NCBI GenBank assembly: GCA_002712005.1
Contig: PASP01000004.1
Location: 249,485-313,484 of the forward strand
Source of the DNA: Halobacteriovoraceae bacterium
Lineage (GTDB): Bacteria; Bdellovibrionota; Bacteriovoracia; Bacteriovoracales; Bacteriovoracaceae
Reading direction: 5' to 3'
DNA length: 64,000 nucleotides
Shown: piece after piece, positions 1 through 64,000 of the stretch
Layout of the letters: each line of letters starts with the position of its first letter
Numbering within the stretch: the first letter of the stretch is position 1
The notes under the pieces: generated by a model
The model's input: only the letters and a program-made list of their open reading frames with translations
Databases searched by the model: none
Told to the model about the DNA's origin: nothing
Translations under genes and position numbers: made by a program

Positions 1-451
1 GCATATCGGTTAACTCCCGATGAAGCGTTGATGATTTTTCTGTTATCCCTGCTCCAGAGTATTCCCCAACATTTTCAACCTCAGCTTTTCCTCCAAGACT
101 CATACGAGGCAAGTACTCTCCTGTCCTTGCCATGACTTCATTTTGGGCCCTCAATATTTGCTGTTCAAGAATATTAATTTCTTGATTATTATCGAGAGCG
201 TAACCAATAAGCTCTTTGAGATGAACATCAGTGAAGAAGCTTTGCCAACTCTCACTGGCCTTCTTTTCTGAGTAGTTCTTTTTTTGAGACTTATCCTCTT
301 TAACAGGACTCTCATAGGTAGGAAAATCTTGAGGTAGAGAGGAGAGAGGATCTTTACTGAGTCCATACTCTATATCTTTAGGAATTGATGGAGCACAGGC
401 ATTCAGAGATAAGATCAAAATGAGTGTTTCAATTTTCAATATGTCTTTCAT
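1..451 (-). CDS. TolC/CusC-type outer-membrane efflux factor, N-terminal part (cut by window edge)
   Basis: Outer-membrane channel of a tripartite efflux pump. About 150 residues are visible, from the ATG at 451 to the edge. The protein opens with a lipoprotein-type signal ending LSLNAC, then a polar linker. It then shows the signature of this family, a W-x-x-FF-x-D segment followed by LI-x-x-AL-x-NN and Q-x-L-x-A helices. That matches the NodT/CusC/OprM class of lipid-anchored TolC homologues. It starts 9 nt after the stop of the RND pump gene on the same strand, so it is the third gene of the efflux operon. The C-terminal part is outside the window. Confidence 0.82.
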   Translation of the reverse strand, partial: MKDILKIETLILILSLNACAPSIPKDIEYGLSKDPLSSLPQDFPTYESPVKEDKSQKKNYSEKKASESWQSFFTDVHLKELIGYALDNNQEINILEQQILRAQNEVMARTGEYLPRMSLGGKAEVENVGEYSGAGITEKSSTLHRELTDM

Positions 452-460
452 GGTAATTCC

Positions 461-3400
461 TTATTCAGTAAGTGGTGAATCATCTTCGTCTCGAATCAAA
501 GTTTTGCCTTGAGCTAAACTTCCAAAAATAAAATAGAGACCTGGAACAATGATGACTCCAAATAGAGTTCCAAGTAGCATTCCTCCCAGTGCGGAAGCAC
601 CAATCGTACGATTAGCAATCGCACCTGGACCAGTTGCAATCACAAGAGGAATAAGACCAGCAATGAACGCAAAGGAAGTCATAAGAATTGGCCGAAAACG
701 TACTTTTGCCCCTTCGATAGCAGAGTCGAGAACACTCATACCGCTTAGCTCTTTCTGTCTGGCAAACTCCACAATGAGAACGGCATTCTTACCCAATAAC
801 CCAACCAGCATAATTAAACCCACTTGAGCATAAATATCATTAGATAATCCCATGAGTTTGAGTAAGAAGAATGAACCAAAGATTCCAGGAGGCAAGGAGA
901 GCATGACCGCCATAGGAATGATGAAACTTTCATATTGAGCGGCCAATACCAAGTAGACAAAGAGTAGAACCACGATAAATATCGAGAGAGCTTCATTACC
1001 TCTTGCAGCTTCATCATAGGATAACCCCTCCCAAGCTACAGAATAACCAAGAGGCAAAGTCGCCTTCCCTACTTCTTCAACTGCCTTAATCGCCTCACCT
1101 GTTGTATAGCCTTTCGCTGGTACGGCCCTAATTGCAGCTGAACTATAGAGATTATAGCGAGCAATCTCATTAGGTCCTTGAGTCTTTCTCAATTTCATAA
1201 AAGAAGAATAAGGAACCATTTCACCAGCTTCATTCTTTGTATATAACCGTAGGACATCGGAAGGCATTTTCCTAAATTTAGGATCAGCTTGTGTATAGAC
1301 TTTGAAGAACCTTCCAAACTTGATGAATCCCTGCTCGTAAGTTGAGCCAATAAGAATATTTAGATTCTCCATGGCCTTACCAATCGAAACGCCTTTTTGC
1401 ATCGCCGCCTTGGAATCAACCACTAACTCGAATTGAGGAAAGTTAGCTGCATAAAAAGTAAAGATACCAGTCAATTCAGGTCTCTTTCTCAAGTTATCCA
1501 TAAATTCATCCGTGAGTTCGGATAATTTCTGATAATCGGTTTCGGTAGTTTTATTCAGCAAACGAAAGGCAATACCACCAGCAGCACCAAATCCTGGAAC
1601 AGCGGGTGGTTCAAAATATTCGACCACAGCTCCCAATTCTTTGGTTTTTTCTTCTAAAATTTCAATAATCTCATGAACACTCTCCTTTCTCTCTGACCAG
1701 TCCTTAAGATTAATTAGACATGTACCTGCATTAGAGCCCCGCCCTTCCGTAAGAATTTCGTAACCAGCTAGTGCAGAAACCGATTCAATCCCATCAACTT
1801 CTTCTGCAATTCTTTGTAGCTGCTTTGAGACTTGAAATGTTTTTTCTAGTGTAGAACCTGGAGGAGTTTGAACAATTGCATAGATCATAGATTGATCTTC
1901 ATTAGGAATAAAACCAGAAGGTACAATTTTTGCCATGCCAACGATGGCCAGAGAAAAAAGAGCTATCATTAGAAAAGTAATCATCTTTCGATGCCCTATT
2001 TTCTTAAGAAGTCCTACATAGAATTCTGTTAAATGATTAAAGCGTTCATTAAAGAAATCTAATCCCTTGGAAATCGGATCTGTTTTTTCATGATGGGAAT
2101 CATGTTTCTTCAAAATCATTGCACTTAGAACTGGTGTAAGCGTTAACGCAACAATACCAGAGAGCACAATTGAAGTGGCCATGGTTATAGAGAATTGTCT
2201 AAAAAAGACGCCCACAGGTCCCACCATAAAGGCTACAGGAACAAAAACGGCCGTCATAAGAAGGGTAATAGCAATAACAGCACCGCTAATCTCCCCTAAT
2301 ACCTCTTGTACTGCTCGATAGGGAGATAAACCTTTTTCTTCCATCTTAGCGTGAACCGCCTCAACGACAACAATCGCATCATCAACAACAATTCCGATAG
2401 CAAGAACTAGAGCAAAGAGTGTCACCATATTAATGGACATTCCAAAGATTTGCATAAATACAAATGCACCAATCAAAGAAACAGGAACAGCAATCGCAGG
2501 AATAAGAGTTGAGCGCCAGTCTCCTAAGAAAACAAAAACAACAAGGGCTACAAGAACAAAGGCCTCAAATAATGTATGTATCACTTTATTAATAGAGGCA
2601 TCTAAGAACTTAGAAACGTCATAGCTAATCTTATATTTCATTCCTTCAGGAAAGCGTTCACTTAATTCACTGATTTTCTGCTTAACCTCTTTAATCACTT
2701 CAGTAGCATTACTTCCATAAGTTTGCTTAAGCGTAATCGCTGCAGAGGGATTGCCATCAACATTAGAATAGATATTATAAAATTCACTATCTAATTCAAC
2801 TTTAGCAATATTTTTCAAATAGAGGATCTCTCCCTCAGCATTGGCCTTTATAATAATATTTTCATATTCTTCAGCTTGATTAAGACGTCCTTTATAAACG
2901 AGAACATATTCAAGAGATTGGGCAGTCTTTCCGGAGCTTCTTCCTATTCTTCCTGGTCGACCAATAAAGCTTTGTTCCTCTAAAGCTTTCATGACTTCTT
3001 CTGTTGAAATATTGTAGGCACGCATTCGATCAGGATTTAGCCAAATTCGCATAGCATATTGTCGAGCACCTAGAATTTCAGCACTTGCGATACCTTTAAT
3101 TCTCTTTAGCTCTGGAATGAGATTGATATTAGCGTAATTGAAGAGAAACTTTTCATCCGCTCCTTTTTTATCGCTAAATAAATTCACATACATCAGCATA
3201 GACGGCTGTACTTTTTGAACAATGACCCCTTCAATTTGTACCAATTTAGGAAGCCGGTTCATAACTTGATCAACTCTATTTTTGACTAGAACCAATGCTT
3301 CATTGGGATCTGTTCCCAATTCAAAAAGAACTTGGATCGTAGCCTCTCCTGCACTGGTTGCATCAGAGGTAATATAGCGCATCCCCTGTACTCCGTTGAT

Positions 3401-3604
3401 AGATTGCTCTATTGGAATAAGGGCCGAACGAATGAGAACATCCCCACTGGCTCCAGGATAGGATACTCTTACAATGATTCTCGGTGGAGAAACATTTGGA
3501 AATTGAGCAATAGGTAGATTTCTAATCGATAGAAATCCTAAGAAAACGATAATAATGGATATAACAATCGCAAGAACTGGACGATGTATAAATTTTTGGA
3601 ACAT
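461..3604 (-). CDS. RND efflux pump inner-membrane permease (HAE1 family)
   Basis: Proton-driven inner-membrane pump of a tripartite efflux system that exports amphiphilic compounds from periplasm or inner leaflet. The 1047-residue length is normal for AcrB/MexB homologues. Seen in the sequence: an N-terminal first helix (FIHRPVLAIVISIIIVFLG), TM4 with the proton-relay pair in LAIGIVVDDAIVVVEA, FRQFSIT before TM6, NEDQ at the porter domain of the second half, and LLGKNAVLIVEFA in TM10 with the conserved Lys. The motif set is of the HAE (drug) class rather than the heavy-metal HME class. It lies 21 nt after the adaptor gene and 9 nt before the outer-membrane factor gene. The substrate cannot be told from sequence. 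Confidence 0.93.
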   Translation of the reverse strand: MFQKFIHRPVLAIVISIIIVFLGFLSIRNLPIAQFPNVSPPRIIVRVSYPGASGDVLIRSALIPIEQSINGVQGMRYITSDATSAGEATIQVLFELGTDPNEALVLVKNRVDQVMNRLPKLVQIEGVIVQKVQPSMLMYVNLFSDKKGADEKFLFNYANINLIPELKRIKGIASAEILGARQYAMRIWLNPDRMRAYNISTEEVMKALEEQSFIGRPGRIGRSSGKTAQSLEYVLVYKGRLNQAEEYENIIIKANAEGEILYLKNIAKVELDSEFYNIYSNVDGNPSAAITLKQTYGSNATEVIKEVKQKISELSERFPEGMKYKISYDVSKFLDASINKVIHTLFEAFVLVALVVFVFLGDWRSTLIPAIAVPVSLIGAFVFMQIFGMSINMVTLFALVLAIGIVVDDAIVVVEAVHAKMEEKGLSPYRAVQEVLGEISGAVIAITLLMTAVFVPVAFMVGPVGVFFRQFSITMATSIVLSGIVALTLTPVLSAMILKKHDSHHEKTDPISKGLDFFNERFNHLTEFYVGLLKKIGHRKMITFLMIALFSLAIVGMAKIVPSGFIPNEDQSMIYAIVQTPPGSTLEKTFQVSKQLQRIAEEVDGIESVSALAGYEILTEGRGSNAGTCLINLKDWSERKESVHEIIEILEEKTKELGAVVEYFEPPAVPGFGAAGGIAFRLLNKTTETDYQKLSELTDEFMDNLRKRPELTGIFTFYAANFPQFELVVDSKAAMQKGVSIGKAMENLNILIGSTYEQGFIKFGRFFKVYTQADPKFRKMPSDVLRLYTKNEAGEMVPYSSFMKLRKTQGPNEIARYNLYSSAAIRAVPAKGYTTGEAIKAVEEVGKATLPLGYSVAWEGLSYDEAARGNEALSIFIVVLLFVYLVLAAQYESFIIPMAVMLSLPPGIFGSFFLLKLMGLSNDIYAQVGLIMLVGLLGKNAVLIVEFARQKELSGMSVLDSAIEGAKVRFRPILMTSFAFIAGLIPLVIATGPGAIANRTIGASALGGMLLGTLFGVIIVPGLYFIFGSLAQGKTLIRDEDDSPLTE

Positions 3605-3625
3605 AACTCTACCCTTTTTTTGAAA

Positions 3626-4699
3626 TTAACGAACAGGAAGATCTAGACCATCTTCGATGGCCTTACTTTCCTTAATTTCTTTTTCAATGTGACTGCCATG
3701 GCGAATTTTCTTTATGCCTTCCATGACCACAAGATCCTTTTCACTTAGACCAGACTTTACAATGAAAAGGTGGGCGACATCATCGTCGGTTACTTCTATC
3801 TCTCTACTGTGAACAACATTATCCTTGTCTACAACAAATACAAATTTCTTATCCAAAACTTCAAATGTAGCTTTCTGGGGAATAACAAGACTTTGATCAA
3901 ACTCCTCTCTCAAAACCACGGAGCCTGTTTCACCATGTCTTAGTAATCCTTGAGGATTAGGAAAGGAGGCGCGAAAAGCAACATTACCAGTTTCATTATT
4001 AAAGTCAGCTTCGATTGTGTCGATTGCTCCTTTTTGATCAAAGACTTCTCCATTAGCTAAGAGTAAAGTCACGGGTAATGATCGCTTATCTTCTTTTCTC
4101 CCCATGAAATTTAAATAATCCGTCTCGGAAACATTAAAATAAACCCACATGGTTGAATTATCAGATAAGCTGGTTAGAAGCTCCCCCTCTTCAACAAGAC
4201 TACCTAAACGAACATGAAAGCGACCCATTATTCCTTCAAAGGGAGCTTTTATTGTCGTAAAATCTAAATGAGTTTGAGCAAGCTTGAGTTCTGCTTTTGC
4301 TTTATTTAACCTGGCTTTTGATAGGGCCAACTCATTCTTAGAAACTACCTTCCTCTTGGCCAAATTAGATGTGTTCTTATACTCTATTTTTGCTACATCA
4401 TATTCTGCTTTTGCTTTTTCATACTCAGCTTCCATTAATAACGGCATGAGCTGAAACATCTTCTGATCTTTTTCAATTTTCTGCCCTTCATCTACATAGG
4501 TTTGCTGTAAATAACCTCTTTCATAGGCTCTTAACTCTATATGTTGAATGGCGTGAATTTGGGCCACATATTCTTTTTCAATTTGAATTTTTTTTCGCCA
4601 AGGGTGGCCAACAATAAATTTTCCTAAATGATGTTCCTTATGGTGGCCATCACATGAAACGAGTCCCAATAGACAAATTATGAGAGATAAATACTTCAT
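3626..4699 (-). CDS. RND efflux periplasmic adaptor (membrane fusion protein), lipoprotein
   Basis: Adaptor linking the RND pump to the outer-membrane factor. A lipoprotein signal (CLLGLVSC) anchors it to the inner membrane. The order is a barrel-sandwich half (YVAQIHAIQHIELRAYERG, VDEGQKIEKDQ), an alpha-hairpin (about residues 75-135), the second lipoyl half (FTTIKAPFEGIMGRF) and a beta-barrel, as in AcrA/MexA. I chose the ATG at 4699 rather than one 21 nt upstream: AAGGA stands 7 nt before it and it starts directly at the signal peptide (357 residues). First pump gene of the operon; the permease follows after 21 nt. Confidence 0.9.
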   Translation of the reverse strand: MKYLSLIICLLGLVSCDGHHKEHHLGKFIVGHPWRKKIQIEKEYVAQIHAIQHIELRAYERGYLQQTYVDEGQKIEKDQKMFQLMPLLMEAEYEKAKAEYDVAKIEYKNTSNLAKRKVVSKNELALSKARLNKAKAELKLAQTHLDFTTIKAPFEGIMGRFHVRLGSLVEEGELLTSLSDNSTMWVYFNVSETDYLNFMGRKEDKRSLPVTLLLANGEVFDQKGAIDTIEADFNNETGNVAFRASFPNPQGLLRHGETGSVVLREEFDQSLVIPQKATFEVLDKKFVFVVDKDNVVHSREIEVTDDDVAHLFIVKSGLSEKDLVVMEGIKKIRHGSHIEKEIKESKAIEDGLDLPVR

Positions 4700-4805
4700 C
4701 TTATTTTCCTTACACTTCAATTTTAAATGGATATAGAGAGACCTCTCCCTAGAGGAGAATTAAATTTTACTCATTCAAAAGGAGTCTCTATTTTGAATTT
4801 AAAGC

Positions 4806-5114
4806 TTAGGAAATGGGAGGTGCGTGAGCACGATAGATGCGATTTAAAGATGAGTTGATAAACTCGAGTTTAGACTGATTAAAATCATCAATACTCAGAA
4901 CTTCACTTTTAGGAGTTATAGAGGAGTATTCATGGGCAATAAATTGAAAAATCTGTAGGGCGACAGGAGGAATAGAATCATTATCCTCACTCTCTGTGAT
5001 TGTTTCTACCTCATATTCAGTAACTTCCGTCGTTAGATTGTGAGAAGTTAACTCTATGGCCTCTATGGCAAAGAGGAAATTGAGTATAAAAATGAGGAGA
5101 AGCTTAAGTTTCAT
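4806..5114 (-). CDS. Small exported protein ahead of the efflux operon
   Basis: About 102 residues; family not recognised. It has a clear signal peptide (MKLKLLLIFILNFLFAIEA), an acidic Thr/Glu-rich stretch, then a helical part and a C-terminus ending RAHAPPIS. In-frame upstream ATGs exist (5153, 5129), but the ATG at 5114 gives a compact signal peptide. It precedes the adaptor gene on the same strand with a 106-nt gap, so it may be the first gene of the efflux transcript. A periplasmic accessory role is possible but nothing in the sequence proves it. Confidence 0.6.
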   Translation of the reverse strand: MKLKLLLIFILNFLFAIEAIELTSHNLTTEVTEYEVETITESEDNDSIPPVALQIFQFIAHEYSSITPKSEVLSIDDFNQSKLEFINSSLNRIYRAHAPPIS

Positions 5115-5222
5115 AGCTATTCTTATCATGCGCCTGATATAAGTGAGAAACAAGTCTTTTTTATTATAAATTGACCTTATTTCTGAATCGATAAATAAAA
5201 AATATCAAGCCCTTCCTGATAA

Positions 5223-7244
5223 CTAAGCCTTAGGATACTTCTTTGTCAGTTCATCTGCAGCCTTTTCAGCTATGGTATAAATGGGTGCAGCTATGAAGAG
5301 ACCTGGTATTTTTGGAAAAACTGAAGCATCCACAATTCTTAGTCCATCCACTCCATGAACTTGAAATTTAGAATTTACCACATCTCCTTTATCAGGAGAG
5401 GGGCCCATTTTACAAGTACAAGATGCGTGATGTCCCCAAGTCTCTTTCGTAACAAAATCTCGAAGTTCTTGATTGGAAAAGGGTAATCCTGTTTTTGGAT
5501 TCCTCTTAGGTGGCCAAACTTGCTCTTGCAATACTTTACCTCTTCCGGTTATTTTTCGATTCATTTGTTGGGCGAGAGAAACTCCTTCCATCAAGGCATC
5601 GAGATCGGCCTTTCTCCCCTCTGCAAAATTCATAAAATTAATATCAGGTGTATCATGAGGATTAGAACTTTTAAGTTTTACATATCCCTTAGTATTTCGT
5701 GTCTGACCTTTCAAAACGGCCCAAGTTAATTTATCTGGAACAGCCGTTGCCTTCTTTGACCAGTTTGGTTCATAGCCTCTAAAATCACCAGGATTGGCAA
5801 AAATGAAGAGATCCGCTGCACTTTCTTTTTCAGCTGACTTTGACTTCTTAACATGCCCTACTAGTACACCATTGCTCGAATAGAGGTGAGTCGACTTATC
5901 TCTAGTCTCCAAATATTCGTCCAAACAAGGGTCATCTTTTGGATCAAAAGTACAATTGGCCAAAGCTTCGGTATCATTTTTAAAGCGGGCCACCACACCA
6001 AATTCATAGCGATCTTGTAGATTTTTTCCTACTCCGGGTAGGTTTACTCTGGTTCCAATATTGTGGCGACCTAACTCCTTACTGTCTCCAATACCAGATA
6101 ACATGAGAAGTTGAGGAGTATTGAAAGCTCCACCAGATAAAATCACTTCATACTTGGCCTTAAGACCAAAGTTTTTAGCTGATTTCTTTGCACTCTCTTT
6201 ATATTCAGGAGAGGCCTTATAAAGATTGTGAGAGTCGTGCTTAAGTCCCTCTACTCCAATCACTCTTTGCTTCTTTTGAGAACCCTCATCACTAAAGAGG
6301 AGACGAGTTACGAAGTGTCCGGTTCTTATTTCAAGTCGTCCTTGTGAAGCTTTCTGAGTCTCTAACAACCACTCCCTAGGAGAACTTCTCTCTCCTTCTC
6401 GTGTCGCCATAGGTGTGAAATGAGCTCCCTCTTTTCTTCCCGAATAAGGAGAAGAATTGGGATCATTGAGAAGTTTTGTTCCCGACCAAAGACTATGAAA
6501 AATACTACTGTAGGTCGTTGATCGTAAGTTAGCATCATCCGCGATTAAAGATGGATTCGGTCTTTCGTTGTTAAGCCAACTTCCTTCACTTCCTTTATAA
6601 TAACGAGAACTATCATAGCGATTGCCAGAGAATATTCCCGAACCGTAGCGCTTATTTCTGATTCTTTGGACAAAGAGTCTGTGCATCTCACGGCCATCCC
6701 AAGAACTATCACCAGTTAAAGTCTTTATGTGATCCCAATCTTGTTTATCGGCAATCATTGTGATCATAGCATTATGAATAGTACAACCCCCTAAGGCCGA
6801 AGCACGTGGATAGAGAATACCATTCTTTTCTTTTACAAATTTTGAGTCCAATGAATCGTCGAATGTGAAACCTACACTTCGGCTTCCCGCCTTACCGGGA
6901 TTTGGATCTGAATGTCTCACATAGAAATCCCAGCTCCAACGCTCATCTTCTGTTGATATCGTTTGATAGGCAGGAACCCTCTGTTCGATGGCCGCCTTTT
7001 CTGGATCATTAGGATCGGTATGATCACGTCCAGCTTCAAGTAAGACAACATGGTAGCCTCTTCTGGCCAAACGTGCAGCCAAAGGACCTCCACCTGCACC
7101 TGAGCCCACAATAATAAAGTCTGGCTGCTCATCTATTCTAATGTCCATGAATGAAGACATGGCCTTGTGAGGAAGCAGTAATCCTGCACCTATACTTGTT
7201 GATTGGATGAGAAAATTTCTTCTTGATTGAGCTTGGTCAGTCAT
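5223..7244 (-). CDS. GMC-family FAD oxidoreductase, Tat-exported
   Basis: FAD-dependent glucose-methanol-choline family oxidoreductase, 673 residues. It begins with a twin-arginine signal (SRRNFLIQS near residues 8-16), so a folded flavoprotein is sent to the periplasm. The FAD-binding Rossmann motif is DFIIVGSGAGGGPLAARLAR (from about residue 38). A second FAD segment is LSGGAFNTPQLLMLSGIG. The C-terminal GMC signature contains GHHASCTCKMG with the catalytic-type His and VDGLRIVDASVFP. SD AGAGGGA stands just before the ATG. Single gene. The substrate is unknown; the family oxidises alcohols, sugars or sterol-like compounds. A cytochrome partner often found with periplasmic GMC enzymes is not adjacent. 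Confidence 0.88.
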   Translation of the reverse strand: MTDQAQSRRNFLIQSTSIGAGLLLPHKAMSSFMDIRIDEQPDFIIVGSGAGGGPLAARLARRGYHVVLLEAGRDHTDPNDPEKAAIEQRVPAYQTISTEDERWSWDFYVRHSDPNPGKAGSRSVGFTFDDSLDSKFVKEKNGILYPRASALGGCTIHNAMITMIADKQDWDHIKTLTGDSSWDGREMHRLFVQRIRNKRYGSGIFSGNRYDSSRYYKGSEGSWLNNERPNPSLIADDANLRSTTYSSIFHSLWSGTKLLNDPNSSPYSGRKEGAHFTPMATREGERSSPREWLLETQKASQGRLEIRTGHFVTRLLFSDEGSQKKQRVIGVEGLKHDSHNLYKASPEYKESAKKSAKNFGLKAKYEVILSGGAFNTPQLLMLSGIGDSKELGRHNIGTRVNLPGVGKNLQDRYEFGVVARFKNDTEALANCTFDPKDDPCLDEYLETRDKSTHLYSSNGVLVGHVKKSKSAEKESAADLFIFANPGDFRGYEPNWSKKATAVPDKLTWAVLKGQTRNTKGYVKLKSSNPHDTPDINFMNFAEGRKADLDALMEGVSLAQQMNRKITGRGKVLQEQVWPPKRNPKTGLPFSNQELRDFVTKETWGHHASCTCKMGPSPDKGDVVNSKFQVHGVDGLRIVDASVFPKIPGLFIAAPIYTIAEKAADELTKKYPKA

Positions 7245-7333
7245 AGATCCCTCTAAAAAAGTATTATTTTTGAGGAATTTAACTTGAGAAGGCGTTCATG
7301 GCGAGTCTACTTGAATTATTTATAAAGTAGGCA

Positions 7334-7361
7334 TAAAAAAAGCCAGCTCTAAGAGCTGGCT
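7334..7361 (-). terminator. Rho-independent terminator of tRNA-Val
   Basis: Inverted repeat AGCCAGCTC (7341-7349) with GAGCTGGCT (7353-7361) around a 3-nt loop. On the minus strand it is followed by a run of U from the A-tract at 7334-7341. It lies directly downstream of the tRNA gene. T residues on the other side may let it work both ways. Confidence 0.85.
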
Positions 7362-7375
7362 TTTTAAATATTTTC

Positions 7376-7450
7376 TGGTGGGCGTGGCAGGGATTGAACC
7401 TGCGACATCTGCCTTGTAAGGGCAGCGCTCTCCCACTGAGCTACACGCCC
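7376..7450 (-). tRNA. tRNA-Val (anticodon UAC)
   Basis: A 75-nt cloverleaf on the minus strand: acceptor GGGCGTG/CACGCCC, D-arm GCTC...GAGC, anticodon arm CTGCC-CTTACAA-GGCAG with anticodon TAC, T-arm GCAGG-TTCAATC-CCTGC, discriminator A and an encoded CCA (7376-7378). Anticodon UAC reads valine GUN codons. It is a single-gene unit with its own promoter and terminator. Confidence 0.97.
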
Positions 7451-7477
7451 GAATTCATATCTGTTTCGGTGAAAGAA

Positions 7478-7506
7478 AATTTAATGGTTTCGGCCTTTAA
7501 TGTCAA
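7478..7506 (-). promoter_or_regulatory. Sigma70-type promoter of tRNA-Val
   Basis: On the minus strand, TTGACA (7506-7501), a 17-nt spacer and TAAATT (7483-7478), ending 27 nt before the mature 5' end of the tRNA. The -35 is a perfect consensus and the spacing is ideal. Confidence 0.75.
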
Positions 7507-7607
7507 TGAGATAATTGAGATTTTTTGTAAAAATTATACTTCATCTAGGCGATTTCTCTAAGATGACCTATTAATGTGCTCAAAGGTCTATTAACGAGGG
7601 AAATTAC

Positions 7608-7931
7608 ATGAAAAAACTAGCATTCATTCTATCTTTTATTACTCTTTCAAGTTCATGGGCAGTTAGTCCATACCCTACGCTTGTTGAGCAAGCTGCTTCT
7701 CTACTTGCCCAAGATGTTAACGAATTCTATAACGTTGAAGAAGAAGTATCATTTGAAAATGGAGCCTCTGTTTTCACCCTTACTTTTTCATACGATGAAG
7801 AACTCTATGATCAATATGGTTATGATGTTCTAACTTATAACTGTGTTGCAACAGCAATGGCTGCTCCAGTACTTAGTGAAGAATCAATTTCTTGTGAAGT
7901 TGAAGAAGGAATTCTTTTCGACGAATTCTAA
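7608..7931 (+). CDS. Small acidic exported protein
   Basis: 107 residues, not recognised. It has a signal peptide (MKKLAFILSFITLSSSWA), then a strongly acidic mature part of about 88 residues with two cysteines (in YNCVATA and ISCEVEE) that could form one disulfide. SD GAGGG stands before the ATG. It stands alone between tRNA-Val and the lon terminator and is probably periplasmic. Confidence 0.75.
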   Translation: MKKLAFILSFITLSSSWAVSPYPTLVEQAASLLAQDVNEFYNVEEEVSFENGASVFTLTFSYDEELYDQYGYDVLTYNCVATAMAAPVLSEESISCEVEEGILFDEF

Positions 7932-7932
7932 A

Positions 7933-7963
7933 TAAAAAAAGGCCTTCTAAAAAAGAAGGCCTT
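7933..7963 (-). terminator. Terminator downstream of lon
   Basis: AAGGCCTTCT (7939-7948) pairs with AGAAGGCCTT (7954-7963) around a 5-nt loop. The A-tract at 7933-7940 gives a U-run on the minus strand. It follows lon by 30 nt. The small plus-strand gene ending at 7931 may share it, though that side has few T residues. Confidence 0.85.
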
Positions 7964-7992
7964 CCCTTACGCAATAAATTTAAGTCAAAATT

Positions 7993-10407
7993 TTAGTTAG
8001 CTACTTGCTGACCGCCCTCTTGTTCGCCTTTGAGAACTTTCAATCCAACAACTTGCATGAACTTCTCTGGTTGAGTTAATTCTAAAGCTACCTTTAAAAC
8101 TTCCTCTACATGAGTACAAGGGATTACATTAATTCCAGATTTAATCTCATCAGGAATATCTGCAAGATCCTTAGCGTTCTTAGCTGGAATAAGAACAGTC
8201 TTAATTCCGTGTTGCTTAGCTGCTAACATTTTTTCTTTAAGACCACCAATTGGAAGAACACGTCCACGTATTGTTACTTCCCCTGTCATGGCCACATTTT
8301 GTTGTACTTTAATTCCTGTAATGGCAGAAGTTAAAGCAGTAACCATAGTGATACCCGCTGAAGGACCATCCTTTGGTGTAGCACCTTCTGGTACGTGAAT
8401 GTGAATATCATTCTTATCATACCATTCAGCATCTATTCCAAGACGATCACTAATTGAGCGTACATAGCTAAGAGCTGCTCTCGCAGACTCTTGCATGACA
8501 TCACCTAGTTTACCTGTAATTTGAATCTGCCCTTTCCCCGGAACCGTGACCACTTCTATGTGGAGGAGTTCACCGCCAACCGAAGTCCAGGCCAATCCAT
8601 TTACTAATCCTACAGTTGGGTCAGCTTCGGTATCGGTCCCTTCAAATTTCTTAGGTCCTAAATACTTAGGTAGCTGTTTGCTCGTTACCTTAAACTTTTT
8701 CCCTGTAGGATGATCTTTTTCAACTACTTCAGTAGCAATTTTACGACAAACAGTATTCAGAAGACGTTCATACCCTCTTACTCCTGCTTCTTTCGTCCAA
8801 CCGCGTACGATTTCTACACCAACTTTATCCGTCATAGCGACTTCGTATTCTTCAAGTCCATTACTCTTAATGGCCTTGGGAAGAAGGTAATTCTTCCCAA
8901 TCTGAAGTTTTTCAGTTGGAGTGTAACCAGCAACATTGATAATCTCCATTCTGTCTCTTAGAGGACCTGGAATGCGAGATAAGTCGTTTGCTGTCATTAC
9001 GAACATGACTTTTGATAAATCATACTCTACTTCAATATAGTGATCACCAAAGTTCTTATTCTGTTCAGGATCAAGAACTTCAAGCATTGCTGCAGCAGGG
9101 TCACCACGCATATCAGAAGTCATTTTATCAATCTCATCAAGAAGGATCATCGGATTAGATGTTCCTGCTTTCTTAAGAGCATTCATAATTTTACCAGGCA
9201 TGGCTCCAACATAGGTTCTTCTATGTCCACGAATTTCAGACTCATCACGAACACCACCAAGAGAAATTCTCTGGAAGTTACGTCCAAGTGATTCTGCAAG
9301 TGAGCGAGCAATTGATGTTTTACCAACACCTGGAGGACCCGCTAAACAAAGAATTGTCCCCTTACCTTCTTCTTTAAGAAGAGATCTTACAGCAAGGTAT
9401 TCAACAATTCTGTCTTTCACTTCTTGCATCCCATAGTGATGAGAATCAAGAACTTCACGAGCATGCTTTACGGAATTATTATCTTCTGTATATTCAAACC
9501 ACGGAAGATTTAGCATCCAGTCAACATAGTTTCTCACTACGGCTGCTTCTGCACTCATAGGAGACATTGACTTTAATTTTTTCATTTCTTTCTGAACACG
9601 AGCACGAGCTTCATCCGGCATATTCTTAGCCGCAAGCTTCTCTTCCATTTCTTGGATCTCAGATTTTTCATCTTTTTGCCCAAGCTCTTTTTGGATCGCA
9701 TTCATCTGTTCATTGAGATAGTACTCTTTCTGGCTCTTCTCCATCTGAGTTTTAACTCGAGAACGAATTCTTCTTTCTACATTGATGATTTCAATTTCAC
9801 CCTGCATTTTTTCTAAAAGAAGTCTTAGTCTTTGCTCAACATCAGTTGCTTCAAGAATTTCTTGTTTCTCAGGAATTTTCATCGTGAGATGAGCAACAAT
9901 GATATCGGCTAAACGAGAAGGATCAGTAATTGAAGAAATACTCATAAGAAGTTCTGGTGGAATTCTCTTATTGAGTTTTACATACTGCTCGAAAATAGAC
10001 TTGATACTTCTCATGGTTGCTTCAAGGTTTACAGCACTATCTGTTTCAGAAACAGCTTTAGTTACTTTTGCCCAATAACCATCTGGAGTAGCTTCAAGCT
10101 CATCAATACGAGCTCTATACTTCCCTTCGATTAATACTTTAACTGTATTATCCGGCAGGCGAAGCATTTGAATAATATTTACGACGGTACCTACATTGTA
10201 GATATCTTCACGATCTGGATTGAGAACACTGGCGTCCTTTTGTGTCACCAAAAAGAGTTCATTATTATTTTTAGCAGCTTCTTCTAGGGCAGCGATCGAT
10301 TTTTCACGGCCAACAAATAAAGGAACCACCATATGAGGGAAAATAATTACATCCCTTAGTGGAAGGAGAGGAAAGCGAGACGAACTCTCATTTGACTTTG
10401 TGGACAT
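7993..10407 (-). CDS. lon: ATP-dependent protease Lon
   Basis: Cytoplasmic AAA+ serine protease that degrades misfolded and regulatory proteins. Order: LON substrate-binding N-domain (FPLLPLRDVIIFPHMVVPLF), coiled coil, AAA+ module with Walker A GPPGVGKTS (about residue 360) and sensor regions, then the S16 protease domain with catalytic Ser in DGPSAG and Lys in GGLKEKMLAAKQHG. I start it at the ATG at 10407, not 66 nt upstream, because AGGAGG sits 5 nt before it and it begins at the usual N-terminus. Length 804 residues, normal for the family. It follows clpX on the same strand but is separated from it by a terminator. Confidence 0.97.
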   Translation of the reverse strand: MSTKSNESSSRFPLLPLRDVIIFPHMVVPLFVGREKSIAALEEAAKNNNELFLVTQKDASVLNPDREDIYNVGTVVNIIQMLRLPDNTVKVLIEGKYRARIDELEATPDGYWAKVTKAVSETDSAVNLEATMRSIKSIFEQYVKLNKRIPPELLMSISSITDPSRLADIIVAHLTMKIPEKQEILEATDVEQRLRLLLEKMQGEIEIINVERRIRSRVKTQMEKSQKEYYLNEQMNAIQKELGQKDEKSEIQEMEEKLAAKNMPDEARARVQKEMKKLKSMSPMSAEAAVVRNYVDWMLNLPWFEYTEDNNSVKHAREVLDSHHYGMQEVKDRIVEYLAVRSLLKEEGKGTILCLAGPPGVGKTSIARSLAESLGRNFQRISLGGVRDESEIRGHRRTYVGAMPGKIMNALKKAGTSNPMILLDEIDKMTSDMRGDPAAAMLEVLDPEQNKNFGDHYIEVEYDLSKVMFVMTANDLSRIPGPLRDRMEIINVAGYTPTEKLQIGKNYLLPKAIKSNGLEEYEVAMTDKVGVEIVRGWTKEAGVRGYERLLNTVCRKIATEVVEKDHPTGKKFKVTSKQLPKYLGPKKFEGTDTEADPTVGLVNGLAWTSVGGELLHIEVVTVPGKGQIQITGKLGDVMQESARAALSYVRSISDRLGIDAEWYDKNDIHIHVPEGATPKDGPSAGITMVTALTSAITGIKVQQNVAMTGEVTIRGRVLPIGGLKEKMLAAKQHGIKTVLIPAKNAKDLADIPDEIKSGINVIPCTHVEEVLKVALELTQPEKFMQVVGLKVLKGEQEGGQQVAN

Positions 10408-10484
10408 AGCACCTCCTGTACTACAGACTAAAATTACCTGACCTAGATTCCTCCATGACTCTAGGGTCTTCAAGTCTTACTTCT

Positions 10485-10514
10485 ATTGTAACCCTAAATG
10501 AGGATTGAATTCAA
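10485..10514 (-). promoter_or_regulatory. Candidate promoter of lon
   Basis: On the minus strand TTGAAT (10514-10509), an 18-nt spacer and TACAAT (10490-10485), about 78 nt before the lon start. It lies in the gap after the clpX terminator, as an independent lon promoter would. The match is moderate and no sigma32-like sequence was evident. Confidence 0.4.
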
Positions 10515-10623
10515 AAAAAATATAAGGGCCATTATTTCCTAAAGCTTTTTAATAAATATAGAAAAAATAAATAGTTAAGATTGTTATTTAACGAATTTAC
10601 AGGCACTTCTCGGATGTAAAGAT

Positions 10624-10656
10624 AAAAAAAAAGCTGTCATATAGAATGACAGCTTT
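10624..10656 (-). terminator. Terminator downstream of clpX
   Basis: AAAGCTGTCAT (10630-10640) pairs with ATGACAGCTTT (10646-10656 region) around a 5-nt loop. The A-tract at 10624-10632 gives the U-run on the minus strand. It ends the clpP-clpX transcript. Confidence 0.88.
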
Positions 10657-10693
10657 TGTAAGTTGAAATTAATTTTTTCCTAAGAAAGATATC

Positions 10694-11995
10694 TTATGCA
10701 GACTCGATCTTATTCTTTGCTCCAAATGTGGTTTCTTCTTGTTTAGGAGCTTGAATCCTCTCCCCTTCTTCTAGACGAGGTGATTCGGTTCCAAGAATAG
10801 ATGCTTTAGTGATAATGACCTTATTGATCTTATCATTCGATGGAATATCATACATTACATCAAGCATCGTTTGCTCAAGAATGGCACGAAGACCACGAGC
10901 CCCTGTCTTTTTCTTGATAGCAATTTTTGCCACTTCCTCAAGAGCATCTTCATCAAAGTCGAGCATAATCCCGTCTAATTCAAAGAGCTTCTTGTATTGC
11001 TTAGTAATGGCATTCTTTGGTTCTTTAAGAATTCTTACCAGGGCTTCCTCATCCAACTCTTGAAGAAGAGCATTCACAGGAAGACGTCCGATAAATTCAG
11101 GAATTAAACCAAAGCGAGTTAAGTCTTCTGCTTCAATACCACCAAGTTTCTCTACTACTGATTTCTCTGCATCTTTTGACTGAGAAGTAAGACCAAGAGG
11201 ACGCTTCGTCATACGTTTTTCGATAATTTTATCTAGCCCAACAAAGGCACCAGCCACGATGAAAAGAATATTCTTCGTATTAACTTGAATGAATTCTTGC
11301 TGAGGATGCTTACGACCACCCTTCGGAGGTACAGAAGCCACAGTTCCCTCTACGAGTTTTAAGAGTGCCTGCTGAACCCCTTCACCAGAGACGTCTCTAG
11401 TGATTGATGGATTTTCCGATTTTCTTGCAATCTTATCAATCTCATCAATATAAACGATTCCGCGTTCTGCTCTCTCAACATCGTAATCACAAGCCTGAAG
11501 AAGATTGAGGATGATATTTTCAACATCTTCCCCTACATAACCCGCTTCAGTTAATGAAGTCGCATCAGCAATAGCAAAAGGAACATTTAAGTATTTTGCT
11601 AACGACTGAGCAATTAATGTTTTACCAGAACCAGTTGGTCCCGCTAAAAGAATATTGGACTTGGCCAATTCAACATCATCTTTACTCTTTCCACCATGTG
11701 AGATTCTCTTGTAGTGGTTGTGAACAGCAACTGAGATAATTTTCTTAGCTCTATCCTGTCCAATCACATACTCATCGAGATGCTCTTTAATCTCATGCGG
11801 CTTAGGAACATTATCTAAACTTGCTTTAGAAGTACTTTTGAGAGAATCCTCATAGATAATATCGTTACACAGTTCAATACATTCATCACAAATGTATACC
11901 CCTGGGCCTGCAATGAGTTTTTTTACTTCCTTCTGTGACTTTCCACAGAAGTTACAATGAAGAGAGCTATTGTAGCTGCCTTTGTCTTTGGCCAT
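10694..11995 (-). CDS. clpX: ATP-dependent Clp protease ATP-binding subunit ClpX
   Basis: Hexameric AAA+ unfoldase that feeds proteins to ClpP. 433 residues. It has an N-terminal zinc-binding domain with Cys14, Cys17, Cys36 and Cys39, then Walker A GPTGSGKT, Walker [11 protein letters not shown], the sensor-2 region and the C-terminal small domain. SD AAGGA stands 9 nt before the ATG. It lies 47 nt after clpP, the classic clpP-clpX order, and ends at a strong terminator before lon. Confidence 0.97.
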
Positions 11996-12042
11996 TGTCT
12001 TATTCCTTTATTTTGGATTTTAATTCTTTCTTATTTTTATAA

Positions 12043-12675
12043 TTACTTATTAACTTTACCTTTGGGGTTAATCACTTGATCAATGAGTCCCATTTCAACG
12101 GCCTTCATTGGATCGAGATAATTATCTCTATCCGTCCACTTCTCAATCTGCTCTTTACTAAGCTCTTTTGGAGAATGCTTAATATAGATTCCATTAAGTT
12201 GATCTTTTAGAGTTTGAATTTCATTCGCTTGAATTTGAATATCAGAACACTGTCCTCTCGCTCCACCAAGAGGTTGGTGAATCATAATTCTAGAGTGTGG
12301 AAGAGCATGACGGTAGCCAGCTTCTCCAGCACTAAGCAGAAGAGATCCCATGGAAGCGGCCATACCTACACAGTAAGTATAAACCGGACAGGAAACGTGT
12401 TGCATAATATCGTAAATACCAAGTCCGGCGTAAACAGATCCACCTGGACTATTAATGTAGAAGTGTATGGGATCTTCAGGATTATTTTGCTCAAGGAAAA
12501 GCATCTGGGCAATCAGAAGGTTGGCCACAGTATCGTTTACCTGAGTTCCTAGAAAGATAATTCGATCAAGAAGAAGTCTTGAATAAATATCATATTGCCT
12601 CTCCCCTCTCGCCGTTTGCTCAATTACAATTGGGTTCGGGATGTGCATGCTGGGAAACTCTCGATTATCATTCAT
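12043..12675 (-). CDS. clpP: ATP-dependent Clp protease proteolytic subunit ClpP
   Basis: Serine peptidase of the S14 family; forms the tetradecameric chamber used with ClpX and ClpA. With the start at 12675 it is 210 residues and the triad falls at Ser108 (GMAASMGS), His133 (MIHQPLGG) and Asp184 (TDRDNYLDP). The ATG at 12675 has AGGAG 7 nt upstream; a longer reading to 12723 lacks such a site. First gene of clpP-clpX; both Clp ATPase partners (clpX here, clpA at about 47-49 kb) are in the window. Confidence 0.96.
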
Positions 12676-12962
12676 ATTTCTTCTCCTAGACTCAACTTTT
12701 AATCCTGATTTATTCTCATTCAAGAGGGATTAAATGACGAGCATTGTAAAATTATTGATTTCATTGAAGCGTTTCGACTGAAAAGTTCAATTCCTTTAGC
12801 TGTTTAGGATAAATTTGACTGAAATTAATTACAAGACCAGTAACCCCATTAAATTATAGATTTTAAAAGAAAAATCCTATACCCGAGTTAAAAGATCGCT
12901 TGTTTAGATATATGACAAAAAAGAAGCTCCTCTTATGGTGTTAAAAGGAATAGACTAGTCAG

Positions 12963-13970
12963 ATGAATAAATTTCTCCTTTGCTGCATGATAGTTTTTCA
13001 CTTTGCGGGCTGCTCGGCTCCTGCTTCTAGCTTTAAGAATCTTGAGCCCACGCCAAATAAAAGCTTTGTAGACATCTTTAGATGGAGGTTTCTAGGGTCT
13101 CGCGATGACTGGCCAGACTGGGTTGAGTCCAAGCAGTACAAACCGGAGATCATGAGAAACCATTCAACTACGGAAATCATGTATAGCGTAGTGAATCATT
13201 CAACTATTCTCATCCAATGGCATGGACTCAATATTCTTACCGACCCTATCTATTCCGAGCGCTCCTCCCCTCTGAGCTGGATCGGTCCCAAACGAGTCAG
13301 AAAGCCTGGAATATCTTTTGATGATCTTCCTCCCATTGACCTGGTTCTTATTAGCCATAATCATTATGATCATCTCGACCTTGAAACCCTCAAAAGGCTG
13401 CAAAAAAGAGATAATCCTGAGATTCTTATCGGTCTTGAAAATGGACACCTTCTTCGCTCAGAAGAAATCGAGAATTATAAAGAGTTCGATTGGTGGGACT
13501 CTATTGATAAGGGAGGGCTCAAAATAACTTTTGTTCCCGCCCGCCATTGGTCGGCACGTGGACTCTTTGATCGCAAGGAAACTTTATGGGGTGGATTCTC
13601 TCTTCAAGATGACCAAGGAACCCATGTCTACTTTGCTGGTGATACGGGCTATGGCAATTTCTTTAAAAAAATTGTGAATATCCTTGGGCCCGTTCATTTG
13701 AGTTTTCTTCCCATAGGAGCCTACGCTCCCCGTTGGTTTATGAAGTACCATCACATGGACCCTGAAGATGCCATCAAGGCCCATAAAGTCATCCACTCTC
13801 GTCGCTCGGTTGGAGTCCACTTTGAAACATTTCGTTTAACAGATGAATCCTATGAAGCTCCTCGCCAGACTCTCAATGAACTCTGGTCAAAAGAAGTTGA
13901 TCCTAAGTCTGAATTCATCGCTCCCGAGTTCGGCAAAACCTATACTTTTAAGTCCATTGGAAATCTCTAA
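12963..13970 (+). CDS. MBL-fold metal-dependent hydrolase, lipoprotein (NAPE-PLD/UlaG-like)
   Basis: Metallo-beta-lactamase-fold hydrolase, 335 residues, with a lipoprotein signal (VFHFAGC) that places it in the envelope. The core runs from VVNHSTILIQWHGLNILTDP through the metal motif SHNHYDHLD, a histidine in PARHWSARG, Asp in YFAGDTGYG and a late HFETFR. This layout matches the NAPE-hydrolysing phospholipase D/UlaG-like branch, which acts on phosphodiester or lactone bonds. The substrate is unknown. First of three such genes in the window (also 17998-19035 and 63809-64000). Confidence 0.82.
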   Translation: MNKFLLCCMIVFHFAGCSAPASSFKNLEPTPNKSFVDIFRWRFLGSRDDWPDWVESKQYKPEIMRNHSTTEIMYSVVNHSTILIQWHGLNILTDPIYSERSSPLSWIGPKRVRKPGISFDDLPPIDLVLISHNHYDHLDLETLKRLQKRDNPEILIGLENGHLLRSEEIENYKEFDWWDSIDKGGLKITFVPARHWSARGLFDRKETLWGGFSLQDDQGTHVYFAGDTGYGNFFKKIVNILGPVHLSFLPIGAYAPRWFMKYHHMDPEDAIKAHKVIHSRRSVGVHFETFRLTDESYEAPRQTLNELWSKEVDPKSEFIAPEFGKTYTFKSIGNL

Positions 13971-14024
13971 TTCTCCTTGTATATTTAAAGGCGTTATATA
14001 AATTAAAGGGAGATACCCCATACA

Positions 14025-14633
14025 ATGCAGCTTAAAATTTCAGGTCGAAAATTTGAACGTATTTTTGTCATGGCCCATGGAGCAGGAGCCCCCATGGATA
14101 GTGACTGGATGAATGAACTTACTCAGGCCTTAGTAAAAAGGGAGATTCAAGTCATTCGCTTTGAATTTCCTTATATGCAGCAACGAAGAGAAACAGGAGT
14201 TAAAAGGCCTCCCAACACCAAGAAAGTTCTACTTGAAAGTTGGCAACAGGTTTTTGAAAAAGTCTCTTCAAAATCTTCTTCTCTTTATATTGGTGGAAAA
14301 TCAATGGGGGGTCGTATGGCCTCTTTACTTGCCGATGAGCTAGGCGCTCAAGGTCTCATTGGTTTAGGATTTCCATTTCACGCTCCAGGAAAAGAGCCCG
14401 GAGATCGGATTGACCATCTAAAAAAAATAAGAACAAAGACACTAATTATTCAAGGGACGCGAGATCCGATGGGAAAGAAAGAAGAGTGCCTCTCCTATCC
14501 CCTTTCTAAAAAGATTAAATTTCATTGGCTAGATGATGGTGACCATAGTTGGAAGCCCCGAAAAAAATCCGGCCATACTTTGGAAGAACATATTGAAAGT
14601 GCAGCTACTGCTATCGATAAATTTATGAGGTAA
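14025..14633 (+). CDS. Alpha/beta hydrolase (KAT8 regulatory/dienelactone-hydrolase-like)
   Basis: Cytoplasmic alpha/beta-hydrolase-fold protein, 202 residues. Visible catalytic set: oxyanion region MAHGAGAPMDS, nucleophile Ser in YIGGKSMGGRM, Asp in IIQGTRDPMG, His in DGDHSW. This is the small hydrolase family related to the TEX30/KANL3 domain. Its stop codon overlaps the start of the next gene (TAATG), so it is translationally coupled to the DedA gene. Substrate unknown. Confidence 0.82.
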   Translation: MQLKISGRKFERIFVMAHGAGAPMDSDWMNELTQALVKREIQVIRFEFPYMQQRRETGVKRPPNTKKVLLESWQQVFEKVSSKSSSLYIGGKSMGGRMASLLADELGAQGLIGLGFPFHAPGKEPGDRIDHLKKIRTKTLIIQGTRDPMGKKEECLSYPLSKKIKFHWLDDGDHSWKPRKKSGHTLEEHIESAATAIDKFMR

Positions 14634-15265
14634 TGACATTGGAAGTTTTCTTAGATTTTGTACAAGGTAATATATATTACGCCCCTTACGCCTTTTTTGG
14701 TCTACTCATATTAGCAGGATTCAACTTGCCTGTTTCAGAAGATTTAATGCTCCTTACAAGTGCACTTATTGCTGTTAAAAATCCACACCTCAAATACGAA
14801 CTCTTTGCAGGAGTTTTTCTTGGAGCTTATTTATCAGATCTCATTTGCTACGGATTTATGGGCCGATTTCTTGGCCAAAAGATTTTTAAAATTAAATTCT
14901 TTGCCAATATGATTACGGATGACAAGTTGGAGAAGGTAAATGGCTTTTACTCCAAGTATGGAATTTTCACACTGCTCATAGGTCGCTTCATTCCTTTTGG
15001 AGTGAGAAATGCTCTTTTTATTACAGCGGGCTTAGGAAAAATGAACGCATGGAAATTTGCCATCAGTGACTTCATTGCCTGTACGGTAAGTTGTATTTTC
15101 TTTTTCTGGCTCTACTTTACCTATGGAGAGGCCGTCATTGATGTTGTCAAAAAGGGAAATATTATTCTCTTCACCCTCTTTGCAGCGGGGATCTCGGGCT
15201 GGTTCATTCACAAAAAAATCAGACAGCGTCACAAAGAAGGGCTGGATGATGACCCTGTTCTCTAG
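14633..15265 (+). CDS. DedA-family membrane protein
   Basis: Integral inner-membrane protein of the DedA/SNARE-associated family, 210 residues, whose members act as lipid (undecaprenyl- or phospholipid) flippases. It has several hydrophobic helices, the conserved GAYLSDLICYGFMGRFLG segment and the GRFIPFGVRNALFITAG re-entrant motif with its Arg residues. ATG overlaps the upstream hydrolase stop by one base. Confidence 0.88.
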   Translation: MTLEVFLDFVQGNIYYAPYAFFGLLILAGFNLPVSEDLMLLTSALIAVKNPHLKYELFAGVFLGAYLSDLICYGFMGRFLGQKIFKIKFFANMITDDKLEKVNGFYSKYGIFTLLIGRFIPFGVRNALFITAGLGKMNAWKFAISDFIACTVSCIFFFWLYFTYGEAVIDVVKKGNIILFTLFAAGISGWFIHKKIRQRHKEGLDDDPVL

Positions 15266-15275
15266 AGAAATCATT

Positions 15276-15298
15276 GGCCCCGTAGCGGGCCTTTCCTA
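15276..15298 (+). terminator. Possible terminator after the DedA gene
   Basis: GGCCC (15276-15280) pairs with GGGCC (15287-15291) around CGTAGC, followed by a pyrimidine-rich TTTCCTATTTTC. The stem is short and the T-run is interrupted. Confidence 0.4.
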
Positions 15299-15549
15299 TT
15301 TTCAATCACTTAAGTGATAACGTCCTCTTATCTTTATCCAAAATCTAATGTTAGTTTTTGTTAGTGAACAGTTGTCATTTTCATAAGCTATTGGTTTTTA
15401 AAGAAGCACCTATTTTTTACTGACATTTTAGAAATAAGACCTAAAAAATATCAGGTAAAAAGTTCACTTGGAAAAACACTCTATTGAAAGAGTGTGACTA
15501 AACTGTCAAAACACTCCTGCAGGGAAAACTTTTTTAAAGGTAAAAAATA

Positions 15550-15867
15550 GTGAATACAGAAAGCAACGTTACTCCTCTCAGTAACATTATAAATTTCAAA
15601 GTGGCCAAGAAGAACCTCGCTCTTCAATCCCAAGATAACTCTCTCTCTCGTTATCTTAAGTCACTTAGCTTTTCTCAACTTATTGATGAGACTTCAGTTG
15701 TAATCGAAGAACTCAATCAAGCAGGATCAACTAAAGAGATGATCAAAAAATCAAATCTCGTTCTTCGTGAGCTTGGAGATAGGATTGGAAACTCTCATGG
15801 TTTAGCCGAGAGCTTTTCCAAAATGAAAGAGAAGCTCGAACAAAAGCTTCATGAATTTAATCATTAA
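15550..15867 (+). CDS. Small helical cytoplasmic protein of unknown function
   Basis: 105 residues from a GTG start, preceded by AAAGG at 9-10 nt. It has no signal peptide; the sequence is mostly charged amphipathic helix. Not recognised. The leader contains a 7-bp hairpin (ACACTCT/AGAGTGT, 15476-15495) that could affect expression. Codon use resembles its neighbours. Confidence 0.6.
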   Translation: MNTESNVTPLSNIINFKVAKKNLALQSQDNSLSRYLKSLSFSQLIDETSVVIEELNQAGSTKEMIKKSNLVLRELGDRIGNSHGLAESFSKMKEKLEQKLHEFNH

Positions 15868-15893
15868 TTCAGATCACCTAAAGACTAAGAAAA

Positions 15894-15939
15894 TCTCAAG
15901 GTTTAATCCGACTTTTTTAATCCGAATTAAATCTTGAGA
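15894..15939. repeat. 13-bp inverted repeat with 20-nt loop
   Basis: TCTCAAGGTTTAA (15894-15906) pairs with TTAAATCTTGAGA (15927-15939); 12 Watson-Crick pairs and one G-U. The loop holds a TTTAATCCGA-type direct repeat that also flanks it. No T-run follows, so a simple terminator is unlikely on the plus strand. Confidence 0.6.
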
Positions 15940-16047
15940 AATATCCGACTTCTTCGCTCCCTCCCCCCTAGATAAAATTCTCAAACCAAGTAAAATATTT
16001 AAATCGGCCAATCTAAAGAAAAAAGATTAACGTCCGAATCGCTTACT

Positions 16048-16899
16048 ATGAAAGCTATTAAATATTTGTACCTAACTACACTTTTACTTTTATCGACTCT
16101 TAGTTTTGCTAAAGATTGGCAGAGCAAGAGTAGTGATGAATATGCACGATGTGATATTTTAATTCATGGTTTTTCTTTTAAGAAAGATAGTGATCAATAT
16201 TTTGGAGACCTTCCCAACCAAGTCATCTGGGACTCTTCTGAAGAAATCGAAGTCGCTGCTCCAACAGTGGCCCAAGGTATTCTTGAGAAAATGGAAAATT
16301 GTGCACACGATGCTCCAGTAACATTAAGACCTCATAGCTATGGAGCTGCTGTTGTTCACTTTATTTTAGGAAAGGGAAATCTCTTTCAAGATGCTTTCCC
16401 TGATCATCCTTATGTTTTGATTTATAAACGAACAACAGAAGTGTATGCCTTTACAGGTGCCTATCACGGAACTCCCCTGATGGATGTTGTTTGTGCCAAT
16501 CGCTTTACCAGGGCCATTATTGAACTCCTCGGTACTTCTTGTGTAAAAGGACTTTCGACTTCTGAGATTGATAATGTGGGAACAAAAGTAACCTCAGCTG
16601 GAATTCCCACATACCTCATCTATTCGACGAAGAGAGAAGCCTATCTTGGTACAACTGGTTTATTATTGGCCAAACATATGGTCTCCTTTAAAGATTTTCG
16701 AAAAGGGCTGAGAAATCAAAACGATGATACTCTTCCCCTCTATGCAGCTAAAGGTTGTGCCGTAAAACAGATCATGGAAAGTCCAGATGCTCAATGTGAA
16801 AAACTAGATCCTTACTTTATGGAAGACTTTTATCATACGAATGAGTATGGACATCTCGAATTTAGAAAAATTAGAGAATTTATGTACATGACCAAATAA
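16048..16899 (+). CDS. Exported alpha/beta-hydrolase (lipase-like)
   Basis: 283 residues with a signal peptide (YLTTLLLLSTLSFA). After it comes an alpha/beta-hydrolase pattern: oxyanion segment DILIHGFS, a nucleophile elbow RPHSYGAAVV with Ser in place of the usual G-x-S-x-G context, YHGTPLMDV, and a late His in YGHLEF. Four or more cysteines suggest disulfides. Probably a periplasmic or secreted lipase/esterase-like enzyme; activity is inferred. Its stop overlaps the next ATG (TAATG). Confidence 0.65.
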   Translation: MKAIKYLYLTTLLLLSTLSFAKDWQSKSSDEYARCDILIHGFSFKKDSDQYFGDLPNQVIWDSSEEIEVAAPTVAQGILEKMENCAHDAPVTLRPHSYGAAVVHFILGKGNLFQDAFPDHPYVLIYKRTTEVYAFTGAYHGTPLMDVVCANRFTRAIIELLGTSCVKGLSTSEIDNVGTKVTSAGIPTYLIYSTKREAYLGTTGLLLAKHMVSFKDFRKGLRNQNDDTLPLYAAKGCAVKQIMESPDAQCEKLDPYFMEDFYHTNEYGHLEFRKIREFMYMTK

Positions 16900-18011
16900 T
16901 GAAACAATCTAAGGCAAAGAAAAAAATCTCTCTTATTTCCTCTGCCCTAGTAATGGGAGTCTCCCTAGTATTTTGTTTCATCTTTATAAAATCTGAAAAC
17001 TCTTCTCTCTCTTTCTTTTCCTCAAGAGAAATTAATTTTAATCAATTTGATCAGAATCAAGTTATCAGTAGAGAAAGTTTTCCAAAGAATAATCAAACCA
17101 GTGATAGGAACACTTCACTTAAAGATCAACTCCATTCAAATCCATCTAGGCTGCCAGCTGCAGAACCTTCTCATACGGAGTCAAGAAGCGTAAAAAAATA
17201 TAAGAAAGTCGTTAATCTTCCTCCCAACTTTATCCCCTTAGGAAAAAGAGATCCCCTTACGGATAAATATTCTCCCCGCACTAAGACAGCCTTAGGTGAG
17301 GACGAATCCCTTTCGTTAAATCTTCTTCCCTCTCACTACTTTTTGAATTTAGAAAGAAATAAAGAAGAAACTTACCGCGTTTCCCTTAGAACTCAATATA
17401 AAGACCGTCCCGTTGATGTTCGTTTATCGGTTCACGATCAATTAGGTAAGCCCTATCCTATCCGCAAAGTAAGGCCCGGCCTTTATAAAATGACTTTAAA
17501 CTCAAGTGAACTCACTCCAGGAAAGAAATATTTTGAATTCCAAGCTCGTTATAAAAACTCTGAAGTTTGGAGCCGCCTCTCATTGGAAGTGAATCAAAGT
17601 TTAGTCCGTCACCTTAGACCTATAGATCAAGGCTTAAATGCTCAAGGAAATCTCTTCTTTAACCATGAATTCTTATTTCATCAAGAAGGAACCTATCTGA
17701 TAGAAGGAATTCTCTATCATGAAAACTCCCCTATTGCTCAAGTCAGTAAGGTATTAAAAAATGTTCCTCAAGGCCCATCTCAATTAAATCTTCAATTTCA
17801 TGGATACTTCTTTTCTCAAAAGAAAATTTCTGGTCATTTTCAATTGAAATCGCTTCAAGTGAGAAAAGTCGATGATGCATTGAAAACTTTTGGTAATCAA
17901 TGGATAGAATTAAATAGTGAAACTTCATATCTATCGTGGCAGCAATTTAATTCTAGAGCTTATGAAAATGAGATCATCAGAAATAAAATTGAAAGGCTTA
18001 CTCAGCGCTAA
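16899..18011 (+). CDS. Membrane-anchored protein with extracytoplasmic beta domain, unknown
   Basis: 370 residues. One N-terminal membrane helix (SSALVMGVSLVFCFIFIKS, about residues 14-32), a polar Ser/Asn-rich linker to about residue 95, then a beta-rich region of Ig/sandwich character (DVRLSVHDQLGKPYPIRKV and following). Not recognised. Translationally coupled to the lipase-like gene, so the two may work together in the periplasm. Its 3' end overlaps the convergent MBL gene by 14 nt. Confidence 0.65.
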   Translation: MKQSKAKKKISLISSALVMGVSLVFCFIFIKSENSSLSFFSSREINFNQFDQNQVISRESFPKNNQTSDRNTSLKDQLHSNPSRLPAAEPSHTESRSVKKYKKVVNLPPNFIPLGKRDPLTDKYSPRTKTALGEDESLSLNLLPSHYFLNLERNKEETYRVSLRTQYKDRPVDVRLSVHDQLGKPYPIRKVRPGLYKMTLNSSELTPGKKYFEFQARYKNSEVWSRLSLEVNQSLVRHLRPIDQGLNAQGNLFFNHEFLFHQEGTYLIEGILYHENSPIAQVSKVLKNVPQGPSQLNLQFHGYFFSQKKISGHFQLKSLQVRKVDDALKTFGNQWIELNSETSYLSWQQFNSRAYENEIIRNKIERLTQR

Positions 18012-19035
18012 TCCACCAAGGCCTAATTTCTTGATTCTTCTTATCCATGGCCACAACTTGCCCTAGCTCGGGACATAGATAGAAGCGATCCTTCCATCCT
18101 TTCAAGTCAAAAAGCCTATAAGTTCTTTCTACAGGCTCATACCAAGCATGATAGGCCAAAGCAAACACACCCCAATGGATAGGTATATAGAACTTTCCTT
18201 TTAAATCTTCAAAGGCTTTAAGCGACTGTTCAGGAAACATATGGGCCAAGGGCCATCTTTTATCGTATTGACCATTTTCTAGAAAAACATAATCAAAGGA
18301 GCCAAAAGAATCACCAATTTCTTTAAAGTGACTCGCATATCCTGAGTCACCCGAAAAGAAGATTCTATTTTCAGATGTCTCAATAACCCAAGATCCCCAA
18401 AGAGATTTATTTTGATCATTTAACCATCTTCCGGATGAATGAAGTGCAGGAGTACTATAGAAAGTGATTCCACTATCTTTGAAACTCTCCCACCAGTCCA
18501 GCTCTAGAATTTGATCCCTCTTTACACCTTGCTTTTCTAAATAATTTCCTAATTGATCAGGTACTATAAATTTAATCTCAGGATCCTTTGCATAGAAACT
18601 TAAGACCTTTTCGTCATAGTGATCATGATGATTGTGAGAAAGAAGTATATAGTCCGCCCTAGGAAGATCATCCAACTGGTAAGGAAAGGCCGAAAAACGA
18701 CGACAAAAAGCAGAAAAAGGTGAAGCTGTACTTAAGAAAACAGGATCAATATAAATAACTTTGCCTTCAAGAGATAAGGTCACAGAAGAATGTCCAAGCC
18801 AAATGAATTGATCCTTTTGTCGAAAGCTCTCTTTAAAACCCTTTAAGTTTCGATAAGGAAGTGGCTTAGTCGGAACTCGATCTTTCACCCCCATAACAGA
18901 TTGAAACATGGCCGAGAGAATATTCTTCCAATTGGGATTCGTATTCTTTTGTGTCCTCTTCCCCTCGTCATGGGAGTAGCAATTTTGGAAACGGCCAGTA
19001 GCTTTATTGAAGTGATCTCGCTTTTTTAAACTCAT
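17998..19035 (-). CDS. MBL-fold metal-dependent hydrolase (NAPE-PLD-like), cytoplasmic
   Basis: 345 residues, no signal peptide. Metal motif SHNHHDHYD, a core strand WLGHSSVTLSLEGKVIYIDP, His in STPALHSSGRW, Asp in IFFSGDSGYASH and C-terminal IPIHWGVF. This is the same branch as the lipoprotein at 12963-13970 but without the export signal. Last gene of a phoH-PilZ-MBL set; 7 nt separate it from the PilZ gene. Confidence 0.85.
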   Translation of the reverse strand: MSLKKRDHFNKATGRFQNCYSHDEGKRTQKNTNPNWKNILSAMFQSVMGVKDRVPTKPLPYRNLKGFKESFRQKDQFIWLGHSSVTLSLEGKVIYIDPVFLSTASPFSAFCRRFSAFPYQLDDLPRADYILLSHNHHDHYDEKVLSFYAKDPEIKFIVPDQLGNYLEKQGVKRDQILELDWWESFKDSGITFYSTPALHSSGRWLNDQNKSLWGSWVIETSENRIFFSGDSGYASHFKEIGDSFGSFDYVFLENGQYDKRWPLAHMFPEQSLKAFEDLKGKFYIPIHWGVFALAYHAWYEPVERTYRLFDLKGWKDRFYLCPELGQVVAMDKKNQEIRPWWISAE

Positions 19036-19042
19036 AGAATAA

Positions 19043-19609
19043 TTAAAGAGACTCTAGAGACTGATAATCGTGAAGGGCCTTTAATCTGAGTAATCCAATT
19101 TGCATGGTGGAATCATAACCTAAGAGATCGGCCACTTTACGTAAGATATCTAATGTCCCAGCTTTCTGTCCCCGCCCTTCAAATAGACCTAAATAGTAGA
19201 TTAGATTCTTGGCATATCGTGTGACATATTGGGATATCAGATGTCTGTCTTCATCTGAACAAACAACGAACTGACAGCCTATCTTTGTGACAAAAACTTT
19301 ATCAACTTCAGACTGTCCTTCAAAAGATCGAACAATTCTTGCTTTGGCCCTAATGACTCTCTTTTCCAGTTGATGAATATTTAAGGCCAATAAAATATCA
19401 GAATGCAATTGAGAAAATTCAGGATAGTCCACTAAAGGAAACATAAGTGGAATGGCACTTATATCGGGAACCCTAGGAAGATTGTCTAAAAGAATTCCCC
19501 CTTCTGAAATATTAAGAAGGTTCGCCTTGAGAACATATTCATCAAGAATATAGAGAGCATCTGTTTTAAGCGGGGCCCTCAAGTGGGCCCGCTGAAACTT
19601 TTTTTCCAT
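19043..19609 (-). CDS. PilZ-domain protein (cyclic-di-GMP receptor)
   Basis: 188 residues. The N-terminal PilZ domain carries both ligand motifs intact: RxxxR at Arg7-Arg11 (RAHLR) and NxSxxG at residues 33-38 (NISEGG). That predicts real cyclic-di-GMP binding. A C-terminal helical tail follows from about residue 120. It starts 8 nt after the phoH stop and is co-transcribed with it. Output unknown; PilZ proteins often link the messenger to motility or surface behaviour. Confidence 0.85.
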   Translation of the reverse strand: MEKKFQRAHLRAPLKTDALYILDEYVLKANLLNISEGGILLDNLPRVPDISAIPLMFPLVDYPEFSQLHSDILLALNIHQLEKRVIRAKARIVRSFEGQSEVDKVFVTKIGCQFVVCSDEDRHLISQYVTRYAKNLIYYLGLFEGRGQKAGTLDILRKVADLLGYDSTMQIGLLRLKALHDYQSLESL

Positions 19610-19617
19610 ACAATCTT

Positions 19618-20931
19618 TTAAAGAAGATGAGAAGCTGCTTCAGAAAGCGGGGATCTCTCACCTTGTGTAAGAACCGTATGACCCACGATGGCTTCGGTCT
19701 TCATATTTTCAAGTGCGTAAACTAATCCATTATTCACTTCATCAAGATAAGGACTATCAATCTGGAATGGGTCACCAGTGAGAACAATTTTAGTTCCTTC
19801 ACCAGCTCGCGTAATAATTGTTTTCACTTCATGAGGAGAAAGGTTCTGAGCTTCGTCCACAATAAGGTATTGGCCAGGAATTGACCTTCCTCGAATATAA
19901 GTAAGAGGCTCAATATGAAGAAGGCCATGATTGATCAAGTCTTCATAACTAGCAGATCCATCCGTACGATATTGTCCAAAGAGAAAATCCATATTATCAA
20001 ATATAGGCTGCATCCATGGACCTAATTTTTCATTAACGTCACCAGGAAGGTAACCAAGGTCGCGTCCCATTGGTTGAATAGGACGAGATACGAGAAGACG
20101 ACTATACTTTTCTTCTCCTACAGTTTTTTCCAGTCCAGCAGCAATGGCCATTAAGGTTTTCCCTGTTCCCGCTTTACCAACTAAGGTAACCAGTTGAATG
20201 TCATCATTCATGAGAGAATCGAAAGCAAACTGTTGCTCAACATTCTTTGGATAAACTCCCCAAACGCCTTCTCTCAAATTGATAAGGGGAACAATCCCCT
20301 CTTTCTTTTGATCGTAGCGGCCCAATGCTCTTCTTCGATCATTTCCAGGAAGATGCATAATAAAATATTCATTGGGTTGAGCATCCTCAATACCGATATC
20401 ACGTAGAGGAAGAAATTTTTCCGTTTCAAAAAAGTTAATTAATTCCTCTTCCACTTCTACGGTTCTTTGACCCTTATACAACTCATCTGCTGAAACATCT
20501 CTTTGACCATAATCCTCAGCAGGGATTCCCATTACGTCAGCTTTAAGACGTAAATTGATATCTTTTGTAACAAGAAGTGTATTCTCACCAGCTTCTTTAC
20601 AGCTTAGGGCTGCACCGAGGATGATATTATCATTTACATTAAGATCGATTGTTGTTTTCTCTCTAAGAGTAGCCTTAGTATCTACTGTAAGATACAGCTT
20701 ACCGCCATTGTCGAGATCGACTCCGTCGACTAAATGACCTTTCATTCTTAGATCATCAATAATTCTTGAAAAGTGACGAGCATTTCGTCCATTCTCATTC
20801 TGATCTTTCTTAAAGCGATCGACTTCCTCAATAACAATTAAGGGAACAACAACTTTATTTTTTCCGAATTTATTAATGGCCTGGGGGTCAAAAAGTATGA
20901 CGTTAGTATCGAGAACAAATGTTTTATCCAA
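19618..20931 (-). CDS. PIN-domain/PhoH-family ATPase (YlaK-type)
   Basis: Fusion of an N-terminal PIN nuclease domain (FVLDTNVILFDP, acidic residues, LLVTKDINLRLKA) with a PhoH RNA-helicase-like ATPase (Walker A GKAGTGKT, Walker B YLIVDEAQN, LTGDPFQID). The family is linked to RNA processing. I choose the TTG at 20931 as start because GGAGG lies exactly 6 nt upstream; this gives 437 residues. A TTG 30 nt further up has no ribosome site. First gene of the phoH-PilZ-MBL operon. Confidence 0.9.
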   Translation of the reverse strand: MDKTFVLDTNVILFDPQAINKFGKNKVVVPLIVIEEVDRFKKDQNENGRNARHFSRIIDDLRMKGHLVDGVDLDNGGKLYLTVDTKATLREKTTIDLNVNDNIILGAALSCKEAGENTLLVTKDINLRLKADVMGIPAEDYGQRDVSADELYKGQRTVEVEEELINFFETEKFLPLRDIGIEDAQPNEYFIMHLPGNDRRRALGRYDQKKEGIVPLINLREGVWGVYPKNVEQQFAFDSLMNDDIQLVTLVGKAGTGKTLMAIAAGLEKTVGEEKYSRLLVSRPIQPMGRDLGYLPGDVNEKLGPWMQPIFDNMDFLFGQYRTDGSASYEDLINHGLLHIEPLTYIRGRSIPGQYLIVDEAQNLSPHEVKTIITRAGEGTKIVLTGDPFQIDSPYLDEVNNGLVYALENMKTEAIVGHTVLTQGERSPLSEAASHLL

Positions 20932-21214
20932 TAGAATCCTCCGTGATAAAAGGGAACTCAAATCAATCCATTAGTGAGTTCCCCACTAAAATTGTAGAAA
21001 ATTAAATACCGAATGCAAAGAATTCGTCTTTAAAAGGCAATAAAAAGCCTATAAAAAACTCCCTATATTCAAGGATTTGATAAAAAAGTCCGCCTTACCG
21101 GTCATATTTGCACGCTGCCCAAAAGTCCCAAGAGCTTTTAAACTATAAAGAGAATAAAGTTACGAAAGTAACCAAGCATTCCAGTCAAACTTTTTTACGA
21201 TTAATTGAGGCCCG

Positions 21215-22363
21215 TTGAAACTTTTAGGAGCTCTACTCTATTTCTCTATCTTTATTAACTCTGCTTTGGCCGAGTTTAGCTTTCTTCATCGAAGTCCAGA
21301 AGCACTCATGATGGGAGATGCCTTTACCGCTGTAGCCGATGATGAAAATACACTCTTTTACAATCCAGCTGCCTTGGGAAGGAATCGTGGTTTAAGTATT
21401 GTACCTTTGAAGCCTAATATCGCTGTACCCGATGTTCTTGATAAAGAACTTAGTTTAGATAACCCAGGAGTGGGAATCTCTGATCGCTTTGAAGACTTTC
21501 CAAGTGACGCTGAAGGAATTGCAGATCGAGTATTGGGCTACCCCCTTTATTTAGAAGTGGCAGCCGCTCCCTCTATTAAACTACTCAATTTTGGATTTAA
21601 TTTCTTTGCTGTTTCAAAAACAAGTATGGATCTTCAAAATGCCATTCATCCCGTACTCAATATAGACTATCGTCTTGATCGTGGCTTTATTACAGGCTAC
21701 GCCTTTAATTTTGGAAATGGAGGTCAGGGAAGAAATCCAGCAGGTCATAGAAGTACGATAGGAATTGGCCTTAAGACCATGAATCGCCAAGGCCTCACTG
21801 GAACCTTCGATCTCTTTGGTACAGAACTTTTAGATATTATTCAAGACTCTGATGACTATAAATCGGTGCGAAAGAATCTTGGTTACTCCAAAGGCTCTGG
21901 CTTTGGTTTTGATTTAGGATTTGAACACAATATATTCATGGGACCTACTCGCTTGACCTTTGGAGCTGCGTGGTTAGATATTGGAAATACGAGTTTTGAC
22001 AAAGACGAAGGTGACTTTGCTATTCCCGATCAAGAGCAGTCTCTTAATTTAGGTGCTTCTTTCAATCAAGACCTTGGCCTTCTCGACTATACCTTGGCCA
22101 TTGATTACTCCAATGCACTTGATGTTCAAAGTGCAACTGCTTCTAAGGTAAAACTCGGTGCAAGGGCGAGACTTCCCTTCATCGATCTTTATACAGGATA
22201 CAACGGTGGTTACGCTTCATGGGGATTGGGAATTAAGGCCTTCTTTGTGGATCTCAAACTTGGATTCTACGGTATCGAATTAGGACGTCGCTTTCGACAA
22301 AGAGAAGGGAAACGAACCGTTCTCACTATTTCCCTTGCTGAAATCAATTTTGATGCTTTTTAA
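21215..22363 (+). CDS. Outer-membrane beta-barrel protein (FadL/PorV/UPF0164-like)
   Basis: 382 residues from a TTG start with GAGG 4 nt upstream. A signal peptide (LLGALLYFSIFINSALA) is followed by the typical opening of this barrel class, RSPEALMMGDAFTAVADD then LFYNPAALGR, and many alternating beta strands. It ends with an aromatic residue (NFDAF), as outer-membrane barrels do. Members carry hydrophobic compounds or serve as secretion accessory barrels. Stand-alone gene. Confidence 0.75.
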   Translation: MKLLGALLYFSIFINSALAEFSFLHRSPEALMMGDAFTAVADDENTLFYNPAALGRNRGLSIVPLKPNIAVPDVLDKELSLDNPGVGISDRFEDFPSDAEGIADRVLGYPLYLEVAAAPSIKLLNFGFNFFAVSKTSMDLQNAIHPVLNIDYRLDRGFITGYAFNFGNGGQGRNPAGHRSTIGIGLKTMNRQGLTGTFDLFGTELLDIIQDSDDYKSVRKNLGYSKGSGFGFDLGFEHNIFMGPTRLTFGAAWLDIGNTSFDKDEGDFAIPDQEQSLNLGASFNQDLGLLDYTLAIDYSNALDVQSATASKVKLGARARLPFIDLYTGYNGGYASWGLGIKAFFVDLKLGFYGIELGRRFRQREGKRTVLTISLAEINFDAF

Positions 22364-22495
22364 ATTTGTCTCACCCTATAATTCTTACTTGAAACTCTTC
22401 AATCTTTGCTAAGTCCCCAGAATTCTGAAAACCAATTTCCCATTAATCCGAAAAACAATAGCGTACCTTATTAAAATAAATTATTGTTAGAGACT

Positions 22496-23938
22496 ATGAA
22501 AAAACCAAGTCTGCTGTTCTCTTTAATACCTATTGTATTTCTTGTTACTCTTTTGATTATTAATGTCATCATTTTTAAAGACAATGCTTCCTATGGACCC
22601 AATCAGGTCGCCCTGCTTTTAGGAGCTCTTGTCACAGGTCTTATTGGCTTTTATAAGTATGGAATTGGCTTTGATATAATTGAAGAAGGAATCAACAAGG
22701 CCACCTCCAACGCCCTATCGGCCATGATCATCCTCATTGTTATTGGAGCCCTTATTGGAACTTGGATTCTCTCGGGAACAGTTCCTGCTCTCATCTACTA
22801 TGGTCTAAAAATTATCACTCCCCAAGTCTTTCTTCCTGTTTCTTGTATCGCTTGTAGCATTGTATCGTTGGCCACAGGGAGCTCTTGGTCGACAACAGGA
22901 ACAATCGGTATTGCCCTTATCGGTATCGGAGAAGCCCTTGGTTTTGATACTGGTCTCGTGGCCGGCGCCATTATTTCAGGGGCCTACTTTGGGGATAAGA
23001 TGTCTCCCCTTTCTGACACAACCAACCTGGCAGCAGCAATGGCCGAAACTGATTTATTCACCCACATTAAGCACATGATCTATACAACTGGCCCTGCGAT
23101 CATCATCTCCCTCATTATTTTCACGATTATCGGTCTCACCAATTCACCCACTTCCCTAGAGACTGGAAGTATCCAAGCTCTAACGAGTGTTCTTGATCAA
23201 AACTTTAATATAACGTTTTGGACTTTTATTCCCCCTCTTATCGTTCTGATTTTAGTTAGAAAGAAAATTCCTGCCCTTCCGGCCATTACACTAGGGATTC
23301 TTAGTGCAGTTGTTGTTGCCTGTATTTTTCAACAAGAGCTATTACAAAAGATGATGGGTGGAAGCTTTAGCTTCAAAGCTGTTTATGAAGTTATAATCCA
23401 TGTCTCCTATGCAGGCTTTTCCATTGAATCAGGTCATAATGTCATTGATAAGCTACTCAATCGTGGTGGCATGGAAGGTATGCTCACAACAGTATGGCTC
23501 ATTTTTTCTGCCATGGTTTTTGGAGGAACACTAGAGGCAACAGGAATGTTACAAGTTATTGCAGAAACCATTCTTAAGGCCGTTAAAGGAACAGGCAGCT
23601 TAATTGGGGCGACCTTGGGAAGTTGTATCTTTTTGAATGCAACAGCATCTGATCAATATTTAGCGATTGTTGTGCCGGGAAGAATGTTCAAAAAAGCCTA
23701 TGATGATTATAATCTAGCTCCTCAGAATCTTTCTCGAGCACTTGAAGACGCGGGAACTGTAACTTCTGTTCTCATTCCTTGGAATAGCGGTGGCGCTTAT
23801 AATGCAGGAGTACTCGGTGTAGCGACCCTATCCTATGCTCCCTATTGTTTTTTTAACATGTTAAGTCCTCTTATCTCTGCTTTCTTAGGGGCCATGAATA
23901 TCTCTATCATTGAGAAAGTTAATTCACGTTCCGAATAA
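22496..23938 (+). CDS. Na+/H+ antiporter, NhaC family
   Basis: 480 residues with about 11-12 hydrophobic helices, no signal peptide. Family pattern: GTWILSGTVPALIYYGLK, SLATGSSWSTTGTIGIALIG, GAYFGDKMSPLSDTTNLA and GSCIFLNATASDQYLAIVVP. It exchanges sodium (or malate/lactate in relatives) for protons at the inner membrane. I prefer the ATG at 22496 over the TTG 12 nt earlier because it begins at the first hydrophobic helix. A sodium antiporter fits a marine or brackish host. Confidence 0.9.
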   Translation: MKKPSLLFSLIPIVFLVTLLIINVIIFKDNASYGPNQVALLLGALVTGLIGFYKYGIGFDIIEEGINKATSNALSAMIILIVIGALIGTWILSGTVPALIYYGLKIITPQVFLPVSCIACSIVSLATGSSWSTTGTIGIALIGIGEALGFDTGLVAGAIISGAYFGDKMSPLSDTTNLAAAMAETDLFTHIKHMIYTTGPAIIISLIIFTIIGLTNSPTSLETGSIQALTSVLDQNFNITFWTFIPPLIVLILVRKKIPALPAITLGILSAVVVACIFQQELLQKMMGGSFSFKAVYEVIIHVSYAGFSIESGHNVIDKLLNRGGMEGMLTTVWLIFSAMVFGGTLEATGMLQVIAETILKAVKGTGSLIGATLGSCIFLNATASDQYLAIVVPGRMFKKAYDDYNLAPQNLSRALEDAGTVTSVLIPWNSGGAYNAGVLGVATLSYAPYCFFNMLSPLISAFLGAMNISIIEKVNSRSE

Positions 23939-24054
23939 AAGGTGATGAGTTAAAAATCATTTATACTTTATATTAATAAAGTTAATGCATAGGTTTCTTT
24001 CCTTTTTCTTTATTCTTCAAAGCTTTAAAGTGGATTAAGAAAAAGGAGGCAATC

Positions 24055-24990
24055 ATGGGACATCTTAAAAATGGTCAATGGCACAGCGGAAATGTAGTCA
24101 CAAGTAATGATCAAGGCGAATTCGATCGTGAAAAAAGTGAATTTCGAGAAACGATAACAGCAGATCATAAAAAGTATCAACCTGAAGAAAATAGATACCA
24201 CCTCTATGTGAGTTATGCTTGTCCTTGGGCCCATCGAACTCTAATCACGAGAAAATTAAAAAAACTAGACTCCATTATTTCTGTAGATGTTGTACATCCC
24301 CATATGCTTGAACATAGTTGGAGTTTTAATACAGACTTTCCTAAGAGCACAGGTGATAGCCTCTACCATAAAGAATACCTTTACCAGATTTATCAAAAAC
24401 ATGATTCAAAAGTTACAACAAAAGTGACTGTTCCCGTGCTATGGGATAAGAAAACTCAATCCATTGTGAATAATGAGTCATCAGAAATTATACGTATCTT
24501 CAATAAATCCTTTGAAGGTTTAGCTCCAGAAACTCCTGATCTTTATCCTGAAAAATGGCAATCAGAAATTAATGAATGGAATGAAAAAATCTATGAGCCC
24601 GTTAATAACGGTGTTTATAAATGTGGCTTTGCCTCCAATCAAGAAGCTTATGATAAGGCCTATAAAAACCTATTCAAGGTTCTCAATGAAATTGAAAATC
24701 ATTTAGAGGATCACGAGTATCTTGTAGGGGATCAATTAACGGAAGCGGATATAAGACTACTTACCACTCTTCTACGCTTTGATGCCGTTTATTATATTCA
24801 CTTTAAATGTAACGAAAGAAAGATTTCTGAATTTCCTAATCTATATCGCTATACGTTGGCTTTATATGAAAGAGAAGAAATCAAAGCTACGACCCATATC
24901 GATCATATAAAAGAACATTACTATTATTCTCACGAGTTTATAAATCCCAAACGAATAGTTCCTCAAGGGCCTGTAGAACTTTTTAAGTAA
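24055..24990 (+). CDS. Glutathionyl-hydroquinone reductase-like (omega-type glutathione S-transferase)
   Basis: 311 residues. The N-terminal thioredoxin-fold half has the family motif YACPWAHR with catalytic Cys56, and the C-terminal all-helical GST domain has the N-capping-type ADIRLLTTLLRFD segment. This is the Xi/ECM4-YqjG class, which uses glutathione to reduce glutathionyl-hydroquinones. SD GGAGG sits 6 nt before the ATG. A gshB gene for glutathione synthesis is in the same window (41276-42265). Ends 2 nt from the convergent Cys-rich gene. Confidence 0.88.
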   Translation: MGHLKNGQWHSGNVVTSNDQGEFDREKSEFRETITADHKKYQPEENRYHLYVSYACPWAHRTLITRKLKKLDSIISVDVVHPHMLEHSWSFNTDFPKSTGDSLYHKEYLYQIYQKHDSKVTTKVTVPVLWDKKTQSIVNNESSEIIRIFNKSFEGLAPETPDLYPEKWQSEINEWNEKIYEPVNNGVYKCGFASNQEAYDKAYKNLFKVLNEIENHLEDHEYLVGDQLTEADIRLLTTLLRFDAVYYIHFKCNERKISEFPNLYRYTLALYEREEIKATTHIDHIKEHYYYSHEFINPKRIVPQGPVELFK

Positions 24991-24992
24991 GT

Positions 24993-25403
24993 CTAATTAA
25001 CTCCAGAGAAAGTACACTTGAATCCAAGAGATTCAAGATACTTTTTCTTCTGGTTGATTTTATTAACACAGACTTTCTCATTTAAAGTTGAATCAACGAG
25101 AAGTTTTTCTTGGGTTACAACTTTCCAGTCTTCCCTTTGAGAACAACGCTCATAAAACTCAGAGCTTTTTTGAGTACATCTCTTATAGTAATAAGAGGCT
25201 GCACAATGATGGCCAACATAACCTTCATCTCTATCGTTATTGTATAAGGTATAAGTCACAGAATCATCATTCTTATTACAATTATAGATCGAATTGATAT
25301 AGGCCTTTAGATTTCTATTTACTCCCATAAGATGGCTTGCATCAGGAAGATTCACATTAGCCGATGCAAGAGTCGTCATAAGAATCATCATTAGAGTTGT
25401 CAT
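24993..25403 (-). CDS. Small Cys-rich exported protein
   Basis: 136 residues, not recognised. A signal peptide (MMILMTTLASA) is followed by a mature part rich in Tyr, Lys and Asp with six cysteines, likely three disulfides in the periplasm. SD AGGA stands 6 nt before the ATG. It lies 8 nt after the aminotransferase stop, so it is at the end of that transcript, convergent with the GST gene. Confidence 0.65.
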   Translation of the reverse strand: MTTLMMILMTTLASANVNLPDASHLMGVNRNLKAYINSIYNCNKNDDSVTYTLYNNDRDEGYVGHHCAASYYYKRCTQKSSEFYERCSQREDWKVVTQEKLLVDSTLNEKVCVNKINQKKKYLESLGFKCTFSGVN

Positions 25404-25411
25404 TTGAAATC

Positions 25412-26632
25412 CTAGTCCAAAAGGAACTTGATCAATAAGTTAACAGCTTCTTTAAACTCTGCTTTTTCAGAGACAAGACTTAGGCGTGCTGTATTTGCCG
25501 TACCAAATGCAACTCCTGGAACCATGGCCAAACCATGTTTCTCAAGTAGTTCTTCACAGATTTGAACAGAGTGATCACCCTCTTCTCCAAACTCTGCTTT
25601 AAAGCGCTCCATCACAGGGGCACCTGAAAAATCGATAAAATAATAAAAGGCTGAAGTAGGCTGATACCAAACATGAGATAACTTATTATTACTAAGAGCA
25701 TCTCCTAAAGTTTCAGCATTTTCTCTTAAGTGCTTTTTAATGGGCTCAAGAAACATTGGAATTTTAGAAAACTCAAACTGGCATAGGGCCCTTTGAACTA
25801 GAGAGTTTGCTCCTGAAGTTGTTTGACCTTGTAATTTGTTGAGTTCCGTCGTTAAAACTTTTGGTGCGATAATAAAGCCAATTCTTAAACCTGTTGAGGC
25901 CAAGGTCTTTGAAATACCTTCAATAACAATCGTTCGTTTTAAAAGCTCAGGCTCATGTTGATAGAAATAAGTTGGTTTAGGGTCATAGTAATAGAGTTCA
26001 TAATAAATCTCATCTGAAAGAATATTCACATGAGGATACTTCATCATGAGAGCTGCAAATCCCTTCATCCACTCATCATTATAATGAGTCCCCGTCGGAT
26101 TGTTTGGACTATTCACGATAACGAGCTTCGTTTTATCTGTGATCTTCTTTTCCAATTCTTCTAAAGAAGGGACAAAGACATTAAAGGGACTACTTTCGAC
26201 AAGAACTTCTTTTCCCCCACAGAATTTAATCATTTCAGGATAAGAAACCCAATAAGGGGAGAAAATAACAACCTCATCACCCTCATCGATTAAAGTTTGC
26301 ATCACATTAATAATGGCGTGTTTCCCCCCATTACAAACAAGAGCATCGAATTCACCTTGAGAGGAGAGATTAACTTTTCTGCTTTCTTGAAAGTTATCCA
26401 TCACTTTCTTTCTCAACTCCGGATAACCCGCTACAGGACTATACTGAAAGGACTTGAGAAAATCACTCTCACTTCTGATCAGTTCAACGAACTCACTCAT
26501 TGGACGAAAAGGAAGTTGTCCGGCCGTGAGGTTATAAACCTTCTTACCATCAGCAGCCATTTGAGTGGCCTTAGCATTAAGTTTTAGCGTTATCGATTCT
26601 GAAATTTGTTTTACTCTATGGCTAAATTCCAT
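25412..26632 (-). CDS. Class I/II pyridoxal-phosphate aminotransferase (aspartate-type)
   Basis: 406 residues. Fold-type I PLP enzyme with NSPNNPTGTHY, the ILSDEIYYELYY strand and the Schiff-base Lys in EGISKTLASTGLRIGF. Closest in pattern to aspartate aminotransferases of the I-gamma type. It transfers amino groups between an amino acid and 2-oxoglutarate. SD GGGGA precedes the ATG. It follows coaD by 16 nt. Confidence 0.88.
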   Translation of the reverse strand: MEFSHRVKQISESITLKLNAKATQMAADGKKVYNLTAGQLPFRPMSEFVELIRSESDFLKSFQYSPVAGYPELRKKVMDNFQESRKVNLSSQGEFDALVCNGGKHAIINVMQTLIDEGDEVVIFSPYWVSYPEMIKFCGGKEVLVESSPFNVFVPSLEELEKKITDKTKLVIVNSPNNPTGTHYNDEWMKGFAALMMKYPHVNILSDEIYYELYYYDPKPTYFYQHEPELLKRTIVIEGISKTLASTGLRIGFIIAPKVLTTELNKLQGQTTSGANSLVQRALCQFEFSKIPMFLEPIKKHLRENAETLGDALSNNKLSHVWYQPTSAFYYFIDFSGAPVMERFKAEFGEEGDHSVQICEELLEKHGLAMVPGVAFGTANTARLSLVSEKAEFKEAVNLLIKFLLD

Positions 26633-26648
26633 TCTTTCCCCTACCGGA

Positions 26649-27134
26649 TTATTTTTTAAGATATTTTAAAATTGATTCAGGAATAAAATCAGAAATATCT
26701 CTTCCATGCTTATAAAGCTCTTTCACTAATGATGAAGAGATAAAATAATGTTTCCCTCCCGTAGGAAGGAAGAAGGTATCAATTTCGTCATTAAGATGAT
26801 TATTCATTGAAGCCATTTGAAATTCCATTTCAAAGTCACCAGTCGGCCTTAAGCCTCTCACAATGGCAAAGATATCGTGTTTCTTAGCATATTCAACGAC
26901 GAGACCATCCCAAGCATCAACTTTTGCTCGCGGCTCATTTTCTAAGTGCTTCTTAATCATTTCCACTCTCTCATCTCGAGTGAAGAGAGATTTCTTTGAA
27001 GGTGATACCGCAACTAAAATGGTAACTTCATCAAAGACTTTTAAAGCTCGCTTGAGAATATCATCGTGACCATTTGTGAAAGGATCAAATGTTCCAGGAT
27101 AAATAGCAGCTTTCTTATTTTGAGCAGAACTCAT
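26649..27134 (-). CDS. coaD: Phosphopantetheine adenylyltransferase
   Basis: Penultimate step of coenzyme A synthesis: adenylates 4'-phosphopantetheine to dephospho-CoA. 161 residues, the usual length. The nucleotidyltransferase motif is AIYPGTFDPFTNGH, followed by the KKSLFT segment, VRGLRPTGDFE and FISSSLVKE. SD AAGGA 7 nt before ATG. Same strand as rsmD, the common rsmD-coaD pairing. Confidence 0.96.
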   Translation of the reverse strand: MSSAQNKKAAIYPGTFDPFTNGHDDILKRALKVFDEVTILVAVSPSKKSLFTRDERVEMIKKHLENEPRAKVDAWDGLVVEYAKKHDIFAIVRGLRPTGDFEMEFQMASMNNHLNDEIDTFFLPTGGKHYFISSSLVKELYKHGRDISDFIPESILKYLKK

Positions 27135-27198
27135 GGTTTATTCCTTTAGTCTTAAAGATTTCAATATTATGCCTTAGTTCGATTAGGTTTGGAAACTT

Positions 27199-27218
27199 TG
27201 ACGTTGTTCTTAACGTCA
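27199..27218. promoter_or_regulatory. Perfect 7-6-7 palindrome upstream of coaD
   Basis: TGACGTT (27199-27205), six bases, AACGTCA (27212-27218), in the 133-nt gap between rsmD and coaD, about 65 nt before the coaD start. It may be an operator or a short hairpin in the leader. No T-run follows on the minus strand, so it is not an obvious terminator. Confidence 0.4.
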
Positions 27219-27267
27219 CGAATCATTAGGAGATCAGGTAAGTCATTTCTGTGAAAAACTTCAGAGG

Positions 27268-27846
27268 CTATTCAAATAGGGCCAAATAGCTGCCACCTTG
27301 CTTAAAGACTTTATAGGCCTCAAAACCTTGCTGCGCCCAAAAATCAAAAGGCACACCTTTATCTTTATCAGACTCAATCCATACTTGGGCCTTTCGGTTG
27401 GGATTTCGCAGAAGCTCTAATGTGTTTACCTTATATAGATTATGTTTTTCATAAGGTGGATCTATAAAAAGAATGGCTTCTTCCCTCTCTATCACAGAAG
27501 TTTGAACAGAGAGCCACTTTTCCATCGCACCATTTTGAAAGGAAATAGGTCGTGAGGATATTTCTTGGCCAAATATATCTTTAAAGATCCCAACATTCTT
27601 TCCCAATAAAGAATAAACCTGACGATGCTTCTCTAAGAGGAAACAACTCTTGGCCCCTCTTGACCAGGCCTCTAAACCCATAGCACCGGAACCTGCGCAA
27701 AGATCGTAGAATTCATAATCAGAGAAATCTTGAATGGAATCAAAAAGTCTTCTTTTAAGAAGTACAGAAGTAGGTCTTATTAATTGACCCTTAGGAACGA
27801 AAAGGGACCGGCCCTTGGCCAGTCCCCCTAATATTTTGATCGACAT
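27268..27846 (-). CDS. rsmD: 16S rRNA (guanine966-N2)-methyltransferase RsmD
   Basis: SAM-dependent methyltransferase that modifies G966 of 16S rRNA. 192 residues. It opens with the family start ILGGLAKGRSLFVP and RPTSVLLKRRLFDSI, then SAM motif DLCAGSGAMGLEAWSRGA and catalytic motif FIDPPYEKH. It begins 16 nt after the acidic protein gene; its own ribosome site is weak, suggesting coupling. Confidence 0.94.
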   Translation of the reverse strand: MSIKILGGLAKGRSLFVPKGQLIRPTSVLLKRRLFDSIQDFSDYEFYDLCAGSGAMGLEAWSRGAKSCFLLEKHRQVYSLLGKNVGIFKDIFGQEISSRPISFQNGAMEKWLSVQTSVIEREEAILFIDPPYEKHNLYKVNTLELLRNPNRKAQVWIESDKDKGVPFDFWAQQGFEAYKVFKQGGSYLALFE

Positions 27847-27862
27847 AAATTATAAATAAACC

Positions 27863-28468
27863 TTAAGCGGCCTTCTTACCAGCACTATTTGTTTGAGCTC
27901 CCTCTAAAGGAACACTAAACTTCACGCCACCGGCCATTTCCACTTCACAACCATGCTCTGATAGGTACAACTCTACTCCAGAGACGGTTACCTTGAGTTT
28001 TCCTTTTTCAACACTAAGAGAAGCTTCTTTATCTCCTAGAGAAAAACTCATATTGAAATCCATTTGTCCTTGACCAGAAAAACTCATTTCTCCAGTAGGA
28101 GCCTCATGGTGAGTTTGTGTAGGCTGTGCTGCCTCGCGATGTTCATCCATCGAAACCACATTATTAGTTTCCTCATGAATGGGCTCATCAGTCACCTCTT
28201 CAGAAGCGGCACTCATATCTTGCTCATATTCTTCTGGAGCATCTTCAGAATCAGAAGCTTCCATTGTAGCTTCTTCACTTTCATGCTCGATACTTTCAGT
28301 ATCTTCTTCTAATTCGCTTTGGACATTGTCCATTTCCGTATCAGCCGATGGTGTCTCTGACGCTTCTTGTTCAATGAATTCTTTTTCCAAGCTTTCAATT
28401 TCATTCATAATATCTTGAAGCTCAGCATCGTTAAAATTTTGATCTAGTGTCTCATCGTGATCTGACAT
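27863..28468 (-). CDS. Acidic, largely disordered protein of unknown function
   Basis: 201 residues, no signal peptide. Residues about 1-125 are very rich in Glu, Asp, Ser and Thr and probably unfolded. Residues about 130-190 look like a small beta domain (MDFNMSFSLGDKEASLSVEK, then GVELYLSEHGCEVEMAGG). The end is basic (AGKKAA). SD GGAGG gives the start. First gene of the rsmD-coaD cluster, so it is probably expressed constitutively. Function not known. Confidence 0.7.
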   Translation of the reverse strand: MSDHDETLDQNFNDAELQDIMNEIESLEKEFIEQEASETPSADTEMDNVQSELEEDTESIEHESEEATMEASDSEDAPEEYEQDMSAASEEVTDEPIHEETNNVVSMDEHREAAQPTQTHHEAPTGEMSFSGQGQMDFNMSFSLGDKEASLSVEKGKLKVTVSGVELYLSEHGCEVEMAGGVKFSVPLEGAQTNSAGKKAA

Positions 28469-28796
28469 ATTTCCTCCGGCCTTTAACTAACAAGTCCTTG
28501 TAATCACAGTCTAGTCCCCCTATCGGACTTTTACTCACGACTCTTTAGTCTTCTTTTCTTCCAATTTGATCCTGTGAATAATCTCAAGATCTTTAGGGCC
28601 CTTCCCTTGTTTTCACACTAAATCTATTTATGTCATTTTTTTGTCCGATGAAATCCCTCTTACATTTGGGATGTCATTGTTTTTCCTTGATTCTTCCATG
28701 ACAAATCACAAGAAGTTGAGGTACATTTTCGGACCACAAAAGAGACAACATAAATATGATTCATTTTGAAATATTAAAGATATTGGGAGCTTAGGG
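28469..28796. other. Intergenic divergent region
   Basis: No gene seen in these 328 bases. It separates two divergent genes and must hold both promoters, but I could not pick convincing -35/-10 pairs. GGAG at 7 nt before the TTG at 28797 is the ribosome site of the plus-strand gene. Short weak repeats (TGTCATT) are present without clear structure. Confidence 0.5.
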
Positions 28797-31700
28797 TTGA
28801 GTAAAAGGTTATTTACCGCCAATTCCTGGCTTCAAGCAAATTTAAAAGGCTCAAGTGCTTTAGATAGAGCTTCTCTATCAAACAAAGATTCTTACAATGT
28901 CCTATTGGAACATCAGGATTCTTCGTCTTCTTCTGCACAAGCTTTTAATTCTTTGCCGTCTTCCTTAAGCAAGAGGAATGCGGGGAACCGTGATGAATTA
29001 CCTCCTCTCCCCCATGAAGGACATGGACTTCATGGGTCTCATGAAATGAATGAAAGTTTTCTCCCTAAGAAATATTTTATTCCTGGCTGGTCTGGAGGCT
29101 CTCTCTTTTCACGACCTGCAGTTGCTATAAAGAAACTTCAAGAAGAACTTTGGAAAGATGCTCTCTACACCTTTAAGTCTTCTTCTAATTTTCCTAAAAC
29201 CATGTCGGCTGCGATCCATAAAGAATTTAAAGGCTCCGCATGCGAAACCCTTATTCCTTCTGAGTTCCAAGGCGAAATGCTCCAAAGCATTCGTGAAAAA
29301 ATTAAAGACCTCCATGACTATCAACTCTTTTGGAGTGAAGTAAAGAAACCTCAGTCAGAGTATGGCCTTATTTTAAAAGCCTTTTTAGAGCTATACTGCT
29401 TTAAAGTTGCCACGATTTATTTATTAAAATTAAAATTTCTCGTCTCTTACTCGGAAGCGACAAGCTTCTCTTATACAATTAATCATATTGTAAATCCCAG
29501 CACCTTTATCAATCACCTCTTTACCAAGGGAAGCTCTCAAGAGATCAATTGTGAGTCTCTTAAAATGAATCAATATTCTTGGTACAGACCTTCAGGTAAA
29601 ATTGCTCAAAGACTAGAAGAGCTTACTAAGAGTTTTAGTGATGTTTCTACGACTCAGCTTATGAAGCTTTGCTCTTATCGCGATATTGATTCATCTAGTT
29701 CTTCCTTAAAGTTTAATAATAAGAATTATAGCCATGCGCTTTCCCACAAAAGCTTTGGGAAGTTTATAAATGAATTACTCGTCTTCTTTCCTTTGTGGAA
29801 TCAATACGAAACATTTCACTATCCAAGAAAACAATCACTAGCTCACCCCGATGTACTCAATACTAAATTTGTCGGTGACCATATTGAATCTTTAGGCCAA
29901 GGCCATTGGCTGGCCCAAGAGAGCAACCTTGCTATGGATTGGTCAGAAATTATCTGTCCAGATTTTTCGACTGAAGATCAGTCAGAAAAGTGCTTCATTA
30001 AAACTTCTCAGGAACTTCAGTTTCTTAATTTTCTTGTAACCTATTCAAAAGATCGTCGTATCTCAACGAGAGATTTTGTCCTTCAAGTTACTCGAGAAAA
30101 ATTTAATCGTTCTAAAATCAATATGTCCCCGCAGATCAGTCTTTTCACCACAAGTGAACAGCAGTCTGATCTCTTATATGACCGCATCGTTCTTAATCTA
30201 GGACATCTTCCTAAAAAGAATCCTCATCATTTTCTTTTAAGTAAGATTCAAGAACAGAAAGATTCACTTGCAACCGAAGCACAGCTTTTAGTTCTTACTA
30301 ATCAGAAAATATTTGTTCCTAGTCAAAGTAAGAAAGTAAAAGCTCTATTAAAAGACTTTAAGATTGAAGCCATCTTTAATTTTGAAAAATTAAAGGGTCG
30401 TGGAGAAGTCTCTAATTATGCCTATATTCTATCTAAGAGAAATCCGTTTGCTCGCAATAAAGACTTTCTCAATATGGACCCAGCTTCTCTCGTCGCCTCT
30501 CAAAAGCTCGAGCAAGAATCATGCTTCTCTTTTCGTTGGCATGGAGAATTAACTCTCTTTTCTAAATTTGATATTTTAGTCGATGAGCTCTTTAACTTCT
30601 TCAGTGAAAAAAGCTCACAGAGTGCATCGATTTACCAAAGAGGCCTAGGGCACGAACTTTCATTTGAATTCCACCAAGATGCCATCATAGATGGAAAACT
30701 TTTAAGTAGTTTGAATGAAGATAATGAGAATATTACTCACCCTCAGTTTTTCAAAAATCTAACTTTAAGCTGCTCACCCTTTGATACTTTCTTTTCTATT
30801 ATTGAACTCCAAGATAGACGTTCAAAAAAGTCTACCAAAGACTTTTTAGGCATTTCTCAAAGCTCAGAGCAATCAGCTTATAGTAGTGTACTCATTATCG
30901 ACCTTAGAAATGCTGTACGCCCGCAAATTGAAATCATCTCACCCGAGAGCTATTTGGCCAAAAGAGATGAGTATGGAAATGCTTACTTTCAATACTACGG
31001 ACTAACTCCTAAAGTAAAAAATCTTAATCTCAATCTTCTACGTGAATTCCTTGAAACTGATTTAGGCAGACAAGTCACTCAGATTTGCTTAAGTGGTGGC
31101 CCAAGTAAAATGAAGGGAAAACTTAAGTCTCTCCTTCTCCCTAATTTCTTTAAAGACGGTCGAGACCTCTCAACCCTTAATCCAGAGAAATATTGGTTCT
31201 TCAATATTAACGAAGAGGAACTTCTCAATACACATCCTGAGGAGCTTCACCAAAAAGTACTTAAAGAATATTCAAAAATTGATTATCTTAAAGATCAACA
31301 AATCTGGCTCTACTTAAGTCTTATTGGTCATTTAAAATTAACTCTTCGCTCAACCCTTGAGAAGATTAACGATGATCCCCATAAAGAATTTAATTTTACG
31401 AATCCTCTTTTAATTGAAGCTTTAACAAGTCTTACAACTTATACCATTTATCCAAATGAAGAAGTTTATACGGAATTAAAGATTGAACATAAAGATGAAC
31501 TTGAGTGCCCTCTGACCCAATTAAAACTCATTGAAAATGGAGAGGATTGTTCACTCCATCTATATGGACCTGAAAAAGTTCTTATTGAATTTCATGCGGA
31601 AAAAGAGACTCTTCAATTTATTCAGTTTATCCTGTCTCAAGCTTCAGGCTATCCTCTCCTCCAGATCCTTCAAAATCTTGAGATTCCTAAGCATGATGAG

Positions 31701-31814
31701 CTAAAATCTGTTCTCACTGAGTTTAACCAAGTCAAAACGACACTTCATGACACCTATAATGAAGTTCACTCTAAAATCACCAGGGCCTTCACTAAACAAA
31801 TTGCTCAAGTATAA
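28797..31814 (+). CDS. Large protein resembling a degenerate N6-adenine DNA methyltransferase with TRD-like C-terminus
   Basis: 1005 residues from a TTG start (GGAG 7 nt upstream). In the middle, DRIVLNLGHLPKK (about 463-475) sits where N6-adenine methyltransferases have D-x-I-x-x-NPPY. It is followed in the right order by LVLTNQKIFVPS, KVKALLKDFKIEAIFNFEKL and SNYAYILSKR, the pattern after motif IV in HsdM-type enzymes. Around 750-785, FLETDLGRQ then GGPSKMKGKLKSLLLP resembles the end of a target-recognition domain. NPPY and a clear SAM-binding FxGxG are missing, so it should not methylate. The N-terminal 250 residues are not recognised. Homology is my reading of pattern, not a search result. 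It stands beside the ChaN-like gene (66 nt gap). Confidence 0.55.
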   Translation: MSKRLFTANSWLQANLKGSSALDRASLSNKDSYNVLLEHQDSSSSSAQAFNSLPSSLSKRNAGNRDELPPLPHEGHGLHGSHEMNESFLPKKYFIPGWSGGSLFSRPAVAIKKLQEELWKDALYTFKSSSNFPKTMSAAIHKEFKGSACETLIPSEFQGEMLQSIREKIKDLHDYQLFWSEVKKPQSEYGLILKAFLELYCFKVATIYLLKLKFLVSYSEATSFSYTINHIVNPSTFINHLFTKGSSQEINCESLKMNQYSWYRPSGKIAQRLEELTKSFSDVSTTQLMKLCSYRDIDSSSSSLKFNNKNYSHALSHKSFGKFINELLVFFPLWNQYETFHYPRKQSLAHPDVLNTKFVGDHIESLGQGHWLAQESNLAMDWSEIICPDFSTEDQSEKCFIKTSQELQFLNFLVTYSKDRRISTRDFVLQVTREKFNRSKINMSPQISLFTTSEQQSDLLYDRIVLNLGHLPKKNPHHFLLSKIQEQKDSLATEAQLLVLTNQKIFVPSQSKKVKALLKDFKIEAIFNFEKLKGRGEVSNYAYILSKRNPFARNKDFLNMDPASLVASQKLEQESCFSFRWHGELTLFSKFDILVDELFNFFSEKSSQSASIYQRGLGHELSFEFHQDAIIDGKLLSSLNEDNENITHPQFFKNLTLSCSPFDTFFSIIELQDRRSKKSTKDFLGISQSSEQSAYSSVLIIDLRNAVRPQIEIISPESYLAKRDEYGNAYFQYYGLTPKVKNLNLNLLREFLETDLGRQVTQICLSGGPSKMKGKLKSLLLPNFFKDGRDLSTLNPEKYWFFNINEEELLNTHPEELHQKVLKEYSKIDYLKDQQIWLYLSLIGHLKLTLRSTLEKINDDPHKEFNFTNPLLIEALTSLTTYTIYPNEEVYTELKIEHKDELECPLTQLKLIENGEDCSLHLYGPEKVLIEFHAEKETLQFIQFILSQASGYPLLQILQNLEIPKHDELKSVLTEFNQVKTTLHDTYNEVHSKITRAFTKQIAQV

Positions 31815-31880
31815 CGATTAACCTCTCAAAATTCTTATCAAAATCTCCCCTGAAATTCATTTTCCGAGTAAAATCGTATT

Positions 31881-33545
31881 ATGAATAAAATTGATAAAGT
31901 CTGGGAACTTCATAAATCTATTTATCGCCACCTTAAGAAGAAGGCCAAAAGTCTTGAGGGTGAAGTTTCTAAAGAGCTGGTTCAATATGAGAAGAATCAG
32001 AGAAAGTATGCTTCTCGTGACTTCGAACAATCCTCTATGGATGAACTCTTTAATCGTATTAATCAAAGTCATGTCGTTTATCTAGGTGATTTTCACAGCT
32101 TCGATCAGAACTCTAGAAATTTGGAACGCCTTATTCGTAATCTGATTATTCAAAAAGAAGCATTCTCCTTAGGAGTAGAGTTTGTTGATATCAAACATCA
32201 ACAGGCCATTGATGACTATTTAAAACGTCACATAACAGAATTAGAATTTTTAGAACAAATTGAATACCACGAAACTTGGCGCTTCCCTTGGGTTTATTAT
32301 CGTCCCTTCTTTCAAATGGCGAGAGAGAATAATGTTTCGGTTCTCGCCCTCAATACAGAGGGAGGACTCAAAGAGAGGGATGAAAAAGCAGCTCATCAAA
32401 TACAGCAATTCTTTAGTCAGAATCCAAAGTCTCGTCTTCTCGTTCTATTTGGAGAGCTCCATATCGTAAAGAATAAGCTGCCTCAGATGGTCAAAAAGAG
32501 GCTCTCCCCTCTCTTGCCGAATTATAAAGATCTCATTATTCATCAAAATCTAGATGAGGTTTATTGGAAGCTCCACGAAATTCATATTGAAAAGCATAAT
32601 CAAATTATCACTTTTGAGGACAATGAATTCGCGCTGCTTTCTGCACCTCCATGGATAAAATACGAAAGTATGATTTATTGGTATGAAAATCTTGCGGATT
32701 CCCCAGAGCTAGAAATAAACGATTATCTCTTTAATGAAGGGGTCTTATATTTAAACTCAAATGTTCCAGAGAACTTCTTATACTTATGTGAAAAAATCCG
32801 AGAAACTCTTGAAATAGAAGATAAGATCGAATGGGAGTCCCTTGAAGACTTCAATCTCTATGAACACCAAAACTTAGAAATTGTAACAGAGAAGATTCAA
32901 GCCCTATCTCAACAAAGATTAATCGACTTTTTCGAGCGTCTCGTTTCAGAGGGGCGAGTTTTTAGAATTCCCCAAACATCGAGCTACTACTGCTCTTCTT
33001 ATTCGATTAACCGAATGGGACAACTGGCTGGAACTCATCTCCAACATTTGGCCCATCAAAAACAAGGTTTAGATGACCAGAAGCAATGGCTCCAGTCGAA
33101 GAGTTACGAGAAATTTATAAGTATTATAAAAACCAATGCTATTGGATTTCTCTGCTCTAAAATTATTAATCCCTATAGAAAATGTGACCTCTACGGAGAT
33201 GTGCTTACCCAGTTACAAAGCATTCCCACGAGCGATACAAAAACAGCGCAAAAGGCTTCTATTCTTCATTTATTTAAAGACTGTATTGAACTTGAAGACC
33301 AAACACCCCTCGCTAATATTCTTAAGAATAAAAATCTATTCATTATTCATGAAGCAGCTAGAAAGATTGGTTTCTATTGGGGCGAGGTTGTCTACGAAGA
33401 GTTTTTAATGAAGGGGAATCGGCAAGTGAATCAAGTAATGAATTATCTCTTTAGCCTTTCTTTGGACGAGTCTGAGTTTAAAAAAGTCTTAAGGCAAATA
33501 CTCCCAAAGAGTATCTACCCTAAGCACAAGAAACGTTATTTCTAG
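31881..33545 (+). CDS. ChaN-like (haem-binding uptake/TIKI superfamily) protein
   Basis: 554 residues, no signal peptide. The N-terminal domain has the ChaN signature: VYLGDFHS (about 63-70), SLGVEFVDIKHQQAIDDYL, then ALNTEGGLKERDEKAA and LLVLFGELHIVKN (about 191). ChaN proteins bind haem as dimers; the superfamily also includes TraB/TIKI peptidase-like folds, with the same paired E/H motifs. A C-terminal part of about 250 residues is not recognised. Lacking an export signal, a cytoplasmic role is expected. Its stop overlaps the convergent sensor-like gene by 4 nt. Confidence 0.72.
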   Translation: MNKIDKVWELHKSIYRHLKKKAKSLEGEVSKELVQYEKNQRKYASRDFEQSSMDELFNRINQSHVVYLGDFHSFDQNSRNLERLIRNLIIQKEAFSLGVEFVDIKHQQAIDDYLKRHITELEFLEQIEYHETWRFPWVYYRPFFQMARENNVSVLALNTEGGLKERDEKAAHQIQQFFSQNPKSRLLVLFGELHIVKNKLPQMVKKRLSPLLPNYKDLIIHQNLDEVYWKLHEIHIEKHNQIITFEDNEFALLSAPPWIKYESMIYWYENLADSPELEINDYLFNEGVLYLNSNVPENFLYLCEKIRETLEIEDKIEWESLEDFNLYEHQNLEIVTEKIQALSQQRLIDFFERLVSEGRVFRIPQTSSYYCSSYSINRMGQLAGTHLQHLAHQKQGLDDQKQWLQSKSYEKFISIIKTNAIGFLCSKIINPYRKCDLYGDVLTQLQSIPTSDTKTAQKASILHLFKDCIELEDQTPLANILKNKNLFIIHEAARKIGFYWGEVVYEEFLMKGNRQVNQVMNYLFSLSLDESEFKKVLRQILPKSIYPKHKKRYF

Positions 33546-35059
33546 TTTTGCATTCTCTCTAAAATTTCTTTCTTAGTTCCTCTTTCAACACGAGTTACTT
33601 TCTTTTTAGAATGATTTTGAGATTTACGATTCGTTTGTTTTTTATTGCTATCCGCTGCAGCCGTTAAAACGAGTTGAACTTTTCGTCCTACATGTGCGCC
33701 ATCTTCATTTCCTACATTTTCGAACGAAAGCTTTGCTCCCATATCCTCAGCTAAACTTTGAGCGATGGCCAGATCGGTATGCTCTAATAGACCAGTAGCA
33801 AGTCCTTTAGATTGTCTTAAAAACTCTTTAGAGAACTCACGACCTGAATCAAAAATATCCATGAATACAGTTGAACCGAGAGTTCTCACTCCAATTTTTA
33901 AATACTTCTTTGGATCTTCAAAGTCATAGTTTTCAATCGCATTCGTTAAGAGATGATAAATCACTTGATCAAGTGCTTCTTCCTCGGCATATACTTTTAC
34001 TTCTTCAGAATCGATATCCAGATTAATTCCTAAAGTAAATAATTTTGAAGATACCAGATCCACAACTCCAGCAATTCGATCTTCTAGCTCAACAACTTCA
34101 TCACTACCAAGCTTATGGGGAAGGAGGGCTTCTTGTTCTCCAGAGCTCACTTCTCCCTCTTCTAAATTTCGGTTTGATGCAGCTTGAGCCGTAGCTTCTT
34201 CACTACCTTGACCAGGGCGAGTCCACATTTCTTCGATTTGTTCAGCTCTTTCTATTTTCTGTTCAGCAACAGGTACTTGAACCCCCGCTACCACATCAGA
34301 CTTAACCTCTGTTTGGTTTCTAATATAAGCAACCTCAAAGAGCTGTCCTAATTTATGGAGTCCCATTACCTGAAGGGCCTTCACAATTATAGGCTTTAAA
34401 GTGGCCAGACTAACCGAGTCTTCACTGAGTAATCTATCTGATTCTTTAGATATCTCTTCAAGGGCTTCTTCGTCCGCTCTTCTTCTTAAGTAATCAAGTC
34501 CTAGAAAGAGGGGAACAAAAGCTGCAATGACGTAAAAGAAAGTACTCATTGTGCCCTTTCTTCCATTAAGAGCATTTTGAAGCGAATGAATCGCATCATT
34601 GATTTGAATCTTCTTTACTTCTAATTTTTCAAAACGAGTTCCAACAGCACTGAGAAGAACATTTTCAGGATTTCCTTCAAAAAGTCCTTCTGCTTCCTTG
34701 GCCATTACTTTTTGATGAAACCAATTTGCATCATTGGCCAATGTATTAAGGTCATCAAGAATAATATTGTTATTTAAACCAAGAGTCTCATACGCTCTAA
34801 CAGTTTCACCTAAGCACTCTTCCGTAGTTTGCGTAAAAGAGTCAGATAGGTATTCAGAGCTCGTTCCTAAGAGTCTTGCAGTATATGTATTGTGTAATCG
34901 TGTGAAGCAAGTTTGAAGTCCCCCTTTTAGGGCCAATAACTTCTGAGACTTTATAGAGTTATTTTGAATTCCTGCCGAAACCATGACAAGACTTGCTAGT
35001 CCTACAATTGAGAGTACTTTTGTTCTTCCTTGAATCTTTGATAGAAGGCCAACCTTCAT
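33542..35059 (-). CDS. Membrane sensor-like protein with HATPase_c domain but no DHp histidine
   Basis: 505 residues. Two membrane segments (about 17-33 and about 171-186) flank a periplasmic helical domain; next an acidic linker; then a histidine-kinase-type ATPase: N-box HLLTNAIENY, a G1 region DIFDSGRE and a C-terminal GLLEHTDLAIAQSLAEDMGA. No H-box of the form HE[FL]xxP is visible between TM2 and the ATPase. SD GGAGAAG precedes the ATG. No response regulator is adjacent. It may be a degenerate kinase or an ATP-binding regulator. Confidence 0.7.
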   Translation of the reverse strand: MKVGLLSKIQGRTKVLSIVGLASLVMVSAGIQNNSIKSQKLLALKGGLQTCFTRLHNTYTARLLGTSSEYLSDSFTQTTEECLGETVRAYETLGLNNNIILDDLNTLANDANWFHQKVMAKEAEGLFEGNPENVLLSAVGTRFEKLEVKKIQINDAIHSLQNALNGRKGTMSTFFYVIAAFVPLFLGLDYLRRRADEEALEEISKESDRLLSEDSVSLATLKPIIVKALQVMGLHKLGQLFEVAYIRNQTEVKSDVVAGVQVPVAEQKIERAEQIEEMWTRPGQGSEEATAQAASNRNLEEGEVSSGEQEALLPHKLGSDEVVELEDRIAGVVDLVSSKLFTLGINLDIDSEEVKVYAEEEALDQVIYHLLTNAIENYDFEDPKKYLKIGVRTLGSTVFMDIFDSGREFSKEFLRQSKGLATGLLEHTDLAIAQSLAEDMGAKLSFENVGNEDGAHVGRKVQLVLTAAADSNKKQTNRKSQNHSKKKVTRVERGTKKEILERMQN

Positions 35060-35248
35060 GGTTCTTCTCCGCTGTTTTGAGAATGTCTAATTCGATCTAT
35101 AGGGTGCCCTCATGGCATAAAAACCCACTCTAAAATATGTTTACAAGTTGCGACATATTAGTCAAGAAAGGGAAATAATTGACCGCTCTTCTATAGTGCA
35201 CCATTCTAGAAGAAATATGACAAAGTAAAAAAGTCGACCATTTACGGG

Positions 35249-36295
35249 ATGATTTTTAAATTGCGCTCATGGTATGGTTTTTATGTGGAAAATCATAACC
35301 GACTCATAAACGCCAGTATCTTTGCGCTGCTCACTCACCTCTTTTTTTTCGGGTGCTTACTGCTGCTTACCCGTGAAATCAAGCTTGATCCACAAATCCC
35401 CCTCAAAGATCGGGCCATTCAAATTGACCGAATCTCTCAGGCACAAATGAATAAGTATCGTCGAGTAGGTGTTCGCGGTGGAGTTCAAGGCTTCAATATG
35501 CGCACAAAAAGAGGAAACACTGTAAGTAAAAGTAAGAATAATCCTCCGACTCACCTTCCTCCTCAAGAAGGAATTAAAGGGGAAAAAGGAAAAAAGAACC
35601 TCTCACTAGATCAACTTCAGGCCAAAGTCGATCCTTCCCAAATGAAGCCTAAGAACTCAGAACAAAGTGATAATCAAAGAAAAAATAACTCTAATAAAAA
35701 TACCCCACGCAACGAACCCCAAGAAATGTCTCCAAAAATGGAACAACTTCTTATCAAAAAAGAAATTCAAGCTGCTGAACAAGGAATTCCTCTAACCGCC
35801 CTTCGCTCTACTCAAGCTGTTAATAACTTTAGAAGACAACAACAAATTCAATTCGAAATGCTAAGAGATATGGGAACTCAATCAACCCAAGCCGAGGTAC
35901 TCAAAAGCACTGGCTTCAATCTCCACTTCGAACCTCCTGCAGGAATTCCCGAGGACGAACTCAACTCGGTAGAAAAGATTTTTTACAGCTTTCAAAAGAG
36001 AACCTTCATCGGCTACGTGAACTCTTTTATGTCGAGCTACCAAGACACACTCACTCGCTCCCCCCACGTGAGAAATGCTCTTCGTTCAGAACGCCATCTT
36101 CTCACCGGAAGAATTACATTTGATAAAGAAGGAAATATTATAAGAATAAAGATTCTAAGAAGTAGTCAAAATGATGAAATACATAGACTCTTTGAAACAA
36201 CATTGCGAAATATTCGATCCCTTCCCAATCCCCCTAAAGCTATCATTGAAGATAAAGATCAATTTAATATTTATTATCAACTTAAAATCAATTAA
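35249..36295 (+). CDS. TonB-like energy-transducer protein
   Basis: 348 residues. One N-terminal membrane helix (IFALLTHLFFFGCLLLL, about 25-41), a long polar basic linker rich in Lys, Asn and Gln, then a C-terminal TonB-type domain: LTGRITFDKEGNIIRIKILR, RSLPNPPKAI and a final YYQLKI strand. Typical of TonB/TolA-like proteins that pass proton-motive energy to the outer membrane. The middle domain (about 200-260) is larger than in standard TonB. The protease-like gene follows after 5 nt. A second TonB is at 52216-52890. Confidence 0.72.
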   Translation: MIFKLRSWYGFYVENHNRLINASIFALLTHLFFFGCLLLLTREIKLDPQIPLKDRAIQIDRISQAQMNKYRRVGVRGGVQGFNMRTKRGNTVSKSKNNPPTHLPPQEGIKGEKGKKNLSLDQLQAKVDPSQMKPKNSEQSDNQRKNNSNKNTPRNEPQEMSPKMEQLLIKKEIQAAEQGIPLTALRSTQAVNNFRRQQQIQFEMLRDMGTQSTQAEVLKSTGFNLHFEPPAGIPEDELNSVEKIFYSFQKRTFIGYVNSFMSSYQDTLTRSPHVRNALRSERHLLTGRITFDKEGNIIRIKILRSSQNDEIHRLFETTLRNIRSLPNPPKAIIEDKDQFNIYYQLKIN

Positions 36296-36300
36296 TCCTT

Positions 36301-37095
36301 ATGAAAAAAACGATTAACGCTCTCATCCCCCTTCTTCTCCTCTTTTCACCAAGCATGAATACTCGAGCTCAAGAAAGAAAACTTCTATGCCAGCTCGTCG
36401 AAAATCATGCCTATTCTGAACTCACCAATGACCGTAAGAATCCATACGACAACGGATACTCCGAGCAGAGATATGATTATGTTCTCGATACCTTCATTGA
36501 TGAATTCTCTCCTGACACAGGAAACCAATTAAATATTCAAAGGGACTGGACCGATGGGGCCGTCAATGCGTGGGCCTGGAGAATTGGTCAAGAGTATTGG
36601 CTTGAAGTCCCCGGAGGTATGTCACGCTATCACCTCATTTCAGAAGAAGGATTTATCTCCACTCTTTGTCACGAACTTGGTCACCTCCTAGGAGGCTCAC
36701 CTCACAGTCACGAAATAAGCTACGAAGGACAAGCCGATTACTACGGGCATATGAAATGCTTAGAAAGAATTTTTAAAAGACTTAATCTAGATCGTTCCGA
36801 CTCTTCAGAACTTTCTTGTGCAGGGGAATTCTGCCAGGCCAGACTTGAAGGAGCAAAAAGTCTTAGCTCCTACTATGCCTCGCTAGAAAATAGCCCCTTT
36901 CCCTCTCTTATAACTCCTGACCAATCCCAAGTTACCACCACTCTAAGGTCCCACCCCAAAGCTCAATGCCGCTTTGATACCATGGTTGCGGCCATGAAAT
37001 GCCCCAACCGAAATCCTTTCTCTTACCTAGAACCCCACTCAGGCTCTTGTCAGGAAGAAGTTTCACAACGCCCAAAATGCTGGTATTCCTTTTAA
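36301..37095 (+). CDS. Exported zinc metalloprotease-like protein
   Basis: 264 residues with a signal peptide (ALIPLLLLFSPSMNTRAQ). Zinc motif HELGH in STLCHELGHLLGGSPHSH, followed about 15 residues later by YEGQADYYGH, whose Glu fits the third ligand of gluzincins (E-x-x-x-D type). At least eight cysteines suggest an exported, disulfide-stabilised enzyme. No own ribosome site; 5 nt after the TonB-like gene, so translationally coupled. A secreted peptidase would suit a predator, but the substrate is unknown. Confidence 0.72.
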   Translation: MKKTINALIPLLLLFSPSMNTRAQERKLLCQLVENHAYSELTNDRKNPYDNGYSEQRYDYVLDTFIDEFSPDTGNQLNIQRDWTDGAVNAWAWRIGQEYWLEVPGGMSRYHLISEEGFISTLCHELGHLLGGSPHSHEISYEGQADYYGHMKCLERIFKRLNLDRSDSSELSCAGEFCQARLEGAKSLSSYYASLENSPFPSLITPDQSQVTTTLRSHPKAQCRFDTMVAAMKCPNRNPFSYLEPHSGSCQEEVSQRPKCWYSF

Positions 37096-37106
37096 AAAGG
37101 TCAGTT

Positions 37107-37670
37107 TTAGAAGATTAAAATGAGTAGGACAATGACGGATGAGAGTAAGAATCCTAAGACAATTTCTCGAGAAGAGAAAAATCCTTTTATGAATTCAATT
37201 ATCGATGATCGAAAAAGAGCAAAGAAGTCCAACCGACTCACCGATTGATCCCCACTATCATGAAGCTTAGCGAAGTGATCAAAAGCATCCTTGATCTCCG
37301 ACTCCAACATACCAGAAAGATCTTCATTAAAAGAAAACTCTGGTAGAGACGTCTTAATGGAATATTTCATTTTTCTATATTCAGAAGCCTTGGCCTGACA
37401 ACTTTTGCAAGACATCAAGTGCTTGCTATAGAAAGATTGATCGAGCTTTGTTTCTCTTATTCCATGATCCGCTTGGTAGGATTCTTCTTCTAGATAAGCG
37501 AGTAGATTGCGATTGAATACACAATCACTTTTATTAAAGCTCTCGAGAACATCGTTATAGAGATCTTTATGTTCAGGACTATAGAGGTAGACAGAGTCCT
37601 CTTCTATTTTTGTTTCGAAGTTTTTTTTATTTTTACTTTGCCACTGAGGTGAGTTCAAATTAGAGGCCAT
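37107..37670 (-). CDS. Zinc-finger anti-sigma factor, membrane-anchored
   Basis: 187 residues. A cytoplasmic N-terminal part carries the ZAS-type motif H-x3-C-x2-C (KHLMSCKSCQ), and a single C-terminal helix (IVLGFLLSSVIVLLILIF) anchors it. I start at 37670, where AGGAGG stands 6 nt before ATG; the reading from 37700 lacks that. The start lies 11 nt inside the end of the sigma gene, so the two are coupled. It should hold the sigma factor at the membrane until a signal releases it; nothing in the window identifies the signal. Confidence 0.78.
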   Translation of the reverse strand: MASNLNSPQWQSKNKKNFETKIEEDSVYLYSPEHKDLYNDVLESFNKSDCVFNRNLLAYLEEESYQADHGIRETKLDQSFYSKHLMSCKSCQAKASEYRKMKYSIKTSLPEFSFNEDLSGMLESEIKDAFDHFAKLHDSGDQSVSRLDFFALFRSSIIEFIKGFFSSREIVLGFLLSSVIVLLILIF

Positions 37671-38145
37671 GAATTCCTCCTTGCTGAGTTGAGTGATCAT
37701 TGAGATCTAAAAACTCTGCACGAACTCTATGGATTAAGGCCAAAGTTTCTTCATAACTCGTTCCTAAAATATAAGCCGTGTCTTTAAAGCTGAATCCATA
37801 TTTATCTTTTAAATAAAGAGCAGCTCTTTCCTCAATGCCTAAGAGAAAGAAAGAACTATTCTTCTCACTATGATCAAAGTTATTGAGCTGTCTTGAGTCT
37901 TTGAAGTGCTCGAATCTAATCTTCGAAAGCTCAAAAGCACCTTTTAAAAAATCTAACTCTAGCTTTCTAGGATCTAAGGCCACAGAGATATCTTCTTCTT
38001 TGAGCTGATCGCGATTCATCACTGAAATTTTTGTCACAGAATCAATCAGAAGTTGAGTGGCCATGAGCTCATCGGGCAATAGACCGAAGGCAAATGAATA
38101 GTATTTGTAGGATAAATTTTCAAAGGTTTTACTCGTTATTTTCAC
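37660..38145 (-). CDS. ECF-like sigma factor (divergent, short)
   Basis: 161 residues from a GTG start. The C-terminal half matches sigma region 4: IEERAALYLKDKYGFSFKDT, AYILGTSYEETLALIHRVRAEFL (helix-turn-helix). The N-terminal half resembles region 2 (YYSFAFGLLPDELMATQLL) but is weak. It is 11 nt overlapping with the anti-sigma gene, the standard sigma/anti-sigma order. No autoregulated target promoter was identifiable. Confidence 0.68.
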   Translation of the reverse strand: MKITSKTFENLSYKYYSFAFGLLPDELMATQLLIDSVTKISVMNRDQLKEEDISVALDPRKLELDFLKGAFELSKIRFEHFKDSRQLNNFDHSEKNSSFFLLGIEERAALYLKDKYGFSFKDTAYILGTSYEETLALIHRVRAEFLDLNDHSTQQGGIHGL

Positions 38146-38357
38146 CTGATTATTTTACGACTTGCCTTGAGCTCGTGACAACCCCTTTATCATCAATATT
38201 TCTAACAAAGTCTTCCAAAGCGTCAATTAATTCAACAACTTAGTTTTATCGCTGCCCTTCGCTCAAGTAATTTTCGCCAACCTCCGATATAGACAAGGAG
38301 AACTGGTAAAAGATTTAAGAAACCGATCATTTTACCCTGATTAAACTAGGTATTGAT

Positions 38358-39098
38358 ATGAAAAGATTTAACCTAAAAATTTTCATCCTTTTATTTCTTG
38401 TAGGGCTTGTCGCCTGTGGAAAGGAGACGACTACGGTTAATAACAACTCTAGCGACTCTAGCTCCTCTGGAAATGGCTCAGGCAGTGGAACGGGCTCTGG
38501 CTCTTCTGGAAGCTGTCCAACCGGAAGAACAGGTAATGAAGCAGGAGTGGCCACAGACGGTCAAACCATTAATTACTACAAAATCCCCTTTGAAAATGTC
38601 GTCATGCATGGGGCACCGGATGGAGTGATCGTATTTAATTCTCAATATCACCTTCCGGCAAATTATCAAAATTTAATGAAATCTGATTCACGTTTTAACT
38701 TGAGAATCATCCCCAAAGAAATTTCTAAGGGAACTATTGATAGCCAAGGAAATGAATGTAAGAAAATTGGTGCCGATTGGCCATTTACGATCTTAGACCT
38801 CAAAGTTGTTGTTCGATCAGCAAGTGGTAGTGCGGGAGATGGGCAGGAATATGTATTTAATAATGTTCCTATAAATTGTGCATCCGAAGTTGCAGAGTTT
38901 GATGCTAGTATGATTCCGACAAATGACCCTTTGGTTATTGAAATCATGAATGCTAAAAATGATCAAGACTGTCTAGAGGATCAGGCCAAAGGAAATGGTA
39001 GAACTTCCTATTGCCCTACTCATACCATTGGAAGCTCTGAATGTTATGGTCTTGAAATTCAGTTTTCTACGGATACAACAAAAGATATACCTCACTAA
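38358..39098 (+). CDS. Lipoprotein with Ser/Gly-rich linker, unknown
   Basis: 246 residues. Lipobox LVAC after a 16-residue signal, then a linker very rich in Ser and Gly (about residues 30-55), then a globular domain with six cysteines, including SCPTG and the C-terminal SSECYGLEI. Not recognised. Probably outer-membrane anchored with a flexible tether. It is followed after 49 nt by the barrel gene that has the start-codon hairpin. Confidence 0.65.
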   Translation: MKRFNLKIFILLFLVGLVACGKETTTVNNNSSDSSSSGNGSGSGTGSGSSGSCPTGRTGNEAGVATDGQTINYYKIPFENVVMHGAPDGVIVFNSQYHLPANYQNLMKSDSRFNLRIIPKEISKGTIDSQGNECKKIGADWPFTILDLKVVVRSASGSAGDGQEYVFNNVPINCASEVAEFDASMIPTNDPLVIEIMNAKNDQDCLEDQAKGNGRTSYCPTHTIGSSECYGLEIQFSTDTTKDIPH

Positions 39099-39111
39099 AA
39101 TTTATTCCCCT

Positions 39112-39150
39112 CATACCCTTATCTTAAATTGTTGATATGATAAGGGTATG
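39112..39150 (+). promoter_or_regulatory. Perfect 12-bp hairpin covering the start codon of the next gene
   Basis: CATACCCTTATC (39112-39123) is the exact reverse complement of GATAAGGGTATG (39139-39150), with a 15-nt loop. The right arm contains both AAGGG and the ATG (39148-39150) of the barrel gene. There is no T-run afterwards, so it is not a standard terminator. It could block translation in the mRNA or serve as a protein site in DNA. Confidence 0.7.
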
Positions 39151-39885
39151 GAAAATATAATCACATCTCTTCGCTTACGAAAAATCGGGATACTTTCATG
39201 TGTATTCCTACCTCTGTGCTTAAACTCATTGTCGGCCAAAGGATACCGAGGAGATATACAGGCCAATTCCTTTATGCTTCACTATCAAAATCAGGAAGCG
39301 ACCCTCAATCATCAAGAAACTTCTCCAGATAGTGGCTACACCGCTTTAGATGAAGAGGTCACTACAACCATTAATAGTATTCAACTAGAAGCTTCTCGTG
39401 AATTCTTTGCCTCCTATCTCTTTTCCTTCACTTTATCCGCTCGATATGGAAAGAATTTCGGAAGTTCAGAAAATACGAATCAAACCACGGGTTACTCTCA
39501 TAAAGAAAAGGTATCTGGTGAAATATATGGTGGTGGTGCTAGTCTAAATTTAAACTTTTCAGCTTATGGACTTAAAGTTCAGCCCTTTCTTGCAGCCTAC
39601 TCTTTTACTCATAGTAATAGCTATGAACTCTCCTATCACTTAGAAGGAGATAGTTCTAATGCAACGGAATTCAAATATGAAAGTGAAGTTCAAACTCTCC
39701 AATACTCTTTAGGAGTTCGCTTCATTGATTATTTCAAAGGTCTTATGTCCTACTTTTCTCTGGATTATATATCAGCAGATGATCCTACAATAAACTCTTC
39801 TAGCAACTTAAATGAGTTTTCCAATCCAAGCACTCCAGACAGGCGTGATTATGCCTTCACAATTGGATTTGGGGTACTCTTCTAA
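39148..39885 (+). CDS. Outer-membrane beta-barrel protein, unknown
   Basis: 245 residues with a signal peptide ending near SLSA, then about eight to ten alternating beta strands (LFSFTLSARYGK, GGGASLNLNFSAYG, LQYSLGVRFIDY) and a last strand closing in Phe (TIGFGVLF), as BAM-folded barrels do. The only usable start is the ATG at 39148, placed inside a perfect hairpin. Function unknown. Confidence 0.68.
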   Translation: MENIITSLRLRKIGILSCVFLPLCLNSLSAKGYRGDIQANSFMLHYQNQEATLNHQETSPDSGYTALDEEVTTTINSIQLEASREFFASYLFSFTLSARYGKNFGSSENTNQTTGYSHKEKVSGEIYGGGASLNLNFSAYGLKVQPFLAAYSFTHSNSYELSYHLEGDSSNATEFKYESEVQTLQYSLGVRFIDYFKGLMSYFSLDYISADDPTINSSSNLNEFSNPSTPDRRDYAFTIGFGVLF

Positions 39886-39997
39886 TTTTAACCCCTCAGA
39901 ATCACACTAATTCAATCAATTATTTTCAACTCCTTTCCCCAACCTTCCGAAAAGATGATTGTGTAAGAATATCTTTAAATAAAAGAAAGTAGAAATA

Positions 39998-41266
39998 ATG
40001 AACAAAGGTGAAGTGATGAGAAATAAGAGAGCCCTTTTATGGGTAAGTTCCGTGACAAGTTTAATCTTTTCCACTCAGGTTTATTCAAAAACATTCAATG
40101 TTATCAACCAGCAAACCAATCAAACAATTCAAGTGAGCTGCGTGTTCCCTAATACTATTCAATGTAAAAATAAAATTGAAGAGGCTAAGCAAAGAGTTAT
40201 GAATCAAACCAACCCTGGAGCTAGAACTCTTTCAGAAGCACGAATGCAAGATAATGCACGTGCAGTTTCTGACAATGTTCAAGCAGGATATAACTCCGCT
40301 CGAGAAAGAGTAAATGAAGGAGCCCAGGCCGTAAGAGAAACCACAGAAGCAGGACTTCAAGTGGCCGGCGAAAGAGTGCGCCAAGGTGCAGATGCAGTTG
40401 GAGCTGGTTACGAAGCTGCTCGTGAAGGCGTGGTTAATGGTGCAACAGCAGTTAGAGATCGTGCCCAATCAGGTTATGAAACTGTTCGAGACGGTGTGGT
40501 CGATGGGGCAACGGCAGTTAGAGAACGTACTCGTGAAGGATATGAAAATGTAAGAGACGGCGTGGCCAATGGAGCAGCAGCTGTGAGTGATCGTGCTCAG
40601 AGAGGATATGAGTCGGTCCGAGATGGAGCTTCTCAACTTGCTTCTGATGTTAGAGGTAAAACCTATCGAGTCAGTCTACCTGGCCACGAGCATTCCATGA
40701 CGTTTCACTGTCACGGAGGTCTTGAAAGTCCAGAATGCCAAGATGAACAAGCTCAAGTTGTAGCCGCCATCAAATCAGGTACCGAAGCAAAGACACTACA
40801 AGAATATAAAATGCAGCCAGTAACTGAAGTTGCGGGACAAGTTGCTCAAACTGCAACAGAGGTGGCCCAAGCTGCAGCAGCCACGGCCCGTGATATGGGA
40901 AGGGCCACGAGTAACTTCATATCAGAACAAAACCATGCTTACTGTGCACGAAAATTGGAAAGACATGCCCGCGACTTTGATCGTCAATATAGTGATAGTG
41001 GGCAACAACATCTTGTCAGCTATAAGGACAAAATGGACTATATTCGTGAAAAGCTCGAAGATGAAGGAAAGTTTTCAACATGTGAAGTACATTTCGAAAA
41101 CGCTGTTCTTGGTCACCAGCTTAAATTTGTTTCAGGTCAAGTGATTCGTGAAGACACTCATATCTTTGATGGTCTTGGGCGTCTTCACAATGGAACAACT
41201 GGTTACTGGAAAAATGAAGATAGAGTCGATAGTTATCAATCCTACCGTCGATCTATTTCTCAATAA
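39998..41266 (+). CDS. Exported protein with 22-residue amphipathic repeats (LEA/apolipoprotein-like)
   Basis: 422 residues; signal peptide ending TQVYS. Residues about 97-220 hold five to six units of a 22-residue repeat of the form GYexvRdGVvnGAtAVrdRaq, one unit shortened to 18. Such 11/22-residue periodic, Ala/Arg/Glu-rich helices occur in LEA and apolipoprotein-like proteins that coat membranes or stay unfolded. Either side lies a related small domain: TFNVINQQTNQTIQVSC near the start and YRVSLPGHEHSMTFHC after the repeats, both with paired cysteines. A second ATG at 40016 (after AAAGGTGA) is an equally good start. Confidence 0.7.
   Translation: MNKGEVMRNKRALLWVSSVTSLIFSTQVYSKTFNVINQQTNQTIQVSCVFPNTIQCKNKIEEAKQRVMNQTNPGARTLSEARMQDNARAVSDNVQAGYNSARERVNEGAQAVRETTEAGLQVAGERVRQGADAVGAGYEAAREGVVNGATAVRDRAQSGYETVRDGVVDGATAVRERTREGYENVRDGVANGAAAVSDRAQRGYESVRDGASQLASDVRGKTYRVSLPGHEHSMTFHCHGGLESPECQDEQAQVVAAIKSGTEAKTLQEYKMQPVTEVAGQVAQTATEVAQAAAATARDMGRATSNFISEQNHAYCARKLERHARDFDRQYSDSGQQHLVSYKDKMDYIREKLEDEGKFSTCEVHFENAVLGHQLKFVSGQVIREDTHIFDGLGRLHNGTTGYWKNEDRVDSYQSYRRSISQ
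40286..40660 (+). repeat. Tandem 66-bp coding repeats
   Basis: Unit starts are at 40286, 40352, 40406, 40472, 40538 and 40604 (66-bp spacing except one 54-bp unit). Each encodes a GY-x-x-(V/A)R-x-G start. The units at 40406-40604 are the closest to each other, which suggests recent duplication. Confidence 0.8.
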
Positions 41267-41275
41267 CTTCAGTCA

Positions 41276-42265
41276 CTACTTATAAATTTCATCTAGGCCA
41301 TTCACAATGGGAATGGCCAGATTTTCTCCTAAAGCAGAAGAGACTTCAACAAGAAGGCCAGGACATGTGAGATTGGCCTCTTGTACCTTCCCTCCTAAAA
41401 TATCAAAGGCTACCCAAGGCACCCCAATTTCCATAAGTTCATTGGCATACCTCATACACTCTGCTTTCACTTCATGGGAAAGTTCGACTTCTTCGAAAAC
41501 TGCCCCTTGAGCAATATTGGCCAAGAATTTTCCCTTGGGAGGTGTTTTTAAAATACTCCCCAGCTCTTTACCAGCAAAGAAAATGGCCCTAATTTCTCCT
41601 TGCTCCACTTCTTTTAAATAGGGTTGAACCACTACGGATCCTTTGAACTCTTTTCTCTTTTCATCAAATATTTTAAGAAATTCTTCTTCAGTATGGCCTT
41701 CCTCAACTTTCACCACCCCAATTCCTTGAAAGAGATCAACGGGCTTAAGGATTAAAGCGGGAGAGAGCTCTGACTCCCCTTCACTTTTTAGATATTCGAC
41801 AAAGGAGAGGACCCCTTCACTAGAGCTTCCGACATAAGTAGGAACAGATTCTTGGGATTCATAGCAAATCATCTTTTCATTATGGATGAGAATCCCCTCA
41901 GGATCATTGAGTACATTAACTTTATATTTCGTCTTCAGGGCCTTAAGCATCCACAAATATCTTAAGTAACGAGTGTCAAAAGGAGGATCTATCCTCATAT
42001 GAAGAATAGTATCTTCATCGAGAGCCACCTTTTGAGAATCTTCTAAAATAAAATTATCGATATAGGGAGAATCTTGGACAAAGGAGCCTCTAAAATTATA
42101 GCAATCAAATTCAGGATTTTTGTGATTGGCAAAATAGAAATCTTTCTCAAAGAGAAGATACACCTCTTTTCCCATCTCTTTTAAAGTTAGAGCAAGCTGG
42201 AGAGATGAGTCTTTCTTAGGTACTAATTTATCAAGTGGATCAATAAAGAGAATGTGCTTCTTCAT
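41276..42265 (-). CDS. gshB: Glutathione synthetase, ATP-grasp
   Basis: Second step of glutathione synthesis (gamma-glutamylcysteine plus glycine). 329 residues. ILFIDPLDKLVPKKDSS, MRIDPPFDTRYL and the VLNDPEGILIHNEK segment are typical of prokaryotic GshB, followed by ATP-grasp residues LILKPVDLFQGIGVVKV and VAFDILGGKVQEANLTCPG. SD GAGGA precedes the ATG. No gshA is in the window. It is the last of four minus-strand genes after miaB, 43 nt from the aminopeptidase-like gene. Glutathione would serve the GST and the glutaredoxin domain found elsewhere here. Confidence 0.88.
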   Translation of the reverse strand: MKKHILFIDPLDKLVPKKDSSLQLALTLKEMGKEVYLLFEKDFYFANHKNPEFDCYNFRGSFVQDSPYIDNFILEDSQKVALDEDTILHMRIDPPFDTRYLRYLWMLKALKTKYKVNVLNDPEGILIHNEKMICYESQESVPTYVGSSSEGVLSFVEYLKSEGESELSPALILKPVDLFQGIGVVKVEEGHTEEEFLKIFDEKRKEFKGSVVVQPYLKEVEQGEIRAIFFAGKELGSILKTPPKGKFLANIAQGAVFEEVELSHEVKAECMRYANELMEIGVPWVAFDILGGKVQEANLTCPGLLVEVSSALGENLAIPIVNGLDEIYK

Positions 42266-42308
42266 GAGCGAATTCCTCGTAAAGTTTTATCTATTTTTAA
42301 AATGAAGT

Positions 42309-43418
42309 TTATATTTTCAAGTTCTTTTGAAAAAGGCCATTTGAAAATGGCCCATCTTCATCAGAGTCTAAGTATTGATCATACGATTTTTGAATAAAGT
42401 TAAAGAATTCTTTAAGATCCATTTTCTTGGCCTTAAAAAGCTGGTCTAATTTCTTTTCTTTATTTTGATAGGTCATCATGGCCGCCAAAGAAGCGTTATT
42501 CCATTGAGACTGAATGGGAAAGCAATGATCCATTTTATTTTGTTCGCATAGCTCTTTAAAATCCCTTAAAAATTCAGTACTTAAATAGTTATCCAATAAC
42601 TTTTTTGCCTCTTCTTTGCTTTCTGGGGCAGCCTCTTGATACTTTCTATTTAACACTTCAACATGAGTCACCATATTTCGCATGAGAAGATCGCGATCTC
42701 GATAACTTTTCTTTTTCTTCTCAATTTCGTCATCACTTAATTTGAAATATTCATAAGTCATCTTACGAGAAAAGAAAGTGGCCAAGGACTCATTAAAGCC
42801 CACTTCATTTTTAATAAAGAATATTGTGTGAAAGAGCTCGTGAAATACGAGTTCGGCCAGGGCAAAGTCATCATACTCAAAGAAGCTAGAGAGAATATTA
42901 TCTTCAAAATATCCTAAAGTAGAATAGGCATAAACAGGTCGAACATAAGTAACCCATTTTTCTTTTTCATCGTTCGATTCTTCTTCTAAGTTTTGAGCGT
43001 ACTTATAGGCCTTCTCACGCGAAAAAAAACCAAGGTAGGGAAACTCACCCATAAAGGGGAAAGAATGCTTTAAAGGGCGAATATGATCGTATGGTGAGGC
43101 AATTACTAAATAAGTGACTGCTTCTTGATCCAAAATAGTCGTTTCCGAATAAATATCCGTTTCTTTCTTATTCCAGTGCTCATAGAAATAGCGCTTATAC
43201 TTTTCTACTAATCTGATCTTCTCTTTGAATTCTGAAGGAATATTGGGATCTTTCAAGACTTCACTATTCTCTCTTCCATCCCAAAAAAGAGATAATTGCC
43301 CTCTTCCCTGATCCCAAAGGTAGCTGACCTTTGCACAGCCTGAAAGAAGAAGCAGGACCATACTCAATATCAGAGTCGGATGAATGAACGGCCAAAATTT
43401 AGAATGAGGAATTTTCAT
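42309..43418 (-). CDS. Aminopeptidase-like zinc lipoprotein
   Basis: 369 residues. Lipoprotein signal (SMVLLLLSGC). Then YLWDQGRGQLSLFW, the characteristic start of a bacterial family annotated as putative aminopeptidases, and the zinc motif LVFHELFHTIFF with GFNESLATFF supplying the third ligand. Probably a periplasmic metallopeptidase anchored in the outer membrane. 22 nt after the barrel gene. Confidence 0.8.
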   Translation of the reverse strand: MKIPHSKFWPFIHPTLILSMVLLLLSGCAKVSYLWDQGRGQLSLFWDGRENSEVLKDPNIPSEFKEKIRLVEKYKRYFYEHWNKKETDIYSETTILDQEAVTYLVIASPYDHIRPLKHSFPFMGEFPYLGFFSREKAYKYAQNLEEESNDEKEKWVTYVRPVYAYSTLGYFEDNILSSFFEYDDFALAELVFHELFHTIFFIKNEVGFNESLATFFSRKMTYEYFKLSDDEIEKKKKSYRDRDLLMRNMVTHVEVLNRKYQEAAPESKEEAKKLLDNYLSTEFLRDFKELCEQNKMDHCFPIQSQWNNASLAAMMTYQNKEKKLDQLFKAKKMDLKEFFNFIQKSYDQYLDSDEDGPFSNGLFQKNLKI

Positions 43419-43440
43419 GAAATAAGTTTACTCGAGGAAC

Positions 43441-44058
43441 TTATAGGTACCAAGAAAAACCAAAGAGATAATTCATATTATCCTGAGCTCGGTTAAATTC
43501 GAATGCTTTAAAAATAGTCTTAACTGATCCTCTTAATGAAAATCTTCGGGTCAGCATGATTTCTAAAGAGAAGGTTCCAAACACCGAGTCATATCTTGAT
43601 TTCGAACCCGCATTTGAAATTGAAAAATTCTCGCCAGTATCTGTGTTGGTGAAATAGGCCGTGGTTGAATCACTTGTGAACTGTCTTGCATAACCTAAAC
43701 TCAGACTGGGACGAAAACGTGACTTCCGACTCGCAAAAGCTTGTCTAATCCCAATACCGTAACTGTAAATTTGAACGGTATTAATTTGTTTAGTTAGATT
43801 ATAGGTATCATCAATAGAGAGAACTCTATTTTCATCCGTGATCGTCTCCGTTTGATTGTAATTAAGTTCAATTGCCGTGCGATCAAAGAGATATAAGGCA
43901 ATGGATCCCCCAATCGTGGTCGACTCAATATTGTTATTTCTTTGAGAACCATAGACCTGCTGGGACAATCCGTACTCACCACTTAATTCAATTAAAGCAT
44001 GTGATTCAGGCACAAGAATGAGAAAACTAAAAAGGAAAAAAAGAAAGCTCTTCAACAT
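43441..44058 (-). CDS. Small outer-membrane beta-barrel protein
   Basis: 205 residues. Signal peptide (FLFSFLILVPESHA), then eight-strand-like alternation (SIALYLFDRTAIELNYNQ, SYGIGIRQAF, SLGYARQF, SVFGTFSLEIML) ending YLFGFSWYL. Such 8-stranded barrels resemble OmpA/OmpW-size proteins. SD GAGG 5 nt before ATG. It lies between miaB and the aminopeptidase-like gene on the same strand. Role unknown. Confidence 0.7.
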   Translation of the reverse strand: MLKSFLFFLFSFLILVPESHALIELSGEYGLSQQVYGSQRNNNIESTTIGGSIALYLFDRTAIELNYNQTETITDENRVLSIDDTYNLTKQINTVQIYSYGIGIRQAFASRKSRFRPSLSLGYARQFTSDSTTAYFTNTDTGENFSISNAGSKSRYDSVFGTFSLEIMLTRRFSLRGSVKTIFKAFEFNRAQDNMNYLFGFSWYL

Positions 44059-44216
44059 AAAAACCTCTAAGTACAGTCTATCAAGGTTAGTTGAGAGCTT
44101 TTCTAAATCGGAGCTTTTTTCCCCTCTCCATCCAGGACTCCCTTCATCAAAAGAAAAGAAAGAAGATAAGTATAAAGATAAAGAGAGGAGTAAAGCTTAT
44201 AAAATCAGCAACTTAA

Positions 44217-45704
44217 CTAGTAACGAGAAGCTTGTTCAGGCATTCTTCTTCCCCAAACTTTCTTCAATTTACCTTGGCAAGAGAAGGCGGTAGCAGCAGT
44301 TACTTCTACCTCAACCCAATGCCACTGGAGATCGTGCTCTTGGTGTTCAGGAAGAAAGTGAACAATTCGCATACAATTAGTTCTTCCCTTCCACTTCTTT
44401 TCTCCGCCCATGAATCCATGACCATCAACAAGGACAGTAAAGGTTTGACCAACAAGTTCTTTTCTAATTTTTTCTTGGATTTTGGCCTGGTAAGCTTGAA
44501 TTTCTCTTAGGCGAGCACCACGGATGTCATCTGTTAATGAGTCTTCCCAGCGTGACGCCCTTGTTTTATTTCTTTGAGAATAGGCATATGAATAAATAAA
44601 GTCATACTGAGCGCGATCAAGTAGATCAAGAGTCGCTTGGTGCTCCTCTTCAGTCTCATTTACAAAACCAGCAATGATATCTGTACTTAGAACAATATCA
44701 GGCTTGGCCTTACGAAGTTTTTCGACCAATCCCATGTAATGATCAACAGTATATTCACGTAACATTCTTTGTAATACGGTATTTGATCCCGACTGAACCG
44801 GTAAGTGGAGATGACGAGAAAGTTTCTTAGCCTCTCCATGAACCTGAACAAGCTCGTCAGTCACATCATAAGGGTGACTTGTTGTATAACGTATGAGCTC
44901 TAGACCATTAATTTGATCAAGTTCAGTAATGAGACCAGCGAGAGATTCACCATTGTCCTTACCATAGGAGTTCACATTTTGACCTAATAGAGTCACTTCT
45001 TGAACACCTTGATACTCAACAAGCCTTCTTACATCTTCAACAACTTCTTTCTGAAGACGAGACTTTTCCTTACCTCGAGTAAAAGGAACAATACAATATG
45101 AGCAACATTTGTTGCAGCCTTTGATGATATTAACGAAGGCCTGCGGGGAACCATTTGTAATTTTTGTTTCAATAGAGAAGTTTTGACTTCTATCCCAAGT
45201 ATTAATCGCAAAGGGGTCTTCCCCTGCATAACTTCTATAAACAAGTTCATTGATAGTATCAATAACATCTGTTCCAAATGAAAAGTCTAGATGCTTATAT
45301 TTTTTAACTAATTCTTTACCTTCAGTTTGGGCCACGCAGCCCCCTACTCCAATCTTCACATCAGGATTTTTCTTTTTGATATGTTTAGTATCTCCAAGTT
45401 TTGAGTAGAACTTTTGGTTAGAGAGGTCACGGATAGCACATGTATTGAAGAGAATGAGATCTGCTTCTTGTTGATCTTTTGTTTGTTCAAAATTTAAGTT
45501 TTCAAGGTGAGAAAGAACTCTTTCCGTATCATGGTAGTTCATTTGACAGCCAAAGGTATGCATCCAAACTTTTCGTTTTGGAAACTCCATATCTCCAACT
45601 TTAACTACTTTTGCTCCAGTTTCTGGATTTTCTACCCACTGCTCTTGGGGTAATTCTGCATTACGATTTCCTAATCCACTCGAGGAATTGGTCGGTGTCG
45701 TCAT
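44217..45704 (-). CDS. miaB: tRNA-2-methylthio-N6-dimethylallyladenosine synthase
   Basis: Radical-SAM methylthiotransferase that converts i6A37 of tRNA to ms2i6A37. 495 residues. UPF0004 domain with cysteines in HTFGCQMN, FNTCAIRD and VGGCVAQ (second Fe-S cluster), radical-SAM triad GCNKCCSYCIVPFTRG (Cys-x3-Cys-x2-Cys), and a C-terminal TRAM domain (VLVDGHG, WKGRTNCMRIVHF). The N-terminal 35 residues are an extension beyond most homologues. SD GGAG 7 nt before ATG. Confidence 0.96.
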   Translation of the reverse strand: MTTPTNSSSGLGNRNAELPQEQWVENPETGAKVVKVGDMEFPKRKVWMHTFGCQMNYHDTERVLSHLENLNFEQTKDQQEADLILFNTCAIRDLSNQKFYSKLGDTKHIKKKNPDVKIGVGGCVAQTEGKELVKKYKHLDFSFGTDVIDTINELVYRSYAGEDPFAINTWDRSQNFSIETKITNGSPQAFVNIIKGCNKCCSYCIVPFTRGKEKSRLQKEVVEDVRRLVEYQGVQEVTLLGQNVNSYGKDNGESLAGLITELDQINGLELIRYTTSHPYDVTDELVQVHGEAKKLSRHLHLPVQSGSNTVLQRMLREYTVDHYMGLVEKLRKAKPDIVLSTDIIAGFVNETEEEHQATLDLLDRAQYDFIYSYAYSQRNKTRASRWEDSLTDDIRGARLREIQAYQAKIQEKIRKELVGQTFTVLVDGHGFMGGEKKWKGRTNCMRIVHFLPEHQEHDLQWHWVEVEVTAATAFSCQGKLKKVWGRRMPEQASRY

Positions 45705-46004
45705 AAATAAACTCCATTGAAAAGGTTTATAACGAATAAGTCTTTAATTTTCGGTGCCTGAAACTATCAGCCCTCAGTGTTTATGGCAATGAAAATGAAA
45801 ATTTCACGGGGTCGAAATCGCGGCTTTGAAAACTTTTGCGTGGGTAAGACGGGACAAATAAGGACCTAATTAAATCTTAAGTAATTGATTTCACGAAATA
45901 TTTCCTCGTAAAGATAATTTAACATACTGGAAATAGGTGAAAAAAATCAAAAAAAAAGGCCCCCAATCGGAGGCCCTTCTATAATCTATCTCAAAGAGAA
46001 ATGA
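45705..46004. other. Intergenic region with H1-like gene terminator
   Basis: No gene. It holds the miaB promoter region and, at 45949-45975, the terminator of the histone-like gene. I could not identify a clear -35/-10 pair for miaB. Confidence 0.5.
45949..45975 (-). terminator. Terminator of the histone-like gene
   Basis: GGCCCCC (45958-45964) pairs with GGAGGCC (45969-45975, one G-U) around AATC. The A-tract at 45949-45957 gives a U-run on the minus strand. It lies about 30 nt past the stop codon. Confidence 0.82.
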
Positions 46005-46397
46005 TTATTTTTTCTTAGCAACTTTCTTCTTAGTAGCTTTTTTAGCTACTTTCTTCTTTGTTGCTTTCTTAGCTACTTTTTTCTTTGTAGCTTTTTTCTT
46101 TGTAGCTTTCTTGGCAGTTTTCTTCTTAGTTGCCTTTTTCTTAGCTACTTTCTTTTTAGTAGCTTTCTTCTTAGCTACTTTCTTTTTAGTAGCTTTTTTC
46201 TTAGCTACCTTTTTCTTAGCAGCTTTTTTAGCTACTTTTTTCTTTGTAGCTTTCTTCTTAGCTACTTTTTTCTTAGTAGCTTTTTTCTTAGCTACTTTCT
46301 TTTTTGTAGCTTTTTTTGCTACTTTTTTCTTTGTAGCTTTCTTAGCTACCTTTTTCTTTGCAACTTTTTTCTTTGTTGCTTTTTTCTTAACAGCCAT
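46005..46397 (-). CDS. Lys/Ala-rich histone H1-like DNA-binding protein
   Basis: 130 residues made almost only of Lys, Ala, Val and Thr in near-repeats such as KKKVAKKATKKK and KKKATKKKVAKK. It resembles the C-terminal tail of eukaryotic histone H1 and the bacterial H1-like proteins (Hc1/BpH3 class), which condense DNA by charge alone. I start at 46397 (MAVKKKAT) because AGGAGG stands 8 nt before it; a longer reading to 46472 is not basic and not supported. Long A/T tracts surround the gene. Confidence 0.85.
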   Translation of the reverse strand: MAVKKKATKKKVAKKKVAKKATKKKVAKKATKKKVAKKKATKKKVAKKKATKKKVAKKAAKKKVAKKKATKKKVAKKKATKKKVAKKKATKKKTAKKATKKKATKKKVAKKATKKKVAKKATKKKVAKKK

Positions 46398-46882
46398 TTG
46401 ACGTCCTCCTGGTTGTAATACCTTTTTTAAGAATAAACACAAATTTGTTTTAACGCAAACAAAAATATGCACTTACTCAAGTCTCTAGGCTCATCAACCT
46501 TTCGCCATCTTCTAAATTTTTCTTTAATTTTTTATTAAAGTTTTTTTTAATTCATCCGGTGTTCAAAGCTTGAACTATCGATGAACATTATGCATTTGAT
46601 GTTTTTATTCTTCTAAAAAAAACTTCATTTTTTATCCTTTAAAACCCTCATAACGATGCTACTTTTAACCATTTTTAACTGCTTTTTTTCTTCATTTTTT
46701 CGGCAAATTTTTCAAAAAGAGAGGACTTTTTAACCCATAAAAGTGGCACTTTTGAAGAATTGTTCTCATTTTCTAACCACCAACACAATGAATCTCATGG
46801 GCAATTAAGGCAATTTTATCAAAAAAAAAGCCTACTCATTAGAGTAGGCCTTCTTCATTTTGGTCTTTTGATAGGGAGATAT
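46398..46882. other. AT-rich leader region of the histone-like gene
   Basis: 485 bases without a gene. It is unusually rich in T- and A-tracts (for example TTTTTTTTAATTC and repeated TTTTTAAC), as expected for curved or nucleoid-protein-bound DNA. The clpA terminator is at its right end. A promoter for the histone-like gene must lie here but I cannot place it with confidence. Confidence 0.5.
46821..46849 (-). terminator. Terminator downstream of clpA
   Basis: GCCTACTC (46830-46837) pairs with GAGTAGGC (46842-46849) around ATTA. The A-tract at 46821-46829 gives a U-run on the minus strand. It lies 34 nt after the clpA stop. Confidence 0.88.
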
Positions 46883-49264
46883 TTAGACTTTTTCGAGCTC
46901 TTTCTTCACTTCAAATTCGAAGCCTAGCTCTTTATCATCTCCCGATTTGTTGAGAACGACTTGAACATGACCACCCTTTTCTAATTCTCCAAAGAGTATT
47001 TCATGAGATAGTGGCTTTTTGATCATCTGATCCACCATCCGCGCGATAGGTCTTGCCCCCATTTTGGGATCATATCCTGTCTCGGCAATCCATTCTTTTG
47101 CTTCTTCATCCACATCAATAGATACATTCTTAGCAGCAAGCTTACTTTCTAGCTCCATTAAGAATTTATCTACCACTTTGACGATATAATCATTACCGAG
47201 CTTGTTGAAGTGGATTATTCCATCAAGACGGTTTCTGAACTCTGGTGTGAAGAAGTTTTTAAGTGCTGTATCTCTTTTATGAGTCGCTTCCTTAATTAAT
47301 CCACCAGCGAGTCCAATTGCTCCACTATCCATCTCTTTTGCACCGGCGTTGGTGGTCATTATAATGATGGTATTTCTAAAATCAGTAACCCTACCCTGAC
47401 TATCTGTTAGCGTTCCATGGTCCATAACTTGGAGTAGAACATTAAAGATATCCGGGTGAGCTTTCTCAATTTCATCTAAAAGAAGAACACAATGAGGATG
47501 TTTCTTAACGGCATCCGTAAGAATCCCCCCTTCACCAAATCCTACATAACCAGGAGGAGCTCCGATGAGTTTGGATACAGCGTGCTTTTCCATGTATTCA
47601 GACATATCAATTCTTTCAAGATGTCCATCGAGATTAAAAGAAAGTTGGCGGGCCAATTCTGTTTTCCCAACCCCTGTCGGACCGGCAAAAAGAAAACTCG
47701 CCATAGGCTTATTCTCATGTCCAAGTCCACTGCGAGAAAGAAGAATAGCATCGGATACCTTATCAACGGCATCATCTTGACCATAAATAACCATTTTTAA
47801 GTTCTTTCTTAGATCTTTGAGCTTCTGTTTTTCATCTCCAGCAACTGAAATCTTAGGAATTTTGGCCAATTTCGCCACAATTCTCTCAACATCTTTCTTA
47901 GTAATCTTTGTTCTTTTGTTTGCGAGCAGTTGGGTATAAGCTCCCGCTTCATCTATTACGTCGATCGACTTATCAGGATTCTTTCGATCTGTAATATAGC
48001 GAGCAGAAAGATCTACTGCAGCTCTTAGTACAGAGTTTGAGTATTTCACCCCATGGTGGTCTTCAAACTTTTCTCTTAGTCCAAGAAGAATCTTGTAAGT
48101 ATCATCAGTCGAGGGCTCTTCGACCTCTATTTTTTGAAAACGACGGCTAAAAGCAGAGTCTTTTTCAATAAACTTTCTATATTCTTCGTGAGTTGTTGAA
48201 CCTAAGACTCTAATTCGGCCGGAAGTTAAAGAAGGCTTCAAAAGATTTGAAGCGTCCATACTTCCCCCTGTGGTCGCTCCAGCTCCCATAACCGTATGAA
48301 TTTCATCTATAAAGAGGATGGGTTGTTTACCCACTTCACCCAAGGCTTCAAGATCTTTGACGACCCCTTTTAGTCTTTGCTCGAAATCTCCTCTGAACTT
48401 CGCCCCCGCTAAGAGGGAGGCCATATCCAGAGCATAAACTGTAGTATCAAGTAAAACCTCGGGAACTTCATCTTGGTCTATGGAATAAGCAAGGCCTTCC
48501 GCTATGGCCGTTTTACCAACTCCAGCTTCTCCCACTAAAAGTGGATTATTCTTACGTCGGCGGCACAGGATCTGAATAATTCGCCTGACCTCTTCTTCTC
48601 TTCCAATGACCGGGTCAATTTTATTCTTGGAAGCAAGTTCATTAAGATTAAGAGCATATTGCTCTAGGAATTTATACTTAGGTGCTTTTCCTTTAGCATT
48701 GATATCTTCTTCATGAAGATTAGCATCTTCAATCACTTCTTCTGAGTCCGTCGTTTCTGGCTGATCGAGACCGTGAGAAATATATTTCACAATATCGAAG
48801 CGCCCTACTCCTCTTTTTAAAAGAGTATAAAGAGCAAAAGATTCTTTTTCTTGAAACATGGATACGAGAAGATTGATCCCTCTAATATGTCTCTTACCAG
48901 AAGATTGGACATGGATCGCAGCTCTTTGAATCACTCTTTGTAGTGAAAGACTAATTTCAGGCTGATAAACAATTCCCGAATCTTTGGCCAGTTGCCTTAA
49001 ATCATCATCTACAAACTGCTTCTTACTCAGTTCTTCCACTTCTTGTTCACTGAGAATACTAAAATTTTGAGGGTTATTTAAAAACTCCTCAAGCTCAGCT
49101 CTGATTTCATTAGGGTCGGCATCACAATTCGTAATAACCTCAAGAACCTGCTCATCATCGAGCATGGCCAAAAGCATCGACTCCAAAGTCAAATACTCAT
49201 GCTTGAGTTCATTGGCCTTGCGAATTGCGGAATTAATGATTACTTCTAATTTCTTTGACATCAT
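46883..49264 (-). CDS. clpA: ATP-dependent Clp protease ATP-binding subunit ClpA
   Basis: Double-AAA+ unfoldase partner of ClpP. 793 residues. Clp N-domain at the start (SAIRKANELKHEYLTLESML), Walker A of D1 GEAGVGKTAIAEGLA, D2 Walker A GPTGVGKTELARQLS, Walker B LLLDEIEKAH, and the D2 small domain with RPIARMVDQMIKKPL. Two-ring Clp ATPase of ClpA rather than ClpB type, since the long ClpB middle domain is missing. Preceded by clpS, the classic pair; degrades N-degron substrates. Confidence 0.96.
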   Translation of the reverse strand: MMSKKLEVIINSAIRKANELKHEYLTLESMLLAMLDDEQVLEVITNCDADPNEIRAELEEFLNNPQNFSILSEQEVEELSKKQFVDDDLRQLAKDSGIVYQPEISLSLQRVIQRAAIHVQSSGKRHIRGINLLVSMFQEKESFALYTLLKRGVGRFDIVKYISHGLDQPETTDSEEVIEDANLHEEDINAKGKAPKYKFLEQYALNLNELASKNKIDPVIGREEEVRRIIQILCRRRKNNPLLVGEAGVGKTAIAEGLAYSIDQDEVPEVLLDTTVYALDMASLLAGAKFRGDFEQRLKGVVKDLEALGEVGKQPILFIDEIHTVMGAGATTGGSMDASNLLKPSLTSGRIRVLGSTTHEEYRKFIEKDSAFSRRFQKIEVEEPSTDDTYKILLGLREKFEDHHGVKYSNSVLRAAVDLSARYITDRKNPDKSIDVIDEAGAYTQLLANKRTKITKKDVERIVAKLAKIPKISVAGDEKQKLKDLRKNLKMVIYGQDDAVDKVSDAILLSRSGLGHENKPMASFLFAGPTGVGKTELARQLSFNLDGHLERIDMSEYMEKHAVSKLIGAPPGYVGFGEGGILTDAVKKHPHCVLLLDEIEKAHPDIFNVLLQVMDHGTLTDSQGRVTDFRNTIIIMTTNAGAKEMDSGAIGLAGGLIKEATHKRDTALKNFFTPEFRNRLDGIIHFNKLGNDYIVKVVDKFLMELESKLAAKNVSIDVDEEAKEWIAETGYDPKMGARPIARMVDQMIKKPLSHEILFGELEKGGHVQVVLNKSGDDKELGFEFEVKKELEKV

Positions 49265-49316
49265 AAATCATTCCTTGTGGTTCAAACTCTTACTTGAATT
49301 TATTTTTCCACTTTGC

Positions 49317-49338
49317 AAATACTCTTTCTGGAGTATTT
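49317..49338 (-). promoter_or_regulatory. Hairpin between clpS and clpA
   Basis: AAATACTC (49317-49324) and GAGTATTT (49331-49338) form an 8-bp stem with a 6-nt loop in the 101-nt gap. It could set the clpS/clpA expression ratio by partial termination or by mRNA protection. There is no long U-run. Confidence 0.4.
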
Positions 49339-49365
49339 TATTTAGATTTTTATTAGATGGTGTGG

Positions 49366-49716
49366 CTACTCTGGTTCAGCAGTACACTTTAAAGGATGGC
49401 CATTGGCCTGGGCTTCTTGGGACACTTTGGCCACTTTCGTTTCAGCAACCTCATAAGTGTAAACACCGCAAATACCGACTCCTTCATTATGAACTTTCAA
49501 CATGACAGCATGGGCATCCTCTTCTGTTTTTCCAAAAAACTTTTGTAAAACATAGATTACAAATTCCATGGTCGTGTAGTCATCATTATGAAGAAGAACC
49601 TTATAAAGTCTCGGCTTCTTTACCTCGTCTCTAATAACGGTAGCGACACCAGACTCTCCATCTGAGTCCTCCTCTACTGATAAGATGGGAGCATATTTGT
49701 TAAAGTCAAGGTTCAT
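49366..49716 (-). CDS. clpS: ClpA adaptor protein ClpS
   Basis: N-end-rule adaptor that delivers substrates to ClpA. 116 residues. The core is [20 protein letters not shown] with the conserved Asn/Asp-Asp pocket residues, and [21 protein letters not shown], then [11 protein letters not shown]. Both sides (N-terminal 38 residues, C-terminal tail) vary. Same strand as clpA with a 101-nt gap. Confidence 0.96.
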
Positions 49717-50064
49717 AGGTCGTATTCATTTTGTTCAGTTAACACTTACTCCTATATTTTATCTGAAAAATCACTCCTTCGATAGGGCCAAAAGCCTCAA
49801 CGATCTCAAATATTTACCTTCTTCATTATAAAGGCCAAATTCACTGCTCTCTATAAGAAAAGCTTAGAATTTCTAACTCTTAAAATTTGTCTAAGGATTA
49901 AAACTTTAATCCCACTAACAAAAAGGTAAATGATGTCCCCTTACCCTAAAACTTAGCATGAAGATATAAGACACCGTTTGATCAACGATGGTACAGAGCT
50001 TATACTTAACTCATCTCATCACACTTAATAGTGATTCAATTTAGTCTAGCAATTTGGAGTTCAG
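49717..50064. other. Divergent intergenic region between clpS and the TerB-like gene
   Basis: 348 bases without a gene. It contains the plus-strand promoter at 49978-50006 and, on the other side, the clpS promoter, which I could not place. Purine-rich stretches are present but no strong repeat. Confidence 0.5.
49978..50006 (+). promoter_or_regulatory. Sigma70-type promoter of the TerB-like gene
   Basis: TTGATC (49978-49983), 17-nt spacer, TATACT (50001-50006), 58 nt before the ATG. Good match and ideal spacing. Confidence 0.65.
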
Positions 50065-50604
50065 ATGACCCTTTGGAAAAACTTTCTCAACGAAATTAAA
50101 AGTCACGTAGAAAATCTAGGTGGCGTGACCATGCAAAAGTTTACTAGCCGACTTCACGAGAAAGTATCTCAACTCCTACCTGAAAAAACAGAAGAAGAGC
50201 ATGTACGCATTGCTTGTTTAAGTGGTCTCATGGCGCGAATTGCTTATAATGATTTAAAAATTGATGCAAAAGAAAAAGAAGTCATCCAAAATTCCTTAGT
50301 AAAGTGGGCTGGACTCACTAAAGAAAATGCTTTAGCTGTAGCAGAACTTTGCCTCAGTGAGGTTAAAGACCTTGCCGGCATTGAAAATCATCTCTACTGC
50401 CTTCCCTTGCGAGAAAGTTTATCTCTTGATGAACGCTACAATATCATTGTCTCTCTCTTTGCAGTGGCAGCAGCTGATGGAAAAGTAGAAAATGGTGAAT
50501 CTGAGGAAATTCGAAATATCAATCATGGACTTCTTCTTGAGCATAAGCATTTTATCGCGGCGAGATCGACTGTTCTCGAGAGCCTTGGAGTTCTCAATCA
50601 ATAA
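50065..50604 (+). CDS. TerB-like protein
   Basis: 179 residues, cytoplasmic, all-helical. It has the TerB core: RIACLSGLMARIAYNDLKID, KEKEVIQNSLVKWAGLT, then a second similar half ERYNIIVSLFAVAAADGKVE with D-x-K/E-x-E-type acidic clusters. The TerB fold is tied to metal binding and, in other bacteria, to tellurite or stress responses. SD GGAG 6 nt before ATG. Solitary, no other ter genes. Confidence 0.82.
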   Translation: MTLWKNFLNEIKSHVENLGGVTMQKFTSRLHEKVSQLLPEKTEEEHVRIACLSGLMARIAYNDLKIDAKEKEVIQNSLVKWAGLTKENALAVAELCLSEVKDLAGIENHLYCLPLRESLSLDERYNIIVSLFAVAAADGKVENGESEEIRNINHGLLLEHKHFIAARSTVLESLGVLNQ

Positions 50605-50648
50605 AATACATAAGATTAATAGATTAATAGCAATCAATTGAAACGATA

Positions 50649-51986
50649 TTATTGACAGGCTTTATCTCTAAGTTGTTCTAAGTAATACATGGGTGCACGT
50701 GCAGTAAAATCAGTATCACACATGAGATTACCTTGATCAAAATCGAGATCATAGTAAACAGAGTGCTTATGTTTCTCTTCATAAAACTCTAGATAACAAT
50801 CTGGGAAACCAAGAACATGTCCTAATTCATGGGCATAGATAAGCATCAGTCTTTTGTAACTTAATCCTTCCGACATATGAATGATAAGCGGATGAGCATA
50901 TTCAACAAAGGATACACTGGACTTATTCCACTGAACCCTCACTGCTTTTTCAGTTTCTTTATGGACTTGCTTCAGTTTTATTTGAATAGGCCCTTGTCCC
51001 CATCTCTTTTCCACAAAGGATTCAAAGTATTCTATATTTTGATCAATTTTTAATTTAAATTTTTCATCTATATAGTAAGGAACTTCAATATAAGTAATTT
51101 CCTCTTCTTTATGACAGTTCCATTTATTGAGAACATCAATTTTAAAAAACTTATTGTAGGCTTCTTTTGATTTTTCAATATAGTGACTCTCAAATTGGTG
51201 AAGAGACTTCTTTCTCTTGTGGTGTAGGAATTCAATTTCACAGGTCGTAGGGTTTTGATAGTTTTCACAAATTTTTAAAAGCTCTAACTTATTTTCGACT
51301 AACTCATTTTCTGAACAGTGCTCTTTCGAACAAAAGTTTTGGCGTTCTTCTAGATAGTGAAGATATGGCCTAATATCTTTTTTCTTCCTCTCTTTAAGTT
51401 CTTTCAAATTACACTGTAAGTAATTCCATCTTTCCACTTTATCTAACTGGCGATTCAGACTTTTAAGAACCGTTTCCATTTCATCCGTATCGACTGCAAC
51501 TTTGAGATGAAATTGATCTCTCCCCTCTTGAGTTTGTTTAGCCGCAAGAAAGCTATACCAATTCTCTTCCCCTATCGCTTCAATCCACGAATCCTCAATG
51601 GCCTCTAATTCAGCTAAGTTTTCTTCCTCACCAAGAATGAGAGGGTCTTGAGGAGAAGTTGATTGCTTCTTTAATCCTACAAAAGGTCTAAAGATACGTT
51701 TTGATTCTCTATTGGAAAGCCCATTATAAAGAGCTAGAAATGAATCGATTTCTTCAATCTTTTGAATCGTTTTTTTATAAGAGGGCATTTCAATTAACTT
51801 TGCCCCTTGAGAACATTGAAGCTCCAATGCCGAAAAACTCTCTATTGGCGTAGACTTAGTATTTGGTCCTTTAATTCCGCAAGATGAAATACTCAAGACT
51901 CCCCCTATAATAAGGATATATTTGAGAGTAAATTTGAGTTCCGAAAATATGTTGATATCAACTCCAACTGTATAAAATTTGAACAC
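50649..51986 (-). CDS. Matrixin-like zinc metalloprotease, probable lipoprotein
   Basis: 445 residues from a GTG start. A lipoprotein-type signal (YILIIGGVLSISSC) follows about 22 polar residues, so the true start may be later, but no better start codon is in frame. The metzincin motif is HELGHVLGFPD, with Asp rather than His as third ligand, and a matching LMCDTDFTARAPMYYL segment in the Met-turn position. The long N-terminal half is helical and highly charged. Probably an envelope-bound protease; substrate unknown. Confidence 0.72.
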   Translation of the reverse strand: MFKFYTVGVDINIFSELKFTLKYILIIGGVLSISSCGIKGPNTKSTPIESFSALELQCSQGAKLIEMPSYKKTIQKIEEIDSFLALYNGLSNRESKRIFRPFVGLKKQSTSPQDPLILGEEENLAELEAIEDSWIEAIGEENWYSFLAAKQTQEGRDQFHLKVAVDTDEMETVLKSLNRQLDKVERWNYLQCNLKELKERKKKDIRPYLHYLEERQNFCSKEHCSENELVENKLELLKICENYQNPTTCEIEFLHHKRKKSLHQFESHYIEKSKEAYNKFFKIDVLNKWNCHKEEEITYIEVPYYIDEKFKLKIDQNIEYFESFVEKRWGQGPIQIKLKQVHKETEKAVRVQWNKSSVSFVEYAHPLIIHMSEGLSYKRLMLIYAHELGHVLGFPDCYLEFYEEKHKHSVYYDLDFDQGNLMCDTDFTARAPMYYLEQLRDKACQ

Positions 51987-52173
51987 TTCTCTATCGAATT
52001 CAGCTCCATGAAAAAGCTCTAAAAGCTTCTCTCGAAGGGTTTAAAGTCATTCTAATCGTGATAAAAGTGGCTATTTAGTGATAAACTCCATCCCCTAACC
52101 TACTTAATTCCTTTATCTTCTGATCTATTCGATGCAACCTTCAGGCCACCTGGTAAAGGCTATAGAACCCATT

Positions 52174-52189
52174 GTTTGACTTGCCAAAC
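52174..52189. promoter_or_regulatory. Operator site 1: GTTTGACTTGCCAAAC upstream of tonB
   Basis: 16-bp inverted-repeat site, GTTTG-N6-CAAAC, 26 nt before the tonB ATG. It overlaps the -35 box (TTGCCA 52181-52186) of the tonB promoter, so a bound protein would block RNA polymerase. Four more copies in the window share its form. Confidence 0.75.
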
Positions 52190-52209
52190 TTGCGTTTTTA
52201 CCTTATAAC
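52181..52209 (+). promoter_or_regulatory. Predicted tonB promoter, leaderless
   Basis: TTGCCA (52181-52186), 17-nt spacer, TATAAC (52204-52209). The start of transcription would be about 7 nt on, at or next to the ATG at 52216, and no ribosome site is present. The transcript may be leaderless. Confidence 0.55.
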
Positions 52210-52215
52210 AATGAC

Positions 52216-52890
52216 ATGTACCGCAAGGCATCAGATGACTTTTCCCCTACAGCTTTTACGACCCCAATAGCGGGTCAATTGGCCAACTTGAATCTAAAAA
52301 GAAAGAAAGATAACCGCATCTTTATCGCCTTTTTACTCATCAGTCTGGTAGTCCACCTGCTTGTTCTTTTTTATCAAAATCAAAAAAGTATAACTCTTCG
52401 AGCCGCACCTATTTCTCAAGCTCCCCTATCTCTTAAAATTAATATGAGAAAGCCGGTTATCATCCCTCAGAAGAAACCTCTCCCTAAAGTGGTTAAAAAA
52501 AATCCATTCAAAAAAAGAGAAAAGATTAAGAAAGAAGAATTGGTTAAAAAGCCCGTAAAAAAAGAAGTTGCTGAGCAGCCCGTTCCCACCACACCACAAA
52601 CGACGACGAAAGCATTCGACTCTGTGATTGCAAACTATGTACAACCTCATTATCCAAGAATGGCCATTCGACGTGGCCTAACGGGAATCGTTACATTAAC
52701 CCTATGGATAAAAGATAATGGTCAAGTGGATCGAGTGGAACTTACAAAGAGCTCTGGTCACAAAAGCCTAGATCATTCCGCCCTAGAAGCTGTAAAGCGT
52801 TGGCAATTCAAAAATCTCGTGGCTTCTCATGGTCATGAACAAAGTCAAATTTACAAGGTCGAAAAGCGAATAGTTTACAAGATCAACTGA
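52216..52890 (+). CDS. tonB: TonB energy transducer
   Basis: 224 residues. N-terminal helix (FIAFLLISLVVHLLVLFY, about 34-51) with the signal-anchor His typical of TonB, a periplasmic Pro/Lys-rich linker (KKPLPKVVKKNPFKKREK), then the C-terminal domain YPRMAIRRGLTGIVTLTLWI and SSGHKSLDHSALEAVKRWQF. It couples the proton-motive force, via ExbB/ExbD (not in the window), to uptake through outer-membrane receptors, often for iron chelates. Operator site 1 and a promoter without a leader precede it. Confidence 0.85.
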   Translation: MYRKASDDFSPTAFTTPIAGQLANLNLKRKKDNRIFIAFLLISLVVHLLVLFYQNQKSITLRAAPISQAPLSLKINMRKPVIIPQKKPLPKVVKKNPFKKREKIKKEELVKKPVKKEVAEQPVPTTPQTTTKAFDSVIANYVQPHYPRMAIRRGLTGIVTLTLWIKDNGQVDRVELTKSSGHKSLDHSALEAVKRWQFKNLVASHGHEQSQIYKVEKRIVYKIN

Positions 52891-52892
52891 AA

Positions 52893-52908
52893 GTTTGACA
52901 TATCAAAC
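52893..52908. promoter_or_regulatory. Operator site 2: GTTTGACATATCAAAC
   Basis: Perfect palindrome GTTTGA-N4-TCAAAC between tonB and the next gene. It contains the -35 TTGACA (52895-52900) of a consensus promoter. Confidence 0.75.
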
Positions 52909-52923
52909 CACTGCTCATAAAAA
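52895..52923 (+). promoter_or_regulatory. Sigma70-type promoter of the hydroxylase-like gene
   Basis: TTGACA (52895-52900), 17-nt spacer, TAAAAA (52918-52923). The -35 is perfect and embedded in operator site 2. It starts about 30 nt after tonB stops, so this gene has its own promoter. Confidence 0.65.
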
Positions 52924-52971
52924 GCCCTGTTACCAAAATAAACCCCCTCCTACTTGGAAAATTTGGACGAT

Positions 52972-54003
52972 ATGGGCGAAGACTTCTCAGGACAAATGAC
53001 ATCCCTTTTTCACCAATGGCTAACTCCATTGGTCGATCTGACGATGAGTCCTTCCCAGCGAGTGTATTGGCCTTTTCTTATCCTAAGCCTCGCCTTTGCC
53101 GCCCTCTACTCACTCAAGACTTTAAAAGACCTTACCTTTAAAGAGCTCCTCCACGTGACTTTCTCAAGACGAGGACTCTTTCATAAAAGCTCTCTCTTAG
53201 ACTTTAAGCTGCTTCTTTTTAATAGCACCCTCAAAGTATTCTTCTTTCCGCTTTTTATGCTCTCACTCTTTACGGTAACCACCTCAGTTCTTCACTGGTC
53301 TCACCGACTCTTTCCTGGATTTAATCCTCTTCAGGCTTCTCCCCTAACAAAGAGTGTTTGTGCCACTTTAATTGCCTTTCTTATAAGCGACTTCTTACGC
53401 TTTCTCTTTCATTTTCTTATGCACGAGATTTCCTTTCTAAGAAATATTCATCGCACTCATCACACGGCCCAAGTTCTTACCCCCTTTACTTTGTTTCGTG
53501 TTCATCCCCTTGAATCTGTCATCGGAAGCACGAGAAATATTTTGACCCAAGGCCTCTTTGTAGGGATCTATATTTTTCTCTTTGGAGGCAAAATGAATGC
53601 GTGGGATATTCTTGGTGTTAATGCCTTTGGTTTCCTATTTAATGCCTTTGGAGCCAATCTTAGACATATGCCTATCCCTCTGAGCTTTGGAGTTTTTGAA
53701 TACCTTTTTATTTCGCCGAGAATGCACCAAGTTCATCATTCCACAAAAGGGGCGCACCAAAATAAAAATCATGGTGTTGCGCTAAGTATTTGGGACCTCC
53801 TCTTTGGAACCTTCTATAGGCCCACCAAGGAAGACCTCAAAGAAATGCATTTTGGCATATCGAGTCACAATCATCCCTACTTTGAAAGAGAGGCCACCAC
53901 TTTAGGAGCTGCTCTTATTCAACCCCTTAATATTTCACAACTCATTCAAAAAATAAAAGGAGAATCTCATGAAAAAGCTATTACTCGCCCTTTTCGTGCT
54001 TAG
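52972..54003 (+). CDS. Fatty acid hydroxylase/sterol desaturase-superfamily membrane protein
   Basis: About 343 residues, several membrane helices. The di-iron His clusters are all there: HFLMHE, HRTHHT and HQVHHS, plus late HFGISSHNHPYFE. Members hydroxylate or desaturate lipid chains or sterols with O2 and a di-iron site. ATG at 52972 chosen; a TTG 18 nt earlier is possible. Its last 35 nt overlap the start of the next exported gene, so the two are coupled. The promoter carries operator site 2, which ties an iron enzyme to the tonB regulon. Confidence 0.85.
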   Translation: MGEDFSGQMTSLFHQWLTPLVDLTMSPSQRVYWPFLILSLAFAALYSLKTLKDLTFKELLHVTFSRRGLFHKSSLLDFKLLLFNSTLKVFFFPLFMLSLFTVTTSVLHWSHRLFPGFNPLQASPLTKSVCATLIAFLISDFLRFLFHFLMHEISFLRNIHRTHHTAQVLTPFTLFRVHPLESVIGSTRNILTQGLFVGIYIFLFGGKMNAWDILGVNAFGFLFNAFGANLRHMPIPLSFGVFEYLFISPRMHQVHHSTKGAHQNKNHGVALSIWDLLFGTFYRPTKEDLKEMHFGISSHNHPYFEREATTLGAALIQPLNISQLIQKIKGESHEKAITRPFRA

Positions 54004-54283
54004 CACCTCAGCTTACGCTGCGTCTGATCTCGTGAAAGAATTCACTAAGAGAAGAGCTATCGTTCACACAACAACAAGAAAAGGCATTTACAACTTCCTA
54101 AAATTTATGGAAAAAGATCCTTCAAACTTAAAAGAGTTGGAATTACTTAACGATAAAGGTAAATTTGCTGCTCGTTTTATTGAAAATGATGAAGTATGCT
54201 TTGGGGACACTCAAACCGCTTCATTAAATTGCTATAATGCGACAGGTTTTCAAACCTTTTTTGAAGCCGGTGATACTGACTAA
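53969..54283 (+). CDS. Small exported protein coupled to the hydroxylase-like gene
   Basis: 104 residues. Signal peptide (LLLALFVLSTSAYA) then a helical/mixed mature part with two cysteines (EVCFGD, SLNCYNATG). AAGGAG 6 nt before the ATG supports the start although it lies inside the previous gene. Not recognised. A short GGTT-TTCA-AACC hairpin followed by T residues lies in its 3' end (54245-54262). Confidence 0.7.
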   Translation: MKKLLLALFVLSTSAYAASDLVKEFTKRRAIVHTTTRKGIYNFLKFMEKDPSNLKELELLNDKGKFAARFIENDEVCFGDTQTASLNCYNATGFQTFFEAGDTD

Positions 54284-54299
54284 TTCAATGATAAATAAT

Positions 54300-54321
54300 G
54301 AGGCCCTTTGATCAGGGCCTC
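54300..54321 (+). promoter_or_regulatory. GC-rich hairpin at the start of the ABC ATPase gene
   Basis: GAGGCCCT (54300-54307) pairs with AGGGCCTC (54314-54321) around a 6-nt loop, which contains the TTG start of the ABC gene. No T-run follows. It may end the upstream transcript or control the start of the ABC gene. Confidence 0.5.
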
Positions 54322-56053
54322 TAGGCAAGGGGATGAGCTTATTAAAGAATCAAATATTCTCGAAATAAAAAATCTAGAAGTTGACTTCAAAACGGATGAC
54401 GGTATTAACAACGTAGTTAAGAATATCTCATTCGAAATCCCAAAAGGTAAGACGGTAGCCCTTGTAGGTGAATCCGGATCCGGAAAATCGGTAACTTCAT
54501 TATCTATAATGAAGCTTATCCCTACTCCTCCCGGTATCCCACCAAGAGGACAAATTCTCTTTGATGATGGCAAAGATATTCTCAAGTTATCAACAGATGA
54601 AATGTTCAAAATCAGAGGAAATGAAATTTCCATGATTTTCCAAGAGCCTATGACTTCGCTAAATCCTGTTTTCACAGTGGGATCTCAAGTGGAAGAGGCC
54701 ATTCTTCTTCACCAAAATGTATCTAAGAAAGAAGCTCGTGAGAAGACCATTGCTCTTTTCGAAGAAGTTGGAATTCCTGAGCCTAGTAAACGCGTTGATT
54801 ACTATCCTCACGAACTCTCAGGTGGTCAGAAACAAAGGGTAATGATTGCTATGGCCATTGCCTGTGAGCCCAAGCTCCTTATTTGCGATGAGCCTACAAC
54901 CGCTCTTGATGTTACGATTCAAAAGCAAGTTCTTGAACTCATGCTTAAAATTCAAAAAGAGCGTAATATGTCTATGCTCTTCATTACTCACGACTTAGCC
55001 GTTGTTGCTGATATCGCAGATGAAGTTCTCGTTATGTTCAGAGGGGACCTTGTTGAAAAAGGTTCCAAAATGGAAATCTTTAAGAACCCTCAACATGCCT
55101 ACACAAAAGGTCTACTGGCCTGTCGTCCAGATCTTCGTCAAAACCCAAAACGTCTTTATACAGTTGATGATTTCCTCAATGCGGAAACTCCTTTAAAGCA
55201 CGTGGGTAATTTAACGGATGATGAGATAAAAAAACCAAACCGTGAACAAACGGACACGATTTTAGAACTTAAAGGCATCAAAAAATACTTCCCTATTAAA
55301 GGCGGAATCCTAGGACGAGTTGTAGACAACTTCAAAGCTGTTGACGATGTCAGCCTCAAGCTTGGAAAGGGTAAGATTCTCGGACTTGTTGGGGAGTCAG
55401 GATGTGGAAAAACAACTCTAGGTCGCTCTATTCTTCGCTTGATTGAACCTACTGAAGGTCAGATCATTTATGAAGGTGAAGACATCATGAATTATAGTGA
55501 TGATGAGATGAGAAAATTTAGAAGAAAAGCTCAAATCATTTTCCAAGACCCCTACTCTTCTTTAAATCCAAGAATGACAATTGGAGATATCCTAACTGAG
55601 CCTCTCGTCATTCATGGTATTGGTGGAACAAAGAAGCAGAGATACGAAAAGGCTTCCTACTACTTAGATAAAGTTGGACTTGGTGGAGATCACCTAAGTC
55701 GCTACCCTCACGAATTCTCTGGTGGTCAAAGACAAAGAATCTGTATTGCTCGCTCCCTAATGCTTGAGCCTAGATTTATCATTTGTGATGAGTCTGTTTC
55801 AGCTCTTGATGTTTCCGTACAAGCTCAGGTTCTTAACCTCCTACTCGACCTCAAAGAAGAATTCGATCTTTCTTACCTCTTTATTTCACACGACCTTAGT
55901 GTAGTGAAGTTTTTCTCTGACGAAATCGGAGTGATGAAAAAAGGAAAGATTGTAGAATTCGGTGATGCTGAAGAGGTTTATCACAATCCTCAAAACGACT
56001 ATACCAAGGCCCTTCTTGAAGCTATTCCAAAGGGACTTCCTGCTGAGTTCTAA
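54308..56053 (+). CDS. Oligopeptide/dipeptide ABC transporter, fused double ATPase (OppDF-type)
   Basis: Two ABC domains on one chain (as in YejF/GsiA) that energise peptide import. Domain 1: Walker A GESGSGKS (about 54-61), signature LSGGQKQR (about 171), Walker B LLICDEPTTALD. Domain 2: GESGCGKT (about 362), FSGGQRQR (about 470), IICDESVSALD. The peptide-transporter C-terminal extension follows each. No permease or binding protein is adjacent, so these must be encoded elsewhere. The start is uncertain: the TTG at 54308 sits in a hairpin loop, and a nearby ATG at 54333 is in another frame. Confidence 0.9.
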   Translation: MIRASRQGDELIKESNILEIKNLEVDFKTDDGINNVVKNISFEIPKGKTVALVGESGSGKSVTSLSIMKLIPTPPGIPPRGQILFDDGKDILKLSTDEMFKIRGNEISMIFQEPMTSLNPVFTVGSQVEEAILLHQNVSKKEAREKTIALFEEVGIPEPSKRVDYYPHELSGGQKQRVMIAMAIACEPKLLICDEPTTALDVTIQKQVLELMLKIQKERNMSMLFITHDLAVVADIADEVLVMFRGDLVEKGSKMEIFKNPQHAYTKGLLACRPDLRQNPKRLYTVDDFLNAETPLKHVGNLTDDEIKKPNREQTDTILELKGIKKYFPIKGGILGRVVDNFKAVDDVSLKLGKGKILGLVGESGCGKTTLGRSILRLIEPTEGQIIYEGEDIMNYSDDEMRKFRRKAQIIFQDPYSSLNPRMTIGDILTEPLVIHGIGGTKKQRYEKASYYLDKVGLGGDHLSRYPHEFSGGQRQRICIARSLMLEPRFIICDESVSALDVSVQAQVLNLLLDLKEEFDLSYLFISHDLSVVKFFSDEIGVMKKGKIVEFGDAEEVYHNPQNDYTKALLEAIPKGLPAEF

Positions 56054-56092
56054 TCAATTCAAAAGTTAATTAAATTAGTTATTTATCTTATG

Positions 56093-56118
56093 AAAAGGGC
56101 CATTTATGGCCCTTTTTT
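56093..56118 (+). terminator. Terminator of the ABC ATPase gene
   Basis: AAAAGGGCCA (56093-56102) pairs with TGGCCCTTTT (56107-56116) around TTTA, followed by T residues to 56118. A strong intrinsic terminator. Confidence 0.92.
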
Positions 56119-56171
56119 GTAACCCCTCAAAATTAATGATCAATTGATTTTTTTTCAAAAAACTCTAAAAA

Positions 56172-56187
56172 GTTTGATTGACCAAAC
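56172..56187. promoter_or_regulatory. Operator site 3: GTTTGATTGACCAAAC
   Basis: Copy of the GTTTG-N6-CAAAC site, 58 nt before the ATG of the exported protein, overlapping its -35 (TTGACC 56178-56183). Confidence 0.72.
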
Positions 56188-56206
56188 AAAAATCTCAAGA
56201 TACAAA
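56178..56206 (+). promoter_or_regulatory. Sigma70-type promoter of the exported protein gene
   Basis: TTGACC (56178-56183), 17-nt spacer, TACAAA (56201-56206), about 40 nt before the ATG. Overlaps operator site 3. Confidence 0.6.
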
Positions 56207-56245
56207 CACCTCACAAAATTTAACCAACCTTTTTGGAGGAATATA

Positions 56246-56752
56246 ATGAAAAAAATGATCCTTGCTGCTCTTTTCGCAGTTGCTGCCCTTTCAAACACAT
56301 TTGCTCAATCTGCTGACCTCGTTCTTGATGGTGAGAGATGGCTTGCTAAGTGGACTGCTTATGTTTGTGATGATGGTCACACTCAAGCGACTGAAGTTCC
56401 AGCTGAGCTAGCAGAATACAATGTAGAGTTCAATCACCTTGGTGCTGACTACTCTCTTGATAACATCATCGTAAAAGCTTCTTACGAAGAAAATGGTGTT
56501 GCTTGTAGCTACTCTGCCATTCTTTTTGCTGACAACGCTGCTTGGACTGTAGAGCTTGTTGAATCAAGAGGACTTCCAGTTAATGACTGTGCTAATGGAA
56601 AAGCAGTTATTGATTCTGTTCTAGAGTTCAACTCTTACAAGTACCTTCACGGTCGTGCAGCTATCTTTGTTCCTTTTTCTAATGCTGAAAAAGCCTGTAA
56701 CGACGGCTCTGGAAAAATTGGTATCCATTTCCAAGTATACGGAAGAAACTAA
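56246..56752 (+). CDS. Exported protein of unknown function, operator-controlled
   Basis: 168 residues with signal peptide (LAALFAVAALSNTFA) and a beta-rich mature part with four cysteines (YVCDDGH, VACSYS, NDCANG, KACNDG), likely two disulfides. I start at 56246, where GGAGG stands 6 nt before the ATG; a longer reading to 56144 would run through the promoter. Not recognised. Own promoter with operator site 3 and its own terminator: a single-gene unit that belongs to the palindrome regulon. Confidence 0.75.
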   Translation: MKKMILAALFAVAALSNTFAQSADLVLDGERWLAKWTAYVCDDGHTQATEVPAELAEYNVEFNHLGADYSLDNIIVKASYEENGVACSYSAILFADNAAWTVELVESRGLPVNDCANGKAVIDSVLEFNSYKYLHGRAAIFVPFSNAEKACNDGSGKIGIHFQVYGRN

Positions 56753-56777
56753 TTCCATCTTAAATTATGATTTTAGG

Positions 56778-56806
56778 AAGCCCTCTTTTTTAAAGAGGGC
56801 TTTTTT
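56778..56806 (+). terminator. Bidirectional terminator
   Basis: AAGCCCTCTTT (56778-56788) pairs with AAAGAGGGCTT (56792-56802) around 3 T residues, then TTTT. It stands between two convergent genes and probably serves both. Confidence 0.88.
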
Positions 56807-56809
56807 ATT

Positions 56810-57637
56810 TTAAAATCCAAAAGAAATCTTACCTGCAACCCTATCCACACCATAGACATTGCTGTATTCAGCCCCAATTTTGAATAAGAGAAGATTTACT
56901 TGTGCACCGGCAAAATAATGAAGTCCAGAACTCTTAGAGGAAGCACTTTGGGAATCTGTATAGGTAAAGATATTAGAGCCTCCACTAGCATTTACATTAA
57001 TATCGGTATCACTGGATACATAGCCCACACCAACAAAGGGTTCAAATACGAGTAGATCAAAACTCGCTGTTACATTCGCTCCCATGGACTTACTTTTAAT
57101 TCCAATTACGGAGTTAACATCCATTCCCCCGGTGGATGAATTATTGATGACGTCACTATAGCTAAGATCACTTGTAGAATAATGAGCTCTTAAGGCCAAA
57201 TTAAAAGGAAGAGCTAATACACCATCTGTCATGGTCCACTTCACCCCAAAACTTGTACGATTCGCCTTAAGGTCTGATAGATCTACTTCTGGTAAATAAA
57301 TCATCTCGGCCGTGATCCCGAAAGGAATAGAAACTTGTGCCATCAAACCTGCATCATAGAGAGAATCAAAATCGTTGTCAGGATCTTGCTCTTGAACAAT
57401 CTTTTTAATTCGTGGGGCATCTGTCATGCGCCCAACAAGCCCCACTTCAAAACCAAATACACTTCCTAGACTACTCGCTCCTGAAACTGTCGAATGAACG
57501 AAGTTCCCTGAGAACTCCTCTGAAATGGCATCAACGTCTTCTCTAGAAAGATCGTCCATTTGAAATTCGTTGGCTGCACCATCAATATTGAATCCAATAA
57601 AAAGAACGGACAAAACCCAATAGCGAATACTCTTCAT
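56810..57637 (-). CDS. Outer-membrane beta-barrel protein
   Basis: 275 residues. Signal peptide ending IDGAA, then a long run of amphipathic strands (SVFGFEVGLVGRMTD, GLMAQVSIPFGITAEMIYLP, ALRAHYSTSDLSY, LLVFEPFVGVGYVSSDT) and a last strand closing in Phe (GKISFGF). The glycine-rich pattern fits a 12-14-strand barrel of unknown function. The promoter region (57638-57892) is shared with the glutaredoxin-MauE gene and contains operator site 4. Confidence 0.7.
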   Translation of the reverse strand: MKSIRYWVLSVLFIGFNIDGAANEFQMDDLSREDVDAISEEFSGNFVHSTVSGASSLGSVFGFEVGLVGRMTDAPRIKKIVQEQDPDNDFDSLYDAGLMAQVSIPFGITAEMIYLPEVDLSDLKANRTSFGVKWTMTDGVLALPFNLALRAHYSTSDLSYSDVINNSSTGGMDVNSVIGIKSKSMGANVTASFDLLVFEPFVGVGYVSSDTDINVNASGGSNIFTYTDSQSASSKSSGLHYFAGAQVNLLLFKIGAEYSNVYGVDRVAGKISFGF

Positions 57638-57799
57638 ATAAACTCCTCAAAATGCTCCATTTATGAATAGTAGATTTTAAATAGAGAGTTAAATTATCCC
57701 CTTTCAAGGAAGGTGATTCAATACGGCGATTTTTTCGATCCCTTAGAGTGTCATTTAAGCTCTTTTCTCTAGGTCAAAAGCTAATAAAAAGCACAAGTT

Positions 57800-57815
57800 G
57801 TTTAAATCTCTAAAC
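57800..57815. promoter_or_regulatory. Operator site 4 (variant): GTTTAAATCTCTAAAC
   Basis: Same architecture, with G to A and C to T changes at the inner half-site bases; extended TTGTTTA-N6-TAAACAA is a perfect palindrome. It lies between the divergent barrel gene and glutaredoxin-MauE gene, 78 nt from the GTG. A weaker member of the set. Confidence 0.5.
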
Positions 57816-57892
57816 AAATAGTTATTTATTTATCCAAGATTACAGTGACCTTCTTAGATAGAATAAAATTGAACACTTTTGGAGGAGGTAAC

Positions 57893-58681
57893 GTGATTGC
57901 AAAGCTTTATAGAATGAAAACAAAAGACCATCTATGCCCTTATGGTCTCAAATCAAAGGCCCTGTTAGAAAGAGAAGGCTACGAGGTAGAAGACCACCTC
58001 TTAACCACTCGAGCAGAAGTCGATCAATTTAAAAGCAAATGGGACGTATCAACAACTCCGCAAACATTTATTCAGCAACAGTCCACTCCTCACGAACAAA
58101 ATAATAATGAAAATAACCTTATTAAAAGGGTTGGTGGCTATGATGACTTAAAGGTTTATCTGGGCAAAGAGGAACCTAAGTCAGCCACTGATAAGAATAA
58201 AGACGAAACAAGCTATAAACCCATTATCCACACTTTTTCTGTAGCTTTATTATCCTCTTTAGCACTTCAGTGGGGCTATCTTGGAGGAATTACTTTTCTC
58301 GAAACTCTTATTTCCTTTGTCGCTTTAGCTATGATTCTCTTAGCGACCCTTAAAATGCAAAACCTATCTACCTTTTCGAATCAATTCATTACCTACGATC
58401 TCGTTGGAAAAAAAGAGCCACGTTACGCCTATATCTACCCTTATTGTGAAGCTTTGATTGGACTTTCTATGCTTTCAGGAATTCTCATGCCTGTTATTGC
58501 ACCTCTATCCATAACCATGGGAGCCATAGGATCAGTATCAGTTGTTAAAGCGGTTTATATAGATAAGAGAGAGCTAAAATGTGCTTGCGTGGGAGGAGAC
58601 TCAAATGTTCCCCTTGGCTTTGTATCACTTAGTGAAAACTTGGCCATGCTCATCATGGGATTTGCCATGCTCATTATGTAA
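57893..58681 (+). CDS. Glutaredoxin-like domain fused to MauE-like membrane protein
   Basis: 262 residues. N-terminal glutaredoxin-like domain with CPYG (Cys15) active site and cis-Pro segment TTPQTFI, then a MauE-type membrane part with about four helices (SVALLSSLALQW, LISFVALAMILL, EALIGLSMLSGIL, SITMGAIGSVSV), then KCACVGG. MauE and its relatives work with MauD/MauG systems in periplasmic redox maturation. The start is GTG at 57893 after GGAGGAGG. Fusion of both in one chain is unusual. It lies 20 nt from the convergent haem peroxidase. Confidence 0.78.
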   Translation: MIAKLYRMKTKDHLCPYGLKSKALLEREGYEVEDHLLTTRAEVDQFKSKWDVSTTPQTFIQQQSTPHEQNNNENNLIKRVGGYDDLKVYLGKEEPKSATDKNKDETSYKPIIHTFSVALLSSLALQWGYLGGITFLETLISFVALAMILLATLKMQNLSTFSNQFITYDLVGKKEPRYAYIYPYCEALIGLSMLSGILMPVIAPLSITMGAIGSVSVVKAVYIDKRELKCACVGGDSNVPLGFVSLSENLAMLIMGFAMLIM

Positions 58682-58701
58682 AATATCATTCAAGGTTTTT
58701 A

Positions 58702-60024
58702 TTAAGGGCCAAGAGAACGTCCTCTTTGAAAACGATAATCCAAAAGGCCAGTTTTTAGAAATTGAATAAGATCTAGCCTTTCTTCTGGAGTTAAATTTAT
58801 CCCTCTTCTGACCTCACCAATCGAGATAAGATTCACTCGTAACTTATTTCGCCTGGAATCACGATCGAGTACAAATTCATCTGTATAGGCCGAAAGATCA
58901 ACTCGCTCTAGACTGAACGCTTCAAGTTGCTCTTTGGGATCATTATAGTGATCAACAGCTTCTTCAATCGTCGCAAAGGCACCATTATGCATATAAGGAG
59001 CCGTCAATGCCAAATTACGAAGAGCAGGAGTTTTGAACTTAAAAAGATCTCTCTTTTGTTTTGTTACTTCATAACGACCTTGATCATAAGGTTCTTTTAA
59101 TACGGTTGAATTAAACTGTGGAGTAGCGACGGTTTTAAAGAGGAAGTTTGATAAGTGGGGGCCATTATGGCATTGCATACACTTTCCCCTCTCAGTAAAA
59201 GCAATCAGCCCTCTCTTTTCAGAGTCGGTCATTGCGTCCAAATCCCCTGCCAAATAGCGATCATAGGGAGTATCAGCAACATAGAATTGATCCTGTATAA
59301 AGGCTCCTATGGCCTGCCCAACATGTCCAATATTAAACTTCTTTGTTCCTGGATAAGCTTTTTTAAAAAGCTCTCTATATTTATTCTTTCCTTCACCTTC
59401 AAGTAAGCGCTTCATGATAGCTTCCCAAGATTCTTCATCTGTTTTAGCATCAGCAATATCATTATCCTTCCCTCTCATTTCAGCATCATTAATCAAAGGA
59501 AAGATGGCCTGAACAGAAACAGAACTTTTAAAAACCTTAGTTACTTCGATAAGCTGCGGGTCACTACCATTGAGTGACTCAACAGGAGTTGAAAGCTCTC
59601 CCGTAACTGAATTACGGTATACTCTTCCATCCCAGAACATATGTTCAATTTCTGGATAACCCAAATTATAAAGCGGCTGAGAATTGCGATGGCTAAGTAG
59701 TCCACTTTGCTGAATGCGTCCTCTTCCCATACCAACACCTCCAGTCCCAATAGGAAAAGGTAGGGAGTCGCCAGTCCCATTCATGGGATGATGACAGGTC
59801 ATACAGGAAATATCCTTTGGCCCAGACAAAAGAGTTTCAGCAAAGAGATTACCTCCGAGAAAGCTTAGTGGCTGAGGAATGTCTTCTAGTTTTTTTAGAG
59901 GAGAGAGCTGATTGTCTCTAATAATTTTTTCTAAACGAAGATCCAGCTCATTTGGAACAGCCCCGCTATTGAATGAATTGAGAGCTAAGAAGAGAAATAA
60001 AAAAAGAATATTGGATTTTCCCAC
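58702..60024 (-). CDS. Di-haem cytochrome c peroxidase (MauG/CcpA family)
   Basis: 440 residues. Signal peptide ending near NSGA, two CxxCH haem sites at Cys74-His78 (CMTCH) and Cys282-His286 (CMQCH), and the distal-ligand region APYMHNGAF. It reduces hydrogen peroxide, or in MauG relatives modifies a partner protein, in the periplasm. It is divergent from the imelysin gene; operator site 5 sits centrally, 45 nt from either start codon. Confidence 0.9.
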   Translation of the reverse strand: MGKSNILFLFLFLALNSFNSGAVPNELDLRLEKIIRDNQLSPLKKLEDIPQPLSFLGGNLFAETLLSGPKDISCMTCHHPMNGTGDSLPFPIGTGGVGMGRGRIQQSGLLSHRNSQPLYNLGYPEIEHMFWDGRVYRNSVTGELSTPVESLNGSDPQLIEVTKVFKSSVSVQAIFPLINDAEMRGKDNDIADAKTDEESWEAIMKRLLEGEGKNKYRELFKKAYPGTKKFNIGHVGQAIGAFIQDQFYVADTPYDRYLAGDLDAMTDSEKRGLIAFTERGKCMQCHNGPHLSNFLFKTVATPQFNSTVLKEPYDQGRYEVTKQKRDLFKFKTPALRNLALTAPYMHNGAFATIEEAVDHYNDPKEQLEAFSLERVDLSAYTDEFVLDRDSRRNKLRVNLISIGEVRRGINLTPEERLDLIQFLKTGLLDYRFQRGRSLGP

Positions 60025-60069
60025 TATTCAACCTTGCCAAGAAGTTTTTGTTTGGATAAACATACCGCT

Positions 60070-60085
60070 GTTTGATTTACCAAAC
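60070..60085. promoter_or_regulatory. Operator site 5: GTTTGATTTACCAAAC between peroxidase and imelysin
   Basis: Copy of the palindrome, 45 nt from the imelysin ATG and 45 nt from the peroxidase ATG. It can control both divergent genes. A -35-like TTTACC (60076-60081) lies in the right half; the -10 is not clear. Confidence 0.72.
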
Positions 60086-60130
60086 TAATGCCCAAATGTC
60101 TATTAAAAACCCTACTCATAAGGAGTTAAA

Positions 60131-61387
60131 ATGCTACGTAACACATTGATTTTAGCTAGTTTATTAGGATCTGCACAAGCTGTTGCCTATCCTGTTCCCT
60201 ACCAAAGAAGTGTAGAGCTGGAAAAGGAAGTTATTGAAAACTATGCTCAACTTGTTTTCTTAAACTACTCTGATGCTCTCGCAGGAGCAACAAAGCTTCA
60301 CGTTTCAGTGAAAAGCTTTGTAACTGCAGCGGCAACTGGTAATACTCAGCTTTCACAAAAGCTAATGGATGTCACGAAGTCAGTTTGGACTACTGAAGCT
60401 CGTATGCCTTACGGACAGTCTGAAATTTTTCGTTTCTATAATGGTCCTATTGATTTTGAACCTATTAACGACGGAACAACTTCTTACTTAGAGTCCATTA
60501 ATTTTGAAGGTGTTGAAGGACTTCTTAATGCATGGCCTTTAGATGAAGCCTATATCGACTATGTTGAAGGTGCACCTAATACTGGACTGATCAACGATCG
60601 TTCTGTTTCTCTTTCAAAAGATGTTATTGTTTCTATGAATGAACTCAACGGTGAAAAAAATATCTCTACTGGATATCACGCTGTAGAATTCCTTCTTTGG
60701 GGACAAGATCGCGATCAAATGTCTGCTGGAAAAAGAATGGCCACAGACTATATCGATGGTGAAAAAGAAAATGCTGATAGAAGAAGAGAATATCTAGGTC
60801 TTCTTTCTGGAACTATAGTAGAGCACCTTGGAAAAGTAACTGCTCAATGGACACCTGCTTCCACCAACTACAGAAAAGAATTTGTTGGTAGAGATTCAAG
60901 AGAAGGACTGGCCTTTCTATTTACGGCGATGATCTCAATGGCCGGTGATGAGTTAAAATCAGAAAGAATTGAAAATGCTCTTCTTTTAGAAGACCAAGAA
61001 GAAGAACATAGCTGTTTTTCTGATACTACAGTTAACGACATTTACACAAATGCTCTTGGAGTAAAGAACGTTTATTACGGTCAATACACTGGAACAAATA
61101 TGAATGTGTCACTTGATGGTGCTGGAGTTGATGAGCTTGTAGAATTTGTAAATCCTACTCTAAATGCTGAAATCAAAGCTGCTTTTGAAAATGTATTTTC
61201 AGGAATCAACGCATTCTATGCTACTGATGCTGCTGGAAATGTAGAAGTTGGTAATATCGTACTTCCTTTTGATGTTGCGATTACTTCTGAGCAGTCTAAA
61301 GTTCAAAAGATTGTTGATGACCTTGATCATCTTGATGAACTTCTTCGTGAAGCTGCTACTGAACTTGGTTTAGCTCTAGAAATTTAA
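60131..61387 (+). CDS. Imelysin-family protein (M75, EfeO-type)
   Basis: 418 residues with signal peptide (ILASLLGSAQAVAY). The imelysin motif GxHxxE is intact (GYHAVEFLLWGQ; His183, Glu186), and TKSVWTTEARMPYGQSE precedes it. Imelysins (PF09375) resemble the EfeO periplasmic protein and are tied to iron uptake. The family is commonly next to COG3488 di-haem proteins, as here (12-nt gap). Operator site 5 controls its promoter. Probably periplasmic. Confidence 0.9.
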   Translation: MLRNTLILASLLGSAQAVAYPVPYQRSVELEKEVIENYAQLVFLNYSDALAGATKLHVSVKSFVTAAATGNTQLSQKLMDVTKSVWTTEARMPYGQSEIFRFYNGPIDFEPINDGTTSYLESINFEGVEGLLNAWPLDEAYIDYVEGAPNTGLINDRSVSLSKDVIVSMNELNGEKNISTGYHAVEFLLWGQDRDQMSAGKRMATDYIDGEKENADRRREYLGLLSGTIVEHLGKVTAQWTPASTNYRKEFVGRDSREGLAFLFTAMISMAGDELKSERIENALLLEDQEEEHSCFSDTTVNDIYTNALGVKNVYYGQYTGTNMNVSLDGAGVDELVEFVNPTLNAEIKAAFENVFSGINAFYATDAAGNVEVGNIVLPFDVAITSEQSKVQKIVDDLDHLDELLREAATELGLALEI

Positions 61388-61399
61388 GAGGCCATCTCT

Positions 61400-62659
61400 T
61401 TGAGTAAAGTAACGTTCTCCCCATATTTAATTTTTCTACTTTGTATTGGAATAACATCTCATTCTCTCCAAGCAAAAGTACTTTCGGGGAGATTTGTCAA
61501 AAACTTTGCTCAACTAAGAGACGATTTAACAAAGAGTGAATTGGCCAAGGTCAAAGCTGGCCATTCACTCTTTTCCAAACCTTGGGTTCAGCCCCCTTCT
61601 TCAACTTTTTTAAGAAATGGCCTAGGGCCACACTTCAATGCCGTAAGCTGTATGAGTTGCCACCCTGGTTTTGGAAGAGGTGCTCCTCCCCATGTCGTTC
61701 ACCCTAAAGACCCAGCGTTATTATTCAAAGTAAGAAGTATTAACAAGAACCAAGAGAGTTCTTATGGTGACCAAATTCAACCGATGGCCATCATTGGAAT
61801 CACTCCAGAAGCTACGGTTCAAATCGAATATACTCAAACTTTCAATGGAAAACTGATCAAGCCCCACTATCAACTGAAAGATTATCAGTTTGGTCCTCTC
61901 AAAAGTAACGAATACCTCTCTCCTCGAATAGCTCCCCACCTAGCAGGTTTAGGATTATTGAACCGTATAAAAGAAGAGGACATTCTAGAGAATCAGAGAA
62001 ATGGGGGAAAAGCACGTTTGATAAAAGGAAGAGTTGGTCGATTTGGCTGGAAGGCCGATCGCATCGATTTGCGCCATCAAGTAGCTGCTGCCTTCCAAGG
62101 AGATTTAGGTATAACAAATCCTCTTTTTTCCAATCAACCATGTACAGAAGAACAGATCGATTGCTTAAACTCACCTGACGGAATTGAAGAAGAACACCAA
62201 TTTGAAATCAGTGAAAAACACTTGGGTTTTGTCGTTGATCTCATGGATGCTATTGATGCCCCAAAAAGACAGATTGACCCTGATAAAATTTCATTCATTG
62301 AAAAAGGCTCCACTCTCTTTCAAAAGATAAATTGCCAAAGCTGTCATCGAGAGAGCTATCAATTAGATGATCGATTCATCTCTCCCTATACAGATCTTCT
62401 TCTGCATGACATGGGAGAAGGGCTCGCTTCGGAAAGGAGCGATCGTGATTCTTATATGTGGAAAACACCTCCTCTTTGGGGTCTAGGCTCTCAAAAGAAA
62501 GTTAATTCCCATACGCGACTTCTCCATGACGGCAGGGCCAGAAATATAGAAGAAGCCATTCTTTGGCACGGTGGAGAAGCTACGATGAGCCGTGAGGCCT
62601 ATCTCAAGCTCTCTAAAACCGAAAAAGAAGAACTTCATTATTTTCTTGAATCTCTATAA
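61400..62659 (+). CDS. Di-haem oxidoreductase of the COG3488 type
   Basis: 419 residues from a TTG start (AGAGG 8 nt upstream). Signal peptide ending SLQA, two CxxCH sites at Cys84-His88 (CMSCH) and Cys312-His316 (CQSCH), and the FRxGLGPxFNAxSC-type segment (LRNGLGPHFNAVSC). This family is often called putative thiol oxidoreductase and neighbours imelysin genes. Gap to imelysin 12 nt: an imelysin-haem unit. Periplasmic electron-transfer or iron-redox role is inferred. Confidence 0.88.
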   Translation: MSKVTFSPYLIFLLCIGITSHSLQAKVLSGRFVKNFAQLRDDLTKSELAKVKAGHSLFSKPWVQPPSSTFLRNGLGPHFNAVSCMSCHPGFGRGAPPHVVHPKDPALLFKVRSINKNQESSYGDQIQPMAIIGITPEATVQIEYTQTFNGKLIKPHYQLKDYQFGPLKSNEYLSPRIAPHLAGLGLLNRIKEEDILENQRNGGKARLIKGRVGRFGWKADRIDLRHQVAAAFQGDLGITNPLFSNQPCTEEQIDCLNSPDGIEEEHQFEISEKHLGFVVDLMDAIDAPKRQIDPDKISFIEKGSTLFQKINCQSCHRESYQLDDRFISPYTDLLLHDMGEGLASERSDRDSYMWKTPPLWGLGSQKKVNSHTRLLHDGRARNIEEAILWHGGEATMSREAYLKLSKTEKEELHYFLESL

Positions 62660-62781
62660 GTTCATATCATATCAAATACTTACACATTCCCTAAAACTTT
62701 AGTTATTTGGCCATTTTACCGATAATCTAATGATGATTTAAAATCACCATTAATTAAATGAAAGTAGCAAGGGGAAGAATT

Positions 62782-63825
62782 ATGCGTAAAACCTTAACCA
62801 TCTTAACGATGCTGAGTTTATATTCATGTGCTAGCTTTAATCCATCTCAAAGAAATCCATCATCTTCAGCGACGGGACCAAATCTCAGTGGAGATCATCT
62901 TGGAGTTTCTCAATATAAGTGGGGTCGAAAAGGGCCAAATCGTGCAGCGACTCGAATCTACTTTCAGGAAATTGAAAATGAACCAGGTAGCTATAATGTT
63001 GTTCTTCTTGAATATGTGAACCTACTGAGAATGGCCCCTCAATATATTGCTGCTAACAAACTTCCCATAGCGAGTAATGTTATAGGATATTTAAAAAATA
63101 TCACAAGAAAAATAGCGACTTTTAAAGCTGTTCCTCATGTTGAGAAAGAAGGTGTTTATAATTTATATGAGCTTCATATTGTTGGTGAAAGAATTGAACC
63201 AAAGATCGTAGAAAAACCACGCCAACTCATTCTCTCTAAGTCAGCGAATGAGAACTCACCTCTGGAAGGTGCCATCATCACGAGTAATGGTAAAAAGAAT
63301 CAACCGAAAGAAATTTTCTTCCCTGCAAAGAATGATAAGAAAGATAATGGTGTTCAATATCATACGGCAAACTTCGTTTATAAAAAGGTCGGACTTGATT
63401 CCACTTGGAGAAAAGACTATCTCCCTGGTCCTTATTTCTCAGCCTATGGTAGAAAAGATGATGTGGTACTCAAAATGACCACTCAAGGAACTCAAGATCA
63501 AGCTTCTTTTATTGATGATCCTGAAAAAGCAACCAGTATGTCAGAGAGAAAAAGAAGAGCGATGTTTACCAACCCTAAGTCAGCATTTCTAAAAGGAGAC
63601 TTTGATGTTGTTGAGCCCCTAGATGGAATGTTCCTTTTCAAGTCTGTCGCTAGCGATAAAAAAACAAATGATGAAGTCACTCAACGTATTGGACTATTCA
63701 TTGATATTTTTGATGCGACAAAAGCTCTCAATCAAGACGTGGTTGAATTCACGCTTATCAACCCAGAAGACCCTGAAGACTTCTTAATGTATTATGAAGA
63801 TCCAGATAATGGTGAAGGAAAATAA
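62782..63825 (+). CDS. Lipoprotein of unknown function
   Basis: 347 residues. I start at 62782, where GGGGA stands 6-9 nt before the ATG and the protein starts at a signal (LTILTMLSLYSC). A longer reading to 62758 is possible. The mature part is basic and beta/alpha mixed, without recognised motifs; about 98 nt follow the di-haem gene, so it may be a separate transcript. Its last 17 nt overlap the start of the next gene. Confidence 0.65.
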   Translation: MRKTLTILTMLSLYSCASFNPSQRNPSSSATGPNLSGDHLGVSQYKWGRKGPNRAATRIYFQEIENEPGSYNVVLLEYVNLLRMAPQYIAANKLPIASNVIGYLKNITRKIATFKAVPHVEKEGVYNLYELHIVGERIEPKIVEKPRQLILSKSANENSPLEGAIITSNGKKNQPKEIFFPAKNDKKDNGVQYHTANFVYKKVGLDSTWRKDYLPGPYFSAYGRKDDVVLKMTTQGTQDQASFIDDPEKATSMSERKRRAMFTNPKSAFLKGDFDVVEPLDGMFLFKSVASDKKTNDEVTQRIGLFIDIFDATKALNQDVVEFTLINPEDPEDFLMYYEDPDNGEGK

Positions 63826-64000
63826 AGTAAAAAAGCTTCTTTTATTTTCCCTTTTCCTTTTAAGCTTTAATGGCCATGCATTGACCATCCAATGGTTTGG
63901 AACAACATGCTTGGCCATCACTTATAAGAAGCAAACCATACTTCTTGATCCCTTTTTTAATCGCCCCTCACTTTTACAAATTCTTAGTCCATTTAGTTAT
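63809..64000 (+). CDS. Exported MBL-fold hydrolase, N-terminal part (cut by window edge)
   Basis: 64 residues are visible from the ATG at 63809. Signal peptide (LLLFSLFLLSFNGHA), then TIQWFGTTCLAITYKKQTIL with LLDPFF: the first beta strands of an MBL-fold hydrolase of the UlaG/NAPE-PLD-like branch, as in 12963-13970. The metal motif lies outside the window. Coupled to the lipoprotein gene by a 17-nt overlap. Confidence 0.72.
   Translation, partial: MVKENKVKKLLLFSLFLLSFNGHALTIQWFGTTCLAITYKKQTILLDPFFNRPSLLQILSPFSY

Follow-up and report, generated by a model that had tools for sequence, protein, structure and literature searches.

The window, meaning the whole stretch of 64,000 nucleotides of Halobacteriovoraceae DNA that was analysed, carries an open reading frame that starts at TTG and encodes 1005 residues, confirming the protein reported in the preliminary description, and the segments quoted there (DRIVLNLGH, LVLTNQKIF, SNYAYILSKR and FLETDLGRQ...KGKLKSLLLP) are all present in the order given. 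Start codons of the related genes are mostly TTG or GTG as well. The features of the locus are listed below, with domain limits following the predicted structure.

25412-27846, minus strand: aminotransferase - CoaD - RsmD block, conserved and used as a locus marker
27863-28468, minus strand: divergent acidic neighbour of 201 aa, net charge -45, conserved between RsmD and the pseudo-methyltransferase gene in several families
28691-28704, plus strand: conserved upstream box, probable promoter or operator, window copy TTCTTCCATGACAA
28797-31814, plus strand: coding sequence of the predicted pseudo-methyltransferase, TTG start, 1005 aa
28797-28832, plus strand: N-terminal peptide MSKRLFTANSWL, residues 1-12, pattern F..A..WL, at the tip of a long flexible linker, with low pLDDT around the peptide
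28833-29081, plus strand: linker, residues 13-95, predicted disordered (pLDDT <50)
29082-29816, plus strand: helical N-terminal domain, residues 96-340, HsdM-like in the predicted structure
29568-29594, plus strand: NQYSWYRPS signature, residues 258-266, common to 12 other families
29817-30716, plus strand: Rossmann methyltransferase domain, residues 341-640, from predicted fold and structure matches
29859-29879, plus strand: NTKFVGD where motif I (SAM) would lie, residues 355-361, canonical DPxxGxG lost, residue-level alignment tentative
30177-30230, plus strand: YDRIVLNLGHLPKKNPHH where motif IV would lie, residues 461-478, N kept and PPY lost
30717-31181, plus strand: target recognition (TRD-like) domain, residues 641-795, as conserved as the core
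31182-31811, plus strand: C-terminal region, residues 796-1005, a pair of long helices plus another small beta domain in an HsdS-like layout

In what follows, f1 denotes the GTDB family of the window and the other f-numbers denote other families of Bdellovibrionota. The acidic neighbour comprises a short conserved N-terminal helix motif (IMNEIE), an acidic linker and a small C-terminal beta domain (DGTEFRIP-like). Similar acidic proteins adjoin RsmD in f2, f8, f15, f19 and f20, and the corresponding neighbour in f10 shares the beta part only and is not acidic. The acidic protein is a possible partner of the 1005-residue protein. Directly downstream, at 31881-33545 on the plus strand, lies a gene of the ChaN/Tiki-type haem-binding family (PF04187, E 1.1e-24), extended by a long additional C-terminal part and syntenic in 43 of the 80 related loci listed. 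In other families the pseudo-methyltransferase gene is followed by a protein of 235-251 aa (L121:8322-9041, L157:6646-7398, L160:1492-2244, L164:6096-6803, L166:773-1492, L167:6513-7217), for which the one case searched, that of L121, had no Pfam match, and which may represent a partner lost in Bacteriovoracales. Of 77 loci, 45 have a box of the form TTT[TC]N4TGAC upstream of the pseudo-methyltransferase start, mostly at a distance of 70-115 nt; its common form is TTTTTTCATGACAAA, with an imperfect dyad around TCATGA and a -10-like element approximately 18 nt further on, and it probably serves as promoter or operator of the pseudo-methyltransferase gene itself. A wider regulon for this box was not supported, as its copies elsewhere in the genomes are scattered and several are start codons of unrelated genes (MTK...).

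Neither the window protein nor an alignment of 34 relatives used as the query had a convincing match in Pfam, NCBIfam, PADLOC or, by sequence, among the solved structures of the PDB, and the literature searched held no description of the family. Direct comparison of the f1 family profile with canonical enzymes was not significant (E = 0.16), so that intermediate families and structure were needed to prove a resemblance to methyltransferases. An AlphaFold2 model built from 77 sequences (pLDDT 81.8, pTM 0.62) placed a helical domain, a Rossmann domain, the TRD and the C-terminal region in that order after residues 1-95, which were disordered except for the short conserved peptide. Nine structures matched the full model in Foldseek at E <=0.001, all of them adenine DNA methyltransferases or HsdM, the best being M.BseCI (E 2.3e-6). 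M.BseCI was likewise at the top in VIA-align (Z 12.8 over 379 residues, rmsd 5.5), followed by HsdM, PacII, CamA, BpuSI, DrdV, BrxX and TaqI, with the uncharacterised class I SAM methyltransferase 2f8l also near the top. The C-terminal 366 residues (640-1005) were folded separately with a pLDDT of 90.4 and matched HsdS proteins best in VIA-align (1yf2 at Z 8.4, PacII S at 7.6, 1ydx at 7.3, BsaXI S at 6.6; first unrelated row at Z 5.8), a resemblance reached only by this second look, Foldseek alone giving nothing at E <0.001. The predicted structure has the gamma-class layout of N6-adenine DNA methyltransferases, a Rossmann fold plus a TRD, the outcome that the preliminary description had named as support for its reading.

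A search of other families of the phylum with the f1 profile yielded two weak matches, each inside a frame of 900-1000 aa adjoining RsmD. From these, homologues were traced to 12 other families in total (f4, f5, f8, f10, f12, f13, f15, f17, f19, f20, f24 and f29), all carrying at the same place a signature [YF]SW[YFL] preceded by N or a comparable residue (NxYSWY), which is also found in 73/77 of the f1 proteins. In hhalign, the f1 profile aligned with 23 proteins of other families at E 1.3e-16 over 775 columns, whereas two unrelated large proteins of the window gave E 0.82 and 0.83 against the same profile; as these controls are single sequences, the fairer comparison is with the single window protein, which scored E 1e-5. 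Within the other families, the f8/f12 group and the f4/f5/f10 group were joined at E 2.6e-35. The f4/f5 proteins are the only relatives that pass the Pfam cut-offs for Eco57I (down to 4.2e-16) and N6_Mtase (down to 2e-9); they also match MmeI_Mtase, and TaqI_C below its cut-off, whereas the window protein itself belongs to no Pfam family. A profile of f4/f5/f10 further matched ordinary, mostly NPPY-bearing enzymes of the phylum (E 1.4e-23), with NPPY opposite PPEQ. The phylum also has a scattering of ordinary Eco57I-type methyltransferases with GNPP[YW] (L218, L219, L220, L222, L223, L224, L225, L226, L228); these do not carry NxYSWY, which sets the degenerate family apart from them. A weak profile match in f2 was rejected as a homologue because it is such an ordinary enzyme, with GNPPY and no signature.

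The earlier observation that a SAM-binding motif is not evident extends to the family, with neither DPxxGxG nor [NDS]PP[YFWH] in any of the 77 aligned f1 proteins (0/77 for each), which have TKFxGD at the place of motif I and NLxxLPKxNPHH at that of motif IV. The replacement of NPPY by NLGH, proposed in the preliminary description, holds for the missing PPY, but the letters NLGH are not conserved among the homologues: in the relatives' region, YDRIVLNLxxLPKxNPHHFL, the N of NPPY has its counterpart in N467, which is conserved in at least 90%. Outside f1, the SAM-binding motif I is retained in f4, f5 and f10, being intact in f4/f5 (DPTMGSGNFL or DPACGTGNFL) above a broken motif IV (GCPPE, CCPPES or SAPPEQ), and taking the form NPIAGAGSLL in f10 with AHFPDHY at motif IV, while f8, f12, f15 and f19 have PTLRxG at motif I and EE close to where motif IV would be; in the most diverged groups the alignment of single residues is tentative. 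No sampled member of the other families has a canonical motif IV, [NDS]PP[YFW], at the proper place; an apparent SPPY in an f10 protein (L122) was rejected because it lies after motif V. Loss of the catalytic motif is common to all sampled members, with loss of the SAM motif added in most lineages.

Descent from a methyltransferase and loss of its motifs are thus well supported, and the resemblance to a dead adenine methyltransferase first suggested for this protein is borne out both by the predicted fold and by the f4/f5 homologues recognised as Eco57I/N6_Mtase; the protein is very probably a pseudo-methyltransferase. A methyltransferase that is still active through unusual motifs, on DNA, RNA or another substrate, would be consistent with the good SAM motif of the f4/f5/f10 relatives, with the conservation of N467 at the motif IV position in f1 and with the very low dN/dS of the Rossmann domain. 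It is nevertheless improbable, in view of the uniform absence of both motifs from f1 and the variation of motif IV residues by lineage in the other families (CPPE, APPE, xEE).

The pseudo-methyltransferase gene is single-copy in its genome; one sample of the same GTDB family had it in 35/36 other genomes, and another in 34/34. With the alignment as the query, 96 loci were recovered from 84,980 species genomes, those among the 80 listed being mostly titled Bacteriovoracaceae, Halobacteriovorax, Bacteriovorax or Bdellovibrionales (order Bacteriovoracales); the single window protein, unlike the alignment, had no match when used as the query against genome contigs, and there was no match to the gene in plasmid and phage collections. 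At most loci the gene adjoins the block of aminotransferase, CoaD, RsmD and acidic protein in the opposite direction of transcription, and in most of the 12 other families it lies beside RsmD-CoaD, or a few kb away in f4; f6, f11, f14, f18 and f21-f23 have different genes upstream of RsmD. Pairwise distances track those of RsmD, CoaD and the aminotransferase (Pearson 0.84-0.86, Spearman 0.47-0.58). Among close pairs in f1, dN/dS was 0.02-0.07 overall, with large dS (0.8-2 or saturated), and was no higher in the dead domain and very low in the Rossmann domain, in keeping with the earlier remark that the protein is kept intact. Given its single copy, fixed locus, strong purifying selection and distances that track its neighbours, the gene is a vertically inherited core gene.

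That the gene is a functionless, decaying remnant of a restriction-modification gene would fit the loss of both catalytic motifs, but it is hardly credible, being already contradicted by the selection data (dN/dS 0.02-0.07), by the fixed locus in 34/34 genomes and by the absence of internal stops from the matched frames of the listed family members. A role connected with RNA or the ribosome, suggested by the order-wide adjacency to the RsmD-CoaD operon, is very improbable, as the gene is transcribed divergently from that operon and its fold relatives are DNA enzymes.

An ordinary restriction-modification gene was also considered and rejected. No restriction-modification genes were found by Pfam among nine neighbouring proteins, as the preliminary description had noted, and the genome has no match to PF02384 (N6_Mtase). 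There is likewise no Pfam nuclease domain in the protein's own chain, which begins with the disordered linker and helical domain. The TRD is usually the most variable part of restriction enzymes. Here its mean identity is 39.4% against 41.5% for the core, with G757 and P782 invariant and Q759 and K773 near-invariant in the stretch FLETDLGRQ...KGKLKSLLLP, and the gene is found at one fixed locus in 34/34 genomes where a restriction-modification gene would have a mobile, patchy distribution and a variable TRD. This conservation, unlike that of restriction enzymes, makes a single fixed target more likely, if the target is DNA.

A decayed active site in a protein that keeps the same chromosomal place under strong selection suggests that the protein has probably been retained for another job, most likely gripping DNA. 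In the proposed history, an adenine DNA methyltransferase of the Eco57I/type IIG kind, fused to an HsdS-like specificity part, would have been passed on vertically, losing its catalytic loop and, in the order Bacteriovoracales, its SAM-binding motif too. The recognition domain and methyltransferase cleft would then bind a conserved DNA sequence and leave it unmodified, while either the helical domain or the N-terminal peptide on its flexible linker would recruit or position a partner. The F..A..WL pattern, recognised in 53/77 relatives with F6 and W11 conserved (start choice being uncertain in the remainder), is a possible docking peptide. From this we infer a protein without catalysis that binds DNA and recruits a partner, and the complete statement, a pseudo-methyltransferase of adenine-methyltransferase descent that is now a non-catalytic, DNA-binding recruiter, is given just short of an even chance of being correct.

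The principal alternative to DNA binding is a protein scaffold or enzyme partner, in which contact with DNA has been lost and the protein forms the structural half of a complex in the style of METTL14-METTL3; the acidic neighbour, or some other conserved protein, could be the second half. Charge is near neutral in both the TRD and the core, which leaves such a role open, although canonical enzymes of similar size are not clearly basic either and net charge was discarded as an uninformative test of DNA binding. The F..A..WL peptide on its disordered linker, the conserved and very acidic neighbour and the METTL14 precedent (PMC6112310) also favour a scaffold. However, the TRD and HsdS-like layout are retained and conserved, the genome has no enzyme of the PF02384 family, the one searched, to serve as active partner, and the acidic neighbour is present also in f2, where the pseudo-methyltransferase gene was not found, so that a scaffold is considered unlikely. 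Returning to the DNA-binding reading, its most specific form is a tentative and somewhat doubtful one: in Bacteriovoracales the protein would be a core component of the nucleoid or a core regulator, with older forms across much of Bdellovibrionota; it would have arisen from an adenine methyltransferase and specificity module and would recognise a single fixed DNA sequence that it does not methylate, possibly under the control of the very acidic neighbour as a DNA mimic.

Dead DNA methyltransferases are usually viewed as decaying restriction genes. The lineage traced here through 13 families of one phylum, mostly at one locus, runs from proteins that retain the SAM motif to proteins with neither motif, with selection demonstrated for f1, and offers a natural series in which to study a DNA-modifying enzyme turning into something else. 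It also brings to light a core gene, as yet uncharacterised, that bacterial predators (Bacteriovorax, Halobacteriovorax) carry and that is invisible to domain annotation.

Among known systems, METTL14 offers the best-known case of a methyltransferase retained without catalysis, its catalytic motif having been replaced while the fold was kept by selection (PMC6112310); however, it belongs to a different methyltransferase family and acts on RNA with an active partner, of a kind not known for the pseudo-methyltransferase. BrxX/PglX of BREX has a similar fold, and the f4/f5 relatives score weakly against BREX-2 PglX, far below the cut-off, but there are no BREX genes among the nine neighbours and the window protein has no PADLOC match. 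The HsdM and HsdS of type I systems correspond to the N-terminal and C-terminal halves, respectively, which here form one polypeptide with no HsdR and a TRD that is not variable. Eco57I/type IIG and M.BseCI-like gamma-class enzymes (PF07669, PF02384, PF12950) share the order of helical N-terminal domain, Rossmann domain, TRD and C-terminal helices and are linked by descent through the f4/f5 relatives, whereas the pseudo-methyltransferase has no SAM motif, NPPY, restriction partner or Pfam match and occupies a fixed chromosomal locus. CamA, an adenine methyltransferase conserved in the core genome of Clostridioides difficile, has the same overall fold and is likewise a vertically inherited orphan, but unlike the pseudo-methyltransferase it is active and has NPPY.
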